Part shown: piece after piece, positions 1 through 64,000 of the stretch
Position numbering within the stretch: the stretch's first letter is position 1
How the letters are laid out: every line of letters begins with the position of its first letter
DNA from: Rhodoferax sp.
Lineage (GTDB): Bacteria > Pseudomonadota > Gammaproteobacteria > Burkholderiales > Burkholderiaceae_C
Direction of reading: 5' to 3'
Assembly (NCBI RefSeq): GCF_023700745.1
Contig: NZ_JAMPYG010000002.1
Location: 124,001-188,000, forward strand
Length of the DNA stretch: 64,000 nucleotides
Notes under the pieces: generated by a model
Told to the model about the DNA's origin: nothing
Database searches by the model: none
What the model saw: the letters and a program-made list of their open reading frames with translations, nothing else
Program-made: the position numbers and the translations under genes

Positions 1-1
1 A

Positions 2-955
2 ACCGGAACACCGACACCTGAACGGCTGGAGGGGGAATTGCTTGAAGCGTTGAAGCGTTTTCAGGAACGCCACGGCCTGAGCCCTGACGGCGTGCTGGGA
101 GCCAAAACCTGGCAGCAACTGAACATCACACCCGAGCAACGGACCGAGCAAATTGCGCTCAGCCTGGAGCGGCTGCGCTGGACGCCCCTGCGCCAGGCCG
201 CGCGCATGGTGGTGGTCAACGTGCCGGAGTTTGTGCTGCGCGCCTACGAGGTGCAGGACGGACGCATCCATGTCAAGCTGAGCATGAAGGTGATCGTTGG
301 CAAGGCGCTGGACACCCGCACCCCCTTGTTCGACGAGGAAATGCGCTTCATCGAATTCAGCCCCTACTGGAATGTGCCGCCCTCGATTGCGCGTGAGGAA
401 ACGGTGCCCCACCTGCGCGCCGATCCAGGCTATCTGGCGCGCCAGGGCATGGAGTTTGTCACGGCCAACGGACAGGTGATCACCACCATGGCGCCCGAAC
501 ACCTGGCCGCAGTGCTGTCGGGTGCGTGGCGTATCCGCCAGCGGCCGGGACCGCAAAATGCCCTGGGGGACATCAAGTTCGTCTTCCCCAACAACAGCAA
601 CATTTACCTACACCACACCCCGTCGCCCGGCCTGTTCGAGCGCGACCGGCGCGATTTCAGCCACGGTTGCATCCGCGTGCAGGACCCGGTGGCGCTGGCC
701 AAGTTTGTGCTGCAGGACGATCCGGGCTGGCCTGAGGAGCGCATCCGGACGGCCATGGCCAGCGGCAAGTCCAGCACCCTGCGTCTGGCGCAACCCCTGA
801 CCGTGCTGATTGCCTACAGCACCGTGGTGGTCAAGGGCGGCCGCGTGTTTTTTTACCCCGACCTCTATGGCCACGACCGATTGCTGGCCCGTGCGCTGCG
901 CCAGCATGCGGCCACCTTGCCCCCACAAGCCCTGCCGAATGGCCGAATTCCTTAA
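2..955 (+). CDS. L,D-transpeptidase (YcbB/LdtD-like), 5' end outside the window
   Basis: The reading frame is open from base 2, so the N-terminus lies upstream; a TTG at 38 is only an internal codon. The visible part starts with a peptidoglycan-binding helix region (ALKRFQERHGLSPDGVLG) and continues into a YkuD L,D-transpeptidase domain with the catalytic motif SHGCIR about 210 residues after base 38. Family role: periplasmic enzyme forming 3-3 cross-links between meso-diaminopimelate residues of peptidoglycan. The order of domains fits the long LdtD type rather than a short YkuD protein. It is followed 11 bp later by a MepK-like endopeptidase, as in the E. coli ycbB-ycbK pair, so the two are probably cotranscribed. 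The family is sure; the LdtD subtype is inferred. Confidence 0.88.
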   Translation, partial: TGTPTPERLEGELLEALKRFQERHGLSPDGVLGAKTWQQLNITPEQRTEQIALSLERLRWTPLRQAARMVVVNVPEFVLRAYEVQDGRIHVKLSMKVIVGKALDTRTPLFDEEMRFIEFSPYWNVPPSIAREETVPHLRADPGYLARQGMEFVTANGQVITTMAPEHLAAVLSGAWRIRQRPGPQNALGDIKFVFPNNSNIYLHHTPSPGLFERDRRDFSHGCIRVQDPVALAKFVLQDDPGWPEERIRTAMASGKSSTLRLAQPLTVLIAYSTVVVKGGRVFFYPDLYGHDRLLARALRQHAATLPPQALPNGRIP

Positions 956-966
956 AATACCCCGAC

Positions 967-1545
967 ATGACACGACCGCCCCTTCTCCCCGTGCAAGCCG
1001 CCCGCCGCTCCTTTTTGCACCGCTCCGCCCAAGCCGTGATGCTCGGCGGCGCGCTGGGTCTGGCGGGCAAGCCGGTGCGGGCTGCAGCCCCCAGACTGCG
1101 CAGTCTGGTGCTCGACCACACCCACACGCACGAACGCATTGACCTGGTGTACGCCTCGGGCGAGCACTACGTACCGCAGGCGCTGGGCTCCCTGAACCAC
1201 TTTCTGCGTGACCATTACTCGGGCGACGTCGGCCAGATCGACCCGCAGTTGTTCGACCTGCTGCACGACGTTCGCCAAGTGCTGGGCACGGGGGTGCCGT
1301 TGACTTATCACATCATTTCAGGCTACCGCAGCCCTGTCACCAATGCCCGCTTACGCAGCACACGCAGTGGTGGCGTGGCCAAACAGAGCCTGCACATGGC
1401 GGGCAAGGCCATCGACGTCCGCCTGCCCGGTGTGCCGCTGGCCGAGTTGCGCGACGCGGCCCTGTCGCTCAAGGCAGGCGGCGTGGGGTATTACCCGCAC
1501 GACCAGTTTGTCCACATTGACACCGGGCGCGTGCGCACCTGGTAA
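967..1545 (+). CDS. MepK/YcbK-like murein endopeptidase (DUF882, M15 fold)
   Basis: 192 residues. The N-terminus has a twin-arginine-like signal (AARRSFLHR, then a hydrophobic stretch ending near GKPVRA), so export is expected. The body carries the DUF882/peptidase M15 signature: SGYRSP, the zinc-ligand segment SLHMAGKAIDV and the C-terminal FVHIDTGRVRTW. E. coli MepK cleaves D,D and L,D cross-links in peptidoglycan. Placement right after an L,D-transpeptidase gene couples a maker and a cutter of 3-3 cross-links. The ATG at 967 is the only start that includes the whole signal peptide. The function is by family; the exact cross-link specificity is inferred. Confidence 0.88.
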   Translation: MTRPPLLPVQAARRSFLHRSAQAVMLGGALGLAGKPVRAAAPRLRSLVLDHTHTHERIDLVYASGEHYVPQALGSLNHFLRDHYSGDVGQIDPQLFDLLHDVRQVLGTGVPLTYHIISGYRSPVTNARLRSTRSGGVAKQSLHMAGKAIDVRLPGVPLAELRDAALSLKAGGVGYYPHDQFVHIDTGRVRTW

Positions 1546-1645
1546 TTCCGCTTCCAAACCATCCCTGTCGTTGTTGCTTCGCCTTGTCGTGCCGCAGCAC
1601 TGCCTGCGGCTTCGCGCCTAGACAGGAATGATTTGGAAACGGAAT
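1545..1645. terminator. Long nested inverted repeat between convergent genes
   Basis: Arms of 25 bp at 1545-1569 and 1621-1645 match at 22 of 25 positions around a 51-bp centre. The centre holds a second perfect 7-bp hairpin (GCCGCAG/CTGCGGC). All three mismatches read as G-U pairs in a minus-strand transcript, so the fold is more stable at the 3' end of the response-regulator mRNA. It fills the whole gap between the mepK-like gene and the regulator gene and has no long T run. It could be a transcript-end structure or a small palindromic repeat. Confidence 0.6.
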
Positions 1646-1647
1646 AG

Positions 1648-2637
1648 TTAACCATCAAACTGCGGCTGCAGTTGCCGGATGCGGCGCATCGCCATGGCGG
1701 CCGCGGCGGTGCGGGTTTCCACACCCAGTTTGGCAAAAACATGCTCCAGGTGTTTCTTCACGGTCATCGGGCTGGAGCCCACAATGTCGCCGATATCACG
1801 GTTGATCTTGCCCTTGACCACCCAGTACAGCACCTCGGCTTCCTTGGGGGTGAGCTTGAAGCACAGGCCCATGGTCTCGATGACACTTTCGTCGCTGACT
1901 TCCTGCATGATAATGAGCCAGTCGCCACCACCCTCGCTGTCGCCAATTTGCTGATGCAGCCTGAACGTCAGACGTTTCGGGCCGGCTTCCACACTCAGGC
2001 GCGGCGGCTCGACACCGTTCAGGCCCTGATCGACGTGCCGACGCAGCCAGGTCAGCACGGGAAGGGGCGTGGTGGGCGCGTCGGTGCCGTAGTAGCGCAT
2101 CAGCAAGTCACGCGCCAACGAGGTTTGCCACATCAGACGCCCATCGCCCACACGCACCGTGATGCTGGCATAGCCAAAGGCATCGAGCGCGTTGCGGGTC
2201 TGGCGCTTTTCCCGAGCGCCCTGCAGGTGCACGGCCATGCGTGCCAGCACCTCCTTGGGTTTGATCGGTTTGGTCACATAGTCCACGCCACCGGCTTCCA
2301 GCGCAGCCACCAGGTGCTCGGTTTCGGTCAGGCCGGTCATGAAAATGATGGGAATGTGCGCTGTTTTCGGGTCGGCCTTGAGCTGGCGCGCCACCTCAAA
2401 TCCGTCCATGCCGGGCATCATGGCGTCAAGCAGCACCACGTCGGGCAGCGCTTGCGCCGCGCGCTGCAGCGCTGCCGCGCCACTGAGGGCCACCAGCACG
2501 GTGTAGCCCGATTCGTCGAGCGCGTCATGCAGCACCGTCAGGTTGTCGGGCACGTCGTCAACAATCAGCACCACGTCGCTGTTGGCACGGTCCAGCGTGC
2601 GGTCAAACGCCTTGTTTGTTTTATTGCTCATGGTCAA
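1648..2637 (-). CDS. LuxR-type response regulator, partner of the permease-kinase
   Basis: 329 residues. The N-terminal receiver domain (about 20-140) has the acidic pocket (VDD) and phospho-acceptor Asp71 in VVLLDAMMPG. The C-terminal helix-turn-helix (about 260-310) reads LTPKEAEVLYWVVKGK then MTVKKHLEHVFAKLGVETR, typical of the LuxR/FixJ class. The 120-residue middle part is not assigned. Its start codon overlaps the end of the upstream hybrid kinase gene by 17 bp, so the two are translationally coupled and almost certainly form one phosphorelay. The target genes cannot be read from sequence; the divergent urease operon is an obvious candidate, but that is inference. Confidence 0.9.
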   Translation of the reverse strand: MTMSNKTNKAFDRTLDRANSDVVLIVDDVPDNLTVLHDALDESGYTVLVALSGAAALQRAAQALPDVVLLDAMMPGMDGFEVARQLKADPKTAHIPIIFMTGLTETEHLVAALEAGGVDYVTKPIKPKEVLARMAVHLQGAREKRQTRNALDAFGYASITVRVGDGRLMWQTSLARDLLMRYYGTDAPTTPLPVLTWLRRHVDQGLNGVEPPRLSVEAGPKRLTFRLHQQIGDSEGGGDWLIIMQEVSDESVIETMGLCFKLTPKEAEVLYWVVKGKINRDIGDIVGSSPMTVKKHLEHVFAKLGVETRTAAAAMAMRRIRQLQPQFDG

Positions 2638-5600
2638 TGCCGGCCAGTTGCTGGCTCATGGCTTCAAACTGGAACTGGCCGGCCAACGCACGCATGCGGG
2701 CGATAAACAAGGCGCACTCGGGCTGCGCCGCCGCCAGGGCGTCAAGCTGGTTCAGGATGCCGCGGTAAAACCCCAACGTGACCACCTCCTGCAAGGCGTC
2801 CAGTTGGGCCCGGTCCGGGTAAACCAGCGCCAAGGCTGGCTCTGCTTCAGGTGCTTGCAACACGGGCGTGGCGGCCTCCTGCCAGGCCAGACCGAGGCGC
2901 TGGCCCAGCCAGTCCAACAAGTCGGCGTGGCGCACCGGCTTGCAAAAAAAGTCCTCGCCGGGAAGCCCGACCGGGTTGACCAGCCCCTTGTCAAAGGCGT
3001 TGGCCGAGACGATGGCAAGGTGGGCGGCAGGGCGCTGCGTGGCTTGTTCAAGCAGCCGCAGCCGGCGCACGGTCTCCCAGCCGTCGATGCCGGGCATGGC
3101 CAGGTCCATGAACACGGCATGGGGCTGGTAGCCGCTGGCCAGCAGGTCGAGCGCATCGTGGCCGCTGGCCGCGGTGCGCACCTCGAAGCCCAGCGGTTGC
3201 AGCACTTGCACCAACAGTTCCCGGTCGGCTTCTTCGTTGTCCACCACCAGCACCCGCTGGCGCGGCCCGACATAGCTCAAACGCGATTTAACTGACGCGA
3301 CCAGAAGCGCTTCCCGCTGCGCGCCACCACCCCCCGTGGCTAGAAAACTGGTGTGTAACTCGGGCAGGAAGAGCTTGACCTTGAACACTGAGCCCACACC
3401 CGGCTGGCTGCTGACGCTGAGCTCACCCCCCATCAGATCGGTCAGCATCCGGGCAATGGTCAGACCCATGCCGGCGCCGGGCGCACCCAGGCCGGGCGCG
3501 CTGGCCCGGGCGAAGGGCTCAAACACGTGGGCCAGGTCCTGCGCGCTCAAGCCCGGCCCGGTGTCCTCGATCTCGATGTGGGCCATCTCGACGCCGTAGC
3601 GCAGGCGCAGGATCACCTGGCCGCTTGCGGTGAACTTGATGGCGTTGCCCAGCAGGTTGAGCAAAATCTGGCGCACCCGTTTTTCGTCGGCACGCACCAC
3701 GGCAGGCAGCGTGCCCTGCACCTCAAAGACAAAGCGCAAGTCCTTGCGCCCGGCTTCCAGCGCAAACATGTCGGCGAGGTCCTGCATGAAGTCGGCAAAG
3801 GCCAGTGGCCGGGGGCTGAGCGTGAGCCGGCCCGACTCGATGTGCGCCAGGTCCAGCGTGCCTTCGATGAGCGAGAGCAAATGTTCACCGCCGCGTTTGA
3901 TCACAGCCACCGCCTGCTTGCGGTGCGGTGGAATCGACAGGTCTTCACCCATCAGCTGGGCATAGCCCAGAATGCTGTTGAGCGGCGTGCGCAGCTCGTG
4001 GCTGATGGCGCTGATGTAGCGGCTTTTGGCCTGGTTGGCACGTTCTGCGGCCTGCTTGGCCAACTGCAGGGCCGCATCGGTCTGACGGTGCAACCTGATT
4101 TCGCGCAGCAGCAGGCTGGTTTGCCGGTTCGATTCGTCCTGCGCCACCCGCCGGCTCTGGTGTGCCAGCACCACCCACCAGGCCACCAGACCGGCGATCA
4201 GTATCAGTGCGGCATAGGCTTTCAGAAAACCGGCGCGCAGCGCGTCAAGCGCGACCTGCAGCATTTGTGCATCAAAGATGGACTGCACCAGGGCACGCCT
4301 TTCCTGGTGGTAAAGCAAGCCAAATACGGTGGCCAGCAAGGGCGCAATCACCAGCATCAGCAACAGGAAATAGCCCAGGCCCTTGTCCAGGTGTGACCAG
4401 CTGCGCCGGGGCAAAAGCCAGCGCAGCACACCGGTCCACTGCGCGCCCAGGCTGGCGTGGGGTTTGCACAGGTCGCCACAACGGGCGTCGAGGGTGCAAC
4501 AGAGTGAACAAATCGGCCCCTGGTAGGCCGGGCAATGCGCCATGTCAGGGCCTTCGTAGTCGCGCTCGCAGATCACGCAGCGCTGCAGGCGCAGACGCGG
4601 GTAGGCGCCTGCGTCCAGGGCCGCAAGGACCTCGCTCTCCCGCGCCAGGTAGTACTTGCCCCGGGTGGCCAAGGCAATCAGGGGTGACGTGATCAAGGCG
4701 GTAGCCAGCGCGATCAGCGCCGAAAACGCCTGCGCCAGAACACCAAAATAACCCAGATGGGCCGTGATCGACAACACCGACGCCAAGCCCATGGCACCCA
4801 CGCCCACCGGGTTGATGTCGTACAGGTAGGCGCGCTTGAACTCAATGCCTTTGGGGCTCAGGCCCAGGGGCTTGTTGACCACCAGGTCAGCCACTACCGC
4901 CATCATCCAGGCAATGGCGATGTTGGAATACAGCCCGAGCACATCACCCAGGGCGGCAAACACGTTCATTTCCATCAGCATGAAGGCGATCAGCGTGTTG
5001 AACACGACCCACACCACGCGCCCGGGGTGGCTGTGCGTGAGGCGCGAGAAAAAGTTGCTCCAGGCCAGCGAGCCGGCGTAGGCGTTTGTGACATTGATCT
5101 TGATCTGCGACACCACCACAAACAGCGCCGTGGCTGCCACCGCCCAGCCGTAGTGTGGAAACACGTACTCGTAGGCCGCCAGGTACATTTGATTCGGGTC
5201 CACCGCGCGCTCCGGCGGCACCGCGTGGCTGATGGCCAGGTAGGCCAGCAAGGCGCCGCCCAGCATCTTGAGCACGCCCAACACCACCCAGCCCGGTCCG
5301 CCAAGCAGCACGCTGAACCACCAGCTTCGGCGGTTGGCGGCGGTCAGGGCAGGCATGAAGCGCAGGTAGTCAGCCTGCTCGCCCATTTGCGTCATCAGCG
5401 CCACGCCCACGGTTAACGCCGCACCAAACAGGGGCAGACTGAAGCCTTCTGATGACCCTTTGTCACCAAGATAGTGCACCACACCCGCGAACGCCGTGGG
5501 TTCGCGCCACAGCACGAAAGCAAACGGCAGCAGCCACATCACGAGCCACAGCGGCTGGGTCCAGACCTGCAGCCGGCTGATAGTGGAGACCCCGTGCGTG

Positions 5601-6178
5601 ACCAGCGGAATCACCACCAACGCGCAGATCAGATAACCCCAGCGCGGCGGAATATCGAGCGCCAGCTCCAGCGCATAGGCCATCACCGCCGCTTCGAGTG
5701 CAAAAAAGATGAAGGTGAACGAGGCATAAATCAGCGAGGTCAGCGTTGAGCCGATGTAGCCAAAACCGGCCCCCCGGGTGAGCAAATCCATGTCAACACC
5801 GTACTTGGCGGCGTAGATGCTGATGGGCAAACCGGCCAGAAAAATGATCAGCCCGGTCGCCAGGATCGCCCAGAATGCGTTGACAAAACCGTATTGCACC
5901 AGCAGCGTGGCGCCCACTGCCTCCAGAATCAAAAAGGCAGCAGCACCGCCCAGCGCAGTTTGCGCCACACGCCATGGTGACCACTGGCGAAAGCCCTGCG
6001 GCGTGAAGCGCAAGGCATAGTCCTCCAGCGTTTCGCTGGCCACCCAGGCGTTGTAGTCGCGCCGCACCAACGTGATGCGCTGCGACGGAGCGTCTGAGAG
6101 CGTTGAACTGGTTTGAGGAGGGTGTTCTGGAGTCACACCACAACGGTGCAGTTTCCATGCCATGCCATGACAAACCAA
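2621..6178 (-). CDS. NCS1-permease-fused hybrid sensor histidine kinase
   Basis: 1185 residues. About 60-500 form a multi-helix NCS1 (cytosine/purine/allantoin/uracil-type) permease. Residues about 531-570 hold eight cysteines (RCVICERD, AHCP, ICSLCC, ARCGDLC) resembling a metal-binding module. Two more membrane segments follow near 595-655, then a coiled-coil, a HisKA H-box (SHELRTPLN, His near 726), an HATPase domain with DTGPGLS and a receiver (VLVVDNEEADRE; Asp near 1022 in VFMDLAMPG). The last 80 residues are unassigned. Transporter-kinase fusions of this kind (for example CbrA, with an SSS transporter) sense or take up nutrients; the ligand here is unknown. The start is uncertain: no clear ribosome site precedes 6178, and Met6 or GTG15 are alternatives. 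It lies 212 bp from, and divergent to, ureA. Confidence 0.88.
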   Translation of the reverse strand: MVCHGMAWKLHRCGVTPEHPPQTSSTLSDAPSQRITLVRRDYNAWVASETLEDYALRFTPQGFRQWSPWRVAQTALGGAAAFLILEAVGATLLVQYGFVNAFWAILATGLIIFLAGLPISIYAAKYGVDMDLLTRGAGFGYIGSTLTSLIYASFTFIFFALEAAVMAYALELALDIPPRWGYLICALVVIPLVTHGVSTISRLQVWTQPLWLVMWLLPFAFVLWREPTAFAGVVHYLGDKGSSEGFSLPLFGAALTVGVALMTQMGEQADYLRFMPALTAANRRSWWFSVLLGGPGWVVLGVLKMLGGALLAYLAISHAVPPERAVDPNQMYLAAYEYVFPHYGWAVAATALFVVVSQIKINVTNAYAGSLAWSNFFSRLTHSHPGRVVWVVFNTLIAFMLMEMNVFAALGDVLGLYSNIAIAWMMAVVADLVVNKPLGLSPKGIEFKRAYLYDINPVGVGAMGLASVLSITAHLGYFGVLAQAFSALIALATALITSPLIALATRGKYYLARESEVLAALDAGAYPRLRLQRCVICERDYEGPDMAHCPAYQGPICSLCCTLDARCGDLCKPHASLGAQWTGVLRWLLPRRSWSHLDKGLGYFLLLMLVIAPLLATVFGLLYHQERRALVQSIFDAQMLQVALDALRAGFLKAYAALILIAGLVAWWVVLAHQSRRVAQDESNRQTSLLLREIRLHRQTDAALQLAKQAAERANQAKSRYISAISHELRTPLNSILGYAQLMGEDLSIPPHRKQAVAVIKRGGEHLLSLIEGTLDLAHIESGRLTLSPRPLAFADFMQDLADMFALEAGRKDLRFVFEVQGTLPAVVRADEKRVRQILLNLLGNAIKFTASGQVILRLRYGVEMAHIEIEDTGPGLSAQDLAHVFEPFARASAPGLGAPGAGMGLTIARMLTDLMGGELSVSSQPGVGSVFKVKLFLPELHTSFLATGGGGAQREALLVASVKSRLSYVGPRQRVLVVDNEEADRELLVQVLQPLGFEVRTAASGHDALDLLASGYQPHAVFMDLAMPGIDGWETVRRLRLLEQATQRPAAHLAIVSANAFDKGLVNPVGLPGEDFFCKPVRHADLLDWLGQRLGLAWQEAATPVLQAPEAEPALALVYPDRAQLDALQEVVTLGFYRGILNQLDALAAAQPECALFIARMRALAGQFQFEAMSQQLAGIDHEQ

Positions 6179-6287
6179 TGCACTGGGTCCAGCGCGGTGG
6201 GGTGTCTGGGCGGCTGACGATTTCTGGTACCCCAGTATGAGGAGGCCGCCCGGACGTCCCGCCGCGCGGGTTCAAGGCACAAAGTTC

Positions 6288-6303
6288 AGGCACGGCTTTT
6301 GCA
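6288..6303 (+). promoter_or_regulatory. Sigma-54 (RpoN) promoter of the urease operon
   Basis: The sequence AGGCACGGCTTTTGCA matches the sigma-54 consensus TGGCACG-N4-TTGCA at every position except the first T. The invariant GG (6289-6290) and GC (6301-6302) are exactly 12 bp apart. Transcription would begin near 6314, giving a leader of about 77 nt before ureA. Such promoters need an enhancer-binding activator, commonly NtrC for urease; I could not find a convincing NtrC dyad upstream. Confidence 0.8.
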
Positions 6304-6314
6304 TTGCAAGTGAC

Positions 6315-6368
6315 ATGGAACTTACCCCCCGTGTTCGGCCAGCACCTGTGGCCGCACGAGCTAATTAA
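6315..6368 (+). other. Short ORF resembling a second copy of the ureA start
   Basis: ATG GAA CTT ACC CCC CGT encodes MELTPR, matching the usual UreA N-terminus and the true ureA start 76 bp downstream (MELSPR). It continues out of ureA frame for 17 codons to a TAA. It begins at the predicted sigma-54 start point, so it would be almost leaderless. It may be a relic of a partial duplication or an upstream ORF; translation is unproven. Confidence 0.35.
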
Positions 6369-6390
6369 TCAAAGCATTGAGTGAAGCGAA

Positions 6391-6693
6391 ATGGAACTTT
6401 CTCCTCGTGAAAAAGACAAACTCCTGCTGTTCACAGCCGGCCTGCTGGCCGAACGCCGCAAGGCGCGAGGCCTGAAACTCAATTACCCCGAGGCCGTGGC
6501 CCTGATCAGCTGCGCCGTCATGGAAGGCGCGCGCGACGGCCAGACCGTGGCGCAACTCATGAGCTTTGGCCGTACCATCCTGACCCGTACCGACGTCATG
6601 GAAGGCATCGCCGACATGATTCCCGACATCCAGGTGGAGGCCACATTCCCCGACGGCACCAAACTGGTGACGGTCCACCAACCCATTGTTTGA
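6391..6693 (+). CDS. ureA: Urease gamma subunit
   Basis: 100 residues, the normal length for UreA, and collinear with the family throughout ([17 protein letters not shown] at the start, [18 protein letters not shown] at the end). Urease hydrolyses urea to ammonia and carbamate in the cytoplasm; the gamma subunit packs with beta and alpha in the (abc)3 trimer. It is the first gene of the operon, 77 nt after the predicted sigma-54 start point, with a GAG-type ribosome site before the ATG. ureD, which often precedes ureA in related bacteria, is not here. Confidence 0.97.
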
Positions 6694-6708
6694 ACCCGGA
6701 CGACCACC

Positions 6709-6876
6709 ATGAAAAAAATTCCACTGATGCACGCTGCGCTGCTGTGCGCTCCGGTATGGGCCAACGAGGGGCACGGCATGGGCACCGGCAGCCATTGGCA
6801 CGCCAGCGACGCCCTGGGCTTTGCCATCGCCATCGGGGTTGGACTGGTCCTGTGGGCCGTGTCGAACCGCAAGTGA
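6709..6876 (+). CDS. Small exported or membrane protein between ureA and ureB
   Basis: A 55-codon ORF lies 15 bp after ureA and ends 7 bp before ureB. It begins [18 protein letters not shown], a good short signal peptide, followed by a Gly/His-rich stretch ([12 protein letters not shown]) and one hydrophobic helix ([16 protein letters not shown]) ending in SNRK. Tight spacing on both sides and a coherent protein layout argue that it is translated. The histidines invite a nickel-related guess, but I recognise no family and assign no function. Confidence 0.7.
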
Positions 6877-6883
6877 ACGCACC

Positions 6884-7189
6884 ATGATTCCCGGCGAACT
6901 CCTGACCGACGGCCCCGACCATGTGCTCAACCCGGGCCGGCGTACCCGCACGCTGGTGGTGCTGAACACCTCCGAGCGCCCGATCCAAGTCGGCTCGCAC
7001 TACCACTTTGCCGAAACCAATGGCGCGCTGGGCTTTGACCGGGCCGCCGCGCAAGGCATGCGGCTGAACATTGCATCGGGCTTGGCGGTGCGGTTCGAGC
7101 CCGGACAACAACGCACCGTGGAACTGGTGGCCTATGCGGGGAGTCGCATCGTTTACGGCTTTCGTGGCCTGGTGCAAGGTGCGTTTTAG
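6884..7189 (+). CDS. ureB: Urease beta subunit
   Basis: 101 residues from the ATG at 6884, which gives the standard start MIPGELL; an upstream extension in the same frame to 6821 would overlap the preceding small gene and has no family support. Family motifs include the segment [13 protein letters not shown] and the R/F-rich beta-barrel region [12 protein letters not shown]. It is a structural subunit of the cytoplasmic urease trimer. It sits 7 bp after the small membrane-protein gene and 11 bp before ureC, consistent with one transcript. Confidence 0.96.
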
Positions 7190-7200
7190 AAAGAACAACG

Positions 7201-8972
<1,772 letters not shown>

Positions 8973-8973
<1 letters not shown>

Positions 8974-9470
8974 TGCTGCTGATCTCCAAACTGATACCCC
9001 AAGGCCAGGGCCTGGCCCCGGTGCTGCTCAAGCGCGCCGCCACTGTCGAGCTGGACTGGGACCTGCGGCAGAAAAGCCGGTTCGAAGCCAGCGATACCGT
9101 GGGGCGACAGATAGGCATCTTTCTGGCGCGCGGCACCGTGCTGCGCGGTGGCGACGTGCTGGTGGCCGAAGATGGCTCATTGATCAGGGTCATTGCAGCC
9201 CCTCAATCCGTGCTGCGCATCACACCTTGCAGCACACATGGCTCCGGCTTCGACCTGATCCGTGCCGCCTACCATCTGGGCAACCGCCACGTTCCCATCG
9301 AGCTCAAGCCCGACCACCTCAAGATCGAGCCCGACCATGTGCTGGCCGACATGTTGCGCGCCATGCACCTGACTGTGGTGGAAGTCAATGAGGCCTTTGA
9401 GCCCGAAAGCGGCGCCTATGCCAGCGGCGGCCATTCGCATGGGCATGACGACGATCACCACCATGCATGA
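8973..9470 (+). CDS. ureE: Urease accessory nickel metallochaperone UreE
   Basis: 165 residues from the ATG that overlaps the ureC stop (TGATG); a longer frame reaching back into ureC is rejected. It has the N-terminal peptide-binding domain and the C-terminal metal domain, including the conserved YHLGNRHVP segment, and ends in a His/Asp-rich nickel-binding tail ([11 protein letters not shown]). UreE delivers Ni2+ to the UreG-containing activation complex. Its 3' end overlaps the ureF start by 8 bp. Confidence 0.96.
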
Positions 9471-10140
9471 CACCAGCCTGCTGCAACTCATGTGGCTAGC
9501 CTCGCCGGCCTTGCCAATCGGCGGCTTTTCCTACTCGGAAGGCCTGGAGGCAGCGGTGGAGTCGGCCCGTGTCACGACAGAAGCTGAAGCCGCGGCCTGG
9601 CTGTTGGACCAGCTGGAACTGAACCTGGCGCGCTGCGATCTGGCGGTAGTGGCACAAGCGATGCCTGCCTGGCAAGCCGCCGACGCAACCCGCATTACCG
9701 CCCTCAACGCCTGGGTGCTGCAGACGCGCGAAAGCGCCGAACTGCGCGCGCAGACCGAGCAAATGGGGCGTTCCCTGCTGGAATGGCTGCGCAACCACAC
9801 CACGGCAACGCCGGCGCAAATCGGCCTGCTGGCCGAGCTGCAGCCCACTTACCCGCTGGCCTTTGCGCTGGCGGCCAGCGCCACCGGCGCACCCGTGCGC
9901 GATTGCCTGCTGGCCTATGCCTTTGGCTGGGCCGAGAACATGGTGCAAGCCGCGATCAAATCGGTGCCGCTGGGCCAAAGCGCCGGGCAGCGCATTTTGT
10001 CCGCATTGACGGCAGCCATTCCTGCGGCCATCGGCCATGCCCTGTCGGTGCCTGACCACAATCGCCAGGCTTTTTCCCCCATGCTGGCCATTTTGAGTGC
10101 CCAGCACGAAGTCCAATACTCCCGTCTTTTTCGTTCCTGA
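9463..10140 (+). CDS. ureF: Urease accessory protein UreF
   Basis: 225 residues from ATG 9463 ([20 protein letters not shown]), the start that matches the family N-terminus; ATG 9445 would add six residues. The hallmark [10 protein letters not shown] follows. UreF is an all-helical protein that links UreD to the UreG GTPase in the activation complex and gates nickel transfer. The start lies inside the last codons of ureE (8-bp overlap), which suggests translational coupling, and ureG follows 8 bp after the stop. Confidence 0.95.
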
Positions 10141-10148
10141 GCCACACC

Positions 10149-10808
10149 ATGAACCCACTGCATCACATCAAGCACCGCACCAAACCCCTACCCCCATTGC
10201 GCGTGGGCATCGGCGGGCCGGTGGGCTCCGGCAAAACCACGCTGCTGGAAATGCTGTGCAAGGCCATGCGCGACCAGTACGACCTGGTGGCCATCACCAA
10301 CGACATCTACACCAAGGAAGACCAGCGCCTGTTGACCGTGAGCGGCGCCCTGCCCGCCGAGCGCATCATGGGCGTGGAGACCGGCGGCTGCCCGCACACC
10401 GCCATCCGGGAAGACGCATCGATCAACCTGGAAGCCATCGACCGGATGCTGGTGGATTTTCCGAATGCCGACATCGTGTTCATCGAAAGCGGCGGCGACA
10501 ACCTGGCCGCCACCTTCAGCCCCGAACTCTCCGACCTGACGATCTACGTGATCGACGTGGCCGCCGGCGAAAAAATCCCGCGCAAGGGCGGCCCCGGCAT
10601 CACCAAGAGCGACTTGTTTGTCATCAACAAAACCGACCTGGCCCCCTATGTGGGCGCGAATCTGGACGTGATGGCGTTAGATACCACACGCATGCGCAGC
10701 ACGCCCAAGGGGCTCAAGCCCTTTGTCATGACCAACCTGAAAACGCTGGACGGCCTGGTGCAGGTGGTGGCGTTTATTGAGCAAAAAGGCATGCTGGGAG
10801 ACGTGTGA
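10149..10808 (+). CDS. ureG: Urease accessory GTPase UreG
   Basis: 219 residues. The P-loop GPVGSGKT spans residues 23-30, followed by the switch and metal-binding motifs typical of UreG, including TGGCPHTA (the CPH metal site), ESGGDN and NKTDLAP. GTP hydrolysis by UreG drives nickel insertion and lysine carbamylation in urease. The N-terminus has only a few histidines rather than the long His-rich extension seen in some species, which agrees with UreE carrying the nickel-storage tail. It is the last gene of the operon; no ureD or urea transporter follows. Confidence 0.97.
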
Positions 10809-10904
10809 GACCAACCCGCCAAACCGTTGATTCTCAGTTGTCGATGTGCCAACCCTTTCCGGGCATCAACTTGCTGACCTGGAAACGGCCCCCCATCGTC
10901 CGGT

Positions 10905-11777
10905 TCAAACATCGCGAACCCCCGCCCACGAGCCGCTCATCAAACCCGCCGGCTTCTCGCTGGCGCAGACCCGGGCGCTTGTTTCCCACGCTTGCACCTG
11001 TACATTCAGGCCAGCATAAACACCATACCCTGCGCCCGCCCGAATCGTTTCGAACGCGCTGAGGCTTTCGCCAGAACGGATTGCGCCACTTGCCTTGATA
11101 GCGCCACCCGCCTTGATGCCCCAGCCCGCCTCCAGGTGCATACCGCAATCGATCTGCATGCCGACCGAGATACCTTCGATGGCGTGGACGCTGTCGCCTG
11201 TCACCAGATTGCCTCCGATCACTAGACTCTTTGCGCATACGAGGGCGCCTTGTGCGGTCAAGTCGCGGCCCACCGAAGCTTGATCGCCCAGATTCAGGCG
11301 GCCTCCGCACCGAACATCCCAGGCGGTACGAAGGTCGAACTTGACGGTAAGGTCTCCGCTCGTCTCGATACCCCAACCGACCTTGAGACGGCCACCTGAT
11401 TCGAGCCTGCCGTTGCTGCGAATACCTCCTTCACAGCGAATGTCATCGCCTGACACCAGCGCTTCACCGGCAAAAATGCTGCCGCCCACGTGAACGCGCT
11501 GACCAACCCGCACCACCGAACCCACGTCGATGTTGCCGCGCACTCGCAGCGAACCCGCAAACACGACCGCTTCGGCCGAGAGATGGTCAACAGTCAGCGT
11601 CTCGTTGGTGGGGCCGAACTGCTCGAGTAGCCAGCAGGCGTCGTTCACACGACCGGCGTTGACCAGGGCGTCCAGCAGGTCCTGATAGTTGCTGCCCTCC
11701 TGGTAGTGGCGCAGGAACCAGCGAAAGCCTTCAGCACAAGGCTGCTTGGTCTTGATGAAATGTTTAGTGAGGTCCAT
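10905..11777 (-). CDS. Beta-helix-like protein of unknown function
   Basis: 290 residues. The first 55 are helical (FRWFLRHYQEGSNYQDLLDA...). From about 60 to 270 the chain is a run of short Gly/Val turns (LRVRGNIDVGSVVRVG, KAGGAIKASGAIRSGESL) with the spacing of a parallel beta-helix, similar in style to bactofilin-like (DUF583) solenoids. It has no signal peptide and no membrane segment, so a cytoplasmic scaffold or polymer is plausible, but I do not recognise the family with certainty. It stands alone between ureG (convergent) and rnk (same strand). Near the 3' end is a G-rich run where a one-base shift would add a tail ending PGKGWHIDN. Confidence 0.7.
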   Translation of the reverse strand: MDLTKHFIKTKQPCAEGFRWFLRHYQEGSNYQDLLDALVNAGRVNDACWLLEQFGPTNETLTVDHLSAEAVVFAGSLRVRGNIDVGSVVRVGQRVHVGGSIFAGEALVSGDDIRCEGGIRSNGRLESGGRLKVGWGIETSGDLTVKFDLRTAWDVRCGGRLNLGDQASVGRDLTAQGALVCAKSLVIGGNLVTGDSVHAIEGISVGMQIDCGMHLEAGWGIKAGGAIKASGAIRSGESLSAFETIRAGAGYGVYAGLNVQVQAWETSARVCASEKPAGLMSGSWAGVRDV

Positions 11778-12020
11778 GGCGTTCTCAATAATGGTTGTCC
11801 TGCACGGTTTCGTCGAGCGTGGTGCTGAGATGAAAAAGCTTCCAGCTTCGCCGCGACAACGGTCCCATCACCAACACAGGAGAGACACTGGCCTTGGCCA
11901 GCACCTCATCCAGCGACACCGACCGTTTGATGGCATCGCAATGCATGGGAATGCTTGGGCGAATGAGGGCCTCCCCCGTAGCGCAGGGCCAGCGGAGCGT
12001 GATTGATGGCGACAAGGCGG

Positions 12021-12422
12021 CTAGGTGGTGTAGTCGCCGGTGGCTTCGGGCTGGAACAGCAGTTCGACAATCTCGGCCGCGCATGCGTCCCCGTGGGGCG
12101 TGCGCCAGCGGGCGATCGCACCCACGCGCTGGCCCAGCAGGCTCGTCCCCACGGGAGAGAGCACGGAGATGAAGCCCAGGTTCGGTTCGACATCGCCGGG
12201 GTAGCACAGCGTGAGCCTCTGCCGCTTCTTTGACGCGAGGTCTTCGATGGTGACCTGCGAGTACATCGTGACAATGTCGGGTGGAATCTCACGCGAGGTG
12301 ACGAGTTCCAGGGATTCGAGCATGTCGACCAGTTCGGACGAAAGTTGTCCGCCACGCAGCTTGTTCAGGCGTGCGAAATCGATTTCGGTGAGCAGCCGAT
12401 CACCAGCAAGGTTTTTGTGCAT
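12021..12422 (-). CDS. rnk: Regulator of nucleoside diphosphate kinase Rnk (GreA/GreB-like)
   Basis: 133 residues from ATG 12422. It has an N-terminal coiled region and a C-terminal GreA/GreB-type FKBP-like domain. Rnk hallmarks are PPDIVTMYSQV, VLSPVGTSLLGQRVG and the C-terminal QPEATGDY. Rnk binds RNA polymerase near the secondary channel like Gre factors, without cleavage activity, and affects nucleotide pools. A longer reading of 10 codons to 12452 is possible, but the Met at 12422 fits the family better. It is monocistronic or upstream of the beta-helix gene, with 243 bp between them in which I see no convincing gene. Confidence 0.9.
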   Translation of the reverse strand: MHKNLAGDRLLTEIDFARLNKLRGGQLSSELVDMLESLELVTSREIPPDIVTMYSQVTIEDLASKKRQRLTLCYPGDVEPNLGFISVLSPVGTSLLGQRVGAIARWRTPHGDACAAEIVELLFQPEATGDYTT

Positions 12423-12846
12423 GTTGCACTCCAACTGTTGCAGGCTCGCCACGTAAAAGGGCGACGCCCGCTATCGCGCTGGACTTAGGCCCGGCGATGG
12501 TTGGATTGCGCAAAAAGGTGGAAGGGGGTATCGCCGGGCTTAGGAATGTGCGGCCGGCTGGCGCAGTCCCGCCGAGCCCATCAACTTGCGACCAGCCACA
12601 GCGCCGCCTGCCACGAAAGACAAGCAAACTGCGGTGTTGACAGTGATGGTTGGGTGAAAGGCCATGTGACCATTGTAAGAGGCTTTGCAATCTACTGTTG
12701 CCATGTTCTCTTTTGTACTCTCATCATGGCCAAGCATCGACGGACACGCCAGATACCTGAACGTGACTGACAGCAGCCGAGCCCAAGGCCGACTCCCAAT
12801 CTGATGCCCTGAAAATCGATCGGTGCGGGCGGCGAGCGTGAGCGTT
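12423..12846. other. Gap with one doubtful small ORF and a hairpin
   Basis: This 424-bp stretch between rnk and hisD holds no recognisable gene. A minus-strand 54-codon ORF at 12540-12704 starts after an AAGAGAAC-like site and encodes a peptide with one mildly hydrophobic segment (NTAVCLSFVAGGAVAG). Directly at its stop is a perfect 10-bp inverted repeat (GCCCGGCGAT at 12489-12498 and its complement at 12530-12539) around 31 bases. The ORF-hairpin pairing is suggestive; nothing else is seen. Confidence 0.4.
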
Positions 12847-14205
12847 TTAACTTTTCAGCCGCATCTCCGCCGCCCGCGCATGGGCCTGCAGGCCTTCGCC
12901 ATGCGCCAGTGTGGAGGCGATCCGGCCCAGGGTCTGGGCACCGGCTTCACTGACCTCGATCAGGCTGCTGCGCTTTTGAAAGTCATAAACCCCCAGCGGC
13001 GATGAAAAGCGCGCGGTGCCGCTGGTGGGCAGCACATGGTTGGGGCCGGCACAGTAGTCGCCCAGCGACTCGCTGGTGTAGGCGCCCAGAAAAATGGCGC
13101 CGGCGTGTTTCAGCAGCGGCTCCCAGCGGTGCGGGTCGCGGCTGGACACCTCCAGGTGTTCCGGGGCAATCCGGTTGCTGATGGCACAGGCTTCTTCCAT
13201 GCTGCGGGTCAGGATCAGGGCGCCGCGGTCGGTGAGCGACCTGGCGATGATCTGCTGCCGTGGCATCTCGGGCAGCAAACGGTTGATGCTGGCCTGTACC
13301 TGGTCGATGTAGACTGGATCGGGGCACAGCAGAATGCTTTGCGCCAGTTCGTCGTGCTCGGCCTGGCTGAACAGGTCCATCGCCACCCAATCGGGCGGCG
13401 TGGAGCCATCGGCCAGCACCAGAATCTCGCTCGGGCCGGCAATCATGTCGATGCCGACCGTGCCAAACACGCGGCGCTTGGCGGCTGCCACGTAGGCGTT
13501 GCCGGGGCCGGTGATCTTGTCCACCTTCGGAATGGTTGCCGTGCCATAGGCCAGCGCCGCCACCGCCTGGGCGCCGCCCACAGTGAAGGCACGGGTGACG
13601 CCGGCCACGTAAGCCGCAGCCAGCACCAGCATGTTTTTCTCGCCACGCGAGGCGGATGCCGAGTTTTTGTCACGTGCTGGCGTGGGCACCACCATGATGA
13701 TCTCGCCCACACCCGCCACATGGGCCGGTATGGCGTTCATCAACACGCTGCTCGGGTAGGCGGCCTTGCCGCCCGGCACGTAAATGCCAACGCGGTCCAG
13801 CGGTGTGACCTTTTGGCCCAGCAGCGTGCCGTCTGCGTCGCGGTAGCTCCAGCTTTCGCCGCTGGCCTTGCGCTGCGCCTCGTGGTAACTGCGCACGCGG
13901 GCAGCAGCTGCTTGCAGGGCGTCACGCTGCACCGCTGGCAAGCCATCAAAAGCCAGCTTGAGCTCGGCCTGGGTCAGTTCCAGCTCCGCCATGCTGCCAG
14001 CCTGCAAGCCGTCGAAGCGGGCGGTGTAGTCCAACACGGCTGCATCGCCACGCTGTTGCACGTCCACCAGAATATCGGCCACCCGCTGCTCGATGCCGGC
14101 GTCGGTTTCCGCCGACCAGTGCAGGCGCGCCTTGAAATCAAGTTCAAAGCTGCTGCTGGCGGTTGACAGGCGGGCGGGCGTGGCGAGGGGTGACATGGCA
14201 TTCAA
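12847..14205 (-). CDS. hisD: Histidinol dehydrogenase
   Basis: 452 residues, slightly longer than E. coli HisD because of an N-terminal extension and an insertion near 190 ([15 protein letters not shown]). Family motifs are clear: the signature region LYSEAEH-like segment [13 protein letters not shown], the NAD/zinc region [12 protein letters not shown] and IAPEHLEV. It is an NAD- and zinc-dependent cytoplasmic enzyme oxidising L-histidinol to L-histidine, the last two steps of the pathway. The start lies 6 bp after the hisG stop, so both are on one transcript with murA. Confidence 0.97.
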
Positions 14206-14211
14206 TCCGGT

Positions 14212-14850
14212 TTAGTTGCCGATGGCCGAGGCAAAGGCGTCGATGATCTTGCGAAGGGGGGCCTGCTTGAGCTTGAGCGCGGCCTGGTTCACCACCAGGC
14301 GGGAGCTGATGTCCATGATGTGCTCGACCTCGACCAGGTGGTTGGCCTTGAGGGTGTTGCCGGTGGAGACCAGGTCGACGATGGCGTCGGCCATGCCCAC
14401 CAGCGGCGCCAGCTCCATGCTGCCGTAGAGCTTGATCAGGTCCACATGCACGCCCTTGGCGGCAAAAAAGTCGCGCGAGATCGCCACGTATTTGGTGGCC
14501 ACGGTCAGGCGCGAGCCTTTTTTGACCGCGCTCGGGTAATCAAAATCCGAGCGCACCGCCACACTGATGCGGCACTTGGCGATTTGCAGGTCAAGCGGCT
14601 GGTACAAGCCCTCGCTGCCGTGCTCCAGCAGCGTGTCCTTGCCAGTGATGCCGAGGTCGGCCCCGCCATACTGCACATAGGTGGGCACATCGGTGGCGCG
14701 CACCACCAGCACCCGGACATCGGGCTGGTTGGTGGTCAGAATGAGCTTGCGGGATTTTTCCGGGTCTTCCAGCACCTCGATACCCGCGGCTTTGAGCAGC
14801 GGCAGGGTTTCTTCAAAAATGCGTCCTTTGGACAGAGCCAGGGTAATCAT
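14212..14850 (-). CDS. hisG: ATP phosphoribosyltransferase, short form
   Basis: 212 residues, the short form lacking the C-terminal regulatory domain; such enzymes need the HisZ partner, which is not in this window. Motifs are [16 protein letters not shown] at the start and the PRPP loop region [16 protein letters not shown]. It catalyses the first committed step of histidine synthesis (ATP + PRPP). It overlaps the upstream murA gene by 4 bp (ATGA) and leads into hisD. Confidence 0.97.
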
Positions 14851-16124
14851 GCCTTGATTCTTTCAATGTCGGCGCCGAGGCCGCGCAGCTTGGCTTCCAT
14901 CTGGTCGTAGCCGCGATCCAGGTGGTAAATGCGGTCCACTAGCGTTTCGCCCTCGGCCACCAGGCCGGCAATGACCAGGCTGGCCGAAGCGCGCAGGTCG
15001 GTCGCCATCACGGTCGCACCGGACAAGGCGCGCACGCCTTCCACCATGGCCACTTTGCCGTCGATCTGGATGTTGGCGCCCAGCCGCACCAGCTCATTGA
15101 CGTGCATGAAGCGGTTCTCGAAAATGGTCTCGGTCACTTTGGACGTGCCTTGCGCCACGGTGTTGAGCGCCATGAACTGGGCCTGCATGTCGGTCGGGAA
15201 ACCCGGGTATTCGGTGGTGCGAAAGCTCTGCGCCTTGAGTTGCCGGGCACCGCCCGACTGCACCCGGATGCCGTCGGGCACCTGGCTCACCGTGACACCT
15301 GCGTCACGCAGCTTTTCCACCACCGCCTCAAGGTGCTCGATGCGGCCGTGTTGCACCACCACGTCGCCACCAGCAGCGGCCACGGCACACAGGAAGGTAC
15401 CTGTCTCAATGCGGTCGGCCACCACCTGATGGGTACAACCGTGCAGGGCTTCAACGCCCTGGATGACGATGCGGCTGGTGCCATGGCCTTCGATGCGGGC
15501 ACCCATCTGGATCAGCATCTCGGCCAGGTCGGGAATCTCGGGCTCCTGCGCGGCATTTTCCAGAATGGTCTCGCCCTCGGCCAGGCAGGCGGCCATCATG
15601 AAGTTTTCGGTGCCGGTGACCGTCACCATGTCGGTTGCAATGCGCGCCCCCTTGAGGCGCGTGCGCCCTGCCGGCAATTTGGCAACCATGTAGCCATGCT
15701 CGACCACAATCTCGGCGCCCATGGCCGTCAGGCCCTTGATATGCTGGTCGACCGGCCGCGAGCCGATGGCGCAGCCCCCCGGCAGCGACACCTTGGCCCG
15801 ACCAAAGCGCGCCAGCAAGGGGCCCAGCACCAGCACCGAGGCACGCATGGTCTTGACCAGCTCGTAAGGCGCTTCGGGGGTGATGGCGCCAGCGGCCTGC
15901 AAGCTCATGCCGCCGCGCTCGCCGTGCGTCTGGGTCTGCACTCCCATGTGGCCAAGCAGCTTGCGCATGGTGGCCACGTCCTGCAGGCGCGGCACATTGC
16001 GCAAGGTGACAGGCTCTGCGGTCAGCAAGGCCGCGCAGAGTTCGGGCAGGGCGGCATTTTTGGCCCCGGAAATCATGACCGCACCATGCAAGGGCCGGCC
16101 ACCGCGAATCAGTAATTTGTCCAT
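14847..16124 (-). CDS. murA: UDP-N-acetylglucosamine 1-carboxyvinyltransferase
   Basis: 425 residues. It starts [14 protein letters not shown], with catalytic Cys118 in [15 protein letters not shown], the cysteine attacked by fosfomycin, and the C-terminal [17 protein letters not shown]. It transfers enolpyruvate from PEP to UDP-GlcNAc, the first committed step of peptidoglycan synthesis in the cytoplasm. It sits 3 bp after ibaG and overlaps hisG by 4 bp; the ibaG-murA-his order is common in Burkholderiales. Confidence 0.98.
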
Positions 16125-16127
16125 GGT

Positions 16128-16370
16128 TCAGACCGGTTGTGCTGCCCATTCGGCAGGTGTGAAAGCTTTGATTGACAGGGCATGAACTTCATCGGTTTTC
16201 ATCTTGTCGCCCAGGCAGGCATAAACCCGCTGATGGCGCGCAATGGCACGTTTGCCTTCAAATTCAGGCGAGACCACAACGGCATACCAGTGGCGGCCGT
16301 CGCCCTCCAGTGTGAGGTGGTCACATGCAAGTCCATCGGCAATGAGTTGTTTGATTTGGTCGGCAGTCAT
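16128..16370 (-). CDS. ibaG: BolA/IbaG-family protein
   Basis: 80 residues, one BolA domain. The motif [14 protein letters not shown] and the conserved His (RHQRVY) with the C-terminal [11 protein letters not shown] mark the IbaG/YrbA type. BolA proteins pair with monothiol glutaredoxins to handle [2Fe-2S] clusters. Placement between mla/ABC genes and murA matches E. coli, where ibaG (yrbA) lies between mlaB and murA. Confidence 0.92.
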
Positions 16371-16436
16371 TTGTTTACTTTCTTGAATTTGTCGTCATTG
16401 CGAGCATAGCGCGGCAATGACGGACGAATACCTTTA

Positions 16437-17192
16437 TCAGGAGCGAATCTTGTAACCCATGCGCAGCAGCAGCAACGCCCACAGGCCAACGCCCACCGTA
16501 GCGGCCGACACAATGCCCAGGCTGAGCCAGGGTGAGACATCGCTGACCCCAAAAAAGCCATAGCGGAAGCCATCAATCATGTAGAAGAACGGATTGAAGT
16601 GGCTCACGGTCTGCCAGAACGGTGGCAAGGAATTGATGGAGTAAAAAACGCCACTCAGAAACGTCATGGGCATCACGGCAAAGTTCTGGAAAGCGGCCAT
16701 TTGCTCAAACTTTTCGGACCACAATCCGGCCACCACGCCCAAGGCACCCATCAGGGCAGCACCCAACACCGCAAACAGCAGCGCCCACAACGGTTGTGCC
16801 AACGGTGGCAAGGCAAATACCAGCGAGACCGCCAATACGCCCAAGCCCACCACCAGGCCGCGCACAATGGCCGCGCCAACATAGGCGACAAACCAGTGCC
16901 AGGCCGACAGGGGTGTCAGCAGCAAGAACACCAGATTGCCCATGACCTTGCTGGCGACCAAAGACGATGAACTGTTGGCAAAAGCGTTTTGCAACAGGCT
17001 CATCATGGCCAGACCGGGGATCAGAAAGGCGGTGTAGCTCACATTGTCGTAGACCTTGACGTGGGACTCCAGCGCCTGACCAAAGACCAGCAGGTACAGC
17101 AAGGCGGTCAGGATCGGGCCGGTGATGGTTTGCGCCGCCACCCGCAAGAAACGCAGCACCTCTTTGTACAGCAGCATTTGCCAGCCGGTCAT
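16437..17192 (-). CDS. ABC-2 type transporter permease (YadH-like)
   Basis: 251 residues from ATG 17192, which overlaps the ATPase stop by 4 bp; a longer frame to 17594 runs through the ATPase gene and is rejected. Six hydrophobic segments are visible, with the ABC-2 signature near the C-terminal third (MPMTFLSGVFYSINSLPPFWQ, then FNPFFYMIDGFRYGFFG). It forms an inner-membrane exporter with the adjacent ATPase. The substrate is unknown; YadGH-type pairs next to mla genes are common in betaproteobacteria. Its C-terminus ends 66 bp before ibaG. Confidence 0.93.
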   Translation of the reverse strand: MTGWQMLLYKEVLRFLRVAAQTITGPILTALLYLLVFGQALESHVKVYDNVSYTAFLIPGLAMMSLLQNAFANSSSSLVASKVMGNLVFLLLTPLSAWHWFVAYVGAAIVRGLVVGLGVLAVSLVFALPPLAQPLWALLFAVLGAALMGALGVVAGLWSEKFEQMAAFQNFAVMPMTFLSGVFYSINSLPPFWQTVSHFNPFFYMIDGFRYGFFGVSDVSPWLSLGIVSAATVGVGLWALLLLRMGYKIRS

Positions 17193-18130
17193 GCGGGGCT
17201 CCTGTCGTCGGGTCCGGGGTGCTGTTGCATCACTTTTAAAAATACGTCTTCGAGGTCGGGGCGACGAATCTCGATGTCTTGCACCTGCAGGCCTGCCTGG
17301 CGAATTTGAATCAGGTATTGTTCGACGGCCAGGGCATCCTTCGTGGGCAATTGCACGACACGCCCGGTCACCCGCGCCAGCCGGGCCAAATCGGGTGGCA
17401 GGTCGCCATCGACCGTGCAGCGCAACACATTGCCGGAGGCCGCACTGAGCAGCGCACTGGTGCTGTCCAGCGCCACCACTTTGCCCGTTTTCAACATGGC
17501 AATGCGACCGCATAGGGCTTCCGCCTCTTCGAGGTAATGGGTGGTCAACAAAACCGTATGCCCCTGTTTGTTGAGCTTGGCGATAAAGTGCCACAGCGTC
17601 TGGCGCAATTCCACGTCGACGCCGGCGGTGGGCTCGTCCAGCACGATCACGGGCGGCTTGTGCACCAGCGCCAGCGCCACCAGCACGCGGCGCTTCATGC
17701 CGCCAGAAAGCGCTCGCATATTGGCATTGGCCTTGTCAGTGAGCCCCAGGCTGTCGAGCAGTTCGTCAACCCAGGCGGCGTTGTGCCTGACCCCGAAGTA
17801 GCCCGACTGAAACAACAAGGCTTCCCGGACGTTGAAAAAGGGATCAAACACCAGCTCTTGCGGCACCACCCCCAGGGCCCGGCGGGCGGCGGCAAAATCG
17901 GTTTGCACGTCATGGCCCATGACGCTGACGCGCCCGGAACTGGCTTTGGCCAGACCCGCCAGAATGGTGATCAGGGTGGTTTTGCCCGCACCATTCGGGC
18001 CGAGCAAACCGAAAAATTCGCCTTCTTCAACAGCCAGACTCACCTCATCAAGTGCGAGAAAGGTGCCACCCTGCGGGCCGCGTGGTGAGGGATAGCGCTT
18101 GGAGACGGACTGAAATGAAATGGCGGGCAT
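17189..18130 (-). CDS. ABC transporter ATP-binding protein (YadG-like)
   Basis: 313 residues. Walker A GPNGAGKT is at 44-51, the ABC signature is LSGGMKRR, and Walker B is VIVLDEPTAGVD, followed by the switch His (LLTTHYLEEAE). It energises the permease gene that overlaps its 3' end by 4 bp. It follows mlaB by 23 bp and so may share the mla transcript, although E. coli mla has no such pair. The cargo is not readable from sequence. Confidence 0.94.
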   Translation of the reverse strand: MPAISFQSVSKRYPSPRGPQGGTFLALDEVSLAVEEGEFFGLLGPNGAGKTTLITILAGLAKASSGRVSVMGHDVQTDFAAARRALGVVPQELVFDPFFNVREALLFQSGYFGVRHNAAWVDELLDSLGLTDKANANMRALSGGMKRRVLVALALVHKPPVIVLDEPTAGVDVELRQTLWHFIAKLNKQGHTVLLTTHYLEEAEALCGRIAMLKTGKVVALDSTSALLSAASGNVLRCTVDGDLPPDLARLARVTGRVVQLPTKDALAVEQYLIQIRQAGLQVQDIEIRRPDLEDVFLKVMQQHPGPDDRSPA

Positions 18131-18153
18131 GGGGCCGCTATTTTACCGGGGCA

Positions 18154-18426
18154 TCAGGCCGTTGACGGCAGCAATTCGGCAATGCCGTACAAAGCAGCCA
18201 AGTCTTGCAGGCGTTGCGGTGCGTTCTTGAGCACAAGTTTTTTACCCATTTTGAGGACATTCCTGCGCACTTCAAGCAGCACGGCCAAGGCCGCCGAGTC
18301 AAAGCGGCTCAAGCCCCCGGCGTCGAGCACCAGTTCGGTCCCTGACGCGTTGTCCAAGGTTCTGGACAGGCTTGCCAGACAGGCTACGGCACTGGCGTGG
18401 GTAATCGTCTCAGGCAACACCAACAT
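18154..18426 (-). CDS. mlaB: Phospholipid transport STAS-domain protein MlaB
   Basis: 90 residues, one STAS domain with the loop LDAGGLSRFDSAALAVLLE and the conserved Ser of that motif. MlaB binds the MlaF ATPase in the inner-membrane MlaFEDB complex and supports its assembly and activity. It begins just after mlaC (1 bp between the mlaC stop and this ATG) and is followed by the ABC-2 exporter pair. Confidence 0.9.
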   Translation of the reverse strand: MLVLPETITHASAVACLASLSRTLDNASGTELVLDAGGLSRFDSAALAVLLEVRRNVLKMGKKLVLKNAPQRLQDLAALYGIAELLPSTA

Positions 18427-18427
18427 A

Positions 18428-19078
18428 TCAGCCTTTGACCGGCTTGGGATTGGCTGCAGCGTTGGATTTATTGCGCTCGGTCAGCGTGGCAATCAGGCCA
18501 TCGATGCCTTTGGCATTGATTTCCTGGGCAAACTGACTGCGGTAGGTTTCCACCAACCAAACGCCCAGTACATTGAGGTTGTAAATTTTCCAGCCAGCAC
18601 CCACACCCGGCGTTTTTTCAAGTCGGTAGTCCAGTTGCACCGGGTCACCACGGCCGGTGATCTGGGTGCGCACCATCACTTCCTTGTCATCTGGCGCAGC
18701 GCGCAGGGGCTTGACACTGAAACTCAGATTCTTGGCCTGGCTCATGGCACCGGAATAGGTGCGCACCAACAGCGTTTTGAATTCAGATTCAAGACGCTTG
18801 CGTTGCTCAGGGGTCGCCTGACGCCAGCCAGGACCTACGGCGGAAGCCGTCATGCGCTGAAAGTTCAGGTGAGGCATGATTTTTTCGTCAACCACTTCGA
18901 TGATGCGCGACACATCACCGGCCTGGACCGCCTTGTCGGCCTGGATGATATCGAGGGATTCCCGCGTCAGGCGCCCAATGAGCGCGTCAGGCGCTTCGTC
19001 GGCGGCATGCCCCGGCACCGACAGGAACAAGCTGGCAGTGACGGCCAGCAGCCACTGATTCAAAAAACGTCTGTTCAT
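18428..19078 (-). CDS. mlaC: Periplasmic phospholipid-binding protein MlaC
   Basis: 216 residues with a cleavable signal peptide (LLAVTASLFLSVPGHA). The MlaC/Ttg2D fold is evident from the motifs FQRMTASAVGPGWRQATPEQ and the C-terminal WKIYNLNVLGVWLVETYRSQF. It ferries phospholipids across the periplasm between MlaA in the outer membrane and MlaFEDB. It is 19 bp after mlaA in the same operon. Confidence 0.94.
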   Translation of the reverse strand: MNRRFLNQWLLAVTASLFLSVPGHAADEAPDALIGRLTRESLDIIQADKAVQAGDVSRIIEVVDEKIMPHLNFQRMTASAVGPGWRQATPEQRKRLESEFKTLLVRTYSGAMSQAKNLSFSVKPLRAAPDDKEVMVRTQITGRGDPVQLDYRLEKTPGVGAGWKIYNLNVLGVWLVETYRSQFAQEINAKGIDGLIATLTERNKSNAAANPKPVKG

Positions 19079-19097
19079 GGTTGATTGCTCCCAAAAG

Positions 19098-19862
19098 TCA
19101 TTTGACTGGATTTTCTACTGTTGGTTCAAACGGCTCGCTGTCATCTGGCGGGTCGCCGTCATACACGGCATTTAAACGGCTCTGCAGAAAGGCATCGCGG
19201 GTAAAGGTGTAGGGATCCAGCGCGACTTGATCCAAGATGTTGGAGGCTTGCAACAGGCGGGCCCGCCGACTCAACAAATTCAGGGAGGTGAGTGAATTAC
19301 GCGTCGACACATCACTGACACCGGCGACCAGATTGCCTTGTGCATCCACCGGCAAAGCAACGGTGTCGCGCACAGTGGACGGCCCAAGCAATGGCAACAC
19401 CAGATAAGGACCTGCGCCCACGCCCCAATAGCCCAGCGTCTGGCCAAAGTCTTCGGTTTGCCGCTCGACTTGCATCTCGGACGCGATGTCCAGCACACCG
19501 CCAAAACCAAGGAGTGTGTTAACGCCAAAGCGCACCAGGCTGTTGCCGGCCGCCTCACCCTTGAGTTGCAAGCTGTTGTTGACGAACGACCATGCGTCCT
19601 GCAGATTGGCGAAAAAATTGTTCACGCCGGTGCGAACCGGCGACGGCAAGACATCACGGTAAACGGTGGCGACCGGCTTGACAACCGCCCGGTCCACCGC
19701 GTCATTGAACTGGTACATGCCGCGATTAAAGGGCTCCAGTGGGTCGCGCGGATTGGCGTTGGGTCCGGTGGCACAGCCGCTCAACATGAGCACGGACAGC
19801 GCCAAACCTGCCCAGAAGCCGGGGGACATCCTGCCGTTTGTTGAATTGCTAAAAGATCTCAT
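19098..19862 (-). CDS. mlaA: Outer-membrane lipoprotein MlaA (VacJ)
   Basis: 254 residues. The lipobox LMLSGC puts the lipidated Cys at 30, or earlier if Met12 is the start. The VacJ core is clear (RDPLEPFNRGMYQFND, VRTGVNNFFANLQDAW, FGQTLGYWGVGAGPYLVLP). It extracts phospholipids from the outer leaflet of the outer membrane. The gene is inside the mla operon between mlaD and mlaC, whereas E. coli keeps mlaA elsewhere. The start overlaps the mlaD stop by one base (TAATG). Confidence 0.95.
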   Translation of the reverse strand: MRSFSNSTNGRMSPGFWAGLALSVLMLSGCATGPNANPRDPLEPFNRGMYQFNDAVDRAVVKPVATVYRDVLPSPVRTGVNNFFANLQDAWSFVNNSLQLKGEAAGNSLVRFGVNTLLGFGGVLDIASEMQVERQTEDFGQTLGYWGVGAGPYLVLPLLGPSTVRDTVALPVDAQGNLVAGVSDVSTRNSLTSLNLLSRRARLLQASNILDQVALDPYTFTRDAFLQSRLNAVYDGDPPDDSEPFEPTVENPVK

Positions 19863-20347
19863 TATTTTCCCTGACTCGCATTCCCATCCGCTGGCTCCGC
19901 GGCTTTACTGAATAAAAACTGGCTGATAAGATTTTCCAGCACCACGGCCGACTGGGTGCTGGAGATGGTGTCACCCGCCACCAGGTTTTTGTCCTCTGCG
20001 CCGGGTTCAATCCCCAGGTACTGCTCGCCCAGCAAACCACTGGTCAGGATTTTGAGTGAACTGTCCTTGGGAAACACATAGCGACTCTCCAGCGCCAGCG
20101 TGACCACCGCCTGGAAGGACTTGTCATCAAAGACAATGTTTTCAACCCGGCCAACGACGACGCCGGCACTGCGCACCGCCGCCTTGGGTTTGACGCCGCC
20201 CACATTGTCAAACTTGGCCTTGACAATGTAGGTTTTCTGAAAACTAAGGCTCAGCAGGTTGGCGGATTGCAGGGCCAAAAACAGGATGGCCACGGCACCG
20301 ATCAACACAAAAGTACCGACCCAGACATCATTTTTAGAGCGTTGCAT
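19862..20347 (-). CDS. mlaD: MCE-domain protein MlaD
   Basis: 161 residues with one N-terminal membrane anchor (WVGTFVLIGAVAILFLALQ) and a single MCE domain (about 38-120; KFDNVGGVKPKAAVRSAGVVVGR is the typical stretch, and LLGEQYLGIEPG closes it). MlaD hexamers form the lipid channel of MlaFEDB. A repeat element occupies the 72-bp gap to mlaE upstream, which is unusual in an otherwise tight operon. Confidence 0.94.
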   Translation of the reverse strand: MQRSKNDVWVGTFVLIGAVAILFLALQSANLLSLSFQKTYIVKAKFDNVGGVKPKAAVRSAGVVVGRVENIVFDDKSFQAVVTLALESRYVFPKDSSLKILTSGLLGEQYLGIEPGAEDKNLVAGDTISSTQSAVVLENLISQFLFSKAAEPADGNASQGK

Positions 20348-20365
20348 AAAACTTCCTTTTAATCA

Positions 20366-20416
20366 TTTGGGGACAGAGCTGGTGCGCTTCGCGTCACTTC
20401 GGTCTTTCCCACAAGG
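20366..20416. repeat. Palindromic repeat between mlaE and mlaD
   Basis: The element begins TTGGGGACAGAGCTGG, has a CGCTTCGCG core and ends TCTTTCCCACAAG, folding by GGGACAGA with TCTTTCCC (one mismatch). It closely matches the 75-bp units at 62667-62864. It lies in the only sizeable gap of the mla operon, so it is transcribed and may act as an mRNA hairpin. Confidence 0.75.
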
Positions 20417-20419
20417 CAT

Positions 20420-21202
20420 TCATATCGTGAACATCATGGCGGTCAGGATGAAATCCAGACCCAGCACGGCAAGCGATGCCACCACCACGGTGCGTGTAGT
20501 GGCACTGGCTACACCTTCTGGCGTGGGCTGGGCTTCAAAGCCCTGCAGCAGCGCAACAAAGGTCACGGTAAAGCCAAACACAATGCTTTTGATGACGCCG
20601 TTACCCACGTCCTGCCAGACATCCACGCCGCCCTGAATCTGACTCCAGAACGAGCCGGCGTCGACCCCGATCATGAGTACGCCCACGACCCAGCCGCCAA
20701 TGATGCCCATGGCACTGAACACCGCGGCCAGCAGCGGCATGACGATCACACCGGCCCAGAAACGCGGCGCCAGAATGCGCTGCACCGGATCAACCGCCAT
20801 CATTTCCATGACACTGATCTGCTCACCCGCCTTCATCAAGCCGATCTCGGCGGTCAGCGAGGTGCCTGCGCGCCCGGCAAACAACAGGGCGGTGACCACC
20901 GGCCCGAGCTCACGCACCAAACTGAGCGCCACGAGCAGACCCAGGGCTTCCGAAGAGCCATAACGCTGCAAGGTGTAATAGCCCTGCAAGCCAAAGACAA
21001 AACCGACAAACAGACCCGACACCGCAATGATGGCGAGCGAGTAATTGCCTAAAAAGTGAATCTGGTCACGAATCAGGCCAAAACGCTTCAAACTGCCACC
21101 CAAAGTGGCGAGCAAGCGCACGAAAAGCCGCGCGCCCAGACCCATATTCGCCAGTTGATTGCGCGTGGCCAAGCCGATGTCGGCAGGTTTGTACCAACTC
21201 AT
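20420..21202 (-). CDS. mlaE: Phospholipid transport permease MlaE
   Basis: 260 residues, five to six membrane helices, with the MlaE/Ttg2B hallmarks FGLQGYYTLQRYGSSEALG, ELGPVVTALLFAGRAG, and TAEIGLMKAGEQISVMEMM. It is the inner-membrane permease of the MlaFEDB complex. It overlaps mlaF by 4 bp upstream and is followed by the repeat-containing gap before mlaD. Confidence 0.96.
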   Translation of the reverse strand: MSWYKPADIGLATRNQLANMGLGARLFVRLLATLGGSLKRFGLIRDQIHFLGNYSLAIIAVSGLFVGFVFGLQGYYTLQRYGSSEALGLLVALSLVRELGPVVTALLFAGRAGTSLTAEIGLMKAGEQISVMEMMAVDPVQRILAPRFWAGVIVMPLLAAVFSAMGIIGGWVVGVLMIGVDAGSFWSQIQGGVDVWQDVGNGVIKSIVFGFTVTFVALLQGFEAQPTPEGVASATTRTVVVASLAVLGLDFILTAMMFTI

Positions 21203-22017
21203 AAGCAGGCCTCCACCCCAAAATCCTCGTCAACCGAGGGGCCCGGATAATGAAAGCGGACCGGGCCGTCTGCCAGGGCGTTCACATACTGGTACACCAG
21301 CGGATCGGTGCTCTGGAGCACCTGCTCGGGCGTGCCTTGCATGGCAATTTTGCCATTGGCGAGAATGATCACATGGTCAGAAATGGTAAAAGTTTGTTCC
21401 AGCTCATGCGAGACAAAGACGCTGGTGAGCCCCATTGAATCATTGAGTTGACGGATCAGCCGCGCTGCCGTGCCAAGAGAAATCGGGTCCAGGCCCGAGA
21501 ACGGTTCATCGTACATCACCAGCTCGGGATCAAGTGCAATGGCGCGTGCCAGCGCAATGCGCCGTGCCATGCCGCCCGACAGGTCGCTCGGCATCAGGTC
21601 GTGCGCACCGCGCAGGCCGACGGCATTGAGCTTCATCAGCACAATGTCCCGAATCAGCGTTTCCGGCAGATCAGTGTGTTCGCGCAGGGGGAAAGCGACG
21701 TTGTCAAACACCGACAAGTCGGCAAACAGCGCGCCAAACTGGAACAACATGCCCATGCGACGCCGCGCGGCATAGATTTGCGTCTGGTTCATGGGCGTGA
21801 CATCCTGTCCGTCAAACAGCATCTGGCCGGACTGTGCCCGGTTCTGGCCGCCCATCAAACGCAGAATGGTGGTCTTGCCGCCACCCGAGGCACCCATCAG
21901 CGCCGTCACCTTGCCACGCGGGATTGACAGGGATACGTCGTCCAGAATCACCCGCTCTCCGTACCCGAAGGTGAGATTGCGTAGTTCGACAAGCGCGTCT
22001 GAGGAGGATATGGCCAT
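21199..22017 (-). CDS. mlaF: Phospholipid transport ATPase MlaF
   Basis: 272 residues. Walker A GASGGGKT is at 42-49, the signature is LSGGMARR, Walker B is VMYDEPFSGLDPI, and the switch region is VFVSHELEQTF. It is the ATPase of the MlaFEDB lipid transporter that maintains outer-membrane asymmetry. It is the first gene of the minus-strand mla-murA-his series, 90 bp downstream of gltD; a terminator hairpin lies in that gap, so transcription probably starts afresh between them. Confidence 0.95.
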   Translation of the reverse strand: MAISSSDALVELRNLTFGYGERVILDDVSLSIPRGKVTALMGASGGGKTTILRLMGGQNRAQSGQMLFDGQDVTPMNQTQIYAARRRMGMLFQFGALFADLSVFDNVAFPLREHTDLPETLIRDIVLMKLNAVGLRGAHDLMPSDLSGGMARRIALARAIALDPELVMYDEPFSGLDPISLGTAARLIRQLNDSMGLTSVFVSHELEQTFTISDHVIILANGKIAMQGTPEQVLQSTDPLVYQYVNALADGPVRFHYPGPSVDEDFGVEACL

Positions 22018-22020
22018 AAA

Positions 22021-22050
22021 TAAATAGAAAGGCCGGGCAGTCCCGGCCTG
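22021..22050 (-). terminator. Rho-independent terminator after gltD
   Basis: The minus strand reads AGGCCGGG-ACTG-CCCGGCCT followed by TTCTATTTATTTA, an 8-bp GC-rich stem with a 4-base loop and a T-rich tail. It lies 58 bp after the gltD stop and just before mlaF. Confidence 0.8.
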
Positions 22051-22107
22051 ACGATCATAAGGGATTACACCTATGGACGCGCGGGAGCCATGTCATTGGC
22101 CTCCAAA

Positions 22108-23574
22108 TCAGCGTGGCAGATCGCTGAATCCCATCAGGAATTCATCGACTGAACGGGCGGCTTGGCGACCTTCGCGGATGGCCCAGACCACCAGGCTTTG
22201 GCCGCGACGCATGTCACCAGCGGCAAACACCTTGGCCACATTGGTGGCGTAACCGCCGATGAAATCGGTGCTGGCGCGGGCGTTACCCCGGTTGTCCTTG
22301 TCCACCCCGAAAGCGTCGAGCACGGTGGCAACCGGATTGACAAAACCCATGGCCAGCAACACCAGGTCGGCCTTGTAGGTTTTCTCGGTGCCTGGAATTT
22401 CGACCATCTTGCCGTCTTTGAGCTCAATGTGCACGGTTTTCAGGCCGGTCAGCTTGCCTTTTTCACCAATGAATTCCTTGGTGGAAATGGCAAATTCACG
22501 CACGCAACCTTCGTCGTGGCTGGAACTGGTGCGCAGTTTCATGGGCCAGTAGGGCCAGGTCAACGGCCGGTTTTCTTCCACCGGTGGTTGCGGCATGACC
22601 TCGAACTGGGTGACGCTGACCGCACCATGGCGGTTGCTGGTCCCGACGCAGTCGGAACCGGTGTCACCACCACCGATCACGATGACGTGTTTGCCGTCAG
22701 CGCGCAACTGGTTTTTGAGCTTGTCGCCGGCATTGACCTTGTTTTGCTGCGGCAGGAATTCCATCGCAAAATAAATGCCGTCCAGCTCGCGCCCTGGCAC
22801 CGGCAGGTCACGCGACTGCTCGGCGCCGCCGGTCAGCAGCACGGCGTCAAATTCGGCCTGCAACTGCGCTGGAGACACGGTTTCCTTGGCCCAATTGGTC
22901 ACTTTGGAGCCCTTGGGCAGCTCGCCGACCAACACACTGGTGCGAATCGTCACGCCTTCCGCCTTGAGCTGCTCAACCCGGCGGTCGATGTGGGTTTTTT
23001 CCATCTTGAAGTCAGGAATGCCGTAGCGCAGCAAACCACCCACGCGGTCATTTTTCTCGAACAGGGTCACGTCATGGCCGGCGCGCGCCAACTGCTGCGC
23101 AGCCGCCATGCCCGCCGGGCCGGAGCCCACCACGGCCACCTTTTTGCCGGTCCGGATCTGGGCGGGCTGCGCTTTCACCCAACCGTTCTCCCAGGCGCGG
23201 TCGATGATGGCGTGCTCGATCGACTTGATACCGACGGCACTGTCATTCACATTCAGGGTGCAGGCCGCCTCACACGGAGCCGGACAGATGCGCCCGGTGA
23301 ACTCGGGGAAGTTGTTGGTGCTGTGCAGCACGTCAATGGCTTCTTTCCAGTCGCCCTGATAGACCAGGTCATTGAAGTCCGGAATGATGTTGTTGACCGG
23401 GCAACCATTGTTGCAAAACGGCGTGCCGCAGTCCATGCAACGCGCGGCTTGTTTGCTGGCAGCGTCATCGTTCAGGCCGATGACGAATTCCTTGTAGTTC
23501 TTGAGACGCTCGGGCACGGGCTTGTAACCCTCGTCGATGCGCTCATATTCCATGAAACCGGTAACTTTTCCCAT
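22108..23574 (-). CDS. gltD: Glutamate synthase (NADPH) small subunit
   Basis: 488 residues. The N-terminal [4Fe-4S] cysteines are Cys46, 49, 54 and 58 ([13 protein letters not shown]), with a further set around 95-105 ([10 protein letters not shown]). The FAD motif [14 protein letters not shown] and the NADPH motif [11 protein letters not shown] follow. With GltB it makes glutamate from glutamine and 2-oxoglutarate. It starts 33 bp after gltB and its end is marked by a terminator. Confidence 0.97.
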
Positions 23575-23607
23575 GATATTTTTCCTTGGTCGTTGGTCCG
23601 TGCCGCT

Positions 23608-28347
<4,740 letters not shown>

Positions 28348-28409
28348 GGGCGCGCTCCTAAAAATTTCAGAAAAGTGAACTCTACCGCATTACAGCATTT
28401 ATGCCAAAC

Positions 28410-28440
28410 AAATTAATTGGGGTCAGATTCCAATTAATTT
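28410..28440. repeat. Perfect palindrome, GGGGTCAGA type
   Basis: Arms AAATTAATTGG (28410-28420) and CCAATTAATTT (28430-28440) pair perfectly around GGTCAGATT. It is AT-rich, unlike its surroundings, and lies between gltB and the RAYT gene. A near copy in opposite orientation occurs at 55006-55030. Confidence 0.8.
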
Positions 28441-28458
28441 CACAAAATGTTATCTAAA

Positions 28459-28486
28459 ATTTAATTGGGGACACGTCAAATTAAAT
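28459..28486. repeat. Second AT-rich palindrome beside the RAYT gene
   Basis: Arms ATTTAATT (28459-28466) and AATTAAAT (28479-28486) flank GGGGACACGTCA. It shares the TTAATTGGGG head with the element at 28410 and the GGGGACA core with the 62.7-kb repeats, 35 bp before the 3' end of the RAYT gene. Confidence 0.7.
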
Positions 28487-28520
28487 AGCAATAAAGTATT
28501 TATTCATGAAGATTTCAGGC

Positions 28521-29225
28521 CTATTGAACGATGGATTTGTTGACAGAAAATGGGCGCCCGGCAACTGTTTTAGCCACTCGACGCGTCGTTCTTTTTTGCA
28601 AATCAGCAACAAAATCCGCTTCACCCAAGGCCCAGCCACTCAAGGTAGCCTGCGTAATGGCTGTTTCCTGCACCGGGTTGATGCCGCTTTGCACCAATTC
28701 GGCATATGCTGCTTCACGGGCAAATGGCGTGTTGCCCAGCTCCCAATAGAGTGCATGCGGTGTGATCAACCGGTCTGAACGGACGCCCAGATAATGCAAA
28801 TGGCTCGACCAAGGGTAGTCCTGCGGCTGCGTCACCAGCCCGGCACGCACCGGATTGAGGTCAATATAAGCCATGCAGGCCAGCAAATAACGGTCCGTCT
28901 GGATCAGGGTGGATTTGTAGCGCCCTTCCCACAAGGTACCCGTTCGTTTGTGTGTGTTATTGAAATAGCGCACATAACTGCGCCCCACAGCCTGCATCAT
29001 TTTGGGTAAACCATCATTTGTTTGCGGCGTGGCCAGCAAATGGAAATGATTGCCCATGAGCACATACGCGTGCAAGGCGACATTGAATTTTCTGGCGTTT
29101 TCTTCAATCAGGTCGAGCAACACCCGGTAATCAGCGGCCGTGGCAAAAATGGCTTGCTTGTTGTTGCCACGCTGAATCACATGGTGCGGATAGCCTGGCA
29201 GGGTGAGTCGAGGAAGGCGTGCCAT
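28521..29225 (-). CDS. REP-associated tyrosine transposase (RAYT, Y1_Tnp family)
   Basis: 234 residues. It starts MARLPRLTLPGYPHHVIQRG, has the HUH motif NHFH at 59-62 with candidate nucleophile tyrosines 84 and 87 (GRSYVRYFN), and the family segments GTLWEGRYKSTLI and AYIDLNPVRAGLV. RAYTs cut single-stranded REP palindromes and are single-copy, host-adapted relatives of IS200/IS605 transposases. Palindromic elements lie directly downstream, and related ones are scattered in this window. Its ATG abuts the stop of the lipoprotein gene (TAAATG). No inverted terminal repeats bound the gene. It looks intact. Confidence 0.93.
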   Translation of the reverse strand: MARLPRLTLPGYPHHVIQRGNNKQAIFATAADYRVLLDLIEENARKFNVALHAYVLMGNHFHLLATPQTNDGLPKMMQAVGRSYVRYFNNTHKRTGTLWEGRYKSTLIQTDRYLLACMAYIDLNPVRAGLVTQPQDYPWSSHLHYLGVRSDRLITPHALYWELGNTPFAREAAYAELVQSGINPVQETAITQATLSGWALGEADFVADLQKRTTRRVAKTVAGRPFSVNKSIVQ

Positions 29226-29693
29226 TTACCTGGGGGCTTTGGCAATGCGGACCTTGCCGCCCGTGGTGACCAGGATCACGGCATCACCGGGAACAAATAC
29301 TTCTGCGCCCCTGGCCTGCACCACGGCGCGGCGCTCACCGCCTTTGAGTTGAACCAGCAACTCTGTGGCGTCTTCGCGCGTGCTCATGCGCTCGATGGCG
29401 TTGCCTGCTGCGGCACCGGCCACGCCCACGAGCAAGCCAATCACATTGCTTTCCGCATTGGAGCCACCGCGTGTGGCGCCCGCCACGGCACCCGTGACAC
29501 CTCCCACCGCCGCACCAATACCGCTCTGGCTGCCGTCCACCACCACATTGCGCACCGACAGCACCACACCGTCTTCAACCTTTGACAGGCGCTGGGCATC
29601 ACCGCGCTGGATCACGTCGGGGCTGCTGCTGGCACAGGCAAGCAACAAGCTTGCAGAAATGGCTGACAGCAAACGTTGTATCCATCTTTTCAT
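29226..29693 (-). CDS. Glycine-zipper outer-membrane lipoprotein (SlyB/Pcp-like)
   Basis: 155 residues from ATG 29693; the frame stays open upstream to 29951 but the lipobox fixes the start. The signal sequence ends LLLAC with the lipidated Cys at 20. A glycine-zipper 2TM segment follows (GIGAAVGGVTGAVAGATRGG, then LLVGVAGAAAGNAIE), as in SlyB/PcP proteins of the outer membrane. A C-terminal beta-rich part carries FVPGDAVILVTTGGK. Envelope stability is the usual role of such proteins. It follows the methyltransferase gene by 35 bp on the same strand. Confidence 0.85.
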   Translation of the reverse strand: MKRWIQRLLSAISASLLLACASSSPDVIQRGDAQRLSKVEDGVVLSVRNVVVDGSQSGIGAAVGGVTGAVAGATRGGSNAESNVIGLLVGVAGAAAGNAIERMSTREDATELLVQLKGGERRAVVQARGAEVFVPGDAVILVTTGGKVRIAKAPR

Positions 29694-29728
29694 GATTGAC
29701 TCCAATTTAAATCCAAGTTGCACACACA

Positions 29729-30655
29729 TCAGACCTGATCGCCAGGATCGTCTGACAGCAATGGCGCATTGTCGGGCAGCTCTGTAAAGCGGGTATGCAG
29801 CAGCTCCCGCAGTCCAAATTCTGTCAACAAGGCATGCAACCGCTGGGCTGCGGCGCGCTTCTTTTGCCCCGTGTAGCGAGCCAGGATGAGCTCGTTTTTC
29901 ATGCTGTGCTCCCACCCCACCAACTCGGTCACCGTGACCTGGTAGCCGCACGCCTCGAGATAAAGACAGCGCAGCACGTTACTGATCTGGCTGCCCATTT
30001 CACGGGTATGCAGCGGATGGCGCCACAGTTCCGACAGGGGCGTGCGTGACAGCGACAGCGCCTTGTGCTGGCTCAGCACCCGCGCCACTTCGGCCTGGCA
30101 GCAGGGGACCAACACCATGAAGCGGGCCTGTTTTTGCAAGCCAAAGGCAATGGCGTCGTCGGTGGCGGTGTCACAGGCATGCAAGGCCGTGACCACGTCA
30201 ATTCGCGCAGGCAATTGCTCCGACTGTGCCGACTCAGCCACCGTGAGGTTCAGAAACGACATGCGATCAAAACCCAGTCGGCGTGCCAGCTCCTGGGACT
30301 TCTGCACCAATTCTGGGCGGGTCTCGATGCCGTAAATGTGCCCCTTTGCACGGCCTTTGAAAAACAGGTCATACAGGATAAAACCCAGATACGATTTGCC
30401 CGCGCCATGGTCGGCCAGGGTGATCCCTGATGTGTCAGCCAACTCCAGCAACAGCTTCTCGATGAACTGATAAAGGTGGTAGACCTGCTTGAGTTTGCGC
30501 CGTGAGTCCTGATTAAGCTTGCCGTCACGCGTGAGGATGTGCAACTCCTTGAGCAACTCAATGGATTGACCCGGGCGGATTTCGTCGGGCAAAGTCGGTG
30601 GTACATGTGCCACAGGCGGGTTGCGCTGGATTTTTTCAGTTTTTCGATGTGTCAT
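29729..30655 (-). CDS. Class I SAM-dependent methyltransferase (PF13679-like)
   Basis: 308 residues from ATG 30655, which overlaps the DUF1415 gene by 20 bp; a longer frame to 30730 is less likely. The SAM-binding motif is LADHGAGKSYLGFILYD, with YGIETRPELVQKS as the next acidic strand. LHACDTATDDAIAFG and VLVPCCQAEVA resemble the methyltransferase domain found in tRNA/rRNA-modifying proteins of unknown target. It is the last gene of the long pil-aro series. The substrate is unknown. Confidence 0.8.
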   Translation of the reverse strand: MTHRKTEKIQRNPPVAHVPPTLPDEIRPGQSIELLKELHILTRDGKLNQDSRRKLKQVYHLYQFIEKLLLELADTSGITLADHGAGKSYLGFILYDLFFKGRAKGHIYGIETRPELVQKSQELARRLGFDRMSFLNLTVAESAQSEQLPARIDVVTALHACDTATDDAIAFGLQKQARFMVLVPCCQAEVARVLSQHKALSLSRTPLSELWRHPLHTREMGSQISNVLRCLYLEACGYQVTVTELVGWEHSMKNELILARYTGQKKRAAAQRLHALLTEFGLRELLHTRFTELPDNAPLLSDDPGDQV

Positions 30656-31235
30656 GAGCCGATGATGCCACGACCGCCTCGCCAACTGCGGAGGCACCCA
30701 CCTTGAGCGCAGCCCAACCTTCGGACCCAAGTCGCTCCATCGTTTGCATGTTCACCTCGAAAATGGATTCGGGGTCGGGAAAAGCCGCTACCGCGCGGTC
30801 AATGCTGTCTTCACGCAGCAGGTGCAGCGTGGGGTATGGCGAGCGGTTGGTGAAATTGGTGATGTCGTCTTCCTGGGTCCCGGCAAACTGATACCCGGGA
30901 TGCAGTGAAGCAATTTGCAGCACACCTTCAAGATCCAGATCTGCCAGCACCCGATCAGCCTGGGCCAGAAAGTCATTGAAGTCCAGAAAGTCATGCAGGC
31001 AGTCTGGCGCGATCAACAGCGTGGTATCACGCAGCTTGGCGTCCACGGCAACCAGCGCCTGTAATTCAGCACGCACATCTTCGAGCAGCTCTTGCGCAGT
31101 GGTGGCACGGCTGACTGCGTAATGCACTTGCCCCTTGACATGCACGCTTTTGGCAAACGGGCACAGGTTGAGGCCGATCACGGCGCGTTCCAGCCAGGCC
31201 CGGGTATCAGCTATCACCAGATCGTGGGGGATCAT
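30636..31235 (-). CDS. DUF1415 family protein
   Basis: 199 residues. The conserved features of the family are visible: NLCPFAKSVHVKGQVHY near the start, the middle HPGYQFAGTQEDD and NRSPYPTLHLLRE. The family has no established biochemical role; the conserved Cys and His could bind a metal, which is speculation. It overlaps dgt by 4 bp upstream and the methyltransferase by 20 bp downstream, so it is embedded in the operon. Confidence 0.85.
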   Translation of the reverse strand: MIPHDLVIADTRAWLERAVIGLNLCPFAKSVHVKGQVHYAVSRATTAQELLEDVRAELQALVAVDAKLRDTTLLIAPDCLHDFLDFNDFLAQADRVLADLDLEGVLQIASLHPGYQFAGTQEDDITNFTNRSPYPTLHLLREDSIDRAVAAFPDPESIFEVNMQTMERLGSEGWAALKVGASAVGEAVVASSAHDTSKN

Positions 31236-32410
31236 GCCAACAACCTCAAGCCTGTCAGGCGTTCATGTTCGCGCAATGCAAAACGGTCGGTCATGCCGGC
31301 AATATAGTCCGCCACAATGCGCGCCAACGCGCGCTCGGCGACCGGCTCATGCGCCAGCGCTACCTGCCATCGACGGTGGTGGCTCTCGGGCATGTTGCCA
31401 GGCTGCGCCAGATAACGCGCAAACAAGTCGCGCACCACCTGCTGCGCCTGGCCCGTGGTGTCCAACACCCGCGGGTGACGGTACAGCTTTTCTAGCAAAA
31501 AACTTTTCAGCATTTGCGATTGCTCGCGCATTGCAGCGCTGAATCGAATTAAAGGAGGTGACTGCCGAACCGCAATGACCGTCTCCGGCGCCGCCGTTTG
31601 CAGTGCGCTCTTCGTCGCACTGATCACGTCATACACCTGGGCGCTCAACATGCGGCGAATTGACTCGTAAAGCAAGCGCCGCCCCTGCGCCTTGTCCTGC
31701 AACTGCGGATACTCCGCCTGCGTTTGCCGCCTGAAATCATCAAACAGCGGCACTTGCTGCAACTGTTCCAGTGTGATCAGCCCGGAGCGCACGCCATCAT
31801 CAATGTCATGCGCGTTGTAGGCAATCTCATCGGCCAGATTGCACAACTGGGCTTCCAGGCTGGGCTGATAACGAACAAGAAAACGCTGGCCAACGCCACC
31901 CGGCTCGGCGCGCTCAAGTTGCTCGGCGTGGTGACGCGAGCAATGCTTGAGGATGCCTTCGCGCGTCTCAAACGTCAGGTTCAAGCCGTCGAATTCGGGG
32001 TAACGCGCTTCCAGATGATCAACCACGCGCAGACTTTGCAGGTTGTGTTCAAAGCCGCCAAAGTCGGCCATGCAGGCGTTGAGCGTATCTTGGCCGGCAT
32101 GGCCAAAGGGCGTGTGGCCCAGATCATGTGCCAGGGCAATGGCTTCGACCAGGTCTTCATTGAGCTGCAAGGAGCGGGCGATGGAACGCCCCAGTTGCGC
32201 GACTTCGAGCGAATGCGTCAGCCGGGTACGAAACAAATCGCCTTCGTGGTTCAAAAAGACCTGGGTTTTATAGACCAGGCGCCGAAATGCCGTGCTGTGC
32301 ACAATGCGGTCGCGGTCACGCTGGTAATCGGTACGGGTGGGTGCAGGCACCTGTGGGTAGCGCCGCCCGCGCGTTGTTGCAGGGTCACAGGCGTAGCGAG
32401 CCAAGGTCAT
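31232..32410 (-). CDS. dgt: dGTPase-like HD-domain triphosphohydrolase
   Basis: 392 residues from ATG 32410, placed 10 bp after aroB and preceded by GGATGAAGA; ATG 32440 would add ten residues and overlap aroB. The HD domain is complete: His66 (RLTHSLEV) and His95-Asp96 (ALAHDLGHTPFGH). It has the N-terminal RDRDRIVHSTAFRRL motif of the dGTPase type II group. It hydrolyses dNTPs to nucleosides and triphosphate. It lies between aroB and the DUF1415 gene, the usual Burkholderiales order. Confidence 0.94.
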   Translation of the reverse strand: MTLARYACDPATTRGRRYPQVPAPTRTDYQRDRDRIVHSTAFRRLVYKTQVFLNHEGDLFRTRLTHSLEVAQLGRSIARSLQLNEDLVEAIALAHDLGHTPFGHAGQDTLNACMADFGGFEHNLQSLRVVDHLEARYPEFDGLNLTFETREGILKHCSRHHAEQLERAEPGGVGQRFLVRYQPSLEAQLCNLADEIAYNAHDIDDGVRSGLITLEQLQQVPLFDDFRRQTQAEYPQLQDKAQGRRLLYESIRRMLSAQVYDVISATKSALQTAAPETVIAVRQSPPLIRFSAAMREQSQMLKSFLLEKLYRHPRVLDTTGQAQQVVRDLFARYLAQPGNMPESHHRRWQVALAHEPVAERALARIVADYIAGMTDRFALREHERLTGLRLLA

Positions 32411-32420
32411 TGGTTGATCT

Positions 32421-33530
32421 TCATCCGGCACAACACGCATCGATTACCTTGCGCACCACATCATCCGGCGCAGCGCGCACCGACGCTCGGCCGGGTTGCT
32501 CAATGACGACAAACTTGATCTCCCCGGCTTCGCTCTTTTTGTCCATCCGCATCAACTCAAGATAACGCCCGGCGTTGTCAGTATCTGACAGTCGCGGTGC
32601 CTTGACTGGCAGACCAGCCTTTTGGATCAGGTGCACCAAGCGGTTGACAAAAAACGCATCCACCAGACCCAGGCGCTGCGACAAATGCGCCGCCATCACC
32701 ATGCCACACCCTACCGCCTCGCCATGCAGCCACTCGCCATAACCCAGGCCCGCTTCAATGGCATGGCCAAAGGTGTGGCCAAAATTAAGAATGGCGCGCA
32801 AGCCCGACTCGCGCTCGTCCTGCCCGACCACGTCGGCCTTGATCTCGCAACTGCGCTTGACCACATGCGCCAGCGCCGCCGGTTCTCGCGCCAGCAAGGC
32901 GTCCATATTCGTTTCCAGCCAGGCCAGAAAATCCATGTCCGCAATCGGCCCGTATTTGATGACCTCGGCCAGTCCGGCACTGAGCTCACGCGCGGGCAGG
33001 GTCTTGAGCGTGTCCAGATCACAGACCACCTTGAGCGGCTGGTAAAAAGCACCAATCATGTTCTTGCCCAGCGGATGGTTAATGGCCGTTTTACCGCCGA
33101 CAGACGAGTCCACCTGCGCCAGCAAGGTGGTGGGTACCTGCACAAACGGCACGCCACGCATGAAGCTGGCGGCGGCAAAACCCGTCATGTCGCCAACCAC
33201 CCCGCCGCCAAGGGCAAACAGCATGGTCTTGCGATCGCAGCCATGGCTCAGCAAGGCGTCAAAAATCAGATTCAGGCTTTCCCATGTTTTGAAGGCTTCG
33301 CCGTCTGGCACCACCACGGTGTGAATCCTGGGGTATTTGCCCGACAAAGCCCGCTGCAACCGATCAGCATACAAGGGGCCCACCGTGGTGTTGGTGACGA
33401 TCAGCGCACTGTGCGCGTTGGGCAGTTCAGCATAGCTCAAGGGATTGTCAAACAGCGAGCCACGGATGGCGATGTGGTAGCTGCGCTCAGCCAGGCTAAT
33501 GACAACAGTTTGGAGATCAGAGGAATGCAT
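32421..33530 (-). CDS. aroB: 3-dehydroquinate synthase
   Basis: 369 residues from ATG 33530 ([10 protein letters not shown]); an 11-codon upstream extension is possible but unsupported. NAD-binding and catalytic motifs are [31 protein letters not shown] and [10 protein letters not shown], with zinc ligands in FGHAIE and LHGEAV. It makes 3-dehydroquinate from DAHP, step two of the shikimate pathway. It is paired with aroK, 38 bp downstream of it in the operon. Confidence 0.97.
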
Positions 33531-33568
33531 GGCCCCGAGTTTAGCGAACTGGGCAAATGGCAAACCGC

Positions 33569-34108
33569 TCAGTGGCTACTTTGTGTCCCCGCCAACTCCA
33601 ACTGCATCACAATCATGTTGACCAGCGTAGCTACCGAAGGGCGCCCGGTATCGACCTGAAAGTGCGCAGTTTCACGGTACAAGGGATCGCGCTGGGCGTA
33701 CAAATCCCGCAGGCGTTGCAGCGGATCAGCGACTTGCAGCAAAGGGCGACTTTTGTCGTGCCGCAGGCGCCGAAACAAATCGTCGGGAGACGAATTCAGA
33801 TAGACCACCTGGGCCCGGCTGTGCAGATTCTGGCGATTTTCCGGCCGCAACACGGCGCCACCGCCAGTGGACAAGACAGCTGCCGGACTCAGCGTGAGTT
33901 CATCGATGACCGAGGCTTCGAGATCGCGAAAGCGGACCTCCCCCTCACGCTCGAAATACTCACGGATAGAGCAGCCCAAACGCTGCTCTATCACGTGGTC
34001 CGAGTCAAAGAAGGGAAGCTGAAGCCGCCGGGCGAGTTGCCGCCCGACAGTGGATTTGCCTGAGCCGGGCAGGCCGATGAGGGAGACAATCAATTCGGAT
34101 CGGTGCAC
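33569..34108 (-). CDS. aroK: Shikimate kinase
   Basis: 179 residues. The P-loop GLPGSGKS is at 12-19, the shikimate-binding residues are in FDSDHVIE and [11 protein letters not shown], and the lid region has Arg-rich [18 protein letters not shown]. It phosphorylates shikimate at the 3-hydroxyl. The start lies 19 bp inside the end of the Ig-repeat lipoprotein gene, so translation is coupled to that gene rather than to pilQ as in most relatives. Confidence 0.95.
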
Positions 34109-35985
34109 TGACCAGACAAACCAAACGGACTCGTTGCGCCAGCTGGTGGTGTTTCACTTGTGAAGTCAGAATCAAGGCCAACCAAGTCAAACACAATAGT
34201 TTGCCGAGATTCAGTGCCAGCAACAGATGCGCGTGCGGTCACAGCAACAGTTACCCAAGGCGCAAATTGTTCGCCATACTCTAAGTCGAAACTTGCCCGA
34301 CCTGTGGCGTCAGTGGTCACTGTACTAGGTGCCGTTACGACAACATTGCCGGGGGTAAGCTGTCCATTATTATTTGTATCCTCGCCAACATCCAAGAATC
34401 CGTCAAGGTTAAGGTCTTCATTGGGACAAGACGTTGGAACAATACCGTAGCGCCACCTTTTAACGCAGTTTGACGATACATCTCCTGCCCCACATACAAA
34501 ACTCATGAATCCCTTGTAATACTCAGTTGGGATTACGGAAAGACTAACAATCTGATTGCCTACTGATACACCGTTTGCATCCGTGACGTAAATTGAAAAA
34601 GGCTTTTTGTAGACAGTTTCATCCAAATTAGTAATTGTATTGCCGAAAGCAATTGTGATAAAAAGTGCCTTACCGTTCACCGTTAACAAAGTTGTACCAC
34701 TTATCGTCGTGTTAGCAACCAAGGCTTTAATCTCTACACCATCGGACGGCGTTGAAGAAGCTCCCGGAATAAATTGAACCTGGGCACGTCCATTGGCGTC
34801 TGTAGTGGCGATTCCAGGTAACAGAGTCCCATTGCTTAAATCTTTCACAAGCGTGAAGTTGACTTGCCTATTTGCCACTGCATTGCCATTAGCATCCCGA
34901 ACTAGCGCTTCAATAGTGCTTTGATTACTTGCTCCAAATGAGTTCGGTAATACACTCCCTGGATTTGCCTGAACCACAATTCTGGCCGGAGTGATGGCGA
35001 CAAATTGAACCGGCAGATTAACAGAACCAATTCCAGAAATCTGCGCAACGACGACAGCAGGACCCGATGTGCTCGAAGACAATATTGCTGTAGCTTCCCC
35101 GTTTGCATCGGTTGTTGCAGTTGAACTAACAAACTCTCCGCGTGTCGTGCTGAATGCTACCGATTGACCAGGCACCCCGACACCTGAAATCTTATATTGA
35201 ACAGTGATGATCTGCTGTGCGTCAATTGGGATCAACGTATTGCTGCTAGGACTAAGCGCAACAAAATCTATTGCATTGATGACAATTGTTGAACTTGCGC
35301 TGGTACCCAAGCCTGCAACGATCAACGTATCAGTTCCAGCAATATTGGGAGTGTAAAGAAACTTAGCTACGCCAGTCGAATCGGTACGAAGAGATGATGA
35401 ACTCAACGAATTGCCCAAAGTCGAACTAACAGCAATCGTGGCCCCTGCAATGGCATTCCCGGATGAATCTACCGCTCGGACTGTGTACTGACTTGCAGCA
35501 CCACCAGCTTGCAGTGATCCACTACCAGCGAGTGTTACCAAGGTACCAGTCACAGGCAGAACGACACTACCAGATACAGACCCCGCAGTTACTGTCACAG
35601 CGATGTCACGTATTGATTTATCACCGCCTGCTATTAGCTTTGCAGAGGCGGAGCCTGCTGAGTCCGTCACTGCGGATATTACTTGAAGGGTCCCAGAAGA
35701 AGCTGCAAACGATACAGATTGCCCTGGAAGACCCACATTTCCGCTGTTTTTGACAAACGTGGTGATTAGCGCTTCCGATCCAGCGGAAAGAAGTGAGTTT
35801 GATGATGCCAAGACTTCTACGGTAGCCGGCATCTCTGTTGCGACTTGAGTTGGCGAGCTAGCGGTTGAAGCTGGCGGACTCGCTGTTGTGTCCGTCACTG
35901 GCGTCCCCGCACTCCCCCCGCCCCCACCACAAGCTGCCAATGCCAATGACAGCCCCAATGCTGCAACACCTTTGATGAAATTCAT
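34090..35985 (-). CDS. Large Ig-repeat (Big_1-like) lipoprotein with calcium-type loops
   Basis: 631 residues. The signal ends [11 protein letters not shown] with the lipidated Cys at 19. From about 50 the chain is a series of four or five Ig-like (invasin/intimin Big_1) repeats of 90-100 residues, each with a TD(A/S)NG-type turn ([25 protein letters not shown]). Near 520-560 are DxNxDG calcium-type loops ([21 protein letters not shown]) beside three cysteines. It is likely to be an envelope or cell-surface protein. It sits between pilQ (38 bp gap) and aroK (19 bp overlap). Codon use is clearly AT-richer than in its neighbours, suggesting acquisition. A pilus-linked or adhesive role is inferred. 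Confidence 0.82.
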
Positions 35986-36023
35986 ACGAATAATCCCTTA
36001 ACGAATACTTGATTTTCTAAACA

Positions 36024-38159
36024 CTACCGCGCGGCCTTGTCTGCCAACACCTTGGGCGTGATGAAGACCAGCATTTCCTGTTTGTTGGCGATTTTGGAGC
36101 GATTCTTGAACAAATTGCCGACACCAGGCAAATCGCCCAACAACGGCACTTTGGTGACGTCCTCTGACTCGGTCATCTCAAAAATACCGCCAATCACCAC
36201 GGTGCCACCGTTTTCCACCAGCACCTGGGTTTGAATGTGTTTGGTGTTAATGGCAAAACCTGCTGTGGTGGCCTGACCCACCGTGTCTTTGTTGACATCA
36301 AGCGACAGGATGATGTTGCCTTCCGGGGTGATCTGGGGCGTGACTTCCAGTTTCAAATTGGCCTTTCGGAAGGCAATCGAGGTGGCGCCACTGCTTGAAG
36401 CCACCTGGTAAGGCAACTCCGTGCCTTGCTCAATCAAGGCTTTGATCTGGTCGGCGGTGACCACACGCGGGCTGGATACCACCTTGCCCTTGCCGTCAGC
36501 CTCGAGTGCCGACAGTTCCAGATTCAAGAATCGGTTGGCAGCCGAGCTGAAAATCGACAAGGCAAAGGTCGCTGGCGAATAGCCATTTTGGCTAATCGCG
36601 GGCAAATTGACGAAGCCGCTGGTCAGATCTACCGTGCCACCAGCCCCACTGGATGCGACAGCATTGCCATAACTGGTACCGAAGACGACCCTGTTGTCGC
36701 CACCGATGGAATAACCGCCGTCGCCGCCTTGCTGAGCACGCAGATCTGCGCTGCCGAACTTGACACCAAGCGACTTGCCAAAGGTGTCCGACGCCTCCAC
36801 GATGCGCGCCTCGATGAGCACCTGACGCACCGGGATGTCAAGCTTGGCCATCAACTGCTGAACCTGTTCCAGCTTGGATGGGATGTCGGTGACAAAAAGC
36901 TGGTTGGTACGGGTTTCCGCGATCACACTGCCACGGGGACTCAGCAAACGCGAGCTGCTGGCTGTGGCGCCAGTGCCACCGCTTGTCGCCGTCAATTGAG
37001 CCGCTACCTCGGCCGCCTTGGTGTAGTTCATCTGGAACGACTGGGTGCGCAGAGGCTCCAGATTTTGCAAAGCTGCAACCGCCTCCAGATCGAGTTTTTC
37101 CTTGGCATTGATTTCGTCCTTGGGAGCGATCCACAAGACGTTACCGGTTTTGCGCATGCCCAGCCCCTTGGACTGCAAAATAATGTCTAGCGCCTGATCC
37201 CAAGGAACGTCCTGCAAACGCAAGGTGACCGTGCCGGTGACGGAATCCGAAGTGATGACGTTGAAGTTGGTAAAATCAGCAATAACCTGTAGCAGCGAAC
37301 GCACGTCAATATTCTGGAAGTTCAGAGACAATTTTTCACCAGTAAAGCCGGGGCCTTGCGTGAGCTTGCTGGCATCTACCTTGACGGGCTTGATCTCAAT
37401 GACGAACTGCTCGTCCGTTTGGTAAGCACTGTGTGTCCACACCCCTTGTGGCTCAATCGCCATGCGCACCCGGTCACCCGACTGTGTGGTGGTAATGGTT
37501 TTAACGGGGGTGCCAAAATCATTGACGTCCAGACGGCGGCGCAAGCCTTCTGGCAGCGATGTCTTCATGAATTCAACCACCAGCAATTGGCCCTGTTGCC
37601 GAATGTCGACGCCGACCTGACTATTCGGTAAAGAAACGACCACCCGGCCAGCCCCTTCATCTCCCCGTCTGAAGTCAAGGTCGCGCAGCGGTAACACACC
37701 ACGGTTCTGGTTTTCAGCAAATAGCTGGGTTGCCGGTGCTGGCACAGAACTCGCCAAAGCATCCAGCGAAACCAGCAGTGACTTGCCCTGCCATTGGGTT
37801 TTGTAGGTGGTCGGCTGCTTGAGGTTGATGACCACCCGGCTTCGGGAGCCTGCCTGTACCACGCTGACCGATTTCAGATTGCCCTGGTTGACCTCAATCG
37901 TGGAGCGACCGATGGCACTGACCACATCGGGAAAATCCAGCGCGATGCGGGCTGGCGACTGGATTGAAAAACCAGTCGGCAAAGTACTCAGGGCTTCGCT
38001 CAAATCAATCTTGACAACTTCAACACCGCTTTGCAGCGACCCCGATACCGATTCGATGGCCACCTGGGCTTGAACCACGGCTGCTGAAAGCAACAACCCC
38101 AGACCCAGACCGAGCTGATGCCACCAGCGTCCACCCGTACCCACATGGCTATTTTTCAT
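36024..38159 (-). CDS. pilQ: Type IV pilus secretin PilQ
   Basis: 711 residues with a signal peptide, two N-terminal AMIN-type domains (about 30-250) that bind peptidoglycan, an STN/N1 region (LSLNFQNIDVRSLLQVIADF) and the C-terminal secretin pore domain ending VPLLGDLPGVGNLFKNR and EMLVFITPKVL. It forms the outer-membrane ring through which pili pass. It overlaps pilP by 4 bp and is last in the pilMNOPQ set. Confidence 0.97.
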   Translation of the reverse strand: MKNSHVGTGGRWWHQLGLGLGLLLSAAVVQAQVAIESVSGSLQSGVEVVKIDLSEALSTLPTGFSIQSPARIALDFPDVVSAIGRSTIEVNQGNLKSVSVVQAGSRSRVVINLKQPTTYKTQWQGKSLLVSLDALASSVPAPATQLFAENQNRGVLPLRDLDFRRGDEGAGRVVVSLPNSQVGVDIRQQGQLLVVEFMKTSLPEGLRRRLDVNDFGTPVKTITTTQSGDRVRMAIEPQGVWTHSAYQTDEQFVIEIKPVKVDASKLTQGPGFTGEKLSLNFQNIDVRSLLQVIADFTNFNVITSDSVTGTVTLRLQDVPWDQALDIILQSKGLGMRKTGNVLWIAPKDEINAKEKLDLEAVAALQNLEPLRTQSFQMNYTKAAEVAAQLTATSGGTGATASSSRLLSPRGSVIAETRTNQLFVTDIPSKLEQVQQLMAKLDIPVRQVLIEARIVEASDTFGKSLGVKFGSADLRAQQGGDGGYSIGGDNRVVFGTSYGNAVASSGAGGTVDLTSGFVNLPAISQNGYSPATFALSIFSSAANRFLNLELSALEADGKGKVVSSPRVVTADQIKALIEQGTELPYQVASSSGATSIAFRKANLKLEVTPQITPEGNIILSLDVNKDTVGQATTAGFAINTKHIQTQVLVENGGTVVIGGIFEMTESEDVTKVPLLGDLPGVGNLFKNRSKIANKQEMLVFITPKVLADKAAR

Positions 38160-38698
38160 TTTGACCTCTCTTGCAACAGCAGACTGGCTGGGCGCTCAAT
38201 CCATTCACCGATAGCATCTTGCACAATTTCACGCAGGGTGATTTCATTTTCAACAATCTTGACGACCCGACCATAGTTTTGACCCAGATAGTCACCAGGA
38301 CGCACCTGGTAAAGCAGCGGCCCGACTTTGACCAAAGCAACCGGTTTTTGATCTCGCACCATGCTCCCGACCAAGGTCATGCTGTCCAGGGGAAACTCCT
38401 CCAGCGGCTCTTTGCGACGTTTCAACTCAGGCGCAATCAAGGCGCCGTTGGAGGCCGCCTGAATCGCGTCTTTGCCAAGCGCCTGGGTAAGCTTGAGCTT
38501 GCTGAACGGATCCACTTCATTGGCGATCGTGTAATTTTCGGGTTTGAATTGCTTGGGTTCGGTAATAGGCTTGACTTTAGGCTGCGCTTGCGCCCGTTGT
38601 GCAGCCATCCATTCATTCAACTCGTCGCCCGAAGAGGACCCACAAGCCGTCACGGCGCCTGCAATACACAATAAAACAGCAGCTTTCAATGTCATCAT
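38156..38698 (-). CDS. pilP: Type IV pilus lipoprotein PilP
   Basis: 180 residues. The lipobox AGAVTAC puts the lipidated Cys at 19. The C-terminal HR-type domain (SMTLVGSMVRDQKPVALVKV, YLGQNYGRVVKI) binds PilQ. It links the inner-membrane PilMNO subcomplex to the secretin. It overlaps both pilO and pilQ by 4 bp. Confidence 0.95.
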   Translation of the reverse strand: MMTLKAAVLLCIAGAVTACGSSSGDELNEWMAAQRAQAQPKVKPITEPKQFKPENYTIANEVDPFSKLKLTQALGKDAIQAASNGALIAPELKRRKEPLEEFPLDSMTLVGSMVRDQKPVALVKVGPLLYQVRPGDYLGQNYGRVVKIVENEITLREIVQDAIGEWIERPASLLLQERSK

Positions 38699-39369
38699 GA
38701 TGATTTAGCCGGCTTGGTCGTCGCTTTACGCTGCGCACTGATCTCAAAACCATCCAGATAACGGAACGTTTTGGCGGTGGCATCCATGGTCAGGGCCCCT
38801 TCTTTGGTGGCGGTGATCCCCAAATTATTAAGTGTGACGATTCGCGACAGATTGGCGATGTCGGATGCGAAAGCACCCATATCGTGGTAACGACCCGTAA
38901 TCTTCAGGGCGATGGGCAGTTCTGCGTAATAGTCATTGATCACCACTTGACCTGGCCGGAACAGTTCAAATTGCAAACTACGACCCAAACCAGCTTGGTT
39001 GATGTCAGACAGCAAAGCATCCATTTCAGCCTTGCTGGGCAATTGTTTTTCCAGTTGCGTGACATATTGCTGCACTTGTTCGCGTTGCTTCTTGAGCGCT
39101 TCCAGACTAACAGCCTTACCCAGTTTGACCTTGTATTCTTCCCGCAACTGAACTTCGGTCGCTTGCGCCTGGGTTAACTCAGCTTCGATATCACTAAGCC
39201 AGACAAACCACAAGGCGACAACACAAGCGGCGGCCAAACCAACAAATACAGAAAAACGGGGCACTATCGGCCAGTTTGATGGGTCTTTGCTGTCAAGGTA
39301 ACGAAACTGGGAAACAACCGCCTCGAATTGCTCCCGGAAATTGATGTTGATTTTTGATTTATTGGCCAT
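38695..39369 (-). CDS. pilO: Type IV pilus inner-membrane protein PilO
   Basis: 224 residues: a short cytoplasmic N-terminus, one membrane helix (FVGLAAACVVALWFVWLSD), a coiled-coil (about 75-120) and a ferredoxin-like periplasmic domain. It forms a heterodimer with PilN in the alignment complex. It follows pilN after 12 bp and overlaps pilP by 4 bp. Confidence 0.95.
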   Translation of the reverse strand: MANKSKININFREQFEAVVSQFRYLDSKDPSNWPIVPRFSVFVGLAAACVVALWFVWLSDIEAELTQAQATEVQLREEYKVKLGKAVSLEALKKQREQVQQYVTQLEKQLPSKAEMDALLSDINQAGLGRSLQFELFRPGQVVINDYYAELPIALKITGRYHDMGAFASDIANLSRIVTLNNLGITATKEGALTMDATAKTFRYLDGFEISAQRKATTKPAKSS

Positions 39370-39381
39370 CTTGCCTACCTT

Positions 39382-40005
39382 TTATCTGACCACCCCAGCA
39401 GACGCGGCGGCTGAAGATTTCTGAGCAGGAATAGTTTGGGCTTCATTGGGACGAACCAACTTGACTCGGATCTGGAAATTAGCCACGCGACGCACATCAC
39501 GCGGCGTCAAATTGGCGGTACCTGCCACAATTTCGACCAATTCAGGGCGCGTGAACCATGGAGAATTGTTGCTGAGGTTGCGCAATAACTCAGAGACCCG
39601 CTCATTGGACTGGGCAACGCCTTGCAACGCTACGTTTTGACCTTCTTGCTTCAAGGAAACGATGTAGACACCTTCGGGCAACTGGTGAACCAATTCCGTC
39701 AACAGATAAACAGGCATGTTACGGTCAGCCTGCAAATTCTCGACGGCCTGCTGACGCGCCAACAAGGCCGCAATTTCACCCTCCAGCCCAGCTATTTCCT
39801 TGATTTGAAGGTCAAACTTGCTGATCTCGGATTGCAGCAACTGGTTTTTACCTTGTTGCGTGGAGATTTGCGCCTGGAACCACAAGTAGATCAAACTCGC
39901 CAGCAATCCGCCCACAAGAACAGACAAGACAAGATTTATATTGAACCGCTCTTGACGGCGTTTACGGGCAATTTCCCGATGCGGGAGCAGGTTAATCAAA
40001 ATCAC
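39382..40005 (-). CDS. pilN: Type IV pilus inner-membrane protein PilN
   Basis: 207 residues. The conserved N-terminal INLLPHRE motif, which docks into PilM, is at 3-10; then come a membrane helix (LVLSVLVGGLLASLIYLWF), a coiled-coil and a periplasmic domain. It shares one base with the pilM stop. The last 20 residues (Ala/Ser-rich) are probably disordered. Confidence 0.95.
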   Translation of the reverse strand: MILINLLPHREIARKRRQERFNINLVLSVLVGGLLASLIYLWFQAQISTQQGKNQLLQSEISKFDLQIKEIAGLEGEIAALLARQQAVENLQADRNMPVYLLTELVHQLPEGVYIVSLKQEGQNVALQGVAQSNERVSELLRNLSNNSPWFTRPELVEIVAGTANLTPRDVRRVANFQIRVKLVRPNEAQTIPAQKSSAAASAGVVR

Positions 40006-41084
40006 TACACAAACCTCCGCAAAGCCAGACCACAGGCGGCGAGGTATGAGGGGGCCTCAAGCAGCATTTTTTTCTGTTCAACACCCTCTGCAATTCGCAT
40101 ACCCTCAAACGGGTTGGCGACCATACAGGGAAAACTGGACTGCCTGGTCACCATGGCCGGGAGACCAGCCAGACTGGCTGAGCCGCCGGCCAACATCACC
40201 AAATCAACTTTATTGTGCGTTGTACTGGTAAAAAAGAACTGAAGCGCGCGTCCTATCTCCTGAACGAGGCTCTCAATAAAAGGCTGCAAAACAGTTCTGG
40301 CATAGTCTTCAGGCAACTCACCACTGCATTTTTTGGCCTCGGCTTCTTCGGGTGAAAAACCATATTGACGGACAATCAATTGGGTTAATTGCGCCCCGCC
40401 AAAGGCCTGATCCCGGTCATACAACACCTCATCATTGCGAATCACCTGCATGCTGGTTGTCAGGGAACCCACCTCAAACAAAGCCACGATGCGATCCTCG
40501 GAATGATCAGGCATGCGGGCAATCAACCGGCTTGCTGCCAGACGGGAAGCATAAGACTTGACGTCAACAATCACCGGTTTGAGCCCGGCGGCCTCAGCCA
40601 AACCTTGCAAGTCTTGCACTTTTTCACGCCGCGAGGCGGCAATCAAGACATCCACATCGCCAACAGCACTGGCGCTTGGACCCAAAATACAAAAATCAAG
40701 ACTGACCTCATCCAGTGGAAATGGTATGTATTGATTGGCTTCGGACTCGACTTGCATCTCCAAATCATGATCCGTCATGCCACCAGGCAACACAATTTTT
40801 TTGGTGATCACAGCAGAGGGCGGCAAAGCCATGGCAATATTTTTGGTTTTGGTGCCACTTTTCTTGATCAGTCGCCGCAGCGCGTCGGCAACTTCATCAA
40901 ATTTTTCGATATTGCCATCATTGATCCAGCCACGCTCAAGAGGCACAATGGCGCAGCTCTCCAGCATCAGGTTGCCCACCTTATCTTGCCCCAACTCAAC
41001 AAGCTTAACGCTTGAAGCGCTGATATCCAGGCCCAGCATTGGCGCAAGTTGTTGGTTAAACAATGATCTCAAAGAAATCAACAC
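40005..41084 (-). CDS. pilM: Type IV pilus actin-like ATPase PilM
   Basis: 359 residues with the FtsA/actin fold: MLGLDISASSVKLVELG at the start, phosphate-binding loops in ALFEVGSLTTSMQV and LAGGSASLAGLPAMV. It is a cytoplasmic ring component that binds the PilN tail. It is the first gene of a minus-strand series that runs through pilNOPQ, the Ig lipoprotein, aroKB, dgt and two more genes with almost no gaps. The first ATG (41084) is used; an internal Met near residue 17 is a weaker alternative. Confidence 0.95.
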   Translation of the reverse strand: MLISLRSLFNQQLAPMLGLDISASSVKLVELGQDKVGNLMLESCAIVPLERGWINDGNIEKFDEVADALRRLIKKSGTKTKNIAMALPPSAVITKKIVLPGGMTDHDLEMQVESEANQYIPFPLDEVSLDFCILGPSASAVGDVDVLIAASRREKVQDLQGLAEAAGLKPVIVDVKSYASRLAASRLIARMPDHSEDRIVALFEVGSLTTSMQVIRNDEVLYDRDQAFGGAQLTQLIVRQYGFSPEEAEAKKCSGELPEDYARTVLQPFIESLVQEIGRALQFFFTSTTHNKVDLVMLAGGSASLAGLPAMVTRQSSFPCMVANPFEGMRIAEGVEQKKMLLEAPSYLAACGLALRRFV

Positions 41085-41323
41085 AATCCCCTGAACAAGA
41101 TAAAAAGTCTTCGCAGCACTTAAGAAGCTTCATCAATGCTATCAGCATGCTTCCAGTGCCTCAAAGAGATTTCCTTTTGCAAACAAAAGGAATGTTGTCA
41201 AATATAGACGCAAATGATTACGAGTCAGAGCGAATCATTACAAATTTTGGCAAAAAGTTACGCGCCAAGTACGCCCCAACCATTTACCGATGCTAACCTC
41301 TGCACGGCCTCTGCCCTGATTTT

Positions 41324-41329
41324 TATAAT
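41324..41329 (+). promoter_or_regulatory. Candidate -10 box for the PBP1A gene
   Basis: A perfect TATAAT at 41324-41329 lies 26 bp before the ATG at 41356. No good -35 is seen 17 bp upstream, so the call rests on the -10 alone. The rest of the 271-bp divergent region from pilM is AT-rich and shows no gene I accept. Confidence 0.4.
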
Positions 41330-41355
41330 GAATCAGTCCCATCTTCAGGTTTTTT

Positions 41356-43746
41356 ATGACCGTTCATTCATCTTCGTCCGAGCCCAAATCAACATCAACC
41401 ACAGATAAAACCAGGCGAAAAAAACCACACTGGTTGCTTCGAGTGGGACTCTGGACCAGCGGCCTGCTGTTGGCGGGAATTGCCACACTGGTACTTTTGG
41501 TGGGCATTGCGATGGCGGTTGCCTTTCCCAATTTGCCCGACATTTCCGACCTGTCTGACTACCGGCCCAAATTGCCCTTGCGTGTCTTCTCTTCAGAAGG
41601 GGCACTGATTGGTGAATTTGGTGAGGAGCGTCGCCATCTCACACCCATAGGGGAGATTCCGAAGGTCATGAAAGATGCCGTTCTGGCGATTGAAGATGCT
41701 CGCTTTTATCAACATGGCGGCGTCGATTACAAAGGTATCTTGCGTGCAGCGCTGGCCAATCTGGGGCGCATCAAAAGCCAGGGCGCATCGACCATCACGA
41801 TGCAGGTGGCGCGCAATGTGTACTTGACATCCGAAAAAACCTACACGCGCAAAATCTATGAAATTTTGCTGACCTTCAAGCTTGAACATTTGCTCAGTAA
41901 AGACCAGATTCTTGAGATCTACATGAATCAGATCTTTCTTGGCAACCGGGCTTATGGTTTCGCTGCCGCTGCCGAGGCCTACTTTGGCAAGTCACTGCAA
42001 AACATCACGGTGGCTGAGGCCGCCATGCTGGCAGGCTTGCCCAAAGCCCCATCTGCCTACAACCCGATCAACAACCCCAAACGCGCCAGATCGCGGCAGC
42101 TTTACATTATTGAACGGATGCTGGACAACGGCTTTATCACGGCAGCACAAGCTGAAGCAGCCAAACTTGAGCCGCTCAATGTCAAGTCCAATGCGGATAA
42201 CACCAGTGTCCATGCCGAGTTTGTGGCCGAAACCGTGCGCCAACTGATGTATGCGCAATACGGCGATGCCATTTACACCCGCGGCTTGAATGTGTACACC
42301 ACGCTGAATGCGGCACAACAGGACACGGCCTATAAAGCTTTGCGACGCGGCATCATGAACTTTGAGTTACGTCAGTTTTATCGGGGACCCGAGAAATTTG
42401 TCAGCCTACCCAGTGAGCCTCAAGCCATGGACGATGTCATTGATGAAGTGCTGCAGGAGCACCCTGACAATGGCGACGTGATATCGGCCGTGGTGCTGGA
42501 TGCCACGCCTAAAAAAATTCAGGCTATCCGGCAGAACGGTGAGACGATTGAAATCACTGGTGATGGCCTCAAACCGGCTCAGTCTGGTTTGTCCGACAAG
42601 GCCGCAGCCAACATCAAGATCCGCAGAGGTGCGGTGATCCGAGTGGTGCAGACAGCCAAGAAAACCTGGGACATTACCCAATTGCCGGAAGTTGAAGGCG
42701 CCTTTGTGGCCATTGATCCGCGTGATGGTTCAATCAAGGCGATGGTCGGTGGATTTGATTTTGAGAAAAACAAGTTCAACCATGTCACCCAGGCCTGGCG
42801 CCAGCCGGGTTCAAGCTTCAAGCCGTTTATCTATTCAGCCGCACTGGAGCATGGCATCACGCCCGCAACCGTCATCAATGACAGCCCCTTGTTTTTTGAT
42901 GCCGGGGTGACGGGTGGACAGCCTTGGGAGCCGAAAAATTACGATGGCAAATTTGAAGGCCCCATGACCATGCGCCGTGGTCTGGCCAAGTCTAAAAACA
43001 TGGTCTCGATCCGGATACTGGAAACTGTGGGTGCGCAAAATGCCCAGGACTGGGTCACCCGCTTTGGTTTTGATGCAGACAAGCACCCTGCCTACCTCAC
43101 CATGGCCTTGGGTGCGGGCTCGGTGACCCCCATGCAAATGGCCAGCGCTTACGCGGTCTTTGCCAATGGTGGCTACCGCATCAACCCCTGGTTGATTAGC
43201 CGTGTTACAGATCAAAAAGGCAAAGTGCTGACGCAAACGCAAGCGCCTGCACTCGACGAATCCATGCGCACCATTGAAGCCCGCAACGCTTTTGTGATGG
43301 GCAGCCTGCTGCAGGAAGTCACGCGCACGGGGACTGCTGCATCGGCACAAGCCACCCTCAAACGCCCCGACTTGTATGGAAAAACAGGCACCACCAACGA
43401 CTCCATGGACGCCTGGTTTGCGGGATACCAGCCAACGTTAACGGCGGTTACTTGGATTGGTTACGACACGCCCAGGAAACTGGGGGCGCGCGAAACAGGC
43501 GGCGGCTTGAGTCTGCCGGTCTGGATTGAGTTCATGGCGCAAGCCTTGAAAAATGTTCCCGTGATGGAGTCCACCGTCCCAGAAGGCGTGGTCAACGTAG
43601 GCGGTGAATGGTTTTATGATGAATATGCGGGAACGGCAGGTGTTACCAGCCTGGGTCTGAACAAGGGTGCGAACCCAAATCAGCCGCACGTCATGCCCAT
43701 GCCGGCAGCCGACGAAAAACGCAAAATTCTGGACTTGTTCAGATAG
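41356..43746 (+). CDS. mrcA: Penicillin-binding protein 1A
   Basis: 796 residues. There is a cytoplasmic tail, one membrane helix (about 25-55), a GT51 glycosyltransferase domain (catalytic Glu near 113 in AIEDARFYQHGG; GASTITMQVARN; EIYMNQIFLG) and a transpeptidase domain with the active Ser in SSFKP (near 487), SKN (LAKSKNM) and KTGTT (near 675). It polymerises and cross-links peptidoglycan. It is divergent from pilM, a placement conserved in many proteobacteria. Confidence 0.97.
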   Translation: MTVHSSSSEPKSTSTTDKTRRKKPHWLLRVGLWTSGLLLAGIATLVLLVGIAMAVAFPNLPDISDLSDYRPKLPLRVFSSEGALIGEFGEERRHLTPIGEIPKVMKDAVLAIEDARFYQHGGVDYKGILRAALANLGRIKSQGASTITMQVARNVYLTSEKTYTRKIYEILLTFKLEHLLSKDQILEIYMNQIFLGNRAYGFAAAAEAYFGKSLQNITVAEAAMLAGLPKAPSAYNPINNPKRARSRQLYIIERMLDNGFITAAQAEAAKLEPLNVKSNADNTSVHAEFVAETVRQLMYAQYGDAIYTRGLNVYTTLNAAQQDTAYKALRRGIMNFELRQFYRGPEKFVSLPSEPQAMDDVIDEVLQEHPDNGDVISAVVLDATPKKIQAIRQNGETIEITGDGLKPAQSGLSDKAAANIKIRRGAVIRVVQTAKKTWDITQLPEVEGAFVAIDPRDGSIKAMVGGFDFEKNKFNHVTQAWRQPGSSFKPFIYSAALEHGITPATVINDSPLFFDAGVTGGQPWEPKNYDGKFEGPMTMRRGLAKSKNMVSIRILETVGAQNAQDWVTRFGFDADKHPAYLTMALGAGSVTPMQMASAYAVFANGGYRINPWLISRVTDQKGKVLTQTQAPALDESMRTIEARNAFVMGSLLQEVTRTGTAASAQATLKRPDLYGKTGTTNDSMDAWFAGYQPTLTAVTWIGYDTPRKLGARETGGGLSLPVWIEFMAQALKNVPVMESTVPEGVVNVGGEWFYDEYAGTAGVTSLGLNKGANPNQPHVMPMPAADEKRKILDLFR

Positions 43747-43783
43747 CCGGGAGTTCCCGCTTTGCCAACAAAAAATCAGCGGG

Positions 43784-44113
43784 TCACGGCGTAAAAGAAA
43801 GTGGCTGCCCGGCCTGCTCTGTCGCGTACCGCGTCAAAGACGCAAAAAATTCGCCTTGACCTTTGGTATCCAACCATTGCGTTCCATCAAACTGGTAGTG
43901 AAAACCACCCCCTTTGGCAGCCAACCAGATTTCATGCAGGGGTTTTTGCAAATTAATAATGATCTGACTGCGGTTGGCAAACACCAGAGTAATCATGCCG
44001 CCAGTACGCTGGTTGTCGATATCGGCCGTGCTCTCGTCGTTGATGCGGTCGCAACTCGCCTCTACGGACTTGAGCAACCGCTCGGCGCGATCCATGAATT
44101 CTGAGTCAGTCAT
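43784..44113 (-). CDS. cyaY: Frataxin-like iron-sulfur protein CyaY
   Basis: 109 residues. It begins with an acidic helix ([20 protein letters not shown]) and continues with the frataxin beta-sheet ([19 protein letters not shown], then [15 protein letters not shown]). Frataxins bind iron and modulate the IscS cluster-assembly machinery in the cytoplasm. It is convergent with the PBP1A gene and divergent from lptM, 12 bp apart, so the two start regions almost touch. Confidence 0.95.
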
Positions 44114-44125
44114 TACAATTTCACC

Positions 44126-44356
44126 ATGCTGTTAATTCCACAAATTCTAGTGCGCACCTTTGTCCTTGGGGCCAGTGCGGTAGCTTTGGCAGCCTGCGGT
44201 CAACAGGGCCCACTCTATTTGCCACCCACCGGCACGGATCGCGCTACCCTGCCCGAGTCCTTGCTGCCAGCCATCGGTAAGCCCCAACGCACTGCGGCAG
44301 GCAATCCAACGTTGCCACGCGCCCCCCAACCAGCAAGCGCGACTTCCGCGCCGTAA
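44126..44356 (+). CDS. lptM: LPS-assembly lipoprotein LptM (YifL-like)
   Basis: 76 residues. A signal peptide is followed by the lipobox VALAAC (Cys24) and the family hallmark [11 protein letters not shown]; the rest is Pro/Ala-rich and disordered. In E. coli LptM helps LptD maturation in the outer membrane. It directly precedes lysA (5-bp gap), the classic order cyaY-lptM-lysA seen in proteobacteria. Confidence 0.93.
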
Positions 44357-44361
44357 CCCCC

Positions 44362-45648
44362 ATGCATTCTGACCGTTTACCAGGCCACCCCCATATTGCG
44401 TATCTTGGCGACGAACTCTTTCTGGAAGAAACGCCGTTAAGCGCTTTGGCGCAGCAGTACGGCACACCTTTGTTTGTTTACTCCAAAACCGCCATGCTGA
44501 CCGCACTGGCTGCCTACCAACAAGGTTTTGCCGGGCGGCAAGTGCAGATTTGCTATGCCATGAAGGCCAACTCCACCCTGGGCATTATTCAACTGTTTGC
44601 CCAGGCCGGGTGCGGATTCGATGTGGTGTCGCAGGGTGAAATGACCCGCGTGCTGGCCGCCGGAGGACAGGCCAGTCGCATCATTTTTTCCGGTGTGGGA
44701 AAAACCCGTGCGGAAATGCGCGCGGCACTCCATGCCGGCGTGGGGTGCTTCAATGTAGAGAGCGAAGCCGAATTGGAGGTGCTCAATGAAGTGGCTTTGG
44801 GCCTGGGCCTGCAAGCACCTGTGAGTATTCGCGTCAACCCCAACGTTGATCCGCAAACGCACCCTTATATCTCCACGGGGTTGAAAGGCAACAAGTTCGG
44901 CATTGCGCATGAGCGTGTGGTGCAGACTTACCAGCGCGCCGCGGCTTTGCCCGGCTTAAGCGTCCAGGGCATTGACTGTCATATTGGCTCGCAAATAACC
45001 CAGGAGGCGCCCTATCTGGATGCCCTGGACCGTATGCTGGACCTGGTCGAGGCTATTGAGGCCGCAGGCGTGCCGATTCACCACATTGACATGGGTGGTG
45101 GCCTGGGCATTGACTACAACGGCGAGACACCGCCGCAAGCCGATGCGTTATGGCGCAAACTGTTGGCCAGACTCGATGCCCGGGGTTTCGGTCAGCGGGC
45201 GCTGATGATCGAACCGGGCCGCTCTTTGGTAGGCAACGCAGGTGTATGCATCACCGAAGTGCTGTACCTGAAACCGGGTGAGCAAAAGAATTTCTGTATC
45301 GTCGATGCGGCCATGAACGACCTGCCGCGCCCGGCCATGTACCAGGCTTATCACCACATCGTGCCGCTCAAGCCGCGCACCTCGCCCCCCGATACCTGGG
45401 AAGTGGTTGGCCCTATCTGTGAAAGCGGCGACTGGATTGGCCATGACCGCACTTTAAGCGTACAACAAGGGGACTGGCTGGCGGTGCTGTCTGCCGGCGC
45501 CTACTGCATGAGCATGGCCAGCAACTACAACACGCGCAATCGCGCCGCTGAAGTACTGGTGGACGGCACTCAGGCGCACCTGATTCGTGAGCGTGAAAGC
45601 TATGCGGATCAAATTCGCCTGGAACACCTGCCGGTCCTGACCCAGTAA
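44362..45648 (+). CDS. lysA: Diaminopimelate decarboxylase
   Basis: 428 residues. The PLP-binding lysine is Lys68 in CYAMKANST; further motifs are the phosphate-binding GGGLGIDY and EPGRSLVGNAGV, and the C-terminal GAYCMSMASNYN. It converts meso-DAP to lysine. It follows lptM and ends by overlapping the convergent msrQ gene by 40 bp, which is a long antisense overlap. Confidence 0.97.
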   Translation: MHSDRLPGHPHIAYLGDELFLEETPLSALAQQYGTPLFVYSKTAMLTALAAYQQGFAGRQVQICYAMKANSTLGIIQLFAQAGCGFDVVSQGEMTRVLAAGGQASRIIFSGVGKTRAEMRAALHAGVGCFNVESEAELEVLNEVALGLGLQAPVSIRVNPNVDPQTHPYISTGLKGNKFGIAHERVVQTYQRAAALPGLSVQGIDCHIGSQITQEAPYLDALDRMLDLVEAIEAAGVPIHHIDMGGGLGIDYNGETPPQADALWRKLLARLDARGFGQRALMIEPGRSLVGNAGVCITEVLYLKPGEQKNFCIVDAAMNDLPRPAMYQAYHHIVPLKPRTSPPDTWEVVGPICESGDWIGHDRTLSVQQGDWLAVLSAGAYCMSMASNYNTRNRAAEVLVDGTQAHLIRERESYADQIRLEHLPVLTQ

Positions 45649-46268
45649 TGCCATAGGCGCCAGCCCAGTAAACTGGCGAGCACAACCGCGTACACGGCCA
45701 CCTCGGCAAAGTCATTCTTGCCCGCACGCATCCAGAAAAAATGCAGTATGGCCAGTGCAGCCACGCCATACACCGCTTTGTGCAAGCGTTGCCAGTTTTT
45801 TGCCCCCAGCGTTTTGATGGCCCGGTTGAACGAGGTCAAGGCCAAACTGGTCAATAACACAAAGGCGGTAAATCCCACCAGGATAAACGGCCTTTTAACA
45901 ATGTCTTTGGCGATGTCGGCCAGGTCAAATGCCATGTCAAAGCCGCTGTAGCTCAGCAAGTGCAGCAGCACATAAAAGTACACAAACAAGCCCAGCATGC
46001 GGCGAAATCGCGCCAGCGCCGGCTTGGCTGTGAGCACGCGCAAAGGTGTCACGGCCAAGACCACGCACAACATGCGCAGTGACCAGTCCCCCGTGGCCCG
46101 AACCAAAGCCTCCGCCGGGTTGGCCCCCAACTGGTCAAAGACCGCCGCCCACAGGAAATACAAAAAGGGTGACAAGGCCAACACGAACACCAAGGGCTTG
46201 GCCAGTCGACGCCGGTAGCTCCCGGCGTAACCGGGGGCAACGACGGCGGCCTTGCTCTGCTGCATCAA
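45609..46268 (-). CDS. msrQ: Heme membrane subunit MsrQ
   Basis: 219 residues, about six membrane helices, with conserved heme-ligand histidines in [12 protein letters not shown] and [13 protein letters not shown]. MsrQ passes electrons from quinones or flavins to MsrP. It overlaps the msrP stop by 4 bp. The last residues ([10 protein letters not shown]) are encoded antisense to the end of lysA. Confidence 0.94.
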
Positions 46269-47263
46269 AAGAACTTTTTCAAGTCCATCCCGGCATACAA
46301 CTGTCCCACCTGCGCCTCGTAACCGTTGAACAGCAGTGTCTTGCGCTTCCTGGCAAACAAACCGTCTTCCCCTATGCGCCGCTCTGTGGCCTGGCTCCAG
46401 CGCGGATGGTCCACATCCGGATTCACATTGGAGTAAAAGCCATACTCGTTGGCGGCAGCCTTATTCCAGGCGGTGGCGGGCTGCTTGTCAGTGAAGCGGA
46501 TCTTGACCAGGCTCTTGACACTTTTGAAGCCGTATTTCCACGGCACCACCAAGCGCAAAGGGGCGCCATTTTGCTTGGGCAACACTTCACCATACATGCC
46601 AAATGCCAGCAGGGTCAGCGGATGCATCGCCTCGTCAAGTCGCAAGCCTTCAACATACGGCCAGTCCAGCACCCTGGAGCCCACACCCGGCATGGTTTTC
46701 GGGTCGGCCAGGGTGACAAACTCAACATACCTGGCCCCCCCCAAAGGTTCAACCTTCTTGATCAGGGCGGACAGTGAATAACCCACCCACGGAATCACCA
46801 TCGACCAACCCTCAACGCAACGCAAGCGGTAAACACGTTCTTCCTGTGCACTGAGTTTGAGCAAGTCTTCCAGTGCATAGCGTCCCGGTTTCTTGATCAT
46901 GCCTTCAATTTCAACCGACCAGGGGCTGGTCTTGAGGGCATGGGCGTTTTGGGCGGGATCAGCCTTGTCTGTGCCAAATTCATAAAAATTGTTGTAGGTG
47001 CTGGCGTGCTGGTACTCGGTTACCTTTTCCAGGCTCAGCGCCCCGGCCACAGACGTTTTGGACCTGGCAAGCGCTGGGTGTTGACCGGGCGCAGCCCAGT
47101 CTTGTGCCAGCGCCTCGCGCGCAGCCCAGGAGGCCAAAGCAGCACCCGCCACGCCGCCAGCCATCAGGCGGATCAGGCTGCGCCGCGATTGGTAGGTGGC
47201 CTCTGGTGTGATCTCGCTTGGAATGGTGTGAACAAAGCCTTGGTTGTTGGTTTTGATAAGCAT
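46265..47263 (-). CDS. msrP: Periplasmic methionine-sulfoxide reductase, Mo subunit MsrP
   Basis: 332 residues. A twin-arginine signal ([12 protein letters not shown] at 27-38) sends the folded protein to the periplasm. The molybdenum ligand is Cys149 in [10 protein letters not shown], and the sulfite-oxidase fold is clear. It repairs oxidised methionines of envelope proteins with MsrQ. It is the first gene of the pair; two CRP-type dyads lie 108 and 141 bp upstream of its ATG. Confidence 0.96.
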
Positions 47264-47357
47264 GGTTTTTCCTTTGTGCCTTTCGGTCGCAAGATATTAG
47301 GCGTTCTTACACAAACCTGTATCTGACAAGAAAATAACACCCAGGATAAACCAGACA

Positions 47358-47392
47358 ACAAAAAAGGCAGGGTGATTCACATCACCTGCCTT
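47358..47392 (-). terminator. Terminator after the cytochrome c4 gene
   Basis: The minus strand reads GGCAGGTGAT-GTGA-ATCACCCTGCC followed by TTTTTTGTTG: a stem of about 10 bp with one bulge and a T run. It ends transcription of the cytochrome gene 55 bp after its stop. The stem also contains one of the GTGA-N6-TCAC dyads. Confidence 0.8.
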
Positions 47393-47421
47393 GGCTGTTA
47401 CATGGGTGACGCGCATCACCC
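47371..47421. promoter_or_regulatory. Two CRP/FNR-type dyads upstream of msrPQ
   Basis: GGTGATTCACATCACC (47371-47386, allowing for the terminator bulge) and GGGTGACGCGCATCACCC (47404-47421) each contain GTGA-N6-TCAC, the core of CRP-family operators. Their centres are 34 bp apart, about three helical turns. The first also forms the terminator stem, so its symmetry may be coincidental. Confidence 0.4.
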
Positions 47422-47446
47422 TGGAATCGCACCAAATACCTGGGTG

Positions 47447-48073
47447 TCAGCGCAGTCCGGCAATGTAATCCGCCACCGCCTTGATTTCACGGTCATTGAG
47501 CTTGGCCGCGATCTGGCTCATCTGGAGGCTGTTTTGACGCAACCCATCCCGGAATGCGGTCAGTTGGGCCACAGCATATTCAGCATGTTGGCCGCTCAAA
47601 CGCGGGTACTGGGCCGGAATGCCGGCGCCGTTGGGGCTATGGCAGCCAGCGCATGCCGGAATCTGGCGGTCAGCAATACCGCCACGGTAAATTTTTTCGC
47701 CCAACAAGACCAAATCCTTTTCCTTGGCGGCACCCGGCGTTGCTTTCTTGCTGCCCAGCCAATAAGCGATGTTTTTCATGTCGGCTTCACTCAAAGCAGC
47801 CGCCATGCCATTCATCACAGCGTTCTCACGTTTGCCAGCCTTGAATTCAGTCAACTGCTTGACCAAATACTCGGGGTGTTGCTGCGCCAGTTTTGGATTG
47901 ACCGGTATCAAGGAATTGCCATCGGGCGCATGACAAGCCGCACAAACACCTGCAAAACTGGCTTCACCTTTGGCCAAATCTGGTTTGACAGGTGCAGCAA
48001 CTTCCGCGGCAACACTTGAAAAAACAGCAGCAGCTAACGTGGCAGCAATAGTGAATGTGGCAATCAGCTTCAT
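47447..48073 (-). CDS. Diheme cytochrome c4-type protein
   Basis: 208 residues with a Sec signal (IAATLAAAVFSSVAAE). There are two CxxCH heme sites: CAACH at 44-48 and CAGCH at 141-145, each starting one half of a duplicated c-type domain with axial methionines further on (NAVMNGMAAAL, SLQMSQIAAKL). This architecture is cytochrome c4 (CycA/Cc4), a periplasmic electron carrier to terminal oxidases. It is divergent from engB. Confidence 0.93.
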   Translation of the reverse strand: MKLIATFTIAATLAAAVFSSVAAEVAAPVKPDLAKGEASFAGVCAACHAPDGNSLIPVNPKLAQQHPEYLVKQLTEFKAGKRENAVMNGMAAALSEADMKNIAYWLGSKKATPGAAKEKDLVLLGEKIYRGGIADRQIPACAGCHSPNGAGIPAQYPRLSGQHAEYAVAQLTAFRDGLRQNSLQMSQIAAKLNDREIKAVADYIAGLR

Positions 48074-48147
48074 AAGTGGACGGGTCAGTTGATGGTGTGG
48101 GTAAACCTTGCAATTCTACAATGGCCCAAATTCACAGCGTGTACTCC

Positions 48148-48882
48148 ATGACAAAACAACCCAGCCCAAGCGCATCAGCGCCATCCAGCCCCATCCAGCA
48201 AGCAGTATCCACGGTGTCCCCGTTGGTTGCTTTGGGCTGGCTCCATACGGCCAAATTTCTCACCACGGCGCCCCAATTGCATTTTTTGCCCCCTTTGGCG
48301 GTACCAGAGATTGCCTTTGTTGGCCGGTCCAACGCGGGCAAATCAACCTGTATCAATACATTGACGCAACAAAAGCAACTGGCCTTTGCTTCCAAAAAGC
48401 CGGGCCGGACCCAACACATCAATTTATTCTCCCTGGGCAAACAAGGCATGACCGATGCGGTGCTGGCTGATTTACCCGGCTATGGTTATGCGGCCGTGCC
48501 CAAACAGGACAAGATTCGCTGGCAACAGGTGATGGCCAACTATCTGGTGACGCGGGAAAACCTCAAAGCCATTGTGTTGATGTGTGACCCACGCCATGGC
48601 CTCACCGAACTAGACGAAGTTTTGCTTGACGTGGTTCGCCCCAGGGTTGAGGAAGGTTTGAAATTTTTGGTTATTCTGACGAAAGCCGACAAACTCACCC
48701 GGGCCGAGCAAAGCAAAGCCTTGTCGATCATGAAATTGCAAGCCGGCGGTGGCGAGGTGCGCTTGTTCTCGGCGACCAAGCGCCAGGGGATTGATGAGGT
48801 TGCAACGCTCTTGTGGCAATGGGCGCATCCTTCGTCGGCCTCCCCAGCCACAGCGCCAAGCCCGGACATTGGGCTTGAATAA
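48148..48882 (+). CDS. engB: Ribosome-biogenesis GTPase EngB (YihA/YsxC)
   Basis: 244 residues from ATG 48148, chosen because it starts MTKQ shortly before the conserved region; ATG 48121 or 48076 would extend into the promoter area. The G1 motif is GRSNAGKST (59-67), G3 is DLPGYGYA, G4 is TKADK and G5 is SATKR. It takes part in 50S subunit assembly. It is divergent from the cytochrome c4 gene and closed by a strong terminator. Confidence 0.94.
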   Translation: MTKQPSPSASAPSSPIQQAVSTVSPLVALGWLHTAKFLTTAPQLHFLPPLAVPEIAFVGRSNAGKSTCINTLTQQKQLAFASKKPGRTQHINLFSLGKQGMTDAVLADLPGYGYAAVPKQDKIRWQQVMANYLVTRENLKAIVLMCDPRHGLTELDEVLLDVVRPRVEEGLKFLVILTKADKLTRAEQSKALSIMKLQAGGGEVRLFSATKRQGIDEVATLLWQWAHPSSASPATAPSPDIGLE

Positions 48883-48901
48883 GCCGCCTTTCGGTTCCAT
48901 C

Positions 48902-48921
48902 AAAAGGGCAAAAGCCCTTTT
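48902..48921. terminator. Bidirectional terminator between engB and the acyltransferase gene
   Basis: AAAAGGGC-AAAA-GCCCTTTT is a perfect 8-bp stem with a 4-base loop, with A and T tracts on both sides, so it can end transcripts on either strand. It touches the last base of the acyltransferase stop codon. Confidence 0.85.
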
Positions 48922-49793
48922 CATGCATAGGGATCGGGCTCGCCCGGGGGCCGGTCTTTGAATCGCTTGTGCACCCAGTAATATTGCTCGGGCATGGCAT
49001 CAATGTAGGTTTGCAAACGTGCGTTCATGAGCGCCGTGTCGGCCAGCACATCATCCGTCGGGTAAGCGGACCACGCGGGCAACACCTGGACGTCGTAACC
49101 TTGCGGTGTCAGTCTCGTCACCACCGGCACCACCTTGGCACGGCCCAGCCGGGCGAAGCGCGAAAGCGATGGCACGGTTGCGGCACTGACCCCATAAAAC
49201 GGCACAAAGAGTGACTCATGCGGGCCAAAATTCATGTCGGGCAACAAATAGAGCGGATCACCCTGGCGCAAACTGGCAATGATCGATTTGACGCCATCCG
49301 CCCGCCCAAACAAGCGACACGAACCAAAGCGTTGGCGCCCCCGCAAAATCCAGGCATCTGCAGTCTTGTTGGCTTGATTGGTGTAGATGGTCGTGAAGTG
49401 TCGTGGCACTTGCTGTGTGAGCGCCGTCCACCCCGCATCCAGGCCCACAAAATGGGGCGCAAATATGACCACCGGATCGTCCCCAAGGAGTTCGTCTACC
49501 GCGCCGGACAACGTCAGACGCGCGCGTACCTGAGCGGGCTCGCCATGCCAAAGCCAGCCACGATCCAGCCAGGCTTGGGAGAAACGCACAAACACCCGGC
49601 GCGACAAGTCACGCACCTGCATGGGTGTCAGTTCCGGGAAACACAGGTGCAGGTTAACCTGAACGGCACGTCTGCGCGCGACCACGAGCCCATACAGCAG
49701 CCACCCCAGCAAGCAGCCCATGGCGCGGACCCAGGTCAACGGCAAATGCGTTAATCCACGCATCAAGTACAAAATAAATCGTGTCCCCATCAT
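48921..49793 (-). CDS. Lipid A acyltransferase (LpxL/HtrB-like), HX4D type
   Basis: 290 residues with an N-terminal membrane segment and the acyltransferase motif HFVGLD, giving His114 and Asp119. Further family segments are NQANKTADAWILRGRQRFG and YLLPDMNFGPHESLFVPF. It adds a secondary acyl chain to Kdo2-lipid IV-A at the inner membrane. It lies 12 bp after a second homologue, so the pair probably provides both acylations. Confidence 0.93.
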   Translation of the reverse strand: MMGTRFILYLMRGLTHLPLTWVRAMGCLLGWLLYGLVVARRRAVQVNLHLCFPELTPMQVRDLSRRVFVRFSQAWLDRGWLWHGEPAQVRARLTLSGAVDELLGDDPVVIFAPHFVGLDAGWTALTQQVPRHFTTIYTNQANKTADAWILRGRQRFGSCRLFGRADGVKSIIASLRQGDPLYLLPDMNFGPHESLFVPFYGVSAATVPSLSRFARLGRAKVVPVVTRLTPQGYDVQVLPAWSAYPTDDVLADTALMNARLQTYIDAMPEQYYWVHKRFKDRPPGEPDPYA

Positions 49794-49805
49794 TGAACCA
49801 CCCGA

Positions 49806-50633
49806 TCAAGCCTGGCGTGGTTGCTTGTATCGCGCATAGCCCCACAAATATTGCTGTGGACATTGCAAAACCAGCGACTCCATGGCCTGGTTGACGGCCG
49901 TGACCGCGTCCAGCAAAGTCACCGGCAACTGTTGCGCCAGTGGTTGGACATGCACCCGGTAACCACGCCCCCGGCTCAGACGCTCTCCCCAGGCCAACAA
50001 AACAGTGGCCCCCGTTTGCTGCACCAATCGCACGGACAGAGTCATGGTATAGGCTTCACGACCAAAAAATGGCGCCATCATGCCCATGCCCTGGGGCGGC
50101 ACCTGATCAGGCAACAGCCCGACCGCTTCCCCCTGCTTCAGCGCCTTGATCATTTGCTTGACGCCGGCGAGGCTGGTTGGCGCCGTCTGCAAGCCCGGTC
50201 TTTGACGTGATGCCATCACCACGGCGCGCAGCCATGCTTGGCGCGGCGGGCGAAACAGTACCGTCATCGGCTTGCCCTCCCGCCCGAAACGTTGCGCATA
50301 CGCCTGGGCGGCGATCTCAAAGCAACCCAGATGCGGCGTCAAAAACACCAGCCCCTGTCTTTTCGCCAGCGCCGCCTCCACATGCTCGGCCCCTTCCCAG
50401 ACCACTGGCACCGCTTGACCCAGCCATAAACGGGGCAGCTCAGCCACCAACTTGCCGCTCTGCGCGACGGCTCTGAGTTTTTGCTGCCATGACAAATCGG
50501 CCTGATTTGCATTGTCCAAAAAGCGCTTGCGGTACGCAGGTGAAACCACGAACACGAGCCAGCCCAGGAAAGTGCCGACGCCATGCAGCAACCACAAGGG
50601 CCAAACCGACAACAATTTAAAAACGGTGATCAT
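49806..50633 (-). CDS. Lipid A acyltransferase (LpxL/LpxM-like), HX4E type
   Basis: 275 residues from ATG 50633; the frame is open to 50717, but that region is the metK leader. It has an N-terminal hydrophobic anchor and the motif HLGCFE with His101 and Glu106, plus FRPPRQAWL and LLPDQVPPQGMGMMAPFFG. It is homologous to the next gene but differs at the acidic catalytic residue. It is divergent from metK, 190 bp away. Confidence 0.92.
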   Translation of the reverse strand: MITVFKLLSVWPLWLLHGVGTFLGWLVFVVSPAYRKRFLDNANQADLSWQQKLRAVAQSGKLVAELPRLWLGQAVPVVWEGAEHVEAALAKRQGLVFLTPHLGCFEIAAQAYAQRFGREGKPMTVLFRPPRQAWLRAVVMASRQRPGLQTAPTSLAGVKQMIKALKQGEAVGLLPDQVPPQGMGMMAPFFGREAYTMTLSVRLVQQTGATVLLAWGERLSRGRGYRVHVQPLAQQLPVTLLDAVTAVNQAMESLVLQCPQQYLWGYARYKQPRQA

Positions 50634-50680
50634 GGGTGAGCTAAAATTATCCCGTCGCTGAGTTATGGAACTACTTGCAG

Positions 50681-50741
50681 GGCGACACACACGATAGCAG
50701 CCCATCCGGGTCGCCATTGTGCCTTGTCAAATCAATGACAA
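50681..50741 (+). promoter_or_regulatory. Dyads in the metK leader
   Basis: Two symmetrical pieces are seen: GGCGAC (50681-50686) pairing with GTCGCC (50710-50715), and TTGTCA-AATCAA-TGACAA (50724-50741). They could be a leader hairpin and an operator. I do not recognise any known SAM or SAH riboswitch consensus here. Confidence 0.3.
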
Positions 50742-50823
50742 ATCTGCTAAAGCGTTCGCCGAAAGCCCGAAAAGCCAAAGCAACGCACAAAGGTTGTTAA
50801 CTTTTACCAAGAGGCTTTTTACC

Positions 50824-52005
50824 ATGGCGAACGATTTTCTCTTCACCTCGGAATCCGTGTCCGAAGGCCACCCCGACAAGGTGGCCGACCAGATTTCCGA
50901 TGCAATTCTGGACGCAATTTTCAAACAAGACCCAAAATCGCGGGTTGCAGCCGAGACCTTGTGCAACACCGGTCTGGTCCTGTTGGCAGGTGAAATCACC
51001 ACCAACGCCACCGTGGACTACATCCAGGTCGCGCGCGACACACTCAAGCGCATTGGTTACGACAACTCGGATTACGGCATTGACTACAAAGGTTGTGCGG
51101 TACTGGTGGCTTACGACAAGCAGAGTAACGACATCGCTCAGGGCGTGGACCACGCCAGTGATGACCACCTGAACACAGGCGCCGGCGACCAGGGCCTGAT
51201 GTTTGGTTATGCCTGCAACGAAACCCCCGAGCTGATGCCGGCGCCCATTTATTACGCCCACCGTCTGGTGGAGCGCCAGGCGCAACTGCGCAAGGATGGC
51301 CGCCTGCCCTTTTTACGCCCGGACGCCAAGAGCCAGGTCACCATGCGCTATGTGGACGGCAAACCGCACAGCATTGACACCGTGGTGTTGTCGACCCAGC
51401 ACAGCCCGGAGATGAGTCTGGGCAACCGCATGACCGATGCTTTTTATGAAGCAATCCGCGAAGAGATCATCAAACCGGTATTGCCAAAAGAATGGCTGAC
51501 GGCTGATACCAAGTACCTGATCAACCCCACCGGCCGTTTTGTCGTGGGTGGCCCGCAAGGCGACTGCGGCCTGACCGGGCGCAAAATCATTGTCGATACC
51601 TACGGTGGCGCCTGCCCGCACGGCGGTGGCGCCTTCAGCGGCAAAGACCCAACGAAAGTGGACCGGTCGGCCGCTTACGCCGCGCGCTATGTGGCCAAGA
51701 ACATCGTCGCAGCAGGTCTGGCGCGCCAGTGCCAGATTCAGGTGGCCTACGCCATCGGTGTGGCGAAACCCATGAACGTGACTGTCTATACCGAAGGCAC
51801 TGGCGTGATTCCGGACGAAGACATCGCCGCCCTGGTTCACCGCCACTTTGACCTGCGCCCACGCGGTATCATCCAAATGCTGGATTTGTTACGCCCGATT
51901 TACGAAAAAACCGCTGCCTACGGTCACTTTGGACGCGAAGAACCCGAGTTCAGCTGGGAAAACACAGACAAAGCCCAGGCCTTGCGCGCAGCAGCGGGGC
52001 TGTGA
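50824..52005 (+). CDS. metK: S-adenosylmethionine synthase
   Basis: 393 residues from ATG 50824 ([19 protein letters not shown]); the upstream in-frame extension to 50719 is the untranslated leader. ATP- and methionine-binding motifs are [12 protein letters not shown] and the P-loop-like [15 protein letters not shown]. It makes SAM from methionine and ATP. It is preceded by 190 bp of leader shared with the divergent acyltransferase gene. Confidence 0.98.
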
Positions 52006-52053
52006 CGGAGTTTGCGCACTGCAAAACAGACATTCAGCCTTGCTCAATAACCG

Positions 52054-52974
52054 TCAATAACCGCGCCCCACATCAACCAGTCCCGCCACCGGCTCACCGC
52101 GTCCAAGCGCCGCCATCTTGCCCACAATCTGCGCAATGCTGGTCTCGCGCAAGGTGCGCGCCGATGTGTGTGGCGTGATGGTGATTCTGGGGTGCCGCCA
52201 GAACGGGTGTGCCAAAGGCAGAGGCTCGGTACGAAACACGTCCAGCGTCGCACCGGCCAACTGGCCGCGGTTCAGTAATACCAGCAAATCGTCATCAACA
52301 AGGTGCGCACCGCGCGCCACATTGATCACATAGCCACCAGGCTGCAAGCGGCTCAGCGTATCGCGGTTCAGAATGTTGACGGTCTCCGCGGTGAGCGGTA
52401 GCAGGTTGACCAGAATACGGCTGGCCGCCAGGAACGCATTGAACTGCTCGGCACCATGAAAACCATGGACGCCGTCGAGTTCTTTGGCGGTTCGGCTCCA
52501 GCCATTCACCGGGAATTCAAAATGCCTCAGCGCCTGCGCCACGCGCTGCCCCAGCACGCCCAGGCCCATGACGCCGACAGGAAAATCAGCGCGCTGGTGC
52601 GACGGGTGCACGGTCCATCGGCCCTGGCTGGTGTCGGCCGCATAGAGATCAAGTTCGCGAAAGTGGCGGATCACCGCGTGGCACACATACTCGGCCATTT
52701 GCACCGCCATCCCGGCATCGTCAAGGCGAACGAAGCTGACTTCGGCTGGCAGGCGCAGTTTCAGCAGGGCATCGACACCGGCACCGATGGCAAACACGGC
52801 CTTGAGCTGCACCTGCTCGTCAAAGAACTGTTGCGGTGGTGCCCAGACCACAGCGTAGTCGGCCGGGCTTGCACCGGCTTGCCAGAGTTCAACCTCGGCC
52901 TGCGGCAAGGCGGCACGCAGGCCAGCCAGCCAGGGTTCCGGCTCGGTGCCGGTACAACAAAAAGTGATTTTCAT
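52054..52974 (-). CDS. ghrA: Glyoxylate/hydroxypyruvate reductase A-type dehydrogenase
   Basis: 306 residues of the D-2-hydroxyacid dehydrogenase family, GhrA branch. The NAD(P) motif is GVMGLGVLGQRVAQAL; catalytic Arg is in NVARGAHLVD, Glu in RTEPLPLAHPFW and His in ITPHTSA. It reduces glyoxylate or hydroxypyruvate. It starts 3 bp after mccA, so it is probably cotranscribed with the leucine-catabolic genes, though a metabolic link is not obvious. Confidence 0.88.
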   Translation of the reverse strand: MKITFCCTGTEPEPWLAGLRAALPQAEVELWQAGASPADYAVVWAPPQQFFDEQVQLKAVFAIGAGVDALLKLRLPAEVSFVRLDDAGMAVQMAEYVCHAVIRHFRELDLYAADTSQGRWTVHPSHQRADFPVGVMGLGVLGQRVAQALRHFEFPVNGWSRTAKELDGVHGFHGAEQFNAFLAASRILVNLLPLTAETVNILNRDTLSRLQPGGYVINVARGAHLVDDDLLVLLNRGQLAGATLDVFRTEPLPLAHPFWRHPRITITPHTSARTLRETSIAQIVGKMAALGRGEPVAGLVDVGRGY

Positions 52975-52977
52975 GCC

Positions 52978-54972
52978 CTATTGCACCATCAATTTAAGCA
53001 GTTCAGCGCCCTCCACCACCTGGTCGCCCGGCGCATAGAGCAACTCTTCAACCACGCCGTCGATGGGCGCGGCAATGGTGTGCTCCATTTTCATGGCGTC
53101 CATGACGGCCAGCGCCTGACCGCGCTGGACCCTGTCGCCAGCCCTGACGGCAAACGACACCACCTTGCCGGGCATGGGCGCGGTCAGGCGGCCGACCTCA
53201 GCGGGCGCTTCGCCGGCGTGCAACAGCAGGTCAATGGCAACGATCTGCGTCGCCCCTTGCGCCGTGTGGATGTGCGCCACCTCGCCCTTGCGGTAGACCG
53301 TCACCAGTGCCCGCTGACCGGCAAAGCGCAGGTCGATACCCGCGGGCGTGGCGGTGAATTCCAGCGTACCGGCCAATTCACCCACCTTGAACGACAGCGC
53401 ACCATCGTGCAGATAAGTCAGTCCCGCCTGCACCTGCGCGCCGGCAAACTCAAAGGCGAATCGGCGCGTGAAGACCCCATGGCTGCGCCAGCCGTCGGTC
53501 TTGCTGAAGGGATCGGCGCCTTCAACCGCGCGCTCGTCGAGCAGGGTTTGCGCCACATCCGCGGCCGCTGCCAATGCCAGGCCGACGCGCTCCTGGTTGA
53601 ACAGGACAGCGGCCTCGCGCGGAATCAGCCCGGTGTCCAGATTGGCCTGGGCAAACGAGGGCGACTGCAGCACATGGCGCAAGAATTGCACATTGGTGGT
53701 CAGGCCGATGATGTGGGTTTGTGCCAGCGCGCCGTCCAGCCGCGCCAGCGCCTGTTCGCGGGTGTCACCATGCACGATGACTTTGGCCACCATGGAATCG
53801 TAAAACGGGCTGATGCTGTCGCCCTGGCGCACGCCGTCATCGAAACGCACCGCGCTGATGGCAAAACTGCTGCAGTCCGGTTTGCGGTAGACGTCCAGCG
53901 TGCCGGTGGCGGGCAGAAAATTGTTGTCGGGGTTCTCGGCGCAGATGCGCGCCTCGATGGCATGGCCGGTGATCCTGAGCTGCTCCTGCTGCAGCGGCAG
54001 CGCTTCGCCGCTGGCCACGCGCAATTGCCATTCGACCAGGTCCTGGCCGGTGATGGCTTCCGTGACCGGGTGTTCGACCTGTAGGCGGGTGTTCATTTCC
54101 ATGAAGAAGAAATTCATCGACCCGTCTTCCCGCTGCTCGACGATGAATTCCACGGTGCCGGCGCCGACGTAGTTCACCGCGCGGGCCGCGGCCACTGCGG
54201 CTTGACCCATGCGCGCCCGCAACTCGGGCGTCATGCCCGGCGCCGGCGCTTCTTCGAGCACTTTCTGGTGACGCCGCTGCACCGAGCAGTCGCGCTCGAA
54301 CAGATAAACATAATTACCCAAATTGTCGCCAAACACCTGGATCTCGATGTGGCGCGGACGCTGCACGTATTTTTCAACCAGCACCGCATCGCTGCCAAAA
54401 CTGTTGATGGCCTCGCGCTTGCAACTGGTCAGGGCATCGGCAAAGTCCTGCGAACGCTCCACTGCGCGCATGCCCTTGCCACCCCCACCCGCGCTGGCCT
54501 TGATGAGGACCGGGTAGCCGATTTCATCGGCCTTGAGTTGCAGCAACGCCGGGTCCTGGTCTGCGCCATGGTAGCCCGGCACCAGCGGTACACCGGCACG
54601 CTCCATCAGTTGCTTGGACTCGGCTTTCAGGCCCATGGCCTGAATGGCCGATGCCGGCGGGCCGATGAACACCAGACCCGCAGCAACGCAGGCCTTGGCA
54701 AAGTCCTCGTTTTCGCTTAAGAAACCATAGCCGGGATGCACCGCCTGGGCGCCCGTGGCCTGTGCGGCTTCAATGATTTTTTCCCAGCGCAGGTAACTGT
54801 CCTTGGGCGCGCTGCCACCAAGGTGCACCGATTCGTCGCAGGCGGCCACGTGTTTGGCGTGGGCGTCGGCATCGGAATACACCGCCACGGTTTGGATGCC
54901 CATGCGGCGTGCGGTAGCAGCCACCCGGCAGGCAATCTCCCCACGATTGGCAATCAGGATTTTTGTGAACAT
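52978..54972 (-). CDS. mccA: Methylcrotonyl-CoA carboxylase biotin-containing alpha subunit
   Basis: 664 residues: a biotin-carboxylase domain (1-450; KASAGGGGKGMR ATP loop, FMEMNTRLQVEHPVTE), a linker/BT region and a C-terminal biotinyl domain with VMDAMKMEHT (Lys near 630). Pairing with a carboxyltransferase gene and an enoyl-CoA hydratase gene points to 3-methylcrotonyl-CoA of leucine breakdown rather than acetyl- or propionyl-CoA. The substrate assignment is by context. Confidence 0.9.
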   Translation of the reverse strand: MFTKILIANRGEIACRVAATARRMGIQTVAVYSDADAHAKHVAACDESVHLGGSAPKDSYLRWEKIIEAAQATGAQAVHPGYGFLSENEDFAKACVAAGLVFIGPPASAIQAMGLKAESKQLMERAGVPLVPGYHGADQDPALLQLKADEIGYPVLIKASAGGGGKGMRAVERSQDFADALTSCKREAINSFGSDAVLVEKYVQRPRHIEIQVFGDNLGNYVYLFERDCSVQRRHQKVLEEAPAPGMTPELRARMGQAAVAAARAVNYVGAGTVEFIVEQREDGSMNFFFMEMNTRLQVEHPVTEAITGQDLVEWQLRVASGEALPLQQEQLRITGHAIEARICAENPDNNFLPATGTLDVYRKPDCSSFAISAVRFDDGVRQGDSISPFYDSMVAKVIVHGDTREQALARLDGALAQTHIIGLTTNVQFLRHVLQSPSFAQANLDTGLIPREAAVLFNQERVGLALAAAADVAQTLLDERAVEGADPFSKTDGWRSHGVFTRRFAFEFAGAQVQAGLTYLHDGALSFKVGELAGTLEFTATPAGIDLRFAGQRALVTVYRKGEVAHIHTAQGATQIVAIDLLLHAGEAPAEVGRLTAPMPGKVVSFAVRAGDRVQRGQALAVMDAMKMEHTIAAPIDGVVEELLYAPGDQVVEGAELLKLMVQ

Positions 54973-55005
54973 GTTTGTCTCCGTAGGAATGAATCCAGCG
55001 TGAAT

Positions 55006-55030
55006 GAATTGGAATCTGACTCCGATTAAA
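55006..55030. repeat. Copy of the GGGGTCAGA palindrome at the liuC stop
   Basis: Read on the minus strand it is TTTAATCGGAGTCAGATTCC followed by AATTCATT, a near match of the element at 28410-28440. It supplies the TAA stop of the enoyl-CoA hydratase gene and fills the 53-bp gap before mccA. Confidence 0.7.
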
Positions 55031-55820
55031 TGAGCCAGTTGGGCTTGCGCTTGTGCAGGAAGGACTGCACGCCTTCCCGTCCCTCAGCGCTGGCGCGGAT
55101 GCCGGCAATGCCTTCGACGGTATGGGCAATCAGGGCGGCATCGATGTCCTTGCCGGCCACGTCGTGCAGCAGGGTTTTGCATTCCTTGACGGCGTTGGGG
55201 CTGGCATTCACCAGCGCCCTGGTGATCTCCGCGACCTGTTCGTCCAATCGCCCGGCGGGCACCACGGCATGGACAAAACCGATGCGCAAAGCCTCGGCGG
55301 CGTCAAATCGCTCGGCGGTCAAAAAGTAGCGATGGGCGGCACGGGTGCCCATGGCACGCATCACATAGGGGCTGATGGTGGCCGGGTACAGGCCCAGCCT
55401 GACTTCGCTCAGGCAGTAAGCCGCGGCCTCGACGCTCACGGCCATGTCGCAGGCCGCCACCAGACCCATGCCGCCGGCATAGACGTCGCCCTGGATGCGC
55501 GCCACGGTGGGTTTGGGGCAGGTGTCAATGACGCGCAGCATCTCGGCCAGTTGCGCCGCATCGGCCAGGTTTTCGGCATGGCTGTAGTCGGCCATGCGGC
55601 GCATCCAGTGGAGGTCGGCACCCGCGCAAAAGGCCGGACCTTCAGCCGCGAGCACAATGGCGCGCACCTCAGGGTTCTGACCCAATTGGGTGAAAGCCAG
55701 TGTGAGCTCGGCAATCACCTCGTCATTGAAGGCGTTGCGCACCTCGGGGCGGTTCAAGGTCACGGTGGCACAGTGGCCGGTCAAGGAAGTCGAGAGGGAT
55801 GGCATATCGTCCTCGCTCAC
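55026..55820 (-). CDS. liuC: Enoyl-CoA hydratase/isomerase family, probable methylglutaconyl-CoA hydratase
   Basis: 264 residues with crotonase-fold motifs: the oxyanion-hole regions [15 protein letters not shown] and [15 protein letters not shown], and [17 protein letters not shown]. In leucine/isovalerate catabolism the hydratase acts after methylcrotonyl-CoA carboxylase, and its gene lies exactly between mccB (4-bp overlap) and mccA. The specific name is inferred from context. Confidence 0.87.
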
Positions 55821-57439
55821 ATCCGGAACAAACCGAAGCGGGTGTCCTCAATCGGCGCATTCCGCGTTGCACTCAGGCCCAGCGCCAGCACGCGGCGGGT
55901 ATCGGCCGGGTCGATGATGCCGTCGTCCCACAGCCGCGCAGTGGCGAAATAGGGATGGCCCTGGGTCTCATACTGGCTGCGGATCGGCGCCTTGAAGGCT
56001 TCTTCTTCCGCCGTGCTCCACTGCCCGCCCTTGAGTTCGATGCCGTCGCGGCGCACCGTGGCCAGCACACTGGCGGCCTGCTCGCCGCCCATCACCGAAA
56101 TGCGCGCGTTCGGCCACATCCACAAAAAGCGCGGGCTAAACGCGCGGCCGCACATGCCGTAATTGCCGGCACCAAAACTGCCACCGATGATGATGGTGAA
56201 CTTGGGTACCGCCGCGGTCGCTACCGCCGTCACCATCTTGGCGCCGTTGCGGGCAATGCCTTCGTTCTCGTATTTGCGGCCGACCATGAAGCCGGTGATG
56301 TTCTGCAGGAACACCAGCGGAATCTTGCGCTGGCAGCATAGCTCAATGAAATGCGTGCCTTTCAGCGCCGATTCGCTGAACAGGATGCCATTGTTGGCGA
56401 TGATGCCGACCGCCATGCCCTCGATGCGGGCGAAACCGCAGACCAGCGTGGTGCCAAAGCGCGCCTTGAATTCGTCAAAGTCGGAGCCATCGACGATGCG
56501 GGCAATGATCTCGCGCACATCGAAGGGCTTGCGGGTGTCCACCGGGATCACGCCATACAAGTCTTCTGCGGCATATTTGGGCGCGACCGGTGCCTGGTCG
56601 GTGGCCACCACCGGCTTGCCCTTGTTCAGGTTTTTCACGGCGCTGCGGGCCAGCGCCAGCGCGTGCATGTCGTTTTGCGCCAGGTGGTCGGCCACGCCAC
56701 TGAGCCGCGTGTGCACGTCGCCGCCGCCCAGGTCTTCAGCGCTCACCACTTCGCCGGTGGCTGCTTTCACCAGCGGCGGGCCACCCAGAAAAATGGTGCC
56801 CTGGTTCTTCACGATGATGGCCTCGTCGCTCATGGCCGGCACGTAGGCGCCGCCCGCGGTGCAGCTGCCCATGACCACGGCAATTTGCGCCAGACCCTGC
56901 GCACTCATGGTCGCCTGGTTGAAAAAGATGCGGCCAAAGTGGTCGCGGTCCGGGAACACCTCGTCCTGGTTGGGCAAGTTGGCTCCGCCCGAGTCCACCA
57001 GGTAGATGCAGGGCAAGCGGTTTTGCTGGGCAATCTCCTGCGCGCGCAGGTGCTTTTTCACCGTCATGGGGTAATAGGTGCCGCCTTTGACGGTGGCGTC
57101 GTTGCAGACAATCATGCAATCGACCCCGCTGACACGGCCAAGGCCGGCAATCAGGCCGGCACCAGGCGCACTGTCGCTGCCATCGCGGTCCGGGTACATG
57201 CCCCAGGCGGCGAGCGGCGAGAGTTCCAGAAACGGCGTGCCGGGGTCCAGCAGCATCTGCACCCGGTCGCGCGGCAGCAGCTTGCCACGCGCCGTGTGCT
57301 TGGCGCGGGCCGCGTCGCCACCGCCCATTTCCACCTGGGTGACTTTGGCGTTCAGGTCCGCCACCAGACCGCGCATAGCGGCGGCATTGGCCATGAAATC
57401 GGCAGAACGGGCGTTGAGTTGTGTCTCCAGAACAGACAT
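55817..57439 (-). CDS. mccB: Methylcrotonyl-CoA carboxylase carboxyltransferase subunit
   Basis: 540 residues with the two crotonase-like halves of acyl-CoA carboxylase beta subunits: [19 protein letters not shown] and [21 protein letters not shown] in the N-half, and [20 protein letters not shown] with [15 protein letters not shown] in the C-half. These segments are typical of MccB. It is the first gene of the operon, divergent from an AraC-type regulator over 132 bp. Confidence 0.94.
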
Positions 57440-57571
57440 GGCAGGCTTTCAGTGAATCAGCTAAGGCGCGCATTGACACACGATTGTGATGCGCCGAGCA
57501 TAGAACGACAAGCGGGATATGGGCGGTCATGCTGGTTGCAAATCGTGCCATATTTGACGATACTTTGCACC

Positions 57572-58660
57572 ATGACCGCTTCCCGCCACCGAATCCAGGA
57601 CAAGCCGACCGCGGGCTTCCCGGGCGGCCCTGCCAGGTCACAGGCGCTCACACCGGTGGCCTTTGTCCAGGCCATTGTGCAAGCCTATGCGCAACGCGGA
57701 AAAGACCCGGCACAGGCCCTGCGCTCAGCACAAATCAAGCCAGAGTTTTTATGCGATCCTGCGCATCGGATCAGCGCCCTGCAAATGGAGCGCATCTCGG
57801 GTACGGCCATGCAGGAACTTGACGACGAGGCGCTGGGCTGGTTCAGCCGCCGCCTGCCCTGGGGCAGCTACGGCATGCTGGCACGCGCCTCCATCAGCGC
57901 CCCCAATCTGGGCGTGGCCTTGCAGCGCTGGTGTCGCCACCACGGCCTGATAACCGACGACATCCGTCCCCAGCTGACCCGCGCGGGCAGTCAGGCGACG
58001 CTGACCATCACCGAGCAAGCCGACCTGAAGGCCTTGCGCGAGTTCTGCCTGGTTTCGGTGTTGCGCAATGTCCATGGTCTGGCCTGCTGGCTGATTGACT
58101 CCCGCATTGCCTTGCAAGGTGCACAGTTTCCGTTTGCCGCGCCGGCGCATCGGGACGTGTACGGTGTGCTGTTTTCCGGCCCCACGGTGTTTGAGGCAGC
58201 CTGTGCCGCGATCAGTTTTGACGCGCGCTACCTGGAATTGCCACTCAGGCGCGACGAGGTCGCTTTGCGGCACATGCTCAAGCACGCCCTGCCCCTCACC
58301 GTGCTGCAGTACCGGCGCGACCGTCTGCTGGTGCAGCGGGTACGCCAGGCCTTGAGCACCCAGCCTGCCGACACGCACAGCGCCAGCGACCTGGCCGCGC
58401 TGCTGGCGATGTCACCGCGCACCCTGCACCGCCAGCTCAAGGACGAAGGCGCCTCATTGCAGACGCTGAAAGACGAGGTGCGCCGGCAGCGGGCACAAAC
58501 GCTGCTGCTGCGCACCGACCGCCCCATCAAACAGGTGGCAGAAGCCAGCGGATTTCAGAACGAAAAGAGCTTCATGCGCGCTTTCAAGGGCTGGACCGGA
58601 CAATCACCGGCGGAATTCAGGCAGGGCAGCGGCAGCGCACCTGGATCACCCGGCGGCTAA
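57572..58660 (+). CDS. AraC-family regulator divergent from mccB
   Basis: 362 residues from ATG 57572; an overlapping open frame back to 56351 is antisense to mccB and rejected. It has an N-terminal arabinose-binding-like (PF12625) domain and a C-terminal double helix-turn-helix (about 265-350; DLAALLAMSPRTLHRQLKDE and VAEASGFQNEKSFMRAFKGW). By position it is the likely regulator of the leucine-catabolic genes, taking the place of the MerR-type LiuR of other bacteria. The effector is unknown. Its 3' end overlaps the convergent HAD gene by 15 bp. Confidence 0.9.
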   Translation: MTASRHRIQDKPTAGFPGGPARSQALTPVAFVQAIVQAYAQRGKDPAQALRSAQIKPEFLCDPAHRISALQMERISGTAMQELDDEALGWFSRRLPWGSYGMLARASISAPNLGVALQRWCRHHGLITDDIRPQLTRAGSQATLTITEQADLKALREFCLVSVLRNVHGLACWLIDSRIALQGAQFPFAAPAHRDVYGVLFSGPTVFEAACAAISFDARYLELPLRRDEVALRHMLKHALPLTVLQYRRDRLLVQRVRQALSTQPADTHSASDLAALLAMSPRTLHRQLKDEGASLQTLKDEVRRQRAQTLLLRTDRPIKQVAEASGFQNEKSFMRAFKGWTGQSPAEFRQGSGSAPGSPGG

Positions 58661-59305
58661 CAGACCGGGCACATCGGCCATGCGGCGAAACACCTGATTC
58701 GCACCCGCCAGCAGCAGGGCGGCATCGCCGGCCGCTTGCGGACTGTAAGCCCACACCGTGGCACCGGCTGCCACGCCCGCCGTGACGCCGACGCTGGTGT
58801 CTTCAATCACCAGGCACTGATGACCCGGCACATTCAGATGCCCGGCAGCTGCCAGGTAGACATCGGGGGCCGGCTTGGAGCGCGGCATTTCGTGGCCGCT
58901 GAAAACCCGTCCCTCAAAGAAGCCCAGCAGGTCAACTTTGCGCAACTGCATTTCCACCTTGAAACGGTCCGCGCCCGACGCGCAGGCAATGCGTCCCTGG
59001 GTGGCAGCGTGCGCTGCCTGCACCGCGGCCCGCGCACCGGGAATCACTTCCAGCCCGGCGATGAGTGCCTGGTTGCGCCGCTGGTAAAAGCTATTCAGCC
59101 AGTCCTGCGTCAAGGGCTGGCCGGTACGCGCCTCGATCTCGGCGCGTTCTTCACGCACGGTCTTGCCTACGAAGTAGGCCATGCATTCGGCCTGCGTCAT
59201 GAACCAGCCGGCTTCGGCCAGCATCTCGCGCAGCACCTGGTTGGTCAGGGGCTCACTGTCAACCAGCACGCCGTCGCAGTCGAACAAAATGGCTTCAAAT
59301 TTCAT
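58646..59305 (-). CDS. HAD-family phosphatase (beta-phosphoglucomutase-like)
   Basis: 219 residues. HAD motif I is FDCDGVLVDSE at 8-18, followed by a helical cap, motif II ACASGAD, the Lys in RSKPAPDVY and motif IV VIEDTSVGV. It is a cytoplasmic phosphatase or phosphomutase of the YieH/GPH-like group; the substrate is unknown. The rhodanese gene ends 21 bp upstream. Confidence 0.9.
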   Translation of the reverse strand: MKFEAILFDCDGVLVDSEPLTNQVLREMLAEAGWFMTQAECMAYFVGKTVREERAEIEARTGQPLTQDWLNSFYQRRNQALIAGLEVIPGARAAVQAAHAATQGRIACASGADRFKVEMQLRKVDLLGFFEGRVFSGHEMPRSKPAPDVYLAAAGHLNVPGHQCLVIEDTSVGVTAGVAAGATVWAYSPQAAGDAALLLAGANQVFRRMADVPGLLAAG

Positions 59306-59326
59306 CTCTTGTTTCCTTGTCCCGCA

Positions 59327-59752
59327 CTAAGCCTTCGCCTGGCGACGCGCCTTGTGCTGTTCCATGGTTTCCACCGGTGCACCCTGCTTGACCCATTCGG
59401 TAAAACCACCGTCGATGTGCGCCACGTTGGTCATGCCCATGGCTTGCAAGGTCTGGGTCGCCAGCGCGCTGCGCCAGCCGGCACCACAAAACAGAATGTA
59501 CTCTTTGGACTCATCGCCAAAGACCTGCTTGTAATAGGGCGAAGCCGGGTCCACCCAGAACTCCAGCATACCGCGCGGCGCGTTGATGCAGCCCGGCACC
59601 GTGCCTTCACGTTCAAGCTCGCGCACGTCGCGGATGTCAACTACCAGCACATGCGGATCGTCCAGACGCGCCCTGACTTCTTCGACCGAATAGGTCCTGA
59701 CCTGGGCCATGGCCTCAGCCACAAGTTGCTGGTAGCCTTTGGTGATTGGCAT
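59327..59752 (-). CDS. Single-domain rhodanese-like sulfurtransferase
   Basis: 141 residues from ATG 59752 (MPITKGYQQLV); the frame runs on to 59809, but that would overlap trkH. The active-site loop has Cys89 in ILFCGAGWRS, the persulfide-carrying residue, and the CH2-like motifs VVDIRDVRELER and TVPGCINAPRG are in place. Its physiological partner is not evident. It overlaps no neighbour and follows trkH by 31 bp. Confidence 0.9.
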   Translation of the reverse strand: MPITKGYQQLVAEAMAQVRTYSVEEVRARLDDPHVLVVDIRDVRELEREGTVPGCINAPRGMLEFWVDPASPYYKQVFGDESKEYILFCGAGWRSALATQTLQAMGMTNVAHIDGGFTEWVKQGAPVETMEQHKARRQAKA

Positions 59753-59783
59753 GGGGAGTCTCCTGTTGAAAACAGTATAGACT

Positions 59784-61244
59784 TTACTTGCGCCAGAACT
59801 GCGGCACAAACAGCACCATCACAGCCAGCAATTCGAGACGACCGAGCAGCATGGCCAAGGTGCAAATCCAGGTCTGAAAATCAGTGAGGACACCAAAATT
59901 GGAGGCCGGGCCGACCTGCCCCAAGCCCGGGCCAATGTTGTTCAGGGTGGCCACCACCGCAGAGAACGCCGTGACGATGTCCAGCCCGCTGAGCAGCATC
60001 AGCATGGTCAGGCCGATGGTGCTGGCGCCGTAGATCAGCATGTAGGCCATCACCGCAGCAATCACGGTGGCCGGAATGGTGGCGCGCCCCAGGGTGACCG
60101 GATTCACCACGCGCGGATGAATGGCGCGCACCAGTTCACGACGCGACTGCTTGATGAGCAACACCATGCGCACCATCTTGATGCCGCCGCCGGTGGAACC
60201 CGCGCACGACACAAAGGTGCCCAGAAACATCAGCCAGACCGGGGCAAACACCGGCCACAAGGCGTAGTCTGCCGAGGCATAGCCGGTGGTTGTGGCCACC
60301 GACACCACGTGGAATGCAGCGGCGCGCAAGGCGGCATCCGCATGCTCAAAAACGCCATGTAACATAAGCAAAACAGCAAGGCTCAGGACTGAGCCAAGCA
60401 GCACCAGCACATAGGTCCGCACCTCGGTATCGCGCCACATCGACTGCAATGAGCGCGCCCGCCAGACAATGAAATACCGGGCAAAGCTGATGCCGGAGAG
60501 CGCCATGAAAACAATGGCCACGAGTTCGATATCGCGCGAGTTCCAAAAACCAAAACTCGCGTCATGCGACGAAAATCCACCCAGCCCCATGGTGCTGCAC
60601 ATGTGCATGAAGGCATCAGCCCAACTCATGCCCGCCTGCTGATACGCCAGCATGCATGCCGCAGAGAAAACAAAATACACGCCCCACAGGCCGCGCGCCG
60701 TCTCCGCAATGCGCGGTGTCAGGCGGGCATCTTTCATCGGGCCGGGCGTTTCGGCCTTGTAGAGCTGCACGCCCCCCAGGCCCAGCAAGGGCAACACAGC
60801 CACCACCAGCAGCATCACCCCCAAACCACCAATCAGCTGCAAAAAACAGCGCCACACGTTTACCGACACCGGCAGGCTGTCCAGCCCGGAGAACGCCGTG
60901 GCACCCGTGGCGGTCAGGCCACTCATGGCCTCAAAATAGGCATCGGTCCAACTCAGGCCGTCCATGGCCAGCACCAGCGGCACGGCCGAGCAGGCCGGCA
61001 GCACCGTCCACACCAGATTGACCAGCAGAAAACCATCGCGTGGCATCAGTTCGCGGTGAAAACGATGGGTGAGCAACCAGAGCAACAGGCCAAAACCCAG
61101 CGTGATTGCCATGCTTTGCCACCAGACACCAAGCAAGGCCGGCGGGTCCAGCTGCCAGGCCCAGGCCATGGGCACCAAAAACAGCAGGGCATAACCCACC
61201 ATGATGCGGGCCAGGATGTTGAGCGCGGGCGCCAGACTGGTCAT
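59784..61244 (-). CDS. trkH: Trk potassium uptake channel TrkH/TrkG
   Basis: 486 residues, about ten membrane helices with four selectivity-filter loops (ATGATAFSG, MGLGGFSSHD, GSTGGGIKM, NIGPGLGQVGP). It is the K+ channel subunit in the inner membrane, gated by TrkA. It starts 3 bp after trkA, so the two are cotranscribed. Confidence 0.96.
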   Translation of the reverse strand: MTSLAPALNILARIMVGYALLFLVPMAWAWQLDPPALLGVWWQSMAITLGFGLLLWLLTHRFHRELMPRDGFLLVNLVWTVLPACSAVPLVLAMDGLSWTDAYFEAMSGLTATGATAFSGLDSLPVSVNVWRCFLQLIGGLGVMLLVVAVLPLLGLGGVQLYKAETPGPMKDARLTPRIAETARGLWGVYFVFSAACMLAYQQAGMSWADAFMHMCSTMGLGGFSSHDASFGFWNSRDIELVAIVFMALSGISFARYFIVWRARSLQSMWRDTEVRTYVLVLLGSVLSLAVLLMLHGVFEHADAALRAAAFHVVSVATTTGYASADYALWPVFAPVWLMFLGTFVSCAGSTGGGIKMVRMVLLIKQSRRELVRAIHPRVVNPVTLGRATIPATVIAAVMAYMLIYGASTIGLTMLMLLSGLDIVTAFSAVVATLNNIGPGLGQVGPASNFGVLTDFQTWICTLAMLLGRLELLAVMVLFVPQFWRK

Positions 61245-61247
61245 GGT

Positions 61248-62636
61248 TTAAAAGAAGCTGGCGCTGACCTGAAACAACTTTTCCACCGGCTTGAGCAAAC
61301 GCTTGTTGGGAATGAAGATGATGATGTGGTCTGCCTCCCGGATCACCAGGTCGTGGTGCGGCATCAAGACCTCGCAATCACGCCCCTCGCCACGCACAAT
61401 GACGCCAAAACGGGCACCTTCTGGCAGCTTGACCTGCTCAATGCGCCGCCCCACCAGATGGGACGACTTGCTATCACCGCGCGCCACCCCTTCCAGCGCC
61501 TCGGCCTCACCACGGCGCAAGCTGTGCACAGCCGCCAGCGCCCCGCGGCGCACATGCACCAGCAGCTCGCCAATGACCGTTTGCGCCGGCGAGATGGCAA
61601 TGTCAATGGTGCTGCCCTGCATCATTTCGGCATAAATGCGCCGGTTGATCAAGGCAATGACACGCCTGGCGCCGAGCCGCTTGGCCAGCATGGCCGACAG
61701 GATGTTGTCCTCATCGTCGTTGGTCAGCGCGATGAACAAATCCATCTGCCCCACGCCCTCTTCAAGCAGCAGGGTTTCATCGGCCGAGTCGCCTTCCAGC
61801 ACCAGCATGTCAGACGGTAGCTCCCCGGCCAGATATTTGCAACGCTTGTGGTCACGCTCAATGAGCTTGACCTCGCATTGACCGACCAGGCTGCGCGCCA
61901 GCCGCAGGCCTACCTTGCCACCGCCCGCAATCATGACGCGGCGCACCGGCTGGTCGTTGTTGTGGATGGCCCGCAGCACGTCCCGAATTTTTTCCTTGTC
62001 AGCCAGCACAAAAACCTCGTCACCGGCCAGCACACGGGTGTCGGGTGCCACCGGCACTTCAGCGTCCTGCCGGTAGAGCGCCACCACGCGCATCTCGGCC
62101 CAGGGAAAGAGCTCGCGAAATTCGCCAATGGTGTGGTTGACCAGGGGACTGCCTTGCGCGGCGCGCATGGCAACCAGATGCGCCCGGCTACGCGAAAACT
62201 CAAGCACCTGCAGCGCTTCCGGGTAGTCGATGAGCTTGTGGATGTAATGCATCACCGACTCTTCGGGACAAATCACATGGGTCACGCCAAAGCCGGACTT
62301 GCCCAACAAGGCATCGCCTTCAATGAATTCGGGGGAACGCAGGCGCGCCACGGTAACGGGAATGCCAAACACGTCGTGTGCCACCTTGCAGGCCGTCAGA
62401 TTGGTCTCATCAAGCGCGGCGCAGGCAACAAACAGGTCGGCATCTTCGGCGCCGGCGCGGCGCAGCACCGACGGCTGGATACCATTGCCCGGCACGCCGC
62501 GCAGGTCGAGCCGGTCTTCCAGGTCGCGCAGCAACTCGGGGTCAGGGTCGATCAGGGTGATGTCGTTTTGCTCGGAAACCAGGCTCTCGGCGACGCTTTC
62601 GCCGACGCGCCCGGCCCCCAGAATAATGATGCGCAT
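61248..62636 (-). CDS. trkA: Trk system regulatory NAD-binding protein TrkA
   Basis: 462 residues with two RCK halves: Rossmann motifs ILGAGRVGESVAESL (from residue 5) and IAGGGKVGLRLARSL in the middle, each followed by a TrkA-C domain. It binds NAD(H)/ATP and opens TrkH in the cytoplasm. It is the first of the trkA-trkH pair; a tandem palindromic repeat fills the gap upstream. Confidence 0.96.
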   Translation of the reverse strand: MRIIILGAGRVGESVAESLVSEQNDITLIDPDPELLRDLEDRLDLRGVPGNGIQPSVLRRAGAEDADLFVACAALDETNLTACKVAHDVFGIPVTVARLRSPEFIEGDALLGKSGFGVTHVICPEESVMHYIHKLIDYPEALQVLEFSRSRAHLVAMRAAQGSPLVNHTIGEFRELFPWAEMRVVALYRQDAEVPVAPDTRVLAGDEVFVLADKEKIRDVLRAIHNNDQPVRRVMIAGGGKVGLRLARSLVGQCEVKLIERDHKRCKYLAGELPSDMLVLEGDSADETLLLEEGVGQMDLFIALTNDDEDNILSAMLAKRLGARRVIALINRRIYAEMMQGSTIDIAISPAQTVIGELLVHVRRGALAAVHSLRRGEAEALEGVARGDSKSSHLVGRRIEQVKLPEGARFGVIVRGEGRDCEVLMPHHDLVIREADHIIIFIPNKRLLKPVEKLFQVSASFF

Positions 62637-62666
62637 AGAGGAAGCCTTGTGTTGTGCGAATCATAA

Positions 62667-62864
62667 CGGGGCACGACCAGCCCGCTTCGCGTGCTGCGGT
62701 CTGTCACCACAAGGTGAGCAACCAACATCCGACAATCGGTTGGGGACAGAGCTGGCCCGCTTCGCGTGCTGCGGTCTGTCCCACAAGCTTGAACAGCCGA
62801 CATCCGACGAACAGTTGGGGACAGAGCTGGGTCGCTTCGCGACACTGCGGTCTGTCCCACAAGC
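62667..62864. repeat. 75-bp tandem palindromic repeat, about 2.6 copies
   Basis: Three units begin near 62667, 62741 and 62816 with a 75-bp period. Each has GGGGACAGAGCTGG, a CGCTTCGCG core and GGTCTGTCCCACAAG; the ends pair (GGGACAGA at 62743-62750 with TCTGTCCC at 62775-62782; 62818-62825 with 62851-62858). The first unit is degenerate. It fills the gap between trkA and the acyl-CoA dehydrogenase gene and matches the single element at 20366. Confidence 0.85.
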
Positions 62865-63992
62865 TTATAAGTTTCTCTGAATGATGATTTTCTGCACGTC
62901 GGAGGTGCCTTCGTAGATCTGGCAGACGCGCACGTCGCGATAAATCCGCTCCACCGGGAAGTCGCTGACCACACCGTAGCCACCCAGGGTCTGGATGGCA
63001 GCGCTGCACACTCTTTCTGCCGTTTCACTGGCAAACAGCTTGGCCATGGCGGCCTCTTTCAGGCAGGGTTTGCCGGCATCGCGCAAGGACGCCGCGTGCC
63101 AGATGAGTTGGCGCGCGGCTTCCAATTGGGTCGCACACTCGGCCAGCCGGAAACCCACCGCCTGGTGGTTGAAGATGGCTGTGCCAAAGCTCTGGCGCTC
63201 CTTGGCATAGGCCAGCGCCACCTCGAACGCGCTGCGCGCCATGCCCACACTTTGCGCGGCGATGCCGATACGCCCGCCCTCCAGGCCACCCAGGGCAATG
63301 CCATAACCCTGGCCCTCGCTGCCGATCAGGTTCTCTGCGGGAATGCGGCAATTGTCAAAGTTGATCTGCGCGGTGTCGCTGGAATGCTGGCCCAGCTTGT
63401 CTTCGAGCCGCGCCACCACGTAGCCGGGCGCGCTGGTAGGCACCAGAAAGGCGCTCATGCCTTTCTTGCCGGCGCCCTTGTCAGTGACGGCGATGACAAT
63501 GGCCACGTCACCATTTTTACCGCTGGTGATGAACTGCTTGACGCCGTTGATGACATAACCGTCGCGCTCTTTCACTGCGGTGGTACGCAGCGAGGAGGCG
63601 TCGGAGCCCACATGCGGCTCGGTCAGACAAAAGGCACCCAGCATCTGCCCTTGGGCCAGGGGCGTCAGCCACTGTTTTTTCTGCTGCGGGTTGCCGTAAC
63701 GCATCAGGATGGCGTTGACCGGGCAGTTGGTCACGCTGATCACGGTGCTGGTGCCGCCGTCTCCGGCCGCAATTTCTTCCAGCACCAGCGCCAGTGTCAG
63801 ATAGTCCAGGCCGGCACCGCCAAGCTCCTCGGGCACGCAAATGCCATAAGCACCGAGTGCCGCCAGTCCCTGGTGCGCGGCCTTGGGGAAGTGGTGTTCT
63901 TTATCCCACCTGGCGGCATTGGGCCAGAGCTCGATCTGGGCAAAGTCGCGCACCGCGTCGCGGATCATTTCCTGGTCTTGGGTCAGCAACAT
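62865..63992 (-). CDS. Acyl-CoA dehydrogenase
   Basis: 375 residues, complete within the window. Signature motifs are GAFCLTEPHVGSDASSL (FAD/acyl contact), VGMARSAFEVALAYAKERQ and the catalytic Glu in IYEGTSDVQKIIIQRNL. It is a flavoprotein oxidising a short- or branched-chain acyl-CoA. Placement several genes from the mcc operon gives no firm substrate; isovaleryl- or butyryl-type are both possible. It is separated from trkA by the tandem repeat. Confidence 0.93.
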   Translation of the reverse strand: MLLTQDQEMIRDAVRDFAQIELWPNAARWDKEHHFPKAAHQGLAALGAYGICVPEELGGAGLDYLTLALVLEEIAAGDGGTSTVISVTNCPVNAILMRYGNPQQKKQWLTPLAQGQMLGAFCLTEPHVGSDASSLRTTAVKERDGYVINGVKQFITSGKNGDVAIVIAVTDKGAGKKGMSAFLVPTSAPGYVVARLEDKLGQHSSDTAQINFDNCRIPAENLIGSEGQGYGIALGGLEGGRIGIAAQSVGMARSAFEVALAYAKERQSFGTAIFNHQAVGFRLAECATQLEAARQLIWHAASLRDAGKPCLKEAAMAKLFASETAERVCSAAIQTLGGYGVVSDFPVERIYRDVRVCQIYEGTSDVQKIIIQRNL

Positions 63993-64000
63993 GGTTCAGA

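Follow-up and report, generated by a model that had tools for sequence, protein, structure and literature searches.

The closest described counterparts of the locus reported here are the SLC5/STAC histidine kinases CbrA and CrbS from Pseudomonas and Vibrio. According to the parts of the reports available, they likewise combine an entire transporter domain with a histidine kinase in one protein and regulate the use of a nutrient; CbrA is described there as binding and transporting L-histidine (PMC7096432; PMC13022988). The transporter–kinase fusions that we found described in the open-licence literature are SLC5 proteins. The kinase that we describe here, from a 64,000-nt stretch of DNA (the window), differs from CbrA and CrbS in that an NCS1-fold permease, a Cys-rich module and a transmembrane (TM) hairpin replace SLC5 and STAC, the partner is a LuxR-type regulator and the surrounding genes concern urea and amides. 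Its permease half shares the fold of Mhp1 and CodB, which are not fused to kinases and whose context is hydantoins or nucleobases, whereas that of the window family is urea or short amides. A third relevant system is the short-chain amide/urea ABC system (urt-like, fmdA, fmdB and amiE). Among the open-licence papers listed in our searches we found no transporter-type sensor for this system, no kinase of the present kind, no urea-responsive kinase of this type and no NCS1 urea transporter. The available parts of a formamide review (PMC10781810) mention no sensor, permease or two-component system, and those of a paper on Acinetobacter lwoffii urease operons (PMC8472584) mention no permease.

Architecture of the locus

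The features of the locus in the window are as follows.
1648..2637, minus strand: response regulator, REC and LuxR/GerE domains (Pfam scan); likely start ATG 2631
2621..6178, minus strand: NCS1-permease hybrid histidine kinase open reading frame (ORF), 1185 aa; the listed start, TTG 6178, probably lies too far upstream
2912..3253, minus strand: receiver (REC) domain of the kinase, residues 976-1089 (Pfam scan)
3365..3688, minus strand: HATPase_c domain, residues 831-938 (Pfam scan)
3830..4030, minus strand: HisKA domain, residues 717-783 (Pfam scan)
4109..4408, minus strand: two long helices forming a TM hairpin ahead of the kinase part, residues about 591-690 (secondary structure of the model)
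4463..4579, minus strand: Cys-rich module, C534xxC..C549P..C557SLCC..C567xDxC571K (alignments)
4649..6061, minus strand: predicted NCS1-fold permease domain, residues about 40-510 (AlphaFold2 model, Foldseek, hhalign)
6147..6162, minus strand: putative sigma-54 promoter of the kinase gene, TGGCATGGAAACTGCA (conserved across loci)
6288..6303, plus strand: putative sigma-54 promoter of ureA, AGGCACGGCTTTTGCA (conserved across loci)
6391..6693, plus strand: ureA (Pfam scan)
6821..7189, plus strand: ureB (Pfam scan)
7201..8973, plus strand: ureC (Pfam scan)
8922..10808, plus strand: ureE, ureF and ureG (Pfam scan)

The ORF at 2621-6178(-) encodes the HisKA, HATPase_c and receiver domains of a hybrid histidine kinase, and that at 1648-2637(-) the REC and GerE domains of a LuxR/NarL-type response regulator. 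A sequence-only reading of this DNA had proposed that one protein joins a permease to HisKA, HATPase and receiver domains, that its gene is coupled to a LuxR-type regulator and that the pair stands head to head with a sigma-54 urease operon. All three proposals were borne out, the first by the Pfam scan together with the modelled permease fold, the second by an ORF overlap (the kinase stop ends at 2621, and the regulator starts at TTG 2637 or ATG 2631) and the third by ureA at 6391(+) behind a promoter at 6288-6303(+), with the urease genes in the order ureA, B, C, E, F, G over 6391-10808(+). The Cys-rich module and the TM hairpin lie between the permease and HisKA. Of the 80 named loci, 74 have a relative of the regulator downstream of the kinase; four of the others are cut off, and two (L100 and L119) have none there.

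Both promoters recur across the family. Of 53 loci, counting the window, 38 have a ureA sigma-54 site with up to two mismatches, where shuffles gave about 0.5; for the kinase-gene site the figures are 37 of 53 and 0.5. Because the kinase-gene site lies within the reading from TTG 6178, that start is doubtful and the real one is further in, perhaps at GTG 6136 or at TTG/GTG 6070/6067. As the kinase gene and the urease operon each have a sigma-54 promoter, both would be expected to answer, via NtrC, to general nitrogen limitation.

Gene neighbourhood of the family

An NCS1 input to a kinase had been called uncommon, a view that did not hold in the host family: among the matches listed, 114 of 200 genomes contain one, although four of these have weak matches only, which resemble other unfused NCS1 proteins. 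We defined group A as matches of at least 61% identity, and scored a kinase as divergent when ureC lay on the opposite strand within 8 kb, on either side. Among the matches listed, to which these counts are confined, this was the case for 82 of 98 kinases in group A, 0 of 40 in group B and 0 of 6 in group C. Group B kinases instead face urtABCDE-like genes with formamidase and FmdB, often joined by an aliphatic amidase, which is the short-chain amide/urea ABC system introduced above, and formamidase lies within 9 kb of all eight group C kinases (8/8). Fifty-four of the 80 named loci face urease genes, four have less than 3 kb of upstream sequence and 22, largely from Rhodocyclales, Methylophilaceae and Oxalobacteraceae, face no urease. 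Some of these adjoin other signalling genes. HupE/UreJ genes occur within the urease operons of relatives.

The scatter of homologues beside unrelated operons that the sequence-only reading had named as its own refutation was largely not seen, as most adjoin urease, urt or formamidase/amidase operons; 16 of 117 fused rows (before thinning for the tree described below) have no panel gene nearby, some of them at contig ends. The tblastn panel of neighbour genes comprised only urea/amide genes, and therefore purine genes could not show in it. When all flank ORFs were clustered without a panel, the kinase, regulator, ure and urt genes ranked top, and no purine-catabolic gene was present among 30 scanned flank proteins, six annotated stretches and ten frequent non-panel flank families.

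A Klebsiella plasmid stretch (L380) carries urtABCDE and formamidase genes head to head with a family kinase, and between them lies the palindrome described below. In Klebsiella CG307, the urea transport cluster 'UTS' comprises UrtABC and formamidase according to the available part of its description, which mentions neither 'sensor' nor 'histidine kinase' (PMC13060141). Both clusters have urt genes and formamidase, and they are presumably the same.

The permease half and its stand-alone sisters

The assignment of the permease half to NCS1 rests on its modelled fold, a profile–profile match and its stand-alone relatives, and could not be read from the protein by Pfam or PDB sequence search. Pfam returned no family at E ≤ 10 for kinase residues 1-699, and thus no match there to the NCS1 profile PF02133, an SLC5 domain or a STAC linker. 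NCBIfam and PDB sequence searches with the fused protein gave no NCS1 assignment, and a PDB sequence search with the stand-alone relatives gave chance matches only. In contrast, when the AlphaFold2 model of the permease domain (pLDDT 76.9, pTM 0.77) was compared with the PDB using Foldseek, ranks 1-5 were all NCS1 transporters (Mhp1 and CodB; TMt 0.70-0.79), with SLC5 structures ranking below, which identifies an NCS1 (LeuT-type) fold in this predicted model. Profile–profile comparison (hhalign) with NCS1 gave 94%, although identity to Mhp1 and CodB is only 16-17%. Stand-alone relatives are 43-54% identical to the fused permease half; of these, L216 (31.9 bits) passed the PF02133 cut-off of 23.5 and L215 did not. 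The distant stand-alone relative L214 (36.8) also passed it.

All eight Cys residues of the module are kept in 13 aligned relatives. Together with the nickel requirement of urease and the HupE/UreJ genes in urease operons, this could mean that the module senses nickel or redox state, the permease half being a membrane anchor only. We regard this as highly unlikely, however: group B and C kinases accompany formamidase or amidase, not urease; the alignments show the membrane-core residues to be as invariant as the Cys residues; and C534, C537, C557 and C560 are common to the kinase and the stand-alone permeases, which argues that the module is part of the permease family.

The stand-alone sisters also sit among urea and amide genes. 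In one genus they follow ureG at seven of seven loci. At six loci, three of them in that same genus, they precede fmdA-fmdB-amiE; within this genus, another species has the ABC operon in the position of the sister permease. One stand-alone permease comes from Methylovirgula sp. HY1. Databases label some of the sisters allantoin or cytosine permease, and in a Klebsiella pneumoniae record an unassigned 'cytosine permease' comes after ureG; the available part of PMC12625717 places cytosine permease only beside biuret/purine-type genes. Such labels and the modelled fold would fit a sensor whose ligand, like the substrates of described NCS1 transporters, is a nucleobase, allantoin or a product of purine breakdown. 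Given the scanned flanks without purine-catabolic genes and the panel-free ranking, we consider this highly unlikely. Of the earlier proposal of a sensor for a purine breakdown product or urea, gene context therefore favours urea or a related compound and, within that limited look, disfavours purines. The stand-alone sisters are probably overlooked urea/amide transporters.

In a tree that omits two contig-end loci (L128 and L146) and one partial one (L250), and for which fused urease rows were randomly thinned to 28 plus the window, the passage from free to fused took one change. A small number of almost invariant sites separate the fused from the stand-alone forms; at one of these, position 85, the Asp of the stand-alone proteins is replaced by Leu in the sensors. 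The permease half had been read as a sensor, a transporter or both; because of these differences a sensor-only role is somewhat likelier than transport, and the fused half may, judging from sequence, no longer transport.

A palindrome upstream of uptake operons

Of 27 intergenic regions from group B, 22 contain the palindrome TACG-N8-CGTA, which also occurs before stand-alone permease operons (exact in five of six, with one mismatch in the sixth). Before urtA it was found in 32 of 36 regions, against 0.14 in shuffles. Mostly it lies upstream of the uptake operon at a distance of about 80-150 bp. The home genome contains nine copies, one of them 104 bp before urtA and 3.2 kb outside the window; the 64,000-nt window itself contains none.

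Of 62 genomes with a group A (urease-type) kinase, 61 have the palindrome before urtA, versus 6 of 44 genomes in which no kinase match was found; 4 of these 44 regions are short (202-536 bp), and the corresponding Fisher value of 2.8e-21 ignores kinship. Because six kinase-less genomes (G027, G062, G112, G174, G179 and G193) keep the palindrome, another regulator may use it, or a kinase was missed. That it belongs to another regulator altogether, the kinase merely travelling with urea genes, appears distinctly improbable given this co-occurrence and the presence of the palindrome, along with the kinase, at three operons that differ in their transporters.

We also weighed direct control of the facing urease operon by the regulator, in line with the head-to-head arrangement kept in most of group A and with a palindrome of up to one mismatch in 9 of 50 urease–kinase intergenic regions, where about 2.4 were expected. 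The exact palindrome, however, was found in none of these 50 regions, occurring before urtA instead, and the conserved ureA promoter is of the sigma-54 type. A LuxR-type regulator lacks the AAA+ domain needed by sigma-54 and does not activate such a promoter alone, and we judge direct urease control to be unlikely. In the proposed control of nitrogen scavenging, the likely target of the regulator is not the facing sigma-54 ureA but the uptake operon that bears the palindrome, either urtABCDE or the operon for amides.

Discussion

These data make it likely that the family consists of transporter-derived receptor kinases for urea or a close short amide, in which the kinase–regulator pair controls uptake through TACG-N8-CGTA while urease remains under general nitrogen control. 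The fusion of kinase and permease probably governs how urea or comparable small amides are taken up; we infer the ligand and the direction of the response from gene context. In the proposed mechanism, the NCS1-fold half would bind urea or a short amide, and from there the signal would pass through the Cys-rich module and the TM hairpin to HisKA/HATPase. Phosphotransfer to the LuxR-type regulator would then allow it to bind the palindrome, which in urease-type loci stands upstream of urtABCDE and in amide-type loci upstream of the urt-like/fmdA/amiE operon. The kinase would thereby add a substrate-specific signal to general nitrogen limitation, and the sensor would derive from a stand-alone urea/amide transporter. 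A point against this model is that a hybrid receiver normally requires a phosphotransfer partner ahead of the regulator.

A wider reading seems to us plausible, if somewhat short of probable. It holds that this NCS1 branch, including the K. pneumoniae protein, carries urea and short-chain amides rather than ring compounds, and that one ancient fusion turned it into non-transporting receptor kinases, marked by loss of the Asp in TM1, which command urea/amide uptake across several proteobacterial classes via one conserved palindrome.

Bacterial urea use is usually attributed to general nitrogen control, and the family would provide a specific urea/amide sensor in bacteria to which this applies. 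The 'cytosine/allantoin permease' labels next to urease genes would also be corrected, and a small switch that responds to urea or amides would become available. With transporter-like sisters found in the same operons, so large an NCS1-based class would allow the step from transporter to receptor to be studied by direct comparison.

Locus of the permease-kinase

The window (G000:C14:124001-188000, within a 3.2-Mb genome) carries the kinase between its regulator and a urease operon:

1648-2637, minus strand: REC-LuxR regulator gene next to the kinase, its start overlapping the kinase stop
2621-6178, minus strand: kinase ORF, with HisKA, HATPase and REC domain matches
6391-10808, plus strand: ureABC and ureEFG, by domain matches

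The overlap agrees with the coupling of a LuxR-type regulator to the kinase proposed in the sequence-only reading. The closest kinase relative on the tree is a Rhodoferax MAG sequence. Separately, an Rfam match to RF02514 (5' ureB sRNA, 93 bits) lies antisense inside ureC (window 7362-7675, minus strand); this family is antisense to a urease gene, so conserved urease coding sequence may be the sole reason for the match.

The N-terminal half is probably a divergent NCS1 permease

Neither Pfam nor PDB sequences recognized the N-terminal half of the kinase. For an AlphaFold2 model built from 37 aligned sequences (pLDDT 76.9, pTM 0.77), the five top PDB matches were to Mhp1 (2jln, 4d1a, 2x79) and to two chains of CodB (7qoa); Nramp, SLC5 and LeuT structures ranked below them. 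A profile of 13 relatives matched a profile of ten PF02133-found proteins with 94.4% probability over 382 columns. Of three free relatives (unfused sisters of the permease half) scanned, L216 (519 of 540 aa submitted) and the distant L214 passed the PF02133 cut-off and L215 fell below it. Together, the model's matches, the profile match and these scores suggest that the N-terminal half is most likely NCS1, though divergent, as had been claimed from sequence. A Cys-rich module follows the permease half; its C534, C537, C557 and C560 are common to the free relatives, so it arrived with the permease. The kinases CbrA and CrbS have a similar mode of action but carry SLC5 and STAC domains; a Pfam scan of residues 1-699 of this kinase found neither, and the Foldseek ranking put SLC5 below NCS1. 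Among the matches listed in the open-licence literature, none described a kinase with an NCS1 domain or a urea transporter of the NCS1 family.

Most fused kinases neighbour urea or amide genes

Matches occur in 114 of 200 family genomes, four of which (G029, G065, G176 and G188) had only weak matches, in 465-494-aa frames with approximately 25% identity to a free permease. Counts at class level (18/369 genomes, E ≤ 1e-10) and phylum level (54/398, E ≤ 1e-5) take in free permeases, fragments and weak matches. Named genomes yielded 569 relatives when scanned, and the named-locus analyses cover the best 80 of these. By identity to the kinase, fused proteins form three groups: A (at least 61%), B (54-59%) and C (48-51%), the last being shorter with a different kinase part.

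In counts that take in fragments, ureC lies within 8 kb on the opposite strand in 82 of 98 group A matches; in the other 16 it is 8-20 kb off (2), more than 20 kb off (4), on another contig (8) or lacks a position (2). The same arrangement occurs in 0/40 group B matches (same strand within 8 kb in one, 8-20 kb in nine) and 0/6 of group C. Named loci face urease in 54 of 80 cases, and four have less than 3 kb of sequence upstream; 22 do not face it, although ure genes are present at another place of the stretch in three of these.

Neighbour tallies for the groups rest on a panel of urea/amide genes. Within the family, 13 of 14 group B loci face a urt-like operon (the stretch of the fourteenth, L043, stops inside the kinase). 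Among 17 fused loci outside the family, 13 face urt-like genes plus formamidase, L209 and L210 have urt matches only, and two are group C with formamidase. Annotation of the group B operon in L051 gave UrtA-E, formamidase, FmdB-like protein and aliphatic amidase. Group C has formamidase within 9 kb in 8/8 loci, and in both annotated loci an EAL-type gene, also matching a receiver-EAL family, adjoins the kinase:

L053 6748-8028, minus strand: EAL-type gene, by family match
L054 11670-13001, plus strand: EAL-type gene, by family match

Through these neighbours, an amide signal may reach c-di-GMP. Genes divergent from group C kinases gave weak LuxR-family matches (L053 10850-12148, L057 10814-12028).

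Panel-free clustering of flank ORFs, taken from the home locus as well as the 80 named ones, placed kinase, regulator, ure and urt families on top. HupE/UreJ came next, in 14 loci, and no purine gene was seen in nine other frequent clusters that were scanned; in this limited look, the earlier idea of a purine-product sensor gained no support. A simple picture is complicated by some Rhodocyclales loci that adjoin other signalling genes.

Several loci are unusual in layout. Genes for a PilS-like kinase and a sigma-54 activator regulator lie directly 5' of the permease-kinase on the same strand in a Zoogloea MAG (L114 7072-10013), and L118 has ORFs of similar size at that place. In Oxalobacteraceae L145 (5569-13423) the kinase is near a GlnD-like gene and a urt operon, not urease; Rugamonas L141 resembles it by ORF similarity. 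L264 (8897-12342) has a split kinase gene, its two permease-part pieces approximately 1.5 kb apart as if interrupted, adjoining urtB-E, fmdA, fmdB and amiE matches. One genome (L044 and G145:C12) has group A and B kinases approximately 5 kb apart, each within 19 kb of ureC.

A palindrome precedes urtA in kinase-bearing genomes

Sigma-54 sites with at most two mismatches precede ureA in 38/53 loci and lie on the kinase strand in 37/53, against approximately 0.5 in shuffles for each. In group B they occur on the urtA strand in 0/26 and on the kinase strand in 9/26. Group B intergenic regions contain TACG-N8-CGTA in 22/27 cases (one shuffle gave at most six for any gapped word), and it lies 5' of six free-permease operons, five exactly and one with one mismatch. 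It precedes urtA in 32 of 36 loci with UrtA 47-100% identical to the home UrtA, against 0.14 expected, and is missing in L117, L141, L144 and L145. The home genome has nine copies, one of them before urtA:

C14:120769-120784: palindrome 104 bp before urtA, approximately 3.2 kb left of the window

In genomes drawn from the same family set of 200, using a region before urtA of mostly 700 bp, the palindrome was found in 61 of 62 genomes that have a group A kinase (in the exception, G068, the region spans 108 bp), 3/4 with only a group B or C kinase, and 6/44 without a kinase match (four of these 44 regions being just 202-536 bp). This comparison used 110 of 140 genomes (group A by rank order, all kinase-less except partial G008); the Fisher value, computed regardless of kinship, was 2.8e-21. 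The palindrome is absent from the whole 64-kb window, and exact copies occur in 0/50 urease-kinase intergenic regions; 9/50 are within one mismatch (approximately 2.4 expected), a weak signal.

A cluster of urt and formamidase genes is known in Klebsiella CG307 from a 2026 preprint (PMC13060141), whose text has no match for 'sensor' or 'histidine kinase'. Klebsiella makes up most of the plasmid records that carry a relative of the fused half (342 of 524); in the one such Klebsiella plasmid stretch examined (L380), a fused kinase faces urtABCDE-formamidase with the palindrome in between.

Stand-alone sisters and the role of the fused half

One genus from the class to which the window belongs has a free permease 3' of ureABCEFG in 7/7 loci (L216, L245-L250); the following gene in L216 is presumably nickel-transporter-like, judging by a sequence motif. 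In six further loci (L215, L251-L255) a free permease and a fused kinase are divergent, and the permease comes first in a formamidase-FmdB-amidase operon, taking the place otherwise occupied by an ABC transporter; L263, which shares its genus with L251-L253, carries the ABC operon at that position. None of the panel genes adjoins the L256 free permease. Database labels vary: cytosine permease after ureG in Klebsiella pneumoniae CP125156.1, allantoin permease 5' of ureEFG..DABC in Acinetobacter johnsonii, and hypothetical protein in Methylovirgula sp. HY1, where it adjoins the kinase, the regulator, a formamidase and an amidase. The 5.37-Mb CP125156.1 (L381), filed as a plasmid in PLSDB, carries rpoD, rpsU and tsaD and looks like a chromosome instead.

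On a tree of 112 rows, all 98 fused ones cluster together (SH-aLRT 100), and a single free-to-fused change is needed; free urease-type and amide-type permeases form one group each. The free forms are long-branched, which makes the root uncertain. Comparing 13 free with 98 fused sequences, six positions differ nearly completely: 81, 82, 85, 163, 200 and 368. The first three lie at a break between model helices 68-80 and 83-96, which we interpret as the unwound central part of TM1 in the predicted fold; position 85 is Asp in 12/13 free but Leu in 95/98 fused sequences. Position 163 adjoins invariant E162, and 368 adjoins the invariant KIN-x-x-N-x-Y stretch. Some fused rows retain the free-type letter at 81, 163 and 368; at 81 the window's kinase carries Ala. 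Both forms conserve E162, Q264, the GEQ-x-D stretch, N362 and N365. CbrA, the best studied transporter-kinase fusion that we met, does transport (PMC7096432). From the conserved residues and the six switched positions, we infer that the fused half would have retained ligand binding with its coupling altered.
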